This document shows positions 1-32,296 of a stretch of DNA of 32,296 nt, piece after piece. A program made the position numbers and the translations under genes. Source of the DNA: an uncultured Eubacteriales bacterium. Its GTDB lineage: Bacteria; Bacillota; Clostridia; Peptostreptococcales; Anaerovoracaceae. Positions within the stretch are counted from its first letter, which is position 1. Each line of letters starts with the position of its first letter. The stretch spans positions 1 to 32,296 of the forward strand of contig CADCHO010000038.1 in assembly GCA_902801255.1 (NCBI GenBank), read 5' to 3'. A model generated the notes under the pieces. That model worked only from the letters and a program-made list of their open reading frames with translations, did not search any database and was not told the origin of the DNA.

Positions 1-1644
1 TAGCATCTCGATTACCGTGGTGTCCGCTCCTCTAGGCGCGAAGAATTCCACTACATCGAGTCCTACGGCGCCGGCGCCGATAACAACGACCTTCTTGCCT
101 GTGCAGTCCTCAGGATAGTTGTCCAGATTGTCGATAACGCCGAGAACTGTCTGCACTTTGCCCTTGCCTACGTTTTCCTTGAGTCCAGGGATAGGGAGGA
201 TCAGAGGCAGTGAACCTGTGGAGTTAACGATGATGTCCGGGTTAAGTGTTCTGATGAACTCAGGAGTCGCCTCGGTGTTCAGGAACACGTGCAGGTTGTG
301 GAGCTTCTTGATCCTTCTCTCAAGGTAGTCAGGGAAGTCTCTCAGTCTGCGCTTGTCAGGGAACTTCGAGATCTCATATGCGAGTCCGCCAAGATGATCT
401 GCCTTTTCGATCAGGAATGCTGTGCAGCCAACCTCAGCAGCTGTGCATGCTGCTTCCATACCGGCTGTACCACCGCCGATAACTACTACGTTGCATGGCT
501 TGTTGACCTTGAGCTTCTTGTATTCATCTCCCTCAATGACTGCAGGGTTAACAGTGCATCTGATAGGTCTGTTGTTCTGGATACGGTTGCCTGCGCATCC
601 GATGTTGCAGCTGATGCACTTTCTGATGTCGCACTCTTCACCGAATTCAACTTTGTTTACCCAGTCAGGGTCAGCGATCAGTCCTCTGCCGATGCCGATG
701 AAGTCAGCGTCGCCTCTCTCGAGGATGTCGTTAGCTACCTTAGGGCTTCTGATGTTGCCCATGGTGACTACCGGCTTGCCGAATCTTTCCTTAACAGCCT
801 TTGCGAGATATGCTCTCCAGCCGTCAGGATAGCAGTTGCTGTCGATCTGATACTGCAGGGAAGGGTTGAGAGCAGCAGATACGTTGTATACGTCTACCTC
901 GTCGCCGAAGTACTGCAGATACTCAAGGCAGTCGTCGAGGTTGTTGCCGCCCTCGAGAAACTCGTCTGCACTGATTCTTGCGAGGATAGGAATGAATGGT
1001 CCTACCTGTTTTCTTACTTCGTCAATGACCATTCTGGCAAGACGTGCTCTGTTCTCAGCGCATCCGCCGAACTCGTCAGTTCTCTTGTTATAGATAGGCG
1101 AGAGGAACTGGCTGATGAGGTATGAATGTCCGCAGTGGACCTCGATTGCATCGAATCCAGCCTGAACTGCACGCTTTGCAGCTTCGCCGTATTTCTTTAC
1201 GATAGCTTCGATCTCATCTTTCTCAAGCGGACGAGGTGCTTCGCCGCCGAGCTTTGACGGAACTGTCGATGATGAAACTGTAGGAACTCCTGTACGTGCA
1301 GATGAAGCAGATGCTCCTGCGTGGTTGATCTGTACTGCAATGAGTCCGCCTTCACCGTGGACTGCTTCTGTCAGCTTGTAGAGCTTCGGCATGAACATGT
1401 CATGGTCGAGTCTGAGCTGGCTTGTTCCGTTGGAGCCGGTAGGGAAGTCTACGCATACGTTCTCTACGATGATGAGACCTGTGCCGCCTCTGGCTCTGAG
1501 CTTGTAGTAATTGATGTGGTCTTCGTTGATGCCGCCATCCGGATCAGCGTAGTTTGTGCCCATCGGGGTCATAACGACTCTGTTCTTGAAAACGGTTCTT
1601 CTTACTGTGATCGGCTCGAAAATCTTTGGGTAATCTTTCTTCAT
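1..1644 (-). CDS. NADH:flavin oxidoreductase of the old yellow enzyme / 2,4-dienoyl-CoA reductase type (3' end beyond window)
   Basis: The visible 548 residues show the three-domain plan of FadH/BaiCD-type ene-reductases. An FMN-binding TIM barrel occupies about 1-340, with the signature HCGHSYLISQFLSP at 170-183 (His170, His173, Tyr175). A 4Fe-4S cluster motif CxxCxxxC-x12-C lies at Cys343, 346, 350 and 363. An FAD-binding GGGTAGMEAA motif begins near 390, and a second dinucleotide fold (VIGAGAVGLDVVE) near the cut end. Family members are usually about 640-680 residues, so roughly 100 residues are missing beyond base 1. The start is set by GGAGGGATC placed 6 nt before the ATG. The family reduces activated C=C bonds with NAD(P)H. 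The substrate here is unknown; the adjacent shikimate/quinate genes suggest an enone such as 3-dehydroshikimate, which is inference. A TTGATA-N9-TATCAA palindrome lies upstream. Confidence 0.9.
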   Translation of the reverse strand, partial: MKKDYPKIFEPITVRRTVFKNRVVMTPMGTNYADPDGGINEDHINYYKLRARGGTGLIIVENVCVDFPTGSNGTSQLRLDHDMFMPKLYKLTEAVHGEGGLIAVQINHAGASASSARTGVPTVSSSTVPSKLGGEAPRPLEKDEIEAIVKKYGEAAKRAVQAGFDAIEVHCGHSYLISQFLSPIYNKRTDEFGGCAENRARLARMVIDEVRKQVGPFIPILARISADEFLEGGNNLDDCLEYLQYFGDEVDVYNVSAALNPSLQYQIDSNCYPDGWRAYLAKAVKERFGKPVVTMGNIRSPKVANDILERGDADFIGIGRGLIADPDWVNKVEFGEECDIRKCISCNIGCAGNRIQNNRPIRCTVNPAVIEGDEYKKLKVNKPCNVVVIGGGTAGMEAACTAAEVGCTAFLIEKADHLGGLAYEISKFPDKRRLRDFPDYLERRIKKLHNLHVFLNTEATPEFIRTLNPDIIVNSTGSLPLILPIPGLKENVGKGKVQTVLGVIDNLDNYPEDCTGKKVVVIGAGAVGLDVVEFFAPRGADTTVIEML

Positions 1645-1702
1645 GTTTTGATCCCTCCAAGTGTCATCATACTGTCTTGTGGTACTTATATGATAAATAA
1701 AT

Positions 1703-1736
1703 AACGAGCAAAAGGGAAATATCTTTCTTGCTCGTT
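1703..1736. terminator. Hairpin between lysR and the reductase gene, possible terminator
   Basis: A perfect 9-bp inverted repeat, AACGAGCAA/TTGCTCGTT (1703-1711 and 1728-1736), has an extra inner GAAA/TTTC pairing. On the - strand it is followed by a T-rich tract (TTATTTATTTATC); on the + strand it is followed by only a few T. It could end the lysR transcript before the reductase promoter. It lies between the candidate operator at 1737-1759 and the reductase start. Confidence 0.45.
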
Positions 1737-1759
1737 TTTGATAGCCTGAAGGTATCAAA
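1737..1759. promoter_or_regulatory. Candidate LysR operator upstream of the reductase gene
   Basis: A perfect palindrome TTTGATA-N9-TATCAAA. The same half-sites with the same 9-bp spacer recur at 2762-2784 in front of the shikimate operon. A possible -10 (TATAAG, - strand, 1690-1685) would put the centre of the site near -70. Extra half-site TTGATA at 1769-1774. Binding by the adjacent LysR protein is inferred. Confidence 0.65.
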
Positions 1760-1782
1760 TAAAGAATATTGATACTATAGTG

Positions 1783-2691
1783 TTAAATAATAGCTTTTAC
1801 CTCTTCCGGTTCCAGATCGGACCCGCTGATCATGAAATCTATGAAGCGTTTTGTTGCAGGCATAAGATAATGATTCTTCAGCCATACCGCGTTTACATAG
1901 TGGATAAGATCGACGTCCGACACGCTGTGTATCTTCAGATACTTGTCGTTCAGGATGTCGACCCTGGCTACAAGGGCTATTCCGAACTGTTCTCTTACCA
2001 GCGCCTGTATGGCGTTTTCATCCGAACACTCGCAGACTATATCCGGCTTTATTCCCAGATTTCTGTACAGCCTTTTTGTATAACCTCCAAGACCTGAGAA
2101 TCTGTCGTAGCCTATCACCGGGTAGTTGGCGAGCTCCTTTATCGACAGATCGCCTCTGTCCGCGAGAGGATGCTCGTTCGAAGTGATGATCACCATTTCC
2201 TGCTTAAGGATAGGGACGAATTCCAGCTCTTCCTCATTTTCCGAATACGCGCAGAACCCTACATCCAGCTTGCCGCTTTTTATATCCCGTATGATCGATG
2301 AGGTCCTGTTCTGATTGAAACCGAAAGTCACGTGCTCGTTCTCCGGCATGTCAAGGAAAGATCGCACCTTGTGAGGGATGTAGTAATTGGCCAGCGGGAA
2401 GACGTATCCGATGTCGATGCGGCCGCCCGTCGATGAAAGTTCCTTCATTTTATATATAGCGATGTCGCACTCGTCGAGAATGCGGTTGGTGTATTCAAGA
2501 AACAACCTGCCGCTTCCGGTAAGCGATATCCCTCTGCCCGCACGTTCAAAGAGCATCACGCCCAGTTCCTGCTCGAGCGAATCTATTGAGCGGGAAAGAG
2601 AGGGCTGCGAAATGTACAGTTCTTCTGCCGCGGCACGGAAGTTGAGAGCTCTGGCGACTGCCTGGAAATATCTGAGCTGGTTAAGAGTCAT
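1783..2691 (-). CDS. LysR-type transcriptional regulator, probable regulator of the shikimate/quinate module
   Basis: A 302-residue protein of usual LysR length. Residues 1-60 form the winged helix-turn-helix (MTLNQLRYFQAVARALNFRA, then AAAEELYISQPSLSRSI and LEQELGVMLFERAGRGISLT), and about 90-300 form the two-lobed periplasmic-binding-like effector domain. It lies between the reductase gene, read in the same direction, and the divergent dehydrogenase operon, the classic position for a LysR regulator controlling its neighbours. Two matching palindromes flank it, one on each target side. Listeria monocytogenes has a comparable LysR (QuiR) beside shikimate dehydrogenase and dehydroquinate dehydratase genes that responds to shikimate, as I recall; orthology is not shown here. 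The effector is probably shikimate, quinate or a dehydro-derivative, by inference from context. Confidence 0.9.
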   Translation of the reverse strand: MTLNQLRYFQAVARALNFRAAAEELYISQPSLSRSIDSLEQELGVMLFERAGRGISLTGSGRLFLEYTNRILDECDIAIYKMKELSSTGGRIDIGYVFPLANYYIPHKVRSFLDMPENEHVTFGFNQNRTSSIIRDIKSGKLDVGFCAYSENEEELEFVPILKQEMVIITSNEHPLADRGDLSIKELANYPVIGYDRFSGLGGYTKRLYRNLGIKPDIVCECSDENAIQALVREQFGIALVARVDILNDKYLKIHSVSDVDLIHYVNAVWLKNHYLMPATKRFIDFMISGSDLEPEEVKAII

Positions 2692-2761
2692 TTTGCACCT
2701 CTTTTCGCGGTATTTCAGCGCTTTTCCTGTCTGTAAACCATATTATCACAAAGCATATACG

Positions 2762-2814
2762 ATTGATACATTTAGGCTATCAATAATTGCAATATATGAT
2801 ATTGGACTGTATCA
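2762..2814. promoter_or_regulatory. Candidate LysR recognition and activation sites in front of the shikimate operon
   Basis: Site A is the perfect palindrome ATTGATA-N9-TATCAAT (2762-2784); it contains a T-N11-A core (2767/2779). Site B is a weaker TGATA-N8-TATCA (2797-2814), about three helical turns away and overlapping the predicted -35 element at 2802-2807. Site A is centred close to -65 of the predicted start. This is the recognition-site plus activation-site layout known for LysR regulators. The protein that binds is inferred. Confidence 0.7.
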
Positions 2815-2831
2815 GAGAAGATAGTTAAAAT
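2802..2831 (+). promoter_or_regulatory. Predicted sigma-A promoter of the shikimate/quinate operon
   Basis: TTGGAC (2802-2807), an 18-bp spacer and TAAAAT (2826-2831). The -35 match is imperfect, as expected for an activator-dependent promoter, and is overlapped by the weaker LysR-type site. The leader to the first gene is about 120 nt. Confidence 0.5.
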
Positions 2832-2957
2832 ATAAACAAGAAATAGTTATTGTTTTAACAATGTTGTCTTCTGGCTTGTGGTGAATCAGAGACATTGTTC
2901 CGGGAGAGGCTGAATAAGCCTGAAAGATCAAAGGATCAAAATAAAGGAGAAATAGAA

Positions 2958-3836
2958 ATGGCAGAAAGAATCACAGGACATACCGAACTCATCGGACTTA
3001 TGGCTTATCCTATCCGTCACTCCAGCTCGCCTGCTATGCAGAACGAAGCATTCGCAGAGGTGGGAGCTGATTATGCTTACCTCGCGTTCGAAGTTGGCGC
3101 TGATGAGATCGAGGACGCTGTAAAGGCCATCCGCACTCTCAAGATGAGAGGTTCAAACGTATCCATGCCTAACAAGACTCTGGTAGGACAGTATCTTGAC
3201 GAACTCGACCCTGCAGCAGAACTCTGCGGAGCGGTAAACACGATCGTCAACGATAACGGTCACCTGAAGGGATACATCACAGACGGTATCGGCTTCATGG
3301 CAGCTATCAAGGATAACGACATCGATCCTATAGGCAAGAAGATGACTATCGTAGGAGCCGGCGGCGCTGCTACAGCTATCGAGATCCAGGCTGCTCTTGA
3401 CGGAGTTGCTGAGATCTCCATCTTCAACATCAAGGACAAGTTCTATGAAGTAGGAGAAGACACAGTAAAGAAGATCAACGAGAACACAAACTGCAAGGCA
3501 AAGATGTTTGACCTCGCTGACACTGAAGCTCTCCGCAGAGAGATGGCAGACAGCTACCTCTTCGTAAATGCTACAGGCGCAGGCATGAAGCCGCTCGAGG
3601 ACGTTTCCGTAGTTCCTGACAAGAGCTTCTTCAGACCTGAACTCATCGTTGTAGACGTTCCTTATGGATGCCTTCTGACAAAGATGAGAAAGATGGCCAA
3701 GGAAGTCGGCTGCAAGACCATGAACGGCCTTGGCATGATGCTCTTCCAGGGAGCTGCCGGATTTGAGCTCTGGACAGGCAAGCCAATGCCGATCGAGCAC
3801 ATGAAGGAAGTCCTCGGCATCAGCTACGACGACTAA
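2958..3836 (+). CDS. Shikimate/quinate dehydrogenase, YdiB-like
   Basis: A 292-residue AroE-superfamily enzyme that interconverts shikimate with 3-dehydroshikimate, or quinate with 3-dehydroquinate. The N-terminal motif ELIGLMAYPIRHSSSPAMQN and LKMRGSNVSMPNK (catalytic Lys73) resemble E. coli YdiB more than biosynthetic AroE. Asn94, Asp109 and Gln264 of the substrate site are present, and the Rossmann loop GAGGAA is at 133-138. Asp160 and Phe162 (IKDKF) match the YdiB residues linked to NAD rather than NADP use. One oddity is Ile107 where the family usually has Asn in GYNTDG. The start at 2958 is chosen for AAAGGAGA 8 nt upstream; an upstream in-frame start at 2895 has no such site. It is first in an operon with an MFS carrier and AroD. 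No other aromatic-biosynthesis gene is nearby, favouring catabolism. Confidence 0.9.
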   Translation: MAERITGHTELIGLMAYPIRHSSSPAMQNEAFAEVGADYAYLAFEVGADEIEDAVKAIRTLKMRGSNVSMPNKTLVGQYLDELDPAAELCGAVNTIVNDNGHLKGYITDGIGFMAAIKDNDIDPIGKKMTIVGAGGAATAIEIQAALDGVAEISIFNIKDKFYEVGEDTVKKINENTNCKAKMFDLADTEALRREMADSYLFVNATGAGMKPLEDVSVVPDKSFFRPELIVVDVPYGCLLTKMRKMAKEVGCKTMNGLGMMLFQGAAGFELWTGKPMPIEHMKEVLGISYDD

Positions 3837-3889
3837 TTATGATATTAAAACAGTCAACGATGACATATGGAAAATGAGAGGAAACAAAA

Positions 3890-5101
3890 ATGACTAACAA
3901 AAAGTATTTACCAAGTGTAATAGTTCTTTATCTGAACTATTTCCTTCACGGTATCGGCTGCTCAGTCCTCGGACAGGCAGTAATCAAGGACGCACTTGCT
4001 GCAAGCTGGAATGTTGAGGCTATGGCTATCACAGCTATCGCAGCTGCACTCGGACTCGGAAGACTTATCGCACTTCCGTTCGCAGGCCCTCTTTCAGATA
4101 AGCTCGGCCGCAGAATATCGACAGCTATCGGCGGATTCTCATATGCAGTTTATCTGATCGGACTCGCTATGGCATTCAACGCAGGCGGCGGCGCAGGATA
4201 CAGGATCGCTTACATCTGCGCTATCATCGGCGGAATCGCTAACTCCTTCCTCGACACAGGAATCTATCCTGCTGTTGCCGAGATCATCAACAAGGCTCCT
4301 GGCGTTGCAACAATGGGTATCAAGTTCGCTATCTCCGGTTCGCAGTTCCTGCTGCCATTCTTCCTTGGAATCACAGTAGGCCAGACAGCTACCGGAATGG
4401 TAAGCTACAACACTCTGTTCTACGCAGTAGGTATCTGCTACCTCGTGCTCATGGCCCTCATCCTCTTCTTCCCTCTGCCGGATACAGACAAGAAGACTGA
4501 AGAGAAAAAGGAAGGCCTTCTGCAGAGCATCAAGCACGCTAACTTCTCTGCTGGTTCGATCGCTATGATCCTCATCGGATTCACATGCACAGGTACATTC
4601 CAGCTCTGGCTCAACTGCGCACAGAACTTTGCAAAGGACGTTGCCGGCTGGGCTGAGCCGCAGGCTATGCAGTCGTTCTACGCTATCGGAACAATGATCG
4701 GTCTCGTAGTTACAGCTCTGCTGACAAGCAAGGTCAAAGACGTAAGATTCGTAATGATCTATCCTGCAATCTGCGCACTCATGATGGTTGCAGTACTTAT
4801 GGCTCCTTCACAGGGAATGCTCAAGATCGGTGCTTTCGTACTCGGTTGGTTCGGAGCAGGCGGACTTCTGCAGATCGCAACATCCGTTTGCAACATGCTC
4901 TTCCCTAAGATCAAGGGAACAGTTACAGCTCTCGTAATGATCGCTTCGTCTCTGTGCAACTACACACTCCTTACAGCTGCTGCATCGATGACTCCGTCCG
5001 GAGTAATGATCATGAACATCGCGCTGACAGCAGTAGGAACCCTGCTCGGAGTATTCGTAAACATGAATTACAACAAGATGCTCGAGGCTGCAGAGAAATA
5101 G
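3890..5101 (+). CDS. MFS transporter, probable shikimate/quinate or related uptake carrier
   Basis: A 403-residue, very hydrophobic protein with the 12-helix pattern of the major facilitator superfamily. The MFS loop 2-3 signature appears as GPLSDKLGRRIS at about residues 64-75, after two N-terminal helices. A charged cytoplasmic loop (TDKKTEEKKEG, about 198-208) separates the two six-helix halves. A clear AGAGGAAA ribosome binding site precedes the start. It sits between the dehydrogenase and the dehydroquinate dehydratase and is presumably co-transcribed, so its cargo is probably shikimate, quinate or a product of their breakdown. The sequence alone does not say whether it imports substrate or exports product. 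Codon choice is strongly biased, like the ribosomal protein and chaperone genes in the window. Confidence 0.85.
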   Translation: MTNKKYLPSVIVLYLNYFLHGIGCSVLGQAVIKDALAASWNVEAMAITAIAAALGLGRLIALPFAGPLSDKLGRRISTAIGGFSYAVYLIGLAMAFNAGGGAGYRIAYICAIIGGIANSFLDTGIYPAVAEIINKAPGVATMGIKFAISGSQFLLPFFLGITVGQTATGMVSYNTLFYAVGICYLVLMALILFFPLPDTDKKTEEKKEGLLQSIKHANFSAGSIAMILIGFTCTGTFQLWLNCAQNFAKDVAGWAEPQAMQSFYAIGTMIGLVVTALLTSKVKDVRFVMIYPAICALMMVAVLMAPSQGMLKIGAFVLGWFGAGGLLQIATSVCNMLFPKIKGTVTALVMIASSLCNYTLLTAAASMTPSGVMIMNIALTAVGTLLGVFVNMNYNKMLEAAEK

Positions 5102-5135
5102 TACTCCCGCGTGCTTAGCAGAAAGGAAGGAAACA

Positions 5136-5897
5136 ATGAACACTGTTAAGGTTAGAAATATTGTTATCGGCGAAGGCATGCCGAAGATCTGCGTGCCTAT
5201 CGTAGGAGTAACAAAGGAAGCCATTCTCGAAGAAGCAAAAGCAATCACAAAGCTTCCTGCAGACGTAGTTGAGTGGAGAATCGACTGGTTCGAGAACGTA
5301 TTCGACTTCGTTGCTCTCGAGGATGTTATGAAGGGTCTCCGTGAGGTTCTCGGAGACATGCCTATCCTGATGACATTCCGTACTTCAAAGGAAGGCGGAG
5401 AGAAGGCCATCGAGGATGAAGTCTATGCTGACATCAACATCAGGGCTGCTCAGACAGGTTATGTTGACATGGTAGACGTTGAAGTGTTCACAGGCGATGA
5501 GATCGTAAAGAAGATCATCGACGGTGCACATGCTGCAGGCGTTAAGGTCGTAGCATCCAACCATGATTTCTTCAAGACTCCTGATAAGGACGACATCGTA
5601 GGCCGTCTCCGCAAGATGCAGGATCTCGGCGCAGACATCCCTAAGATCGCTGTTATGCCGCAGAACAAGAAAGACGTTCTTACTCTGCTTGCTGCAACAG
5701 AAGAAATGGCAAACGAGTATGCTGACCGTCCTATCATCACTATGTCGATGGCAGGAACAGGCGTCATCAGCCGTCTTGCAGGCGAAGTGTTCGGTTCTGC
5801 ACTGACTTTCGGCGCAGCTGCAAAGGCTTCTGCACCGGGACAGATGGGAGTACAGGATCTCAAGCAGGTACTTACTCTCCTGCACGGAGCACTTTAG
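5136..5897 (+). CDS. aroD: 3-dehydroquinate dehydratase, type I
   Basis: A 253-residue class I enzyme that converts 3-dehydroquinate to 3-dehydroshikimate through a Schiff base. Catalytic residues fall at the numbering of the E. coli and Salmonella enzymes: Glu46 and Arg48 (EWR), Arg82, His143 (SNHDF), Schiff-base Lys170 (PKIAVMP), Arg213 (ISRLAG), and Ser232 and Gln236 (SAPGQM). The length is typical. The start has GGAAGGAAA upstream. It is the third gene of the operon with the YdiB-like dehydrogenase. Together they would bring quinate and shikimate to the common intermediate 3-dehydroshikimate. No dehydroshikimate dehydratase (route to protocatechuate) is seen in this window. Confidence 0.95.
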   Translation: MNTVKVRNIVIGEGMPKICVPIVGVTKEAILEEAKAITKLPADVVEWRIDWFENVFDFVALEDVMKGLREVLGDMPILMTFRTSKEGGEKAIEDEVYADINIRAAQTGYVDMVDVEVFTGDEIVKKIIDGAHAAGVKVVASNHDFFKTPDKDDIVGRLRKMQDLGADIPKIAVMPQNKKDVLTLLAATEEMANEYADRPIITMSMAGTGVISRLAGEVFGSALTFGAAAKASAPGQMGVQDLKQVLTLLHGAL

Positions 5898-5910
5898 TAA
5901 ACTGTTAATT

Positions 5911-5939
5911 CATGCCCCGCCCATAAAGGGTGGGGCATG
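5911..5939 (+). other. Strong GC-rich hairpin between aroD and the TRAP genes
   Basis: A 12-bp stem with one G-U pair (5911-5922 with 5928-5939) and the 5-nt loop ATAAA. It is not followed by a T tract, so it is a poor intrinsic terminator. An in-frame ATG at 5937 lies inside its 3' arm. It could act as an mRNA processing or stability element separating aroD from dctQ. Confidence 0.6.
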
Positions 5940-5960
5940 GTCAAAAGAAAGGGTAAAGCC

Positions 5961-6536
5961 ATGACAAAAGCTATAAAATGGCTTGATCATAATCTGGAGG
6001 AATTCCTGCTGACCCTGCTGTTGCTTGCGATGGCAGTAATCATGGGTGTGCAGGTTTTCTCAAGATTTGCGCTTAAAGCTTCGCTGTCGTGGACTGAAGA
6101 GCTCACAAGATACCTGTTCATATGGGCAGGCTTTCTGAGCGTCAGCTACTGCAGCAAGAGGTGCATCTCGATCAAGATAGAACAGTTCGTGGCAAAATTC
6201 TCAAGGCGCACGAAAGCGATCATCAAAGTGGTAAATCATACGATAGAGCTGGCTTTTTTCTTTTATATGATTCCGTTTGCTTTTTCGTATATGATGTCAG
6301 CTGTTGAGAGCGGACAGGTGAGTCCGGCTCTTGGCATACCGATGTACTACATCCAGGCTGCGCCTTTTGTATCATTCATACTGGTAGCTTTCAGGATAAT
6401 CCAGAGATGGATCATAGAGTTAAAGGTTTCACTTGGAATGGAAGTCTATGACCCGGCACATCCTGAACGCAATACTCCTGAATCATTCATTGAAGCAGGC
6501 CAGGCCGCATCGCCGGCAGAGGCCGGAAAGGAGTAG
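5961..6536 (+). CDS. TRAP transporter small membrane subunit (DctQ-like)
   Basis: A 191-residue protein with four predicted membrane helices (near residues 12-35, 48-65, 88-110 and 130-150), the DctQ/YiaM plan. LSWTEELTRYLFIWAGFLS is the characteristic DctQ motif at about residues 39-57. The tail is hydrophilic and Ala/Glu/Pro rich. The start at 5961 is preferred because AGAAAGGG lies about 7 nt upstream; the alternative ATG at 5937 lies in a stable hairpin. It is followed after 2 nt by the large subunit. TRAP systems import organic acids, driven by an ion gradient. Placement after aroD suggests a cyclic or simple carboxylate as substrate, which is inference. Confidence 0.85.
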   Translation: MTKAIKWLDHNLEEFLLTLLLLAMAVIMGVQVFSRFALKASLSWTEELTRYLFIWAGFLSVSYCSKRCISIKIEQFVAKFSRRTKAIIKVVNHTIELAFFFYMIPFAFSYMMSAVESGQVSPALGIPMYYIQAAPFVSFILVAFRIIQRWIIELKVSLGMEVYDPAHPERNTPESFIEAGQAASPAEAGKE

Positions 6537-6538
6537 TC

Positions 6539-7828
6539 ATGCCGGTAGGATTATTGTTCATACTGTTCGTGGTATTCCTTATAATAGCAATACCAGTAGG
6601 CATCACGCTGGGAATAACAGCCGTTTTGCCTCACATATTCGATCCGTCGTTCACGGTGGGAGCCAAGTATCTCATCAGAGCGATGTTCGGCGGACTCGAC
6701 AGCTTCCCGCTTCTGGCGGTACCGATGTTCGTTCTTTCGGGCATCATCATGGCCAAGGGAGGCATTTCACGCAAAATATTCGACATTTTCGCTTACTTCT
6801 TCGGCAGATTCACTGCCGGAATGCCTTGCGCAGTTATAGTTACATGCCTGTTCTACGGCGCGATCTCCGGATCGGCTCCGGCGACCGTAGCTGCCGTAGG
6901 CAGCATGACCATCCCGATCCTGATCGGGCTGGGCTACGACAAGACATTCTCGACTTCTGTCGTAGCGGTCGCCGGCGGACTCGGCGTAATTATACCGCCA
7001 AGCATACCGTTCATCATGTATGGCATGGCATCCGGTGCATCTGTAAGCGACCTGTTCCTTGCGGGCATAATTCCGGGTCTCGTGATAGCGTTACTTCTGA
7101 TGGGGTATTCCGTATTCTACTGCAAGAAGAACGGAGAAGATAAAGTCAGGATAGACGCTGAGATAGGCAAGCTCCATGAGAAAGGCTTCCTGAATGTTTT
7201 CAAGGAAAGCTTCTGGGCTATTCTGAGCCCTGTGATCGTGCTCGGATGCATTTATTCGGGCATCACATCACCGACAGAGGCAGCTGTAATTTCGGTATAC
7301 TATGCACTGATAGTCAGCCTTTTCATCTACAAGGAGATAAAGCTCAAAGATCTTTGGGGTATTCTTGTTGAAGCCATCAAGACCTTCACACCGATACTGT
7401 TTATTCTGGCAGCATCGACAGCTTTCTCCAGGGTACTGACTCTCATGCAGGTTCCTCAGACTGTCAGCTCGTTCATACTCGGAAACTTCTCAAGCAAGGT
7501 CATCATACTGCTTGTTATAAACGTATTCCTGCTCATCGTTGGTATGGTCATGGATACGACACCGGCGATCCTGATCCTCACGCCGATCCTGCTGCCGATA
7601 GCACAGGGTATCGGAATGGATCCTATCCAGTTCGGTGTGATAATGGTAGTAAACCTGGCTATAGGATTCGTAACTCCGCCTATCGGAGTCAACCTCTTTG
7701 TAGCCAGTGCACTGACGGACGTTCCGGTCATGGAGATAGCAAGAAAGGCAATGCCGATGATCGGTCTCTTCCTGATAGCGCTGCTCCTGTTCACTTTCGT
7801 GCCTGCGTTCTCGCTGGCTCTTCTGTAG
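6539..7828 (+). CDS. TRAP transporter large permease subunit (DctM-like)
   Basis: A 429-residue, almost entirely hydrophobic protein with about 12 helices, matching the DctM family in length and motifs. These include FPLLAVPMFVLSGIIMAKGG near 58-77, GAISGSAPATVAAVGSMTIP near 103-122, GVIIPPSIPFIMYG near 148-161, and a second re-entrant motif FVTPPIGVNLFVAS near 379-392. It forms the ion-coupled translocation channel together with DctQ. The ribosome binding site AAAGGAG lies at the end of dctQ, implying coupled translation. Confidence 0.92.
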   Translation: MPVGLLFILFVVFLIIAIPVGITLGITAVLPHIFDPSFTVGAKYLIRAMFGGLDSFPLLAVPMFVLSGIIMAKGGISRKIFDIFAYFFGRFTAGMPCAVIVTCLFYGAISGSAPATVAAVGSMTIPILIGLGYDKTFSTSVVAVAGGLGVIIPPSIPFIMYGMASGASVSDLFLAGIIPGLVIALLLMGYSVFYCKKNGEDKVRIDAEIGKLHEKGFLNVFKESFWAILSPVIVLGCIYSGITSPTEAAVISVYYALIVSLFIYKEIKLKDLWGILVEAIKTFTPILFILAASTAFSRVLTLMQVPQTVSSFILGNFSSKVIILLVINVFLLIVGMVMDTTPAILILTPILLPIAQGIGMDPIQFGVIMVVNLAIGFVTPPIGVNLFVASALTDVPVMEIARKAMPMIGLFLIALLLFTFVPAFSLALL

Positions 7829-7838
7829 GGGGTGTGAA

Positions 7839-8870
7839 ATGAAAAGAAATAATCAAAAACACCTTCGTCTGACGGCCATATTCATCTGCATACTGATGAT
7901 GGGAATGATGATGACTGCCTGCGGTAAGAATAATGGAGAGCAGAGATATGCATATCCTCTTGCAACAGCAAGCCCGGAGGACACGGTAACTCAGATATAC
8001 GCTGAAAAATATGCGGAAGAAGTGGACAGACTGTCCAAAGGAAGCATAAAGATCCAGGTATATGCCAACTCTACACTTGGAGGCGACCGTGAGCTGCTTG
8101 AGTCCTGCAAGGACGGAGACATCCCGTTTGTAGTGCAGAATACCGCTCCTCAGGTCACATTCATGCCTGATCTTGCAATATTCGACGTGCCTTGCGCATT
8201 CGAAAATCTTGATGAATGCAGAGAGGTTCTCGATGATCCGGAATTCAGTACTCTTATAAAGAGCGTGTATGAAAAGGGCGGATATCAGCTGCTCGGAGTC
8301 GCAGATCAGGGTTTCCGCATAATGAGCACTAACAAGCCTGTAAAGGGAATAGGAGACTTCAAGGGGCAGAAGATCCGTACCATGGAGAACCCGTTCCACC
8401 TGGCGTTCTGGAAATCAATAGGAGCCAATCCGACTCCTATGAGCTTCGCTGAGGTATATATCGGACTTCAGCAGCACACTATAGACGCTCAGGAGAACCC
8501 TTATGAGGTCATCGTATCGAACAGGCTCTATGAGCAGCAGGACTACGTGGTTGAGACCAATCACCTCCCGCATCTGATCACGCTGATCATGAATGATGAG
8601 TTCTTCAAAGGTATGCCTGAAGAGAATCAGCGCATTCTGAAGGAGGCTGCAGCCACAGCAACCGAATATGCACGACAGGCATCTGATGACAGAATAGCTG
8701 ACAGAGTCAAGACCATCGAAGACAGCGGTACTCAGATACTGAAGATCGATGAGGAAACCTATAAGGCCATCGTTGATGAAAGTTCCGGGGTGCGTGACAG
8801 CATTAAGGAAAAAGTAGATTCCGAAGTCTACAACACATTTATCGAATGTATCGATAAATACCAGAAGTAA
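7839..8870 (+). CDS. TRAP transporter solute-binding lipoprotein (DctP-like)
   Basis: A 343-residue extracytoplasmic binding protein. It has a positively charged N-terminus, a hydrophobic stretch and the lipobox MTAC with lipidated Cys28, as expected for membrane anchoring in a Gram-positive cell. Family motifs are present: the helix after TQIYAEKYAEEV, GGDRELLESCKDGDIPFV, GQKIRTMENP (the conserved Arg that pairs with substrate carboxylate), QENPYEVI and HLPHLITLIMNDEFF. It begins 10 nt after the permease with GGGGGTG upstream. The gene order Q-M-P differs from the common P-Q-M order. A strong terminator follows. The likely ligand is a carboxylate, perhaps shikimate, quinate or an aromatic/alicyclic acid; the position in the module is the only evidence. 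Confidence 0.9.
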   Translation: MKRNNQKHLRLTAIFICILMMGMMMTACGKNNGEQRYAYPLATASPEDTVTQIYAEKYAEEVDRLSKGSIKIQVYANSTLGGDRELLESCKDGDIPFVVQNTAPQVTFMPDLAIFDVPCAFENLDECREVLDDPEFSTLIKSVYEKGGYQLLGVADQGFRIMSTNKPVKGIGDFKGQKIRTMENPFHLAFWKSIGANPTPMSFAEVYIGLQQHTIDAQENPYEVIVSNRLYEQQDYVVETNHLPHLITLIMNDEFFKGMPEENQRILKEAAATATEYARQASDDRIADRVKTIEDSGTQILKIDEETYKAIVDESSGVRDSIKEKVDSEVYNTFIECIDKYQK

Positions 8871-8887
8871 AATTCATAATAATTATT

Positions 8888-8926
8888 GACGCCGGAGCAT
8901 CAGACTTCGGCGTCGTTTTCTTTTTT
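8888..8926 (+). terminator. Rho-independent terminator of the TRAP operon
   Basis: A 10-bp stem with one G-U pair (GACGCCGGAG, loop CATCAGA, CTTCGGCGTC; 8888-8914) is followed by GTTTTCTTTTTT. Confidence 0.9.
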
Positions 8927-8946
8927 GAACCTTCAGCATGGATATG

Positions 8947-8955
8947 TGATACAAT
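8947..8955 (+). promoter_or_regulatory. Extended -10 promoter of the second lysR gene
   Basis: TGATACAAT at 8947-8955 fits an extended -10 element (TG-N-TACAAT). A weak -35 candidate, TTGAAC, lies 19 nt upstream at 8925-8930, inside the T tract of the preceding terminator. Confidence 0.45.
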
Positions 8956-9028
8956 AAACTTTATTAAGGAAGACTTAAAGAGGACGCGAACGTTGCTCGC
9001 ACATGTCTTAAATAAAACGGGGGCAAAA

Positions 9029-9898
9029 ATGGAAACTGCAAGACTCAGAGCATATGTTGAGACCGCTGAAAAGGGCAGTGTCAAAGCTGCTGCGGACTCC
9101 CTCGGATACACACCGTCAGCCATAAGCCAGCTGATCACGGCGCTTGAAAAAGAACTCAGAATAACACTGTTTACGCGTTCACAGAAAGGCATGAAACTCA
9201 CGGCTGAGGGCAGAGAGATGCTGCCGCTTGTGCGGTCTTATCTGACACATGAAGAGGAGATCTACACATTTGCTGCCGAGCTCAGGGGTGTAACAAGGGG
9301 AACGCTGGTGATCGCAACATACCCGAGCATAGCTACTACATGGCTCCCTGAAATAGTAAGAAGCTTTAAGAACGACTTTCCTGGTATACAGATAAGCATC
9401 ATGGAAAGTATTAAGACTGATATAATACGGCATTTTGAGCAGAATGAGGCGGATCTGGCATTTCTGGCTTACTCTGAGCCGATGCCATATGAGTGGATAC
9501 CGCTGTCCTCCAGCAATATCATCGCTGCTGTTCCTGAAGATCACAGGCTGGCCGGTGCAAAGAGCTTCCCGATAAAAGAATGCGAGAAAGAAGATTTCAT
9601 CATGGGGTCGTGGGGAAAGGAGATGGAGATCCTGGAGATCCTTGATAAGAATGACGTGCATCCGGAGATAAAGTATACGACGTACGATACTCCTGCTACA
9701 CTTGCGATGGTCCGCATGGGGCTTGGCGTAAGTTTCGTCAATGAACTGTCCGCACAGTTCTGGAACGAGCATCTGGTGAAAATGCCGCTCGATCCTCCTC
9801 AGACAATAACATTTGGTGCGGCAATTCCTTCAAAGGATCATATGACAGGAGCGGCAAAGAAATTTCTTTCCTACACTCTGAACTATTTCGGAAAATAA
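9029..9898 (+). CDS. LysR-type transcriptional regulator (second)
   Basis: A 289-residue LysR protein. The N-terminal HTH reads METARLRAYVETAEKG, then AADSLGYTPSAISQLITALE and LFTRSQKGMKLTAEG; the effector domain starts near residue 90 (GTLVIATYPSIATTWLP). The ATG at 9029 is chosen because it gives the canonical LysR N-terminus; the open frame extends back to a TTG at 8993 that would add 12 atypical residues. Its target is not evident: it follows the TRAP terminator and has its own promoter. No TTGATA-N9-TATCAA site lies in front of it, so it probably does not belong to the same circuit as the first LysR. The next gene begins 14 nt downstream. Confidence 0.9.
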   Translation: METARLRAYVETAEKGSVKAAADSLGYTPSAISQLITALEKELRITLFTRSQKGMKLTAEGREMLPLVRSYLTHEEEIYTFAAELRGVTRGTLVIATYPSIATTWLPEIVRSFKNDFPGIQISIMESIKTDIIRHFEQNEADLAFLAYSEPMPYEWIPLSSSNIIAAVPEDHRLAGAKSFPIKECEKEDFIMGSWGKEMEILEILDKNDVHPEIKYTTYDTPATLAMVRMGLGVSFVNELSAQFWNEHLVKMPLDPPQTITFGAAIPSKDHMTGAAKKFLSYTLNYFGK

Positions 9899-9912
9899 AA
9901 AAAGGAAAAACA

Positions 9913-10458
9913 ATGCATCCTGTAGAACATTTTAAAACAGTATATGAGCACAGAAAACTGGTGAGAGAGCACTGCTTCAGACTCGGCCTGTACAGGCAGG
10001 GACTTTTGCACGATCTCAGCAAATATTCACCGGTCGAGTTCTGGCGCGGAGCCAGATACTATCAGGGCAACCGCAGTCCTAACAACAAGGAAAGGGAAGA
10101 GACAGGCCGCTCTATGGCCTGGCTGCACCATAAAGGACGTAACAAGCATCATTTCGAATACTGGATTGACTATATAATCAATGATGACGGTTCGGTGGGA
10201 TTCGGCGGAAACAGGATGCCTAAAAAATATATAGCCGAGATGTTCTGCGACAGGGTAGCTGCCTGCAAGGTCTATCTTGGGGATAAGTATACAGATGCAT
10301 CGGCATATGATTACTATATAAAAGGCACCGGCACCAGGGTCGGACCGCTGATCCATCCGGATACGGCAGCCGAACTCGAAAAGATGCTGCGCGTTCTGAA
10401 AGATGAAGGAGAAGATGCTGCATTTGAATATGTCAGAAAATGGCTGAAAGAAAAATGA
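9913..10458 (+). CDS. DUF5662-like protein of unknown function
   Basis: A 181-residue soluble protein. I recognise the pattern of the DUF5662 family common in Clostridia, from memory and without a search. It is rich in His and aromatic residues: YEHRKLVREHCFRLGLYRQG, then the metal-ligand-like LLHDLSKYSPVEFWRGARYY (about 31-50), SMAWLHHKGRNKHHFEYW (67-84) and MFCDRVAACKVYLG. The HDLSK sequence followed by a HHKxRNxHH cluster suggests a metal-binding helical bundle resembling HD-domain hydrolases, but no activity can be assigned. Ribosome binding site AAAGGAAA. It probably shares the transcript of the upstream lysR and ends at the terminator at 10464. Confidence 0.75.
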   Translation: MHPVEHFKTVYEHRKLVREHCFRLGLYRQGLLHDLSKYSPVEFWRGARYYQGNRSPNNKEREETGRSMAWLHHKGRNKHHFEYWIDYIINDDGSVGFGGNRMPKKYIAEMFCDRVAACKVYLGDKYTDASAYDYYIKGTGTRVGPLIHPDTAAELEKMLRVLKDEGEDAAFEYVRKWLKEK

Positions 10459-10463
10459 AAAAT

Positions 10464-10498
10464 AAAACGGGCCCGGATATGATCCGGACCCGTTTTTC
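10464..10498. terminator. Bidirectional rho-independent terminator between DUF5662 and hsp20
   Basis: A GC-rich hairpin (ACGGGCCCGGAT / ATCCGGACCCGT, loop ATG, one mismatch) is flanked by AAAA on the left and TTTTT on the right, so it can end both converging transcripts. Confidence 0.9.
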
Positions 10499-10547
10499 AG
10501 AAATAACGTTTGAAGGAATTATATGAGAGGTTGAGAGGTTTTTTGAA

Positions 10548-10997
10548 TTATCCTTCGATCATAATGGTCTTTTTCTCAGGAAGTTCAGGTTCTTTTTCCT
10601 TTGGGAAGGTAAGACGCAGAACACCGTCCTCAAATTTGGCCTTCACATCGTTCTCATCAATGCCTTCGCCAACATAGAAGCTTCTCTGCATTGCGCCTGA
10701 GTAACGTTCCTGACGGAGCAGCTTGCCCTTGTCGTCCTTTTCTTCCTCATTCAGCATTTTGCATGCTCCGACTACGAGATAGCCGTTGTCAAGAGTAAGC
10801 GAGATCTCATCTTTCTTGAAGCCCGGCAGATCTATGTCGAGCTCATAATTACCGTCCTTATCGCGGATATCGGTCTTCATAAGACCTGCTGCGTGCTTAC
10901 CGTAAAGCTTGTGCTCTGCTTCTGCAGGCATTCTGAATCTTGGAAAGTCGAAAAAGTCATCAAAGATATCGTCGTTGAAAAGTTTAGGATAGAACAT
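10548..10997 (-). CDS. hsp20: Small heat-shock protein, Hsp20/alpha-crystallin family
   Basis: A 149-residue ATP-independent holdase chaperone. The alpha-crystallin domain spans about 39-140: MKTDIRDKDGNYELDIDLPG, the hairpin DEISLTLDNGYLVV, and the final strand motif DGVLRLTFPKEKE. The C-terminal tail carries the IxI-type motif (TIMIEG) used for oligomer assembly. The N-terminal arm is Phe/Asp rich (MFYPKLFNDDIFDDFFDFPR). The ribosome binding site AAGGAGG lies 7 nt upstream. The upstream region holds a perfect CIRCE element over the promoter, so expression should be repressed by HrcA, encoded later in this window. It binds unfolding proteins in the cytosol for hand-off to DnaK-DnaJ-GrpE. Confidence 0.95.
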   Translation of the reverse strand: MFYPKLFNDDIFDDFFDFPRFRMPAEAEHKLYGKHAAGLMKTDIRDKDGNYELDIDLPGFKKDEISLTLDNGYLVVGACKMLNEEEKDDKGKLLRQERYSGAMQRSFYVGEGIDENDVKAKFEDGVLRLTFPKEKEPELPEKKTIMIEG

Positions 10998-11078
10998 AGT
11001 ATTGCCTCCTTGTATATATATGATTTTTTAACTTGTTCATGCGCGGCTCTGTAACTGCCGCTTTCATCTGACAGCTAT

Positions 11079-11107
11079 GTTATACCACTTTTGTTAGCAC
11101 TCGTCAA
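11079..11107 (-). promoter_or_regulatory. Sigma-A promoter of hsp20
   Basis: Read on the - strand: TTGACG (11107-11102), exactly 17 bp, TATAAC (11084-11079). The -35 hexamer lies inside the spacer of the CIRCE operator, so bound HrcA would directly block RNA polymerase. Confidence 0.8.
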
Positions 11108-11120
11108 TAGTGAGTGCTAA
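11094..11120. promoter_or_regulatory. CIRCE operator of hsp20 (HrcA binding site)
   Basis: A perfect consensus inverted repeat TTAGCACTC-N9-GAGTGCTAA. A second perfect copy lies upstream of hrcA at 30067-30093. Confidence 0.97.
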
Positions 11121-11228
11121 CATTTTTTAATTTTTTTTACATTGTGATTTTGCTGTGAAAAGAGCGTATCTGCAAATCGTTTATGGTATTATATATACGT
11201 ATAATTATGTAATTTACGGAGGTCAGTC

Positions 11229-12863
11229 ATGAGAATAACCTTTATCGGAGCCGCGCACGAAGTCACAGGTTCATGCTCATTGCTCGAAGTATGCGGAAAA
11301 AACATATTAGTTGACTGTGGGATGGAGCAGGGAATTGACCTGTTTGAAAACATCGAGATCCCGGTTGCTCCGTCAGATATAGATGCAATAGTCGTAACAC
11401 ACGCCCACATTGACCATACGGGTAAGCTGCCGTTCCTTGTAGCCAACGGCTACAACGGACCTATCTACTCAACCGAAGCTACACGCCAGCTTTGCGACAT
11501 TATGCTGAGAGATTCCGCACACATTCAGGAGATGGAAGCGCAGTGGAGAAACCGCAAGGGCAAGCGTGCTGATGAGGACGGAGAACATATTCCTCTATAT
11601 ACAATGGAGGATGTACTCAGTACCATGACTTTGTTTAAAACTGCAGGTTATGATACTGATGTGGAGCTGTTTGACGGAGTAAAGATCAGCTATACCGATG
11701 CAGGCCATCTTCTCGGATCGGCAAATGTACTGTTCACTATAAACGAAAATGGGGTCGAAAGGACGATTCTCTTCTCGGGCGATCTCGGAAATCTTGAGAA
11801 ACCACTCATACGCTCTCCTCAGGATCCTCCTCATGCTGACTATGTGATCTGCGAATCCACATATGGAGACCGCACACACCCTGAGGCACCTGACTATGTT
11901 GCGCAGCTTACAAGGATCATACAGAGCACACTGGACCGTGGCGGCAACGTTGTTGTACCGTCATTTGCGGTCGGCAGAACGCAGGAGCTCCTGTATTATC
12001 TCAGAATAATAAAAGAAGAGGGCCTGATAAAAGGTCATGACGGCTTCCCGGTAGTTGTTGACAGCCCGCTTGCAGTCGAAGCTACCAACATATACAGTAC
12101 CGGAATGTATGAATATTATGATGAAGAGGCGATCGAGCTGCTGAGGTCAGGAATAAATCCGGTGACATTCCCTGACCTTAAGATATCGGTCTCGACAGAC
12201 GAGTCAAAGGCAATAAATGATGACACGACACCGAAGATCATACTTTCGGCATCAGGCATGTGTGAGGCAGGCAGGATACGCCATCATCTGAAGCACAACC
12301 TCTGGAGACCTGAATGCACGATTCTCTTTGTGGGATATCAAAGTGCGGGCACTCTTGGTGCCAAGCTGCTTGCAGGAGATTCTGCAGTTAAGCTCTTCGG
12401 CGAGGAAATAGCGGTAAAGGCTGAGATACTCAGGATAGACTCATTCAGCAGTCATGCCGACAAACCGCATCTTCGCGCCTGGATAAAAAAGGTGAAGCCG
12501 GGCATAAGGATCTTCATCAACCATGGAGAGGACAAGGTTACCGAGAGCTTTGCGGAAATAGCTTCCATGGATACGGGCAAGCCTGCAATAGCTCCATATA
12601 GTGGGGAGGTCTGGGATCTGGCGGCTGATGAACTCGTACACAGAGCACAGATCATACCGGTCATAAGGAAACAGACCTTCAGCAACGGGGATGATCATAG
12701 GTCATCTGCAAACTATTCGCCGGCATACAGGGATCTCAGAAGGTCAGGTGATGAGCTTATGAAGCTCATCAACGGGAGTGAAGGCCATTCCAACAAGGAA
12801 CTAAACAAGATGAGGAGAGAAATCGAGGCGATCCTCAGTAAATACGGTTCTCAGGAGGGGTAG
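11229..12863 (+). CDS. Metallo-beta-lactamase fold, beta-CASP family hydrolase / probable ribonuclease
   Basis: A 544-residue protein of the CPSF73-like beta-CASP class found in bacteria. The zinc motif THAHIDHTG gives His58, His60, Asp62 and His63; DAGHLLGSA and LFSGDLGN supply further ligands. The beta-CASP part begins near residue 200 and contains PSFAVGRTQELLYYL, LSASGMCEAGRIRHHL and DSFSSHADKPHLRAW with the late His ligands. Related proteins act on RNA 3' ends or as endo/exonucleases; the true substrate here is unknown. A C-terminal helical extension of about 50 residues (YSPAYRDLRRSGDELMKLIN onward) follows the catalytic part. Ribosome binding site ACGGAGG. The gene ends 1 nt before murI, so the two are co-translated. 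Confidence 0.88.
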   Translation: MRITFIGAAHEVTGSCSLLEVCGKNILVDCGMEQGIDLFENIEIPVAPSDIDAIVVTHAHIDHTGKLPFLVANGYNGPIYSTEATRQLCDIMLRDSAHIQEMEAQWRNRKGKRADEDGEHIPLYTMEDVLSTMTLFKTAGYDTDVELFDGVKISYTDAGHLLGSANVLFTINENGVERTILFSGDLGNLEKPLIRSPQDPPHADYVICESTYGDRTHPEAPDYVAQLTRIIQSTLDRGGNVVVPSFAVGRTQELLYYLRIIKEEGLIKGHDGFPVVVDSPLAVEATNIYSTGMYEYYDEEAIELLRSGINPVTFPDLKISVSTDESKAINDDTTPKIILSASGMCEAGRIRHHLKHNLWRPECTILFVGYQSAGTLGAKLLAGDSAVKLFGEEIAVKAEILRIDSFSSHADKPHLRAWIKKVKPGIRIFINHGEDKVTESFAEIASMDTGKPAIAPYSGEVWDLAADELVHRAQIIPVIRKQTFSNGDDHRSSANYSPAYRDLRRSGDELMKLINGSEGHSNKELNKMRREIEAILSKYGSQEG

Positions 12864-12864
12864 G

Positions 12865-13665
12865 ATGGACAACAGACCAATTGGAGTATTTGACTCGGGA
12901 CTTGGCGGACTTACATCCGTACAGGAGCTTCACAGGCAGCTGCCTGAGGAGAGAGTCATTTATCTGGGGGATACTGCCAGAACCCCTTATGGATCAAAAT
13001 CACCTGAGACGATCGTAAAGTTCGCCAAACAGAACGTTGATTATCTGGTAGCGCGAAACACCAAAATGATAATCATCGCCTGCAATACCGTGACTGCTGT
13101 CGCTCTCGATGCTTTGAGAAAACGCTATCCGGCTATCCCTATAATCGGTGTTATTGAGCCGACGGTAAAAAAGGTGGTTGGCGACGGATGCAAAAGGGTT
13201 GGCGTCATCGCGACTAAAGCAACTATAGGCAGTGATGTATACGGAAAAGAGCTCAGAACAATGAGCCCTGATATAAAAGTCTACAGCGAAGCATGCCCTG
13301 CGATAGTACCGCTGATCGAAGACGGCCTGACTGACACGGAAATAATGAGGCTAACGGTTGCACATTACATGGATGACTTCGTAAAAGAAGGCGGCTTTGA
13401 TGACCTGATTCTGGGATGTACACATTATCCGCTGGTAGCAAAGCATATCAGAAGCCTCTATCCGAATCTCCATATGTACAGCTCATCCGCTGAAGTCATC
13501 AGGGAAGCTGCGGAGATACTTAAAGAGAAGGATATGCTTGCATCGGGTTCTGAATTTACAGACAGATACTATGCAAGCGACATGTCTGATAACTTCATTG
13601 CCATGACTGACAGGCTTTTTGCAGATACTGATTTCAAGATTCATCTGTTAAAACTTGAAGAATAG
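12865..13665 (+). CDS. murI: Glutamate racemase
   Basis: A 266-residue enzyme that converts L- to D-glutamate for peptidoglycan. The two catalytic cysteines lie in ACNTVTAV (Cys73) and LGCTHYPL (Cys185, with His187). Substrate-binding Asp10-Ser11 (VFDSGLGGLT) and PYGSKS are also intact. The length is standard. The ribosome binding site CAGGAGGGG overlaps the end of the preceding metallo-hydrolase gene, with a 1-nt gap. A promoter for the next gene lies inside the last codons. Confidence 0.97.
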   Translation: MDNRPIGVFDSGLGGLTSVQELHRQLPEERVIYLGDTARTPYGSKSPETIVKFAKQNVDYLVARNTKMIIIACNTVTAVALDALRKRYPAIPIIGVIEPTVKKVVGDGCKRVGVIATKATIGSDVYGKELRTMSPDIKVYSEACPAIVPLIEDGLTDTEIMRLTVAHYMDDFVKEGGFDDLILGCTHYPLVAKHIRSLYPNLHMYSSSAEVIREAAEILKEKDMLASGSEFTDRYYASDMSDNFIAMTDRLFADTDFKIHLLKLEE

Positions 13666-13683
13666 AAAGATTTCTAGTACAAT
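13655..13683 (+). promoter_or_regulatory. Sigma-A promoter for the CYTH gene (and possibly tig)
   Basis: TTGAAG (13655-13660), 17-bp spacer, TACAAT (13678-13683). It overlaps the 3' end of murI and gives a leader of about 55 nt. Confidence 0.65.
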
Positions 13684-13744
13684 CTATAGGCTTGTGCGTT
13701 ATGCGCTCTGTAAAGATTGAGGCGCAAAGCGACGGAGGAGTTAT

Positions 13745-14356
13745 ATGGAGACAGAATTCAAATACCGTCTGGACGATACATCCGTATTTGACAGCATTGT
13801 CGAGACTGCTGCTTCAGGCAAGATGGGGCTTGAGGCGGTCGAGACTATTGATATGCATGCGGCATATTTTGATACGGAAGATTACGATTTCAGAAAGAAA
13901 GGGATCGCTTACAGGATCCGCCAGGAAGATGACAGGTGCACTGCCACTATCAAGTGGGACGTTAACGTAAAGGAAGGACTTCACAGACGCGAAGAGTTCA
14001 ATCTTGTTGTAAATGACGAGCGCTTCGCACTCAATCCTAATATTGAGATCTTTATCTCGAGCGATGCGTATGATGTGCTTCTTGAGGCTGCGGGCGATAA
14101 GCCGCTGAAGCCTACCATTTCAATGGACTATGAGAGAAAGCAGTTCAAAGTCGACACCGGCAGGTCAATAAGCTGCATTTCCGTAGATGAGGGAGTCATA
14201 CACCACATCGACGGGCATCTGGTGCCGGTATCCGAACTTGAAGTGGAGTGGTATTACGGCGATGAAGATGATTTTATGGAGCTTGCTCACAGGATTCAAA
14301 GCAAATACGGTCTGGAGACTGAAGACAGATCCAAACTTCAGAGAGCGTTTGAATAA
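13745..14356 (+). CDS. CYTH-domain triphosphate tunnel metalloenzyme
   Basis: A 203-residue CYTH protein. The defining ExExK motif is at the very N-terminus (METEFK: Glu2, Glu4, Lys6). It is followed by alternating charged strands typical of the eight-stranded tunnel: AYFDTEDYDFRKKGIAYRIR, TATIKW, REEFN, SMDYERKQF and a late SELEVEW strand with its Glu pair. Such enzymes hydrolyse inorganic triphosphate or other triphosphates with a divalent metal; the substrate here cannot be told. The start is set by CGGAGG and by the ExExK position. It lies between murI and tig and has its own promoter. Confidence 0.88.
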   Translation: METEFKYRLDDTSVFDSIVETAASGKMGLEAVETIDMHAAYFDTEDYDFRKKGIAYRIRQEDDRCTATIKWDVNVKEGLHRREEFNLVVNDERFALNPNIEIFISSDAYDVLLEAAGDKPLKPTISMDYERKQFKVDTGRSISCISVDEGVIHHIDGHLVPVSELEVEWYYGDEDDFMELAHRIQSKYGLETEDRSKLQRAFE

Positions 14357-14405
14357 ATAAAGGAAATAAAAAAGAGTAAATATAAAAAACGGAGGAACAA
14401 TTCAA

Positions 14406-15710
14406 ATGAAGGTTACACAGGTTTCAAAGGAAAACGGAGTCGTAAAATTCAACATCGAATTCTCGGCAGAAGAGTTTAAGGAAGCATTAAACAAGGCATA
14501 TCTGGCAAACAGAGGCAAATTCCAGATCGACGGATTCCGCAAGGGCAAAGCTCCGAGGAAGATCATCGAGAGCCGCTACGGTCATGACGTATTCTGGGAT
14601 GAAGCACTCAATGATCTGCTTGAGAACAACTACTATGAAGCTGTTAAGGAGATGGATCTTGAAGTCATTTCCCAGCCGTCATTTGAATCTCCTGAAGTAA
14701 AGGACGGAGAGCCGGTAGTTCTGTCCGGATCCGTTCAGGTATTCCCGGAACTCGACGTTGAGAACTATAAGGGCCTCGAGATCGAAAAGGTCGAGACAGT
14801 GATCGGCGACAATGAAGTTCAGGAAGAACTCGAGAGAGTTCAGAAGAGCCAGGCAAGAATGGAGATCGTTGAAGACCGCAAGTCCGAGAACGGCGATACT
14901 GTAGTGATCGATTTTGACGGAAGCGTTGATGGTGAACCGTTCAGCGGCGGAAAGGCTGAGAACTATGAACTCAAGCTCGGATCGGGTCAGTTTATTCCTG
15001 GATTCGAAGAGCAGCTTGAAGGCAAAGAAGCAGGCGACGAAGTTGATGTTGAAGTCGTATTCCCTGGTGACTATCATGCTGAAGAACTCGCAGGCAAGCC
15101 TGCACTCTTCAAGTGCAAAGTACATGAGATCAAGAAGGAGATCCTTCCAGAAATCGATGATGAGCTTGCAAGCGATGTAAGCGATTTCGAGACACTTGCC
15201 GAGTACAAGGAAGATCTTAAGAAGAAACTCCAGGAGAAGGCAGCAGAGACAGACCTCTCGGTTATGAAGGACAGAGTCCTCGAGCAGCTGTATAAAATGA
15301 ACGAAATCGAAGTTCCGGCTGTTATGATCCAGAATGAGATCGAAAACATGCTTTACGACATGAACCAGAGCCTCTCTGCTCAGGGCCTCGGACTCAAGCA
15401 GTACCTCGAGTGGACAGGAAAGACAGTAGACGAGCTCAGAGAAGAGACAAAACCTGACGCTGAGAAGAGAATCAGAACAAGAGTCCTGCTCAAGAACGTC
15501 ATCAGAATGGAAAACCTCGAGGTTGCGGAAGAAGAGATCCGTGAACTCATGGAAGACTTCGGAAAGCAGTACGGCATGGACGTTGATCAGGTCAAGGAGA
15601 TGGCAGGATCCGAAACTGAGAATTACTTCAGAGAGGATGCTCAGACAAAGAAGGCTATCGACTGGCTGTTCGACAACGCTAAGCAGGTAGAAGCAAAGAC
15701 CGAAGAGTAA
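14406..15710 (+). CDS. tig: Trigger factor, ribosome-associated chaperone and prolyl isomerase
   Basis: A 434-residue protein with the three standard parts. The ribosome-binding domain (1-115) has the signature FRKGKAPRKIIESRYG at about 44-59. The FKBP-type isomerase domain (about 155-245) includes GDTVVIDFDGSVDGEPFSGG and GSGQFIPGFEEQLEGKEAGD. The C-terminal helical substrate cradle covers the rest. The ribosome binding site ACGGAGGAA lies 9 nt upstream. It heads the tig-clpP-clpX-lon-engB cluster and binds nascent chains at the exit tunnel. Codon use is strongly biased, consistent with high expression. Confidence 0.97.
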   Translation: MKVTQVSKENGVVKFNIEFSAEEFKEALNKAYLANRGKFQIDGFRKGKAPRKIIESRYGHDVFWDEALNDLLENNYYEAVKEMDLEVISQPSFESPEVKDGEPVVLSGSVQVFPELDVENYKGLEIEKVETVIGDNEVQEELERVQKSQARMEIVEDRKSENGDTVVIDFDGSVDGEPFSGGKAENYELKLGSGQFIPGFEEQLEGKEAGDEVDVEVVFPGDYHAEELAGKPALFKCKVHEIKKEILPEIDDELASDVSDFETLAEYKEDLKKKLQEKAAETDLSVMKDRVLEQLYKMNEIEVPAVMIQNEIENMLYDMNQSLSAQGLGLKQYLEWTGKTVDELREETKPDAEKRIRTRVLLKNVIRMENLEVAEEEIRELMEDFGKQYGMDVDQVKEMAGSETENYFREDAQTKKAIDWLFDNAKQVEAKTEE

Positions 15711-15732
15711 TCATACGAGAGGGTAAAACAGT

Positions 15733-16326
15733 ATGAATTATGTACCTTATGTAGTCGAGCAGACAGGCCAGGGAGAAAGAACTTATGATATCTACTCCAG
15801 GCTCCTGATCGACAGGATCATATTCATAGACGAAGAGATAACTGAGCATACGGCAAGTGTCGTAGTAGCACAGCTCCTGTTCCTTGAAGCACAGGATCCG
15901 GACAAGGATATAAATATATATATTAATTCCCCGGGCGGTATGGTAACAGCCGGTCTGGCTATCTTCGATACGATGAGATTCATCAAGCCTGATATCAGCA
16001 CTATCTGTGTGGGTAGGGCAGCCAGCATGGGCGCAGTACTTCTTGCCGCCGGAACAAAAGGCAAGAGATATGCACTGCCTAATGCAGAGATCATGATCCA
16101 TCAGCCTCTGGGAGGATTCCAGGGACAGGCATCGGATATCAAGATCAATGCCGACCACATACTTGAAATAAAAGATAAACTGAACCACATCCTGGCGGAT
16201 GCTACGGGTCAGGAACTCTCCGTGATCGAAAAGGATACGGATAGAGACAACTACATGACTGCAGCCGACGCAGCAGCTTACGGTCTGGTCGACAAGGTCA
16301 TCGAGAGGAGCACAAATGCCGAATAA
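15733..16326 (+). CDS. clpP: ATP-dependent Clp protease proteolytic subunit
   Basis: A 197-residue serine peptidase forming the tetradecameric Clp chamber. The catalytic triad is Ser98 ([11 protein letters not shown]), His123 (MIHQPLGG) and Asp172 (DTDRDNYM). The N-terminal segment [20 protein letters not shown] and [11 protein letters not shown] match the axial-loop and activation regions. It overlaps clpX by 11 nt, so ClpP and its unfoldase are translationally coupled. No CtsR-type operator was seen upstream, and there is no obvious separate promoter, so it is probably read from the tig transcript. Confidence 0.97.
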
Positions 16327-17587
16327 CGAAGCAAAATGTTCATTTTGCGGTAAAACAACATCTCAGGTCCGAAGCATGATGGTCGGACCTGATGTCTATA
16401 TTTGCAACGAATGCGTCGATCTTATAAAGTCGATGATGGATGAAGAGATCAAACCGGTCCCGAGGAAGCGCTCAAAAAAGCTTCCGACTCCTGAGCAGAT
16501 AAAGTCCGAACTTGATCAGTACGTGATAGAGCAGGACCCTGCAAAGAGAAGTCTGGCTGTAGCTGTATACAACCACTATAAAAGGATCAGGCATCTCGAA
16601 AGATATAAGAACAGCGATGTAGACAAGGTGGAGCTCCAGAAGAGCAACATCCTTATGCTGGGGCCTACGGGCTGCGGCAAGACTTTGCTTGCTCAGACAC
16701 TGGCACGTATACTTGACGTGCCTTTTGCAATTGTCGACGCCACATCTCTGACTGAGGCCGGATATGTAGGCGAAGACGTAGAGAACATTCTCCTCAGGCT
16801 CTATCAGGCTGCCGACGGCGATCTCGAGAGAGCCCAGAGGGGCATAATATATGTAGACGAGATCGACAAGATAGCACGCAAATCCGAGAACACCTCGATA
16901 ACGAGAGATGTAAGCGGAGAGGGCGTACAGCAGGCGCTCCTCAAGATAATAGAGGGAACTGTTGCCAATGTCCCTCCTCAGGGCGGAAGAAAACATCCTA
17001 ACCAGGAGTTCATACATTTTGACACCAAGGATGTTCTGTTCATATGCGGAGGAGCTTTCACAGGACTCGACAAGATTATAAAGGTAAGGCTCGGAAACAA
17101 GGTCATAGGATTCAACAAAGAGGAGAAGAAAGTTGACCTCAATGAGGCTGATATCCTCCTGAATGCCCAGCCTGAGGACCTTCTTAAGTTCGGACTCATT
17201 CCTGAGCTCATCGGCAGACTGCCTGTAACTGTAGCTCTAAGCGAGCTCAGCGAGGAGGCTCTGGTCAGGATAATCACTGAGCCGAAGAATTCTCTCGTTA
17301 AGCAGTATCAGACGCTGTTTGCGATGGACGATGTTGATCTTATTGTTGAAGAGGATGCAGTGCACGCTATAGCTGAAAAGGCGCTGGCGCTCAATACCGG
17401 AGCCAGAGGGCTCAGGGGCATCTTCGAAAAAATGATGACTGATATCATGTATGAGCTGCCTTCAAGACCTGAGGTGGAAAAGTGCATCATTACTGCCGCT
17501 GTCGTAAAAGGCGAGGCTGATCCTGTGCTTATCCTCAAGGGCGAAGCTAAAGACAGCGAGCATGTACATATGGAAAAGGAAGCATAA
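16316..17587 (+). CDS. clpX: ATP-dependent Clp protease ATP-binding subunit ClpX
   Basis: A 423-residue AAA+ unfoldase. The N-terminal zinc-binding domain has Cys8, Cys11, Cys30 and Cys33 (CSFC and CNEC). Walker A is [14 protein letters not shown] and Walker [12 protein letters not shown]. The pore loop GYVGEDVEN and the RGL sensor-2 region ([11 protein letters not shown]) are present. The ClpP-docking loop lies near LGNKVIGFN. It recognises and unfolds tagged substrates and feeds them into ClpP. It overlaps clpP by 11 nt, and its stop codon shares one base with the lon start (TAATG). Confidence 0.98.
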
Positions 17588-19908
17588 TGGGCGGAATGGA
17601 AAGCATAAAGAGAGTCCCGTATATCCCGCTTAGAGGACAGACATTCTTCCCGGGGACAATAGTGGGATTCGATATTGGAAGAGACAAGTCACTTGCCGCC
17701 GTTGATCTAGCGATGAACGGCGACAAATATATTGTAGTGTCATCGCAGAGGGATCCGTCGGTAAGCGCACCTAAAATGGATGACTGCTACATGACGGGCG
17801 TGATCATTCGCGTGAGACAGGTGGTAAAAAAGAATGAGGACTATGTTCGCATTCTTGTTGTGGTGGAACAGAGAGTCAGGATCGAAGACATCTATGAAGC
17901 CGGAGATCTCCTGATGTGCGACTATACACCTGCGGAAGATTACGACAATGACACGGATGACATAAGCATGCAGGCAAATATAAGGGTGCTCAGGCAGCTC
18001 TATATGAAATACCTCGAGCTGACGGGCCAGGGCGAATCTGCCGGAAGGACTCTTATTGACGATATCGAAGATCCGTCTCTTTTGTGCAGCCTGATAGCAA
18101 ACGAGATAGATGTTGCCTTCGACATAAAGCAGACTCTGCTTGAGATCGATTCGGTAAAGCTCAGAGTGGGCCACCTGGTCGATATAATCGGCAAGGAAAA
18201 CAACATACTTTCGATCGCTAAAAGAATCAATAACCGCGTAGTCAAAAACATGAACCGCGGTCAGAGGGAATACTACCTCAGGGAGCAGCTCCAGGTCATC
18301 AAGGAGGAGCTCGGAGAAGACGAGGATACCGATGACGAGGCACGCCAGTGGAGAGAAAAACTCGATGAGCTCAAGCTCGAAGAGAAAACCGACACCAAGC
18401 TGCGCAAAGAGATCGACAAATTTACAAAGATGAGCCCTATGAGCCCTGATGCAAATGTGTCGCGCACATATATCGAGACCATTCTGGATCTTCCGTGGCA
18501 TAAGGCTAACAAAATTAACAGAAATATCAACAAGGCAGAGAAGATACTGAACGAGGATCATTACGGACTTGAGAAGGTCAAGGAGAGAATACTCGAGTGC
18601 CTTGCCGTACAGCATCTTACAAAGAACAATAAAGGTCCTATAATCTGTCTGGTAGGCCCTCCGGGGGTAGGAAAAACTTCTATAGCAAAATCCATAGCCA
18701 GAGCTACCAACAGGGAGTTCGTAAGAATGTCTCTGGGCGGAGTTAGGGATGAAGCAGAGATAAGAGGACACAGACGCACATACATCGGTGCCATCCCGGG
18801 CAGAGTCATTAACGGCATCAGCGAGAGCGGCACCAACAATCCGCTGTTCCTCTTTGATGAAGTAGACAAGATCGGAAGCGATTTCAGGGGAGATCCGGCC
18901 TCAGCTCTTCTTGAGGTGCTGGATCCTGAGCAGAACAGTACTTTCACCGACCACTACCTTGAGATACCGTTCGATCTTTCGGATGTCATGTTTATCACAA
19001 CGGCAAATACGACGGCGACAATACCTGCACCGCTCCTCGACAGGATGGAAGTAATCGAGCTTACCAGCTATACTGAAGAAGAAAAGGTGCATATCGCGAC
19101 CGGATATCTGGTGCCTAAAAAGATGAAAGAGAACGGTCTCAAAAGGACACAGTTCAGCATCACGAGCGCTGCCATCCGTGACATCATCGAGTATTATACC
19201 CGTGAGTCAGGAGTCAGAAACCTTGAGAGAGAGATAGGAAACGCATGCCGCAAGGCAGCGCGAAACATCGTAAGCGGAAAGCAGAAGAAAAACAACGTAA
19301 CACCGAGAAACCTCAGATCCTATCTTGGAAAGAGGATATTCATAGAAGATATCGGATCCCTTGAACCTGAAGTCGGTGTCACGACGGGAATGGCATGGAC
19401 TACAGTCGGAGGAGTTACTCTTACGATCGAAACTGTCAAGATGCCTGGTACCGGCAAACTCATTCTTACAGGCCAGATGGGCGACGTAATGAGAGAATCT
19501 GCTACGACGGCGCTTGGATACATAAAGTCGATCTCGGGCAAATACAAGATCGGCAAGGACGTGTTCAAGGACTATGACATACAGATACACATACCTGAAG
19601 GCGCAACTCCTAAAGACGGCCCTTCCGCAGGCATAACCATGTGCAGTGCACTGTTCTCGCTGCTCACAGACCGCAAGGCAGATAAGACTGTAGCGATGAC
19701 CGGTGAGATAACGCTGAGGGGTAAGGTGCTGAGGATAGGCGGCCTGAAGGAGAAGTCGCTTGCAGCATACAGGCAGGGCATCCGCAGGATCATAATACCT
19801 AAGGAGAACGAGCCTGATCTCGAAGAGATACCTGCATCGGTACGCAAAGAGATCGAATTCATACCGGTATCAAGCTTTGAAGAAGTCATACCTATTGTGA
19901 TAAAGTAA
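17587..19908 (+). CDS. lon: ATP-dependent protease Lon (LonA)
   Basis: A 773-residue LonA with the N-terminal substrate-binding domain (about 1-200), a coiled-coil segment (QREYYLREQLQVIKEELGED), the AAA+ module with Walker A GPPGVGKTS near 357-365 and Walker B LFLFDEVDKIG, and the C-terminal protease with the Ser680-Lys723 dyad (DGPSAG and GGLKEK). Length and spacing match E. coli and B. subtilis LonA. It degrades misfolded and specific regulatory proteins in the cytosol. ATG 17587 overlaps the clpX stop and has AAAGGAAG just upstream, better placed than the alternative ATG 9 nt later. No separate lonB is found in the cluster. Confidence 0.97.
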   Translation: MGGMESIKRVPYIPLRGQTFFPGTIVGFDIGRDKSLAAVDLAMNGDKYIVVSSQRDPSVSAPKMDDCYMTGVIIRVRQVVKKNEDYVRILVVVEQRVRIEDIYEAGDLLMCDYTPAEDYDNDTDDISMQANIRVLRQLYMKYLELTGQGESAGRTLIDDIEDPSLLCSLIANEIDVAFDIKQTLLEIDSVKLRVGHLVDIIGKENNILSIAKRINNRVVKNMNRGQREYYLREQLQVIKEELGEDEDTDDEARQWREKLDELKLEEKTDTKLRKEIDKFTKMSPMSPDANVSRTYIETILDLPWHKANKINRNINKAEKILNEDHYGLEKVKERILECLAVQHLTKNNKGPIICLVGPPGVGKTSIAKSIARATNREFVRMSLGGVRDEAEIRGHRRTYIGAIPGRVINGISESGTNNPLFLFDEVDKIGSDFRGDPASALLEVLDPEQNSTFTDHYLEIPFDLSDVMFITTANTTATIPAPLLDRMEVIELTSYTEEEKVHIATGYLVPKKMKENGLKRTQFSITSAAIRDIIEYYTRESGVRNLEREIGNACRKAARNIVSGKQKKNNVTPRNLRSYLGKRIFIEDIGSLEPEVGVTTGMAWTTVGGVTLTIETVKMPGTGKLILTGQMGDVMRESATTALGYIKSISGKYKIGKDVFKDYDIQIHIPEGATPKDGPSAGITMCSALFSLLTDRKADKTVAMTGEITLRGKVLRIGGLKEKSLAAYRQGIRRIIIPKENEPDLEEIPASVRKEIEFIPVSSFEEVIPIVIK

Positions 19909-19912
19909 GGAC

Positions 19913-20494
19913 ATGAAGATAAACAAGGCCGAACTCGAAGCCGTCGCCGTAAAGGCGTCGCAATATCCGCCTGAAGACATACCTGAGATAGCTTTTGCAG
20001 GTAGATCGAATGTCGGAAAATCATCGCTCCTGAATCTGATCACCGGAAGAAAGGCCCTTGCCAGGGTTTCGGGAAGCCCGGGCAAAACCAGGACCATCAA
20101 CTTTTACAGATGTGATGACCTGTTCAGGATAGTTGACCTGCCCGGATATGGCTTCGCGAAGGTAAGCAGATCCGAAAGCGAAAAATGGGGAGCCATGATA
20201 GAAGGCTACCTCGAAAACAGAAGCAATCTGCGCAAGGTAGTGCAGCTCGTAGACATAAGGCATAAACCAAGCGCGCAGGATGTGCAGATGTACGAATACC
20301 TCAAGTATTACGGCCTTGACGGCATAGTAGTCGCTACAAAGGCCGATAAGGTCGGCAACAACCAGAAAGCGGCCTGCATTAAGACTATACGACAAACACT
20401 TGGGATGAGCAGGGACGATAAGGTCATACCGGTATCTGCACTTAAGAAGACCGGAGACGAAGAACTGCTCGAAGTTATTACTTCTCTGCTTTAA
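19913..20494 (+). CDS. engB: Ribosome biogenesis GTP-binding protein EngB/YsxC
   Basis: A 193-residue TRAFAC GTPase with G1 AGRSNVGKSSLLN (about 30-42), G2 Thr in PGKTRTINFY, G3 DLPGYGFA and G4 TKADK. The length is typical for EngB. It takes part in late assembly of the 50S subunit. It begins 4 nt after lon, with the Shine-Dalgarno AGTAAGGA overlapping the lon stop. The lon-engB order is the same in B. subtilis (lonA-ysxC). Confidence 0.97.
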   Translation: MKINKAELEAVAVKASQYPPEDIPEIAFAGRSNVGKSSLLNLITGRKALARVSGSPGKTRTINFYRCDDLFRIVDLPGYGFAKVSRSESEKWGAMIEGYLENRSNLRKVVQLVDIRHKPSAQDVQMYEYLKYYGLDGIVVATKADKVGNNQKAACIKTIRQTLGMSRDDKVIPVSALKKTGDEELLEVITSLL

Positions 20495-20511
20495 GAGATA
20501 AAGGAGGCAAA

Positions 20512-21057
20512 ATGGCAACCCAGAAATTCGGCAAGATTCTTTTCACAGAAGACCAGATAGCAAAGAGAGCTAAAGAGATCGCCGCTCAGATCGACAAGGA
20601 TTTTGAGGGAGAGGAAGTCATCCTGCTCTGCACTCTTAAGGGCTCGATCCTTTGGATCGGAGATATCATGAAGAATCTTACGATCAAAACAAAGCTCGAC
20701 TTCATCTCCGCAAGCAGCTACGGCGCTTCCAAAACAAGCTCGGGTGTCGTAAAGATCAAATTCGATCCGGAGATCAACATGTACAACTCCAATATAATTG
20801 TTGTTGAGGACATCGTTGATACAGGCAACACTCTGAAGTATGTGCTCGGAAAGCTCGAAGAAAGAGGACCTAAGTGCGTAAAGGTCTGCACGATGCTTAA
20901 CAAGGAGTCTCGCAGGACTGCAGATTTCCATGCAGATTATGTAGGCTTCGAGATCGATGATCTCTTTGTGATCGGATACGGTCTGGACTTCGATCAGAAG
21001 TACAGGGATCTGCCATACATTTCATACCTGGAAGAGGACGACGTTGATTCACTGTAA
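20512..21057 (+). CDS. hpt: Hypoxanthine phosphoribosyltransferase
   Basis: A 181-residue purine-salvage enzyme that makes IMP or GMP from PRPP and hypoxanthine or guanine. The PRPP motif IIVVEDIVDTGNTL is at about residues 98-111, the flexible-loop SSYGASKTSSG follows the first strands, and FVIGYGLDFDQKYRDLPYI gives the C-terminal base-binding region with Asp. A perfect AAAGGAGG lies 5 nt before the ATG. It continues the cluster after engB. Confidence 0.97.
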   Translation: MATQKFGKILFTEDQIAKRAKEIAAQIDKDFEGEEVILLCTLKGSILWIGDIMKNLTIKTKLDFISASSYGASKTSSGVVKIKFDPEINMYNSNIIVVEDIVDTGNTLKYVLGKLEERGPKCVKVCTMLNKESRRTADFHADYVGFEIDDLFVIGYGLDFDQKYRDLPYISYLEEDDVDSL

Positions 21058-21085
21058 AATATCAGAAGAATTCAATAAGGATGAC

Positions 21086-21919
21086 ATGCGGGCTCTCATA
21101 GAGTCCGGACTGAAAAAGGATCTCCATATGCATACGCGTTTCTCTGATGGCGAACTGACACCTCAGGAACTGATCGATATGCGTATCGCAGAAGGCTATG
21201 AACTGCTTGCTATCACGGACCATGACGGAATCGGAGGATCTGTGGCCGGAGCACAGTACGCAGAGTCTCTTGGGTTGCAGTTTATCTATGGAATTGAATT
21301 TGATTCAGAGGACGTGCTCGGCAAGGACCTTCATATACTTGGGTATGGTTTTGACCCTCATGATGAAAATTTTATGGATACTCTTATTTATGTAACGGAT
21401 GAGAGAAGAAACCGGAACGAAAAATTCAGGGATTGTCTGAACAAAAGAGGATATGGAATAACGCCTGAAGAAATTTGGAATGTAAACAACGGCCGGTATG
21501 TGGGAAAACCAACTTTTGCAACGGTTATGGTGCAGAAGGGTATAGTAAAGAATGTAAAGGAAGCGTTTGATACTGTTTTTAAAGAAGCTGATCTTAAAGC
21601 CATAAAGAAAATCACACTACCGACTCAGACGGTCGTTAAGGTCATACAGGATGCCGGCGGTCTCGCGGTAATGGCTCATCCGATGGAGCAGCGCCGTGCG
21701 AATGAAAGCTTTGAAGAGTTTAAGCCGCGGATGTATGAACTGATGGATAAAATGATTGAGTACGGAATCGATGGCATTGAGTGCTTCCACCCGTCGGCGA
21801 GTCCTGAACAGTCAGAATTGCTCGTTGCATATGCAAAGGAGCATGGACTGATGATCACCCGTGGGTCGGACTTCCATTCAAAAGAGAACAGAAACTACGA
21901 TATATTCCACAGGCCATGA
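21086..21919 (+). CDS. PHP-domain metal-dependent phosphoesterase (TrpH/RNase AM-like)
   Basis: A 277-residue PHP protein. The four metal motifs are visible: DLHMHTRFSDGELTP near the N-terminus, LLAITDHDGIGG, AHPMEQ and TRGSDFH. Its size and motif spacing resemble the bacterial TrpH/YciV family, which removes phosphate from nucleoside 3',5'-bisphosphates and trims RNA 5' ends; that specificity is inferred. The start is uncertain. ATG 21086 follows AAGGA and gives a normal N-terminus, while an in-frame TTG at 21044, preceded by GAGGA, would overlap hpt by 14 nt and add 14 residues. It ends at a clear terminator, closing the tig-to-PHP gene run. Confidence 0.85.
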   Translation: MRALIESGLKKDLHMHTRFSDGELTPQELIDMRIAEGYELLAITDHDGIGGSVAGAQYAESLGLQFIYGIEFDSEDVLGKDLHILGYGFDPHDENFMDTLIYVTDERRNRNEKFRDCLNKRGYGITPEEIWNVNNGRYVGKPTFATVMVQKGIVKNVKEAFDTVFKEADLKAIKKITLPTQTVVKVIQDAGGLAVMAHPMEQRRANESFEEFKPRMYELMDKMIEYGIDGIECFHPSASPEQSELLVAYAKEHGLMITRGSDFHSKENRNYDIFHRP

Positions 21920-21932
21920 ATATGAATCAATG

Positions 21933-21960
21933 GGACGCCTCGGGCGTCCTGTTTTGTTTT
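21933..21960 (+). terminator. Rho-independent terminator after the PHP gene
   Basis: A perfect 7-bp stem GGACGCC/GGCGTCC with loop TCG is followed by TGTTTTGTTTT. Confidence 0.88.
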
Positions 21961-22011
21961 CCGTAAAACACGAAATTCGGCAAAAAACGACCTTATTTCA
22001 ACACTGAATGA

Positions 22012-22085
22012 CCTCCTCACAGAAACGTCATAAACACCTCTGAGCACAAGGCTAAAATGTTTGCAGGCATTTTACACAGAGGAGG
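22012..22085 (+). promoter_or_regulatory. Structured leader that can hide the Shine-Dalgarno of the 120-residue gene
   Basis: A perfect hairpin TAAAATG-N8-CATTTTA (22053-22059/22068-22074) is nested in CCTCTG/CAGAGG (22037-22042/22077-22082). A second upstream segment, CCTCCTC (22012-22018), is fully complementary to the Shine-Dalgarno GAGGAGG (22079-22085). The inner palindrome could instead be a protein-binding operator. Function is not known. Confidence 0.4.
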
Positions 22086-22091
22086 CAGATA

Positions 22092-22454
22092 ATGAGAAAG
22101 AATGAATACAGTGTGCCGAAGGCAGTTTACTATCAGTGCATATGGCTTATAAAAGACATAGACAGACTGAGAAAGCTGGAAGCAGTAAGCAACTATGCAA
22201 CCAGAGATGATGAGCTTGTGTTCTTCATGGATGACGAAGAGGTGATCAGGGATGCAGAGGTGCTCGACAAAGCAAAATGGAGGCTTAACTGCATAAGAAG
22301 AGCATTGATAAAGATCCCCGAAGAATACAGACAAAGCACTCTGGACTGTATAAGCTATAATGTGCCGTACAGCGACATGGCTCACGAGAATACATGGCGT
22401 AAATGGAGACAGGTATTAATTTGGGAATTGGCAAAAAACCTGTTTTTGATATGA
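22092..22454 (+). CDS. Hypothetical 120-residue protein, possibly a phage-type HTH regulator
   Basis: A small basic protein with no catalytic motif. The N-terminal half is helical and charged (YYQCIWLIKDIDRLRKLEAV). The C-terminal half (IPEEYRQSTLDCISYNVPYS, then HENTWRKWRQVLIWELAK) has the spacing I associate with ArpU/RinA-like or sigma-region-4-like proteins in clostridial prophages, a weak recollection and not a match I can prove. A strong AGAGGAGG precedes the ATG. The leader is unusually structured. It stands alone between a terminator and the Nudix gene, so it may be a small regulator or a relic of mobile DNA. Confidence 0.65.
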   Translation: MRKNEYSVPKAVYYQCIWLIKDIDRLRKLEAVSNYATRDDELVFFMDDEEVIRDAEVLDKAKWRLNCIRRALIKIPEEYRQSTLDCISYNVPYSDMAHENTWRKWRQVLIWELAKNLFLI

Positions 22455-22508
22455 GCTAACGGTGCTACAATCAAAATATGAAATATATGATTATTGTAAA
22501 GGTGCGCC

Positions 22509-23045
22509 ATGATATTCGAAGAAAAGACAATAAGCAGTGAAATAGTATATGAGGGAGTTGTATTCAACGTTCGTAAACACCTGGTTGAAACAGTAAACGG
22601 CGGCAAATCCGAAAGGGATATTGTAGAACACAGCGGCGGCTCAATTTTGGTGGCGATAACAAACGAAGGTAAAGTCGTTATGGAACGCCAGTACAGAAAG
22701 GCTTTTGAGAAAGCGCTGTTCGAACTCCCGGCGGGTAAGGCTGATCCGGGTGAAATACCTGAAGTTACTGCAGTGAGGGAACTGCAGGAAGAAACGGGCT
22801 ATACCGCAGGGTCAGTTAAAAAAATGCTTACATTCTACCCAACATGCGGATATTCGGCAGAGACTCTGCATATATACATTTGCAGGGATCTTACTCCCGG
22901 TAAAAAACATTGGGATGACAGCGAATGCATCGAGATTTACGAGTTTGATCCTGATGAGCTTATAGACATGGTCATGAGGAATGAGATAAAGGACGGCAAG
23001 ACGATAATAGGCTTGCTTTTTGCAAGACAGGCAGGAGAAATATAG
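22509..23045 (+). CDS. nudF: Nudix hydrolase, ADP-ribose pyrophosphatase type
   Basis: A 178-residue Nudix protein. The box G-x5-E-x7-RELQEETGY fits residues 76-98 exactly. The upstream part (VNGGKSERDIVEHSGGSILV) and RQYRKAFEKALFELPAGK match the ADP-ribose pyrophosphatase subfamily, which cleaves ADP-ribose to AMP and ribose 5-phosphate. Ribosome binding site AAAGGTG. A TACAAT box at 22470-22475 may serve as -10, but no convincing -35 was found. The next gene begins 12 nt downstream; B. subtilis likewise carries nudF close to xerD (ripX). Confidence 0.9.
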   Translation: MIFEEKTISSEIVYEGVVFNVRKHLVETVNGGKSERDIVEHSGGSILVAITNEGKVVMERQYRKAFEKALFELPAGKADPGEIPEVTAVRELQEETGYTAGSVKKMLTFYPTCGYSAETLHIYICRDLTPGKKHWDDSECIEIYEFDPDELIDMVMRNEIKDGKTIIGLLFARQAGEI

Positions 23046-23057
23046 GAGGGACTGGAG

Positions 23058-23936
23058 ATGCGTGATTTCATAGATTACATGAAAAATGAAAAGCGTAAGG
23101 CTGCGAACACTCTCATAGCATACGAGAGGGATCTTAAAGCGTTTGAAAAGTTTCTGGCCGGCCGCGGAACAGACAGCCTTGAGAAGTGCACAGACAATGA
23201 TGCCATATCCTATGTCCTTCAGCTCAGCAACGAGAATAAGTCCAAACCGACAATAAACCGCAAGGTGTCGGCTCTCAGGATGTACTATGAGTATCTCATC
23301 ACAAAGGGCATCATAAGCGAGAATCCGTTCACCAGGATAAAGGCAATAAAGACTGACAAACGCCAGATAGATTATCTGACTATTGATGAAGCTGCAAGAC
23401 TTATGGATCTTCCGGGAGATGACACCAAGGGCCTTCGCGACAAGGCTCTGCTCGAGTTTATGTACGGCACCGGTGCAAGGGTCACTGAAGTGGTCAGGCT
23501 GAGATTCAGCGACATCAATCTGAGGATGAATTTCGTTACGCTCAGGGATGTCAACGACGAGAGCAGGATAGTCCCTCTTGGCAGCTATGCTTCGGCGGCG
23601 ATGAAGGATTATATAGAAAAATCATATGACGTCATCAGAGGCAGGGATCACGACATGGATGATTTTGTATTCGTGAATTTCAGAGGAGAGCCTCTTACCA
23701 GACAGGGTATATGGAAGATCCTCAAGGATTACGGTCAGATGCTTGGGATCGAGTCGCGTATGACACCGCAGATACTTCGTGACAGTTTTGCAGTTCACAT
23801 CCTGCAGAACGGAGGCGACCTGAGAACACTTCAGGAGCTTATGGGCTTCGAAGATATGTCTGTGGGTATTGCATATCTGTCGGTGATCGACATCCGCGTA
23901 AGAGAAGTATTCAGAAGCTGCCATCCGCGCGCTTAA
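23058..23936 (+). CDS. XerD-like tyrosine recombinase with a degenerate active site
   Basis: A 292-residue protein with full XerC/D architecture: an N-terminal SAM-like core-binding domain (about 1-90) and a C-terminal catalytic domain. Aligned by eye to E. coli XerD, Arg141, Arg241 and the nucleophile Tyr273 are kept. The catalytic Lys (XerD Lys172) is Val165, the first His (244) is Gln238 (TPQILRDSF), and the second His (270) is Phe264 (LMGFED). Three of six active-site positions are therefore changed while length and fold motifs are intact. Strand exchange may be lost or altered; streptococcal XerD-like proteins are a precedent for degenerate relatives. It follows nudF by 12 nt with GGAGGGAC upstream, and a 137-bp palindrome begins 10 nt after its stop. 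Confidence 0.85.
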   Translation: MRDFIDYMKNEKRKAANTLIAYERDLKAFEKFLAGRGTDSLEKCTDNDAISYVLQLSNENKSKPTINRKVSALRMYYEYLITKGIISENPFTRIKAIKTDKRQIDYLTIDEAARLMDLPGDDTKGLRDKALLEFMYGTGARVTEVVRLRFSDINLRMNFVTLRDVNDESRIVPLGSYASAAMKDYIEKSYDVIRGRDHDMDDFVFVNFRGEPLTRQGIWKILKDYGQMLGIESRMTPQILRDSFAVHILQNGGDLRTLQELMGFEDMSVGIAYLSVIDIRVREVFRSCHPRA

Positions 23937-23946
23937 TTAATTAAAA

Positions 23947-24083
23947 TGAGGTATAAATACCATTGTCAGGCACGCTCTCGCTGACATTCGGACGCAGCGG
24001 TACTAAGCTCTGTCTTCGCTGGTGCTTGCCAATCGCTAAGTACCGGCGTCCTCGAGTCACCTGCCAATGGTATTTATACCTCA
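23947..24083. repeat. 137-bp nested palindrome with 19-bp perfect terminal inverted repeats
   Basis: Left end TGAGGTATAAATACCATTG (23947-23965) is perfectly complementary to 24065-24083. Pairing continues inward: CAGG/CCTG (23967-23970/24060-24063), TGAC/GTCA (23982-23985/24056-24059), GGACGC/GCGTCC (23990-23995/24046-24051) and CGGTACT/AGTACCG (23998-24004/24039-24045). An 11-nt bulge lies on the left and a 34-nt apical loop at the tip. There is no T tract, so it is not a standard terminator. It resembles a non-autonomous mobile or dispersed palindromic element; copy number is unknown. Confidence 0.75.
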
Positions 24084-24099
24084 AATCATAAAAAAACGC

Positions 24100-24128
24100 T
24101 TGCAATACCAGCTTTCTTATAGTATTCT
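24100..24128 (+). promoter_or_regulatory. Promoter of the rplS transcript
   Basis: TTGCAA (24100-24105), 17-bp spacer, TATTCT (24123-24128). It lies just downstream of the palindrome and gives a leader of about 100 nt. Confidence 0.6.
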
Positions 24129-24131
24129 ATT

Positions 24132-24228
24132 ATGGCTGTCGGCTTACCGGCAGCCAATGTTATTACGGGCGGTCCTCTGAAGACGGCATAAGGTCGGTGG
24201 CTTCAAGAACGTCTTGAGAGAGAAGGAG
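24132..24228 (+). promoter_or_regulatory. Probable L19 ribosomal-protein leader
   Basis: Between the promoter and rplS lie a strong hairpin, GGCTGTCGG/CCGGCAGCC with loop CTTA (24134-24155), and a longer-range stem AAGACG/CGTCTT around the GGTCGGTGG segment. Position, length and two-stem layout suit the autoregulatory L19 leader known upstream of rplS in Firmicutes. I could not run a covariance model, so the assignment is by context. Confidence 0.5.
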
Positions 24229-24236
24229 AGAATAAC

Positions 24237-24578
24237 GTGAACATTTTAGATCAGATCACAATGGATTACAAAAAGGATGACATTCCTGAGTTCAAGGTCG
24301 GCGACACACTCAGAGTGCACGTAAAGATCATCGAGGGTCAGAGAGAAAGAATCCAGGTCTTCGAAGGCTATGTACTCAAGAGACAGCACGGCGGCGTTAA
24401 CGAAACATTTACAGTAAGAAAGCTGTCAAACGGAATCGGCGTTGAGAAGACATTCCCACTGCACTCGCCAAAGATCGAGAAGATCGAGGTAGTCAGAAAG
24501 GGCAGAGTCAGAAGAGCTAAGCTCAACTACATGCGTCAGAGAACCGGTAAAGCAGCCAGGATCAGAAGCGCTGAATAG
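24237..24578 (+). CDS. rplS: 50S ribosomal protein L19
   Basis: A 113-residue protein of normal L19 length. Typical motifs are [59 protein letters not shown] and the basic tail [18 protein letters not shown]. The start codon is GTG, 8 nt after AGAAGGAGAG. L19 lies at the interface of the 30S and 50S subunits. It opens the rplS-rbgA-rnhB set, which has the same order in B. subtilis. A hairpin follows directly and may limit read-through. Confidence 0.97.
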
Positions 24579-24586
24579 TGATCACC

Positions 24587-24619
24587 ATGCATACCCGAGA
24601 CCTTGTCAAGGGTATGCAT
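24587..24619 (+). terminator. Intercistronic hairpin between rplS and rbgA, partial terminator
   Basis: A perfect 10-bp stem ATGCATACCC/GGGTATGCAT (24587-24596/24610-24619) with a 13-nt loop, followed by TTTACTTATATT. The short T run suggests partial termination, which would lower expression of rbgA relative to rplS. Confidence 0.6.
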
Positions 24620-24637
24620 TTTACTTATATTAAAGGC

Positions 24638-25483
24638 ATGATAGACAACATTAACTGGTATCCGGGCCATATGAAAAAAACCCGGGAATTGATACAGGAT
24701 AATCTGAAAGCTGTAGACATCGTGATCGAGATAGTCGACAGCCGTATTCCTGTGTCCAGCCGCAATCCGATCATAGACGAGATAATCTCCGGCAAGCCAC
24801 GCATTATCGTACTTGGGAAGGCTGATCTTGCAGATGCTGCAGAGACTGAGGCGTGGTCTGAGAAATTATCGGGCGGCAAGGGTGTACGCCGCGTTATGGC
24901 ACTGAATCTTCAGTCCGGAGAAAACATAAAGAAGCTTCTGAAGGCACTGGAAACCGAACAGCAGAAGAGAAATGAGGAAAGATCTGTAAAAAGACCGCTC
25001 AGGATCATGATAGTCGGAGTGCCTAATGTAGGTAAATCTTCTCTGATAAACCGCCTCACCGGTAAGAGATCTGCTAAGACAGGGGATAAGCCGGGCGTAA
25101 CGAAGGGCAAACAGTGGCTGACACTTTCGAACGGCATGCAGCTTCTCGACACACCGGGTATACTCTGGCCTAAGTTTGAGGATCCGAATGTGGGACTTAA
25201 CCTCGCATTCTGCGGAAGCATAAAGGACGACATACTGGGTGTGCAGGATCTCGGGTTTGAGCTCATAAGAGTACTGGGAGAAAATTATCCGGATCTCCTG
25301 AAAGAACGATACAAGCTCGATGAGCTCTCGGAAGAGACCATAGAAAACATGGACAACATCGCCAGAAAGCGCGGCTTCATAATGTCGGGCGGCAGGATCG
25401 ATTATGAGAGGACCGGACGTACTGTCCTCGATGAATTCAGGGGCGGAAAGATCGGCAGGATCACACTTGAAAAAGTAAAGTAA
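24638..25483 (+). CDS. rbgA: Ribosome biogenesis GTPase RbgA (YlqF)
   Basis: A 281-residue circularly permuted GTPase needed for late 50S assembly. Motif order is permuted: G4 LGKAD comes first (about 58-62), then G1 GVPNVGKSSLINRL (about 127-140), G2 in PGVTKGKQW and G3 LDTPGILWP. The N-terminal INWYPGHMKKTREL is diagnostic for the family, so ATG 24638 is preferred over two in-frame upstream starts that would lie inside the rplS-rbgA hairpin or rplS itself. The Shine-Dalgarno is weak or too close (AAAGG one base before the ATG). The C-terminal helical domain (YKLDELSEETIENMDNIARK) is complete. Confidence 0.93.
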   Translation: MIDNINWYPGHMKKTRELIQDNLKAVDIVIEIVDSRIPVSSRNPIIDEIISGKPRIIVLGKADLADAAETEAWSEKLSGGKGVRRVMALNLQSGENIKKLLKALETEQQKRNEERSVKRPLRIMIVGVPNVGKSSLINRLTGKRSAKTGDKPGVTKGKQWLTLSNGMQLLDTPGILWPKFEDPNVGLNLAFCGSIKDDILGVQDLGFELIRVLGENYPDLLKERYKLDELSEETIENMDNIARKRGFIMSGGRIDYERTGRTVLDEFRGGKIGRITLEKVK

Positions 25484-25518
25484 ACTTTACAGTAAAGAAT
25501 ACTTTACATAACGATACA

Positions 25519-26874
25519 ATGACAAAACAGGAAAGACTGGAAAGAGACATAGCAAAACTGGCTGAGATGAAAGCCCATGAGGATGAACTCAGGGCTGCGG
25601 GCTACAGATATATTGCCGGGATTGATGAGGTCGGAAGAGGACCTCTCGCCGGGCCGGTCTATGCTGCCTGCGTAATTCTTCCTGAGGATTTTGACGTTCC
25701 GGGCATAAACGATTCAAAGAAACTCTCAGCAAAGAGGCGCGAGGAGCTCTCTGATGTCATAAAGGAAAGGGCAGTCGCCTGGGGAATAGGCATCGCAGAC
25801 AACAACGAAATAGATGAGCTCAATATACTTGAGGCTACAAAGACCGCCATGAAAAGAGCTATAGCTGCTGTAAGGGACATGCTTGCCGGGAAGGGACTCC
25901 TGACTGCTGACGGAGAGGCTCATGCGCAGGATATGCTTCTGATCGATGCAGTAAAACTAGATGCGGGTATGCCGAGCGAATCGATAATAAAGGGAGATGA
26001 GAAGTGCCTTTGCATAGCAGCGGCTTCAATAGTTGCCAAGGTTGCGAGAGATTCTTATATGACAGAGATGGACAGTGTCTACCCGGGCTATGATTTCGCC
26101 GGGAACAAGGGTTACGGAACAGCCAAACATTACGAAGGCCTGAGGACCCTGGGGAAGACCCCTATCCACAGAAAGACTTTCCTCAGGAAGTTTGATGAAA
26201 ATCCCGAAACAGGTCACAGAACGGCAAAAAAAGATGAAGGCGGCAGGGAGGCTGCAGAGATGGCTAAAAAAGTATATGCGGTAAGAAAGGGCAGAACGAC
26301 CGGCTTGTTCATGAGCTGGGACGACTGCAAAGCACAGGTAGACGGATTTGCCGGTGCTGAGTATAAGAGCTTTGCAGATCCTGCAGAAGCGATGGCCTAT
26401 TTGGGACTTACAGGCGGACAGGAAGCAGCTGCGGAGAAGTTTCCCGAGGGCGTGAGGGCATATGTTGACGGAAGTTTTGACAGTGCCAGCGGAAGATTCT
26501 CGTGTGGAGTCGTGATAGTTGAGACTGACGATGCCGGTAACAGTGAAACGACCGAACTGAATGCGGCTTTTGATGATGCTGAAGCAGCTCAGCAGAGAAA
26601 TGTTGCCGGAGAGATAATGGGCTCGAAGCTCGCGATCGATCACTGCATGACGAATGGTATCAGGTCTGTCGAGATATACCACGACTATGAGGGCATCGGA
26701 GCCTGGGCAGACAGGCGCTGGAAGGCAAACAACCCGCTGACTCAGGGATACAGAGACTATGTTGCTGAGGCAAGAAAGAACATGGATATTAAATTTGTCA
26801 AGGTAAAAGCTCATGCCGGAAACAAATATAACGAGCTTGCAGACAATCTGGCAAAGAAGGCTCTTTCAGAATAG
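25519..26874 (+). CDS. rnhB: Fusion of RNase HII with a complete viroplasmin-RNase HI protein
   Basis: A 451-residue protein made of three domains. Residues 1-225 are RNase HII: GIDEVGRGPLAGPV with Asp36-Glu37, Asp143 (LIDAV) and Asp178 (ARDSY). Residues 249-296 are a hybrid-binding viroplasmin domain (KVYAVRKGRTTGLFMSWDDC). Residues 312-451 are RNase HI with Asp317 (YVDGS), Glu365, Asp389, His432 and Asp442. All catalytic residues of both enzymes are intact. Type 2 enzymes remove single ribonucleotides and RNA primers; type 1 enzymes cut longer RNA-DNA hybrids. Separate genes are the rule. The joint is precise: Met248 begins MAKKVYAVRKG, the usual start of stand-alone viroplasmin-RNase HI proteins, with AGGGAGG 8 nt upstream. 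The main start at 25519 has no clear Shine-Dalgarno. Confidence 0.93.
   Translation: MTKQERLERDIAKLAEMKAHEDELRAAGYRYIAGIDEVGRGPLAGPVYAACVILPEDFDVPGINDSKKLSAKRREELSDVIKERAVAWGIGIADNNEIDELNILEATKTAMKRAIAAVRDMLAGKGLLTADGEAHAQDMLLIDAVKLDAGMPSESIIKGDEKCLCIAAASIVAKVARDSYMTEMDSVYPGYDFAGNKGYGTAKHYEGLRTLGKTPIHRKTFLRKFDENPETGHRTAKKDEGGREAAEMAKKVYAVRKGRTTGLFMSWDDCKAQVDGFAGAEYKSFADPAEAMAYLGLTGGQEAAAEKFPEGVRAYVDGSFDSASGRFSCGVVIVETDDAGNSETTELNAAFDDAEAAQQRNVAGEIMGSKLAIDHCMTNGIRSVEIYHDYEGIGAWADRRWKANNPLTQGYRDYVAEARKNMDIKFVKVKAHAGNKYNELADNLAKKALSE
26245..26262 (+). promoter_or_regulatory. Internal Shine-Dalgarno and ATG inside the RNase H fusion gene
   Basis: AGGGAGG (26245-26251) lies 8 nt before an in-frame ATG (26260-26262, Met248). 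Initiation here would give a separate 204-residue viroplasmin-RNase HI. Spacing and strength are as good as those of normal genes in the window and better than those of the annotated start of the same frame. Confidence 0.55.
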
Positions 26875-26931
26875 TTAAAATTAGGGGTAGAAATCTGCGC
26901 TGTTTTCCGCTACAATAGTGGACAGCGACGC

Positions 26932-27007
26932 GGTCCATTAGCTCAGTTGGGAGAGCGACAGGGTGACAACCTGTAGGTCATTGGTTCAAGTCCAATATGG
27001 GCCACCA
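26932..27007 (+). tRNA. tRNA-Val (anticodon GAC)
   Basis: A complete 76-nt cloverleaf. Acceptor stem GGTCCAT/ATGGGCC (one G-U), D arm GCTCAGTTGGGAGAGC, anticodon arm ACAGG-GTGACAA-CCTGT with anticodon GAC reading GUC/GUU valine codons, variable AGGTC, T arm ATTGG-TTCAAGT-CCAAT. The discriminator A and CCA are encoded in the DNA (27004-27007). A TACAAT box at 26911-26916 may be its -10. No duplicated 3' end suggesting an integrated element was seen. Confidence 0.96.
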
Positions 27008-27014
27008 AGTAAAA

Positions 27015-27050
27015 AGCACTGATACCAAGAGTGTCAGTGCTTTTGTTTTG
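27015..27050 (+). terminator. Rho-independent terminator of tRNA-Val
   Basis: An 11-bp stem AGCACTGATAC/GTGTCAGTGCT (one G-U) with loop CAAGA is followed by TTTGTTTTG. Confidence 0.9.
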
Positions 27051-27064
27051 TTGCGGGAGATGTA

Positions 27065-27166
27065 TTTACAGATAATTTGTTTGTATATAATACAATGATG
27101 AAGAGGAAGAGTGATTTTATTGACAACGCATAAAGGGCAGGACATACAGTCCCGCCCTTTATTTTT
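27065..27166 (+). ncRNA. Candidate short transcript (promoter, 12-codon ORF, terminator)
   Basis: A TTTACA box (27065-27070) and overlapping TATAAT/TAATAC/TACAAT boxes (27086-27096) precede ATGATGAAGAGG, which opens a 12-codon frame (MMKRKSDFIDNA). The stop codon at 27131-27133 runs into a terminator hairpin, AAAGGGCAGGAC/GTCCCGCCCTTT with loop ATACA, then ATTTTT. The product would be about 70 nt. Whether it is an sRNA, a peptide or a decayed leader cannot be told. Box spacing is not ideal. Confidence 0.35.
27132..27166 (+). terminator. Rho-independent terminator upstream of the FNT gene
   Basis: A 12-bp stem with one mismatch (27132-27143/27149-27160) and loop ATACA is followed by ATTTTT. 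There is no annotated gene between this and the tRNA terminator, so a short transcript must be its client. Confidence 0.85.
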
Positions 27167-27180
27167 ATACAGTAATCGAG

Positions 27181-27186
27181 TATAAT
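27181..27186 (+). promoter_or_regulatory. Possible -10 element of the FNT gene
   Basis: A consensus TATAAT lies 41 nt before the FNT start codon; the matching -35 region (TTTATT at 27158-27163, 17-bp spacer) is weak. Confidence 0.4.
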
Positions 27187-27227
27187 AATCCGCAATATGG
27201 AAGTTTGCAGACGGAGGAGACCTTATC

Positions 27228-27992
27228 ATGTTCAGGACAGATTTTGTAAAAGTATCAGACGGAGCTGTCTCTAAGGTCGCCTTTATGGAAAAAGACCCGC
27301 TTGCATATTTCATAATTTCCATGATGGCAGGGGCCTATATCGGCATCGGAGTCCTGCTCGCTTTTACAGCAGGAGGATTGCTCACCGGTCTGCCTTATGC
27401 AAAGATCGTGATGGGGCTCTCTTTCGGAGTCGCCCTGAGTCTGGTCGTAATGGCCGGCGCAGAACTGTTTACAGGCAACAATCTGGCGATGGCCGCAGGT
27501 ATGCTTGATAAAAAGGTAAGCGCCGCTGACGCTGTTAAACTATGGTGTCTTTGCTGGGCAGGAAATCTGGCCGGTGCTATGCTCCTGGCAGGTATTTACA
27601 GCCTTACCGGGCTCTGTACGGGGCAGGTCGGAGAGTTTATGGTATCCGCTGCAGCAGCAAAGATGGGCGCCGGAGCAGTCGCACTCTTCGCAAGAGGCAT
27701 TCTGTGCAACTTCCTCGTATGCCTCGCAGTGTGGTGTGCCGGAAAGGCGACATCAGATGCAGGCAAGCTGATCATGATATTCTGGTGTCTCTTTGCATTT
27801 ATTACAACAGGATTCGAGCACAGCATAGCTAATATGACTCTGTTTACAGTAGCACTCCTGCAGCCTGTTCATGAGGCTGTAAGCATAGGAGGCTTCTTCT
27901 ATAATTTAATAATAGTTACTCTAGGGAACATAGTCGGCGGAGCACTGTTTGTTGCAGTGCCTTACTACATCGCCGGCAGGAGAGATAAATAA
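27228..27992 (+). CDS. Formate/nitrite transporter (FNT) family channel
   Basis: A 254-residue membrane protein with six helices in the FNT fold, which assembles as a pentamer. Family marks include GAYIGIGVLLAF near 35-46, GAELFTGNN (omega-loop region) near 77-85, ARGILCNFLVCLAVW near 155-169 and the GFEHSIANM loop with the central gating His near 205. FNT channels pass formate, nitrite, hydrosulfide or short carboxylates with protons. No formate lyase or nitrite reductase gene lies nearby, so the substrate is open. ACGGAGGAG precedes the ATG by 9 nt. The ATP-grasp gene begins 18 nt after its stop, suggesting one operon. Confidence 0.92.
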   Translation: MFRTDFVKVSDGAVSKVAFMEKDPLAYFIISMMAGAYIGIGVLLAFTAGGLLTGLPYAKIVMGLSFGVALSLVVMAGAELFTGNNLAMAAGMLDKKVSAADAVKLWCLCWAGNLAGAMLLAGIYSLTGLCTGQVGEFMVSAAAAKMGAGAVALFARGILCNFLVCLAVWCAGKATSDAGKLIMIFWCLFAFITTGFEHSIANMTLFTVALLQPVHEAVSIGGFFYNLIIVTLGNIVGGALFVAVPYYIAGRRDK

Positions 27993-28010
27993 AGAAAGGG
28001 AGAGGGGAAA

Positions 28011-29204
28011 ATGAACTTCATCTTTGTTTCACCGAATTTTCCGCACACATACTGGCAGTTCTGCGACAGGCTCAAAAGGAACGGCATAAATGTGCTCGGA
28101 ATAGGCGACGCACCGTACGAAATGCTTGAGGAACCTCTGAAGGCTGCGCTGACAGAGTACTATAAGGTCGACAACATGGAGAACTACGATTCCATGTATC
28201 GCGCAGTTGCATTCCTGGCGTTCAAGTACGGAAAGATCGACTGGCTCGAATCAAACACCGAATACTGGCTCGAACAGGATGCAAAACTGAGAAAGGACTT
28301 CAATATCGGATCAGGCGTTCAGCCTGAAGAGCTCGCAATGTGGAAGAGCAAGTCGGCCATGAAGCCGTTCTATAAGGAAGCAGGTGTTCCGACTGCGCGC
28401 AACCATAAGGTAACCACTATCGAAGCGGCACGCGAATTCCTTGATGAGATCGGAGGATTCCCGGTCATAGTAAAGCCGGATATCGGAGTAGGAGCCGCAG
28501 ATACATGGAAGCTTGAGAACGATTCTGACCTGGAATGGTTCTACAACAATCTTCCGCAGCATCCTTATGTAATGGAAGAGTTTGTATACGGATACATTTA
28601 TTCGTATGATGCTATCGTAAACGCTCAGGGAGAGGTGCTCTTCGAGAGCTCCAACTGGTTCCCGCCATCAATAGCCGATCTGGTAAACAAGGGCCTTGAG
28701 CTTACATATTACACGACTCCTGAGGTACCTGCACAGCTCCGCGATTACGGACGTGCTACTATAAAAGCCTTCAAGGTAAGAAGCAGATTTGTACACTTCG
28801 AATTCTTCCGCCTCACACAGGCCAGAAAGAATCTGGGTGAAGTAGGAGACTTCGTAGGACTCGAGGTCAATATGAGACCTGCGGGCGGATATACACCTGA
28901 TATGATGGACTACGCTCATAATACAGACGTATATGAGATATGGGCTGAGATGGTAGCTTACAATGAGCGCCGCCTGCCTGATATAGGAGGAGACCAGTAC
29001 TGCGCATATGCATCCAGAAAGGATATACATCAGTATAAGCACAGCCATGAAGAGGTGCTGCAGAAATACGGACACTGCATGAAGATGTGCGAGCGCATGC
29101 CTGATGTGCTGTCCGGAGCTATGGGCAATCAGTTCTACACTGCCGTATTCAAGACTTTTGATGAGGTAGAGGAATTCAATAATTTCATACTGGAACGTGC
29201 ATAA
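28011..29204 (+). CDS. ATP-grasp domain ligase of unknown substrate
   Basis: A 397-residue protein with ATP-grasp layout: a pre-ATP-grasp N-terminal domain (FVSPNFPHTYWQFCDRLKRN at 4-23), the ATP-binding lid with Lys155 (FPVIVKPDIGVGAADTWKL), and the metal site Glu285-x-Asn287 (GLEVNMRPAGG). The family joins a carboxylate to an amine or other nucleophile through an acyl phosphate. The order of motifs resembles carbamoyl-phosphate-synthase-like and peptide or amino-acid ligases; no specific match is recognised. The ribosome binding site AGGGAGAGGGG is strong. It is followed 44 nt later by an esterase and preceded by an FNT channel, so the three may act on one small carboxylate metabolite, which is inference. 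Confidence 0.85.
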   Translation: MNFIFVSPNFPHTYWQFCDRLKRNGINVLGIGDAPYEMLEEPLKAALTEYYKVDNMENYDSMYRAVAFLAFKYGKIDWLESNTEYWLEQDAKLRKDFNIGSGVQPEELAMWKSKSAMKPFYKEAGVPTARNHKVTTIEAAREFLDEIGGFPVIVKPDIGVGAADTWKLENDSDLEWFYNNLPQHPYVMEEFVYGYIYSYDAIVNAQGEVLFESSNWFPPSIADLVNKGLELTYYTTPEVPAQLRDYGRATIKAFKVRSRFVHFEFFRLTQARKNLGEVGDFVGLEVNMRPAGGYTPDMMDYAHNTDVYEIWAEMVAYNERRLPDIGGDQYCAYASRKDIHQYKHSHEEVLQKYGHCMKMCERMPDVLSGAMGNQFYTAVFKTFDEVEEFNNFILERA

Positions 29205-29248
29205 AAAAGATAACGAAAGAACAATATAAAAGATAAAGGGGAATATTA

Positions 29249-29983
29249 ATGAACGATTATTATAAGAGAGAATACAGCTGGATAATGGACAGAGAAATGG
29301 AGCACGCGATCTTCGGCGACAGCGGCAGACTCTGTGTGGCTTTCGGACCTCAGAACGGACATACATACGATTTCCGCAATTTCGGAATGATCGATACCAT
29401 AGCTCCGTGGATCGAGGCAGGAAAGCTGAGAGTGCTCTGCGTAGACAGCATAGATGAAGAAACATGGTCTGCAGAAGGCCGTAATGAGCGCGAGAGACTC
29501 GAACTGCAGGAAAGATGGTTCCGCTATGTAACAGATGAGCTCGTACCGCAGTATCTCGGAGACGAGCGCGCAATCACTACAGGCTGCAGCATGGGTGCTA
29601 CCCACGCCATGAACTTCTTCTGCCGCCGTCCTGATCTTTTCGGAGGTGTCATTGCACTGAGCGGTCTGTTTGACACAAACTATTTCTTCCACGGATACAA
29701 AGATGATCTGACATATGCGAATTCTCCTATTGAATTCATCCCTAACATGCCGGAGCACCATCCATGGATGGATCTGTACAGACAGAGCAGCATCATCTTC
29801 TGCTGCGGACAGGGAGCATGGGAAGATGAGATGAGAGTAGATCTGCAGAAACTGCACGAGGCCTTTGAAGGAAAGGGAATTCCGCACTGGGCTGATTACT
29901 GGGGTTACGACGTCAATCATGACTGGCCTTGGTGGAGAAAACAGCTTCCGTACTTCATGAGCAACATCCTCGGTCAACCTTAA
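29249..29983 (+). CDS. Alpha/beta-hydrolase, esterase family
   Basis: A 244-residue serine hydrolase of the putative-esterase (esterase D-like) group. The nucleophile elbow GCSMGA gives Ser114, and the late His224 (VNHDWPWW) completes the triad with an acidic residue, perhaps near Glu192-Asp193. Trp and Tyr are unusually frequent near the C-terminus (HWADYWGYDVNHDWPWWRKQ). There is no signal peptide, so it is cytosolic. AAAGGGG lies 8 nt before the ATG. It ends the channel-ligase-esterase gene set and is followed at once by a terminator. It might hydrolyse the product or a side product of the neighbouring ligase; there is no direct evidence. Confidence 0.87.
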   Translation: MNDYYKREYSWIMDREMEHAIFGDSGRLCVAFGPQNGHTYDFRNFGMIDTIAPWIEAGKLRVLCVDSIDEETWSAEGRNERERLELQERWFRYVTDELVPQYLGDERAITTGCSMGATHAMNFFCRRPDLFGGVIALSGLFDTNYFFHGYKDDLTYANSPIEFIPNMPEHHPWMDLYRQSSIIFCCGQGAWEDEMRVDLQKLHEAFEGKGIPHWADYWGYDVNHDWPWWRKQLPYFMSNILGQP

Positions 29984-29989
29984 AAAACC

Positions 29990-30012
29990 AGCGCCTCCGG
30001 GCGCTTTTTTTT
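29990..30012 (+). terminator. Rho-independent terminator after the esterase gene
   Basis: AGCGCC/GGCGCT stem with a 4-nt loop is followed by eight T. Confidence 0.88.
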
Positions 30013-30026
30013 ATGCAAAAAATGTA

Positions 30027-30055
30027 TTGACAACAGCGTGATGTGCGAGTATATT
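30027..30055 (+). promoter_or_regulatory. Sigma-A promoter of the hrcA-grpE-dnaK operon
   Basis: Consensus TTGACA (30027-30032), 17-bp spacer, TATATT (30050-30055). The CIRCE element begins about 5 nt after the predicted transcription start. Confidence 0.85.
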
Positions 30056-30066
30056 ATGTCTTGTAA

Positions 30067-30093
30067 TTAGCACTCTCGCTCAATGAGTGCTAA
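30067..30093. promoter_or_regulatory. CIRCE operator of the hrcA operon
   Basis: A perfect TTAGCACTC-N9-GAGTGCTAA between the promoter and the hrcA start, in the 5' leader. Together with the hsp20 copy it defines at least two HrcA targets in this window. Confidence 0.98.
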
Positions 30094-30122
30094 CAAAAAT
30101 AAAAATTACAGGGAGGCAACAC

Positions 30123-31184
30123 ATGGATCTGAGCGAAAGACAATTACAGATACTGCAGGCGATCATAACAGATTATGTAGAGAACGCCGAGCCGGTCGGT
30201 TCGAGATCGATCGCAAAGAAATATGACCTTGGCGTCAGCCCTGCGACCATAAGAAATGAGATGTCAGATCTTGAGGAGATGGGTTATCTGACTCATCCGC
30301 ACACATCGGCCGGAAGAGTTCCTTCAGACAAGGCATACAGGCTGTATGTAAATGATCTGATGAAAAAGAAGAATCTCAGCGCTAAAGATAAGCGCATGAT
30401 CAACGACAGACTGATGGCAAGCAGGGATGAGTTCGACAGGACAATCAGACATGCAGCCGAGCTCCTGTCAGAGATCACACATCTGGCATCGTTCGCGATG
30501 ACACCGGCCACCAACGAAGAAACGATCAGTTTTATCAGGCTCCTGCCTGTAGACGAGCGCACTCTGATACTCATGATAGTAGGTGAGAGCGGAAATGTAA
30601 CAAATACTACATTGCGGCTGAATGTGCCTTATACACAGGAAGCGCTCGATCTTCTGAGCAAGAACATGACTGTCAGCTATAAGGGACGCACCCTTGATGA
30701 TGTTCTCAAGGGAGAGATCATTCACGATGTGGGCTCAGACATCGAAGCGCTGAGCACGCTGAAGGGAAGCGTAATGCCGAGCTTCCTCAGGACGCTCGAA
30801 GATATGCTGAATGTCAATCTGTATATGGAGGGTATGACGAACATCTTCAATCTGCCTGAATATACCAGCATAGACCGCGCGAGAGACTTTATGGAGCTCT
30901 TCGCCCGCAAGGACTGGTTCACGCAGAAGATGCTCGCAAGAGATAACGGAGTCGTTGTTACCATCGGTGAAGAGAACGACACCATGAAAGACTGTACACT
31001 GATCACAGCGACATACCATGTGGACGGCAAACTCGTCGGAAAGATCGGAGTCATAGGACCGACAAGAATGAAGTACGACGAAATCACGTCAATCATGGAA
31101 TATCTCACTAATAACCTGAGTGAGTGCTTCAGACTTCCCGGCAGTACCGGAGACGGTAATGCCGGCGATAAGAAGCAGAAGTAA
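30123..31184 (+). CDS. hrcA: Heat-inducible transcription repressor HrcA
   Basis: A 353-residue repressor that binds CIRCE and is kept active by GroEL. The N-terminal winged helix carries the family motif LSERQLQILQAIITDYVENA, EPVGSRSIAKKY, VSPATIRNEMSDLEEMGYL and HPHTSAGRVPSDKAYRLYV (residues 2-78). The central and dimerisation domains follow (VGESGNVTNTTLRL; TIGEENDTMKDCTLITATYH). Start 30123 is set by GGGAGG 6 nt upstream and by the conserved N-terminus; the longer open frame begins inside CIRCE. It is first in the hrcA-grpE-dnaK operon and autoregulated by its own CIRCE. Confidence 0.97.
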   Translation: MDLSERQLQILQAIITDYVENAEPVGSRSIAKKYDLGVSPATIRNEMSDLEEMGYLTHPHTSAGRVPSDKAYRLYVNDLMKKKNLSAKDKRMINDRLMASRDEFDRTIRHAAELLSEITHLASFAMTPATNEETISFIRLLPVDERTLILMIVGESGNVTNTTLRLNVPYTQEALDLLSKNMTVSYKGRTLDDVLKGEIIHDVGSDIEALSTLKGSVMPSFLRTLEDMLNVNLYMEGMTNIFNLPEYTSIDRARDFMELFARKDWFTQKMLARDNGVVVTIGEENDTMKDCTLITATYHVDGKLVGKIGVIGPTRMKYDEITSIMEYLTNNLSECFRLPGSTGDGNAGDKKQK

Positions 31185-31219
31185 CAGAACAAATAACCGC
31201 ATGAAAGGAAACATTACTG

Positions 31220-31801
31220 ATGTCAGAAGACAAGAACAAGCAGATACCGATCGAAGACGGTGCGGATGAAGCTGAAGAAGTAAAAGCTGAAGAAGCAGAA
31301 GAAAAGGCTGAAAGCGTAGCTTCTGAGGAAGCCGGAGCGGAAAAGGAAGAAGAGGCAAAGAAGGCCGAAGAGGAAGCAAAGAAGGCTGAGGAAGCCGAAT
31401 CTGAGCGTTACATGAGGCTTATGGCCGAGTTCCAGAACTTCAAAAGAAGAGTCGCAAAGGAAAAGTCGGACATCCACGCATATGCCAATGAAAAGATAGT
31501 CGGAGATCTGCTTCCGGTACTCGACAATTTTGAAAGAGCACTCGATACAGAGACCGAAGACGAGGGCTATGCAAAGGGCATGCAGCTGATATTCGAACAG
31601 CTGAAGACAGCGCTTAACAATGCAGGCCTTGAAGAGATAAAAGCGATGGATGAAGAGTTTGACCCTAACGTTCACAACGCGGTCATGACTGAGACCATCG
31701 AGGAAAAAGAAGACGGCACCATAACAAAAGTCCTGCAGAAAGGATACAAGCTGAAAGACAAAGTCGTAAGGCCATCTATGGTAGCAGTCAACAAGAAGTA
31801 A
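31220..31801 (+). CDS. grpE: Nucleotide exchange factor GrpE
   Basis: A 193-residue co-chaperone that releases ADP from DnaK. The first 60 residues are a low-complexity Glu/Ala/Lys segment with several EEAKKAEE-like repeats. The long dimerisation helix follows (SERYMRLMAEFQNFKRRVAK), then the head domain with LLPVLDNFERAL and the beta-wing MDEEFDPNVHNAVMTE plus VLQKGYKLKDKVVRPSMVAV. AAAGGAAA precedes the ATG. It lies 35 nt after hrcA and 39 nt before dnaK. Confidence 0.97.
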   Translation: MSEDKNKQIPIEDGADEAEEVKAEEAEEKAESVASEEAGAEKEEEAKKAEEEAKKAEEAESERYMRLMAEFQNFKRRVAKEKSDIHAYANEKIVGDLLPVLDNFERALDTETEDEGYAKGMQLIFEQLKTALNNAGLEEIKAMDEEFDPNVHNAVMTETIEEKEDGTITKVLQKGYKLKDKVVRPSMVAVNKK

Positions 31802-31813
31802 ACGTGTTAATAA

Positions 31814-32296
<483 letters not shown>

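What the first reader, a model, noticed from the sequence alone, without database searches (positions are those of the whole stretch)
1..8870. Possible reductive shikimate/quinate catabolic module with an ene-reductase and two transporters
A YdiB-like dehydrogenase and type I dehydroquinate dehydratase would bring quinate and shikimate to 3-dehydroshikimate, which is an enone. The divergent old-yellow-enzyme-type Fe-S flavoprotein belongs to a family that reduces activated C=C bonds. No dehydroshikimate dehydratase (route to protocatechuate) and no biosynthetic aro genes are present here. A new route in which 3-dehydroshikimate is reduced as an electron sink, instead of being aromatised, would explain the set. 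A similar LysR-reductase-aroE-aroD group exists in Listeria, as I recall, with the reductase unassigned. Gut conversion of quinate to reduced cyclohexane carboxylates is known chemically.
Basis: inference. Interest (0 to 1): 0.75.

Follow-up and report, generated by a model that had tools for sequence, protein, structure and literature searches.

The report
Gut bacterial quinate/shikimate reduction gene cluster
A gut bacterium that has lost the pathway for making aromatic amino acids still carries a widespread gene cluster that probably imports the plant acids quinate and shikimate and reduces them as a place to dump electrons, using a reductase for which I found no assigned substrate.

Summary
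The gene set is real. A YdiB-type shikimate/quinate dehydrogenase, a YdiM/YdiN-like MFS carrier, type I dehydroquinate dehydratase and TRAP genes form one operon. A LysR regulator and an Fe-S old-yellow-enzyme flavoprotein (OYE, cut off by the contig start) run the other way. In 8 of 8 genomes where an OYE search found an orthologue (57-100%), aroE and aroD lie beside it; in 0 of 11 with OYEs of 37-43%. The window's genome and a 97%-complete sister lack DHQ synthase, shikimate kinase, EPSP synthase and chorismate synthase, and any PF01261 protein, the superfamily of QuiC-type dehydroshikimate dehydratases. So neither aromatic biosynthesis nor a QuiC-type protocatechuate route explains the set there. 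A shared LysR-type box lies before both transcription units in this lineage. I judge reduction of 3-dehydroshikimate or a near cyclic enone most likely (0.6), unproven. 'New route' is only partly right: lactic acid bacteria are already reported to reduce quinate to dihydroshikimate as hydrogen acceptor. The candidate enzyme, its residue signature and its spread are what is new.

The parts
1..1644 (-). Fe-S flavoenzyme of the old-yellow-enzyme/FadH/BaiCD class (FMN barrel + FAD/NAD domain), 3' end missing at the contig start; candidate 3-dehydroshikimate (cyclic enone) reductase
   Evidence: Pfam Oxidored_FMN 245 bits + Pyr_redox_2; CX2CX3CX12C at residues 343-363 and H170-x-x-H173-x-Y175; no NCBIfam equivalog cut-off met among those listed, also with the full-length orthologue
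1739..1757 (.). LysR-type operator-like box TGATA-N9-TATCA upstream of the OYE
1783..2691 (-). LysR-family regulator (LysR1), upstream of the OYE and divergent from aroE
   Evidence: Pfam HTH_1 + LysR_substrate; 37% identical to the Listeria regulator beside the orthologous group
2764..2782 (.). second box TGATA-N9-TATCA, between LysR1 and aroE
2797..2814 (.). third, N8-spaced box
2958..3836 (+). YdiB-type quinate/shikimate dehydrogenase (AroE family)
   Evidence: NF001313 shikimate dehydrogenase 485 bits, cut-off 431; 62% to Listeria, 60% to Klebsiella, 49% to E. coli YdiB; best PDB match 3tnl/3toz
3890..5101 (+). MFS carrier of the YdiM/YdiN kind
   Evidence: Pfam MFS_1; 30% to E. coli YdiM, 27% to YdiN
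5136..5897 (+). type I 3-dehydroquinate dehydratase (AroD)
   Evidence: TIGR01093 259 bits, cut-off 139; motifs around the catalytic Glu/Arg, His, Lys, Arg and Gln present (residue roles recalled)
5937..6536 (+). TRAP transporter small permease DctQ
   Evidence: Pfam DctQ
6539..7828 (+). TRAP transporter large permease DctM
   Evidence: TIGR00786 410 bits, cut-off 268
7839..8870 (+). TRAP solute-binding protein DctP
   Evidence: TIGR00787 218 bits, cut-off 175
8887..8915 (+). terminator-like hairpin after DctP
   Evidence: 11-pair stem then T-run (consensus match only: 8 such sites found, 7.8 expected)
8993..9898 (+). second LysR regulator next to the operon; matched in only part of the related loci, so probably not a core part

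Best explanation
A quinate/shikimate uptake and reduction module. The TRAP transporter and/or the MFS carrier bring in quinate and shikimate (one may instead export the reduced product). The YdiB-type dehydrogenase oxidises quinate to 3-dehydroquinate, and shikimate to 3-dehydroshikimate; AroD dehydrates dehydroquinate to 3-dehydroshikimate. The Fe-S OYE passes electrons from NAD(P)H through FAD and [4Fe-4S] to FMN and reduces the C=C of this enone to 3-oxo-4,5-dihydroxycyclohexane carboxylate. The dehydrogenase can then reduce the ketone to dihydroshikimate, so that each quinate takes up one net NADH. LysR1 switches both transcription units through a shared operator. Shown: genes, conserved linkage, shared box sequence, loss of biosynthesis, no PF01261 protein, clade-specific residues. 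Inferred: substrate, direction, product, cofactor, transport roles, LysR1 binding.
For: Linkage: 8 of 8 genomes with an OYE orthologue (57-100%) found by OYE search have aroE and aroD within 10 kb; 0 of 11 with OYEs of 37-43%. In genome contigs 26 of 28 loci have aroE beside the OYE, the other two being short contigs or fragments. Of 8 plasmid-collection records with a clade OYE (54% or more), 5 (3 Listeria, 2 Klebsiella) have aroE next to it. No chorismate pathway in G000/G135. No PF01261 protein in either. Box: 3 hits in the window against 0.27 expected, all in the two intergenic regions around LysR1. Residues: N107, R117, K131, N260, Q266, D268 in 21 of 21 clade members; N260 aligns with FadH H252, Y175 with FadH Y166 (roles recalled). 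Swap: in L. salivarius a FAD_binding_2/FMN_bind flavoprotein of the flavocytochrome c kind, another likely C=C reductase, sits beside aroE-aroD and no OYE is annotated in the stretch. Quinic acid reduction to dihydroshikimic acid as hydrogen acceptor is reported in lactic acid bacteria.
Against: No biochemical or expression data. Three Paenibacillus plasmids carry a clade OYE without a YdiB-type aroE on the plasmid; in the one opened no aroD lies within 8 kb either. YdiB-type aroE also occurs without the OYE: G286, E. coli ydiB, and 47 of 52 plasmid records with such an aroE are not among those with a clade OYE. Another OYE subfamily (35%) is linked to aroE beside a weakly QuiC-like TIM barrel (G442, G526), so an aroE-linked OYE need not mean the reductive route. 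In Listeria, aroD of this group (lmo0491) appears in one Tn-seq table together with the biosynthetic shikimate genes (passage), so there AroD also seems to serve biosynthesis. In several relatives shikimate kinase/chorismate mutase genes lie close to the module. The box is not enriched genome-wide (G000: 8 sites, 8 in the reversed control; G082, without the OYE, 6 against 1) and 16 of 30 loci lack it, one Mogibacterium-like locus included. Clade-specific residues are spread over the whole protein (46 positions); no distance to the active site was measured. The window's OYE is incomplete.
Confidence: 0.6

Rival explanations
1. The OYE acts as an enoate reductase directly on shikimate (or on a later dehydrated intermediate), and AroE/AroD only convert quinate to shikimate. 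Same module, different step.
For: The same enzyme class includes enoate reductases (recalled); the module would look identical. Conserved R117 and K131 could hold a carboxylate in either substrate.
Against: An enone is a much better OYE substrate than an enoate (general chemistry); the aroE product is the enone.
Confidence: 0.12
2. The OYE reduces or detoxifies another plant compound that comes with quinate, such as caffeate freed from chlorogenate, and is only co-regulated with quinate use.
For: Quinate is released from chlorogenate together with caffeate (passages in PMC13101492 and PMC12248444); Fe-S flavoenzymes reduce many alkenes (PMC11574389). Esterase-like genes exist at some distance: a PF00756 protein at window 29249-29983, about 20 kb away, and a GDSL hydrolase three genes past aroD in Listeria.
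Against: The Listeria operon itself holds only OYE, aroE and aroD; none of the window genes from 1 to 9898 is an esterase; at residues 117, 260, 266 and 290 the clade has R, N, Q and K where most of 15 outsiders have hydrophobic residues or Tyr (at 107, 131 and 268 the outsiders are largely polar or small too).
Confidence: 0.13
3. Salvage: imported quinate/shikimate feeds chorismate and aromatic amino acid synthesis.
For: Shikimate kinase-chorismate mutase fusions lie near the module in Faecalitalea, Absicoccus, Robinsoniella and a Lachnospiraceae MAG, and EPSP synthase, chorismate synthase and prephenate dehydratase genes near it in G218. lmo0491 groups with shikimate pathway genes in a Listeria Tn-seq table.
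Against: The window genome and G135 have no shikimate kinase, EPSP synthase or chorismate synthase; salvage gives no work to a C=C reductase.
Confidence: 0.05
4. Oxidative/aromatising route: 3-dehydroshikimate goes to protocatechuate or, by desaturation, to gallate, with the OYE running backwards or serving another role.
For: BaiCD, the best-scoring NCBIfam model, also has an oxidative step; a weakly QuiC-like TIM barrel sits beside aroE-linked OYEs of another subfamily; Listeria qui operons were described as making protocatechuate (recalled, paper not held).
Against: No PF01261 protein in G000 or G135; no gallate or protocatechuate gene among the neighbours that I annotated.
Confidence: 0.1

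Closest known systems
Listeria group lmo0488-lmo0491 (LysR, NADH:flavin oxidoreductase, shikimate dehydrogenase, aroD)
   Same: Orthologous OYE (60%), aroE (62%), aroD (58%) and LysR (37%) in one place
   Different: No transporter inside the group; Listeria keeps chorismate pathway genes (lmo1749, lmo1927, lmo1928 in a passage of PMC11970672), and lmo0491 groups with them there. The matching of lmo numbers to the annotated record is recalled, supported by the names in PMC10269891 and PMC11970672
E. coli ydiN-ydiB-aroD
   Same: MFS, YdiB dehydrogenase and AroD side by side
   Different: No OYE or TRAP gene in the stretch; ydiF/ydiO follow; no DNA like the Klebsiella OYE in the 5,426 E. coli genomes by blastn
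Ligilactobacillus salivarius pMP118 shikimate group
   Same: LysR, AroE (59%), AroD (45%), MFS carriers and a candidate C=C reductase
   Different: The reductase is an unrelated FAD_binding_2/FMN_bind flavoprotein; an SDR and a TIM-barrel protein are added
Reduction of quinate/shikimate to dihydroshikimate by lactic acid bacteria
   Same: The proposed chemistry and electron-sink role (PMC13204703 passage)
   Different: Other bacteria; the passage names no enzyme
Fe-S flavoenzymes BaiCD, BaiH, BilR, daidzein reductase, FadH
   Same: Domain build and Fe-S motif
   Different: No listed NCBIfam cut-off is met: BaiCD 456 of 825 bits and BilR long form 359 of 750 with the full-length orthologue; BaiH, daidzein reductase and FadH were not scored by a model of their own

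Membership tests
YdiB-type quinate/shikimate dehydrogenase | AroE domains and a curated shikimate dehydrogenase score | tested here: met
   PF08501 and PF18317; NF001313 485 bits against cut-off 431
YdiB-type quinate/shikimate dehydrogenase | Curated cut-off of the quinate/shikimate dehydrogenase equivalog NF009390 (PRK12749, YdiB as I recall) | tested here: not met
   338.7 against 349 bits, so a close relative rather than YdiB itself
YdiB-type quinate/shikimate dehydrogenase | Catalytic Lys/Asp pair | tested here: met
   NVSMPNK and TDGIG (roles recalled)
YdiB-type quinate/shikimate dehydrogenase | Activity with quinate and shikimate | not testable with these tools
   needs assay
Type I 3-dehydroquinate dehydratase | Curated score and Schiff-base lysine with its neighbours | tested here: met
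   TIGR01093 259 against 139 bits; motifs (roles recalled)
Fe-S flavoenzymes of the OYE class | OYE barrel, FAD/NAD(P) domain and CX2CX3CX11-13C | tested here: met
   motif as described in PMC11574389
BaiCD / BilR / mycofactocin OYE / NamA | Curated cut-offs | tested here: not met
   Full-length orthologue from L012 and the Listeria protein: all below
Reductive quinate/shikimate metabolism (as in lactic acid bacteria) | Formation of dihydroshikimate with quinate as electron acceptor | not testable with these tools
   needs culture and mass spectrometry
Quinate/shikimate to protocatechuate catabolism | Dehydroshikimate dehydratase of the QuiC/AsbF TIM-barrel type | tested here: not met
   No PF01261 match in G000 (78.5% complete) or G135 (97%), matches in the other 8 genomes of the call; that the known dehydratases belong to this superfamily is recalled
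Aromatic amino acid biosynthesis (chorismate pathway) | DHQ synthase, shikimate kinase, EPSP synthase, chorismate synthase | tested here: not met
   for G000 and G135

The most novel reading that the evidence does not exclude
This OYE clade is a dedicated 3-dehydroshikimate reductase, the first enzyme assignment for anaerobic quinate/shikimate reduction in gut and rumen Clostridia, Erysipelotrichia, Listeria and Klebsiella. It would be the committed step of a fermentative electron sink on plant quinate that starts the path to reduced cyclohexane carboxylates, evolved at least twice with unrelated flavoenzymes (OYE here, a flavocytochrome c-type enzyme in lactobacilli).
Probability: 0.5. Interest if true: 0.75.

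Novelty: new variant of a known kind. Interest (0 to 1): 0.6.

Why it matters
Quinate is abundant in plant food and forage, as chlorogenate (recalled). Its reduction by lactic acid bacteria is known as chemistry, but in the listings and passages I saw no reductase gene is tied to it. If right, this clade gives a gene marker with a residue signature (N107, R117, K131, N260, Q266, D268), an easily tested assay, and a function for one subfamily among the many Fe-S flavoenzymes of unknown function. It also warns that aroE and aroD alone do not show aromatic biosynthesis: here they stay in genomes that have lost the rest of that pathway.

Tried and rejected
Biosynthesis and salvage were rejected for the window's species by missing DHQ synthase, shikimate kinase, EPSP synthase and chorismate synthase. 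A dehydroshikimate dehydratase just beyond base 1 was looked for in the G135 locus (OYE 98% identical) and not found among the genes annotated there: pdxA-, rpiB-, phosphofructokinase- and GntR-type. A genome-wide search with the box gave no enrichment. The box was not found in 16 of 30 loci, Listeria, Klebsiella, Robinsoniella, Absicoccus and Faecalitalea among them. The TRAP binding protein's PDB matches (sialate-binding and other DctP proteins) do not name its ligand. Paper searches returned no paper; searches were judged from their listings, from which I opened only PMC11574389, PMC13101492 and PMC12248444; one search listed 13 papers, of which I looked at passages in six. The phylum OYE search missed the 56% orthologue in G442, found later through aroE, so its tallies are lower bounds. 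I ran no structure prediction, because no coordinates come back to measure the pocket.
Full report
What is there. The window is the whole of contig C38 (32,296 bases) of an assembly of 2.24 Mb, 78.5% complete. The closest relative with the module, G135 (97% complete, same genus), matches the record Mogibacterium sp. RGIG2376 from goat ileum: the contig length 274,294 agrees. On the + strand aroE (2958-3836), an MFS carrier, aroD and DctQMP follow with gaps of 2-53 bases, closed by a terminator-like hairpin at 8887-8915 (the scan finds about as many such sites in shuffles). On the - strand LysR1 (1783-2691) precedes the OYE (1644 to the contig start). The OYE has the OYE barrel, the FAD/NAD domain, CX2CX3CX12C and H-x-x-H-x-Y; it is 548 aa long here and 664 aa in L012. 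A second LysR (8993-9898) follows but is matched in only part of the related loci.

Is the grouping real? OYE searches of 148 genomes of the family and 398 of the phylum gave 8 genomes with an orthologue at 57-100% identity (window included): G000, G135, G077, G124, G060, G216, G509, G218. All 8 have aroE and aroD within 10 kb; 7 of 8 have the TRAP genes (not G218) and 8 of 8 an MFS match (28-29% only in G509 and G218). The other 11 genomes of these two lists, with OYEs of 37-43% identity and the same flanks (two cut by contig ends), have neither (0 of 11). In genome contigs 26 of 28 loci have aroE beside the OYE and 25 of 28 aroD; L025 and L039 are a short contig and a fragment. In the plasmid collection 8 listed records have an OYE at 54% or more: 3 Listeria and 2 Klebsiella have aroE next to it, 3 Paenibacillus do not. 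Opened in detail: Listeria LysR|OYE-aroE-aroD, Klebsiella OYE-aroE-MFS-aroD with a LysR, Paenibacillus OYE without aroE or aroD in the stretch. Blautia hansenii has a decayed version: aroE in two pieces, no MFS or TRAP match.

The reverse question. A YdiB-type aroE search of 398 phylum genomes (E at most 1e-75) hit 7: five have a clade OYE nearby (G000, G216, G218, G442, G509), G526 has an OYE of another subfamily, G286 has none. In the plasmid collection 52 records have such an aroE and only 5 of them have the clade OYE; many of the rest are one species, L. salivarius (28). So the dehydrogenase also occurs without this reductase.

The tree. Of 36 OYEs that I chose, the 21 of the clade form one side of a fully supported branch (100/100), which holds every aroE-linked row but two (midpoint root). 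Those two (G442a, G526) belong to another subfamily also linked to aroE, next to a TIM barrel that matches QuiC weakly (37.7 and 40.8 bits against a cut-off of 1200). They were found by the aroE search, so their linkage is not an independent count.

What it is not. G000 and G135 each have one AroE by PF08501 (this one), and G000 one type I dehydroquinase (this one; G135 was not searched for it, its module copy is in L076). Neither has chorismate synthase, type II dehydroquinase, DHQ synthase or shikimate kinase, and both give only MurA-level scores to the EPSP synthase model (66 and 41 bits against a cut-off of 287). A same-genus genome in which no OYE orthologue was found, G082, has DHQ synthase, shikimate kinase, chorismate synthase, AroE-family hits and an EPSP-synthase-like hit of 271 bits, itself under the cut-off. 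The other module-bearing genomes tested keep chorismate synthase where looked for (G060, G124, G077), though G124 has no DHQ synthase match. So in the window's lineage AroE and AroD cannot serve aromatic biosynthesis; elsewhere they might do both. In Listeria a Tn-seq table in PMC11970672 (passage) lists lmo0491 with the shikimate pathway genes, which suggests that AroD there does serve biosynthesis. PF01261, which I recall as the superfamily of the known dehydroshikimate dehydratases, has no match in G000 or G135 but matches in the other 8 genomes of that call. The G000 negatives alone would be weak because a fifth of that genome is missing; G135 carries the argument.

Regulation. The pattern TGATA-N(6-10)-TATCA occurs 3 times in 32,296 bases (0.27 expected; 1 of 100 shuffles reached 3), all in the intergenic regions on either side of LysR1: 1739, 2764 and 2797. 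It is a T-N11-A type box (recalled as typical for LysR regulators). Over 30 loci the exact N9 form occurs 22 times in or within 20 bases of 12.5 kb of intergenic DNA that I marked in the modules, and once in 549 kb elsewhere. 19 of the 22 come from 11 closely related Mogibacterium-like loci, so they are not independent; 14 of 30 loci have it and 16 do not. Against this, G000 holds 8 exact sites genome-wide and 8 of the reversed control, G135 5 and 4, and G082 6 and 1. The simplest reading is that LysR1 controls the OYE and the aroE operon together in this lineage.

The reductase. 46 positions are shared by at least 19 of 21 clade members and rare among 15 outsiders, over the whole protein. Among them N107, S112, R117, K131, G172, N260, Q266, D268, D274, K290 and N297 are the same in 21 of 21, from Mogibacterium to Klebsiella and the unlinked Paenibacillus copy. 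R117 is L, I, F, S or T outside, N260 mostly Y, Q266 mostly hydrophobic, K290 V or I; N107 is H or Q, K131 mostly small or polar, D268 mostly E. By alignment N107 matches FadH L102, N260 matches FadH H252 and Y175 matches FadH Y166; that Y166 and H252 are FadH's catalytic residues, and that the position two after the FMN-binding Gln steers substrates in OYE1, is recalled. That R117, K131, Q266 and D268 face the substrate is a guess. New Arg/Lys and Asn/Gln at such places would suit a small hydroxylated carboxylate. No structure was computed.

A natural swap. In L. salivarius a group with LysR, AroE (59%) and AroD (45%) has, next to aroE, a 571-aa FMN_bind/FAD_binding_2 flavoprotein of the flavocytochrome c kind, and no OYE is annotated in the stretch. 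Among that protein's weaker matches, far under their cut-offs, are dehydrogenases of oxocyclohexane carboxylates. Two unrelated flavoenzyme families that can reduce C=C bonds in the same place argue for such a reduction as the shared step. This group also holds a TIM-barrel protein and an SDR, so more steps are possible there.

Prior knowledge. The library searched holds open-licence papers only. PMC13204703 (passages) states that in lactic acid bacteria quinic acid may be turned into shikimic and then dihydroshikimic acid and can serve as hydrogen acceptor, citing Filannino 2015 (not read). PMC7427622 (passage) also names dihydroshikimic acid as a product from chlorogenic acid. PMC10269891 (passages) says that the reactions of lmo2471 and lmo0489 remain to be elucidated (2023). 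[quoted passage not shown] From recall only: Whiting and Coggins on quinate reduction by lactobacilli, and Prezioso et al. 2018 on QuiR and protocatechuate formation in Listeria (the DOI I tried is not held). No enzyme assignment was seen in the listings of searches; that is no proof that none is in print, and the closed literature may hold one.

Energetics (inference). Quinate to dehydroquinate yields one NADH; reduction of dehydroshikimate and then of the ketone uses two; so quinate, and likewise shikimate, can absorb one net NADH if the ketone is reduced too, and none if it is not. That would suit a fermenting anaerobe. The direction of the MFS and TRAP transporters is unknown.

Verdict. 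The chemistry is not new; the enzyme assignment, its signature and its spread would be.

Noticed in passing
G000 and G135 genomes: The window's lineage has lost the chorismate pathway while a same-genus genome without a found OYE orthologue (G082) keeps most of it; it should need aromatic amino acids from outside.
   Followed up: partly
L086 6021-18859 (G442): Two different OYE-aroE groups side by side: one with a weakly QuiC-like TIM barrel, two aroE genes, an OYE of another subfamily and MFS carriers; the other of the window's type. It may let both fates of dehydroshikimate be compared in one organism.
   Followed up: partly
L093 3495-9644 (Ligilactobacillus salivarius pMP118): Shikimate group on a megaplasmid with a flavocytochrome c-type flavoprotein instead of the OYE; 28 Ligilactobacillus plasmid records carry the aroE.
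   Followed up: partly
L027 5232-10836 (Blautia hansenii): The module is decaying: aroE lies in two separate reading frames and no MFS or TRAP gene matches.
   Followed up: no
L028 13666-14469, L031 10037-10807, L033 2114-2923, L030 428-1210: Chorismate mutase-shikimate kinase fusion genes lie near the module in Erysipelotrichia and Lachnospiraceae relatives, with a second aroE in three of these four loci (L028, L031, L033).
   Followed up: partly
L012 12103-19783: Next to the OYE in the sister genome lies another group: pdxA-like gene, rpiB-like isomerase, two phosphofructokinase-family genes, GntR, ribulose-phosphate epimerase, a carrier and a TRAP binding protein.
   Followed up: no
window 29249-29983: A putative esterase (PF00756, 37.5 bits) about 20 kb from the module; whether it splits quinate esters is unknown.
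   Followed up: no
window 11229-32296: The rest of the window is ordinary housekeeping by look of the translations (murI, trigger factor, clpP, clpX, lon, a GTPase, rnhB, hrcA-grpE-dnaK) with one tRNA-Val at 26932-27007.
   Followed up: no
L095 5992-11546 (Lactococcus garvieae plasmid): A distant OYE flavoprotein (36%) lies one gene from optrA; no aroE is annotated in the stretch and it served only as an outgroup row.
   Followed up: no
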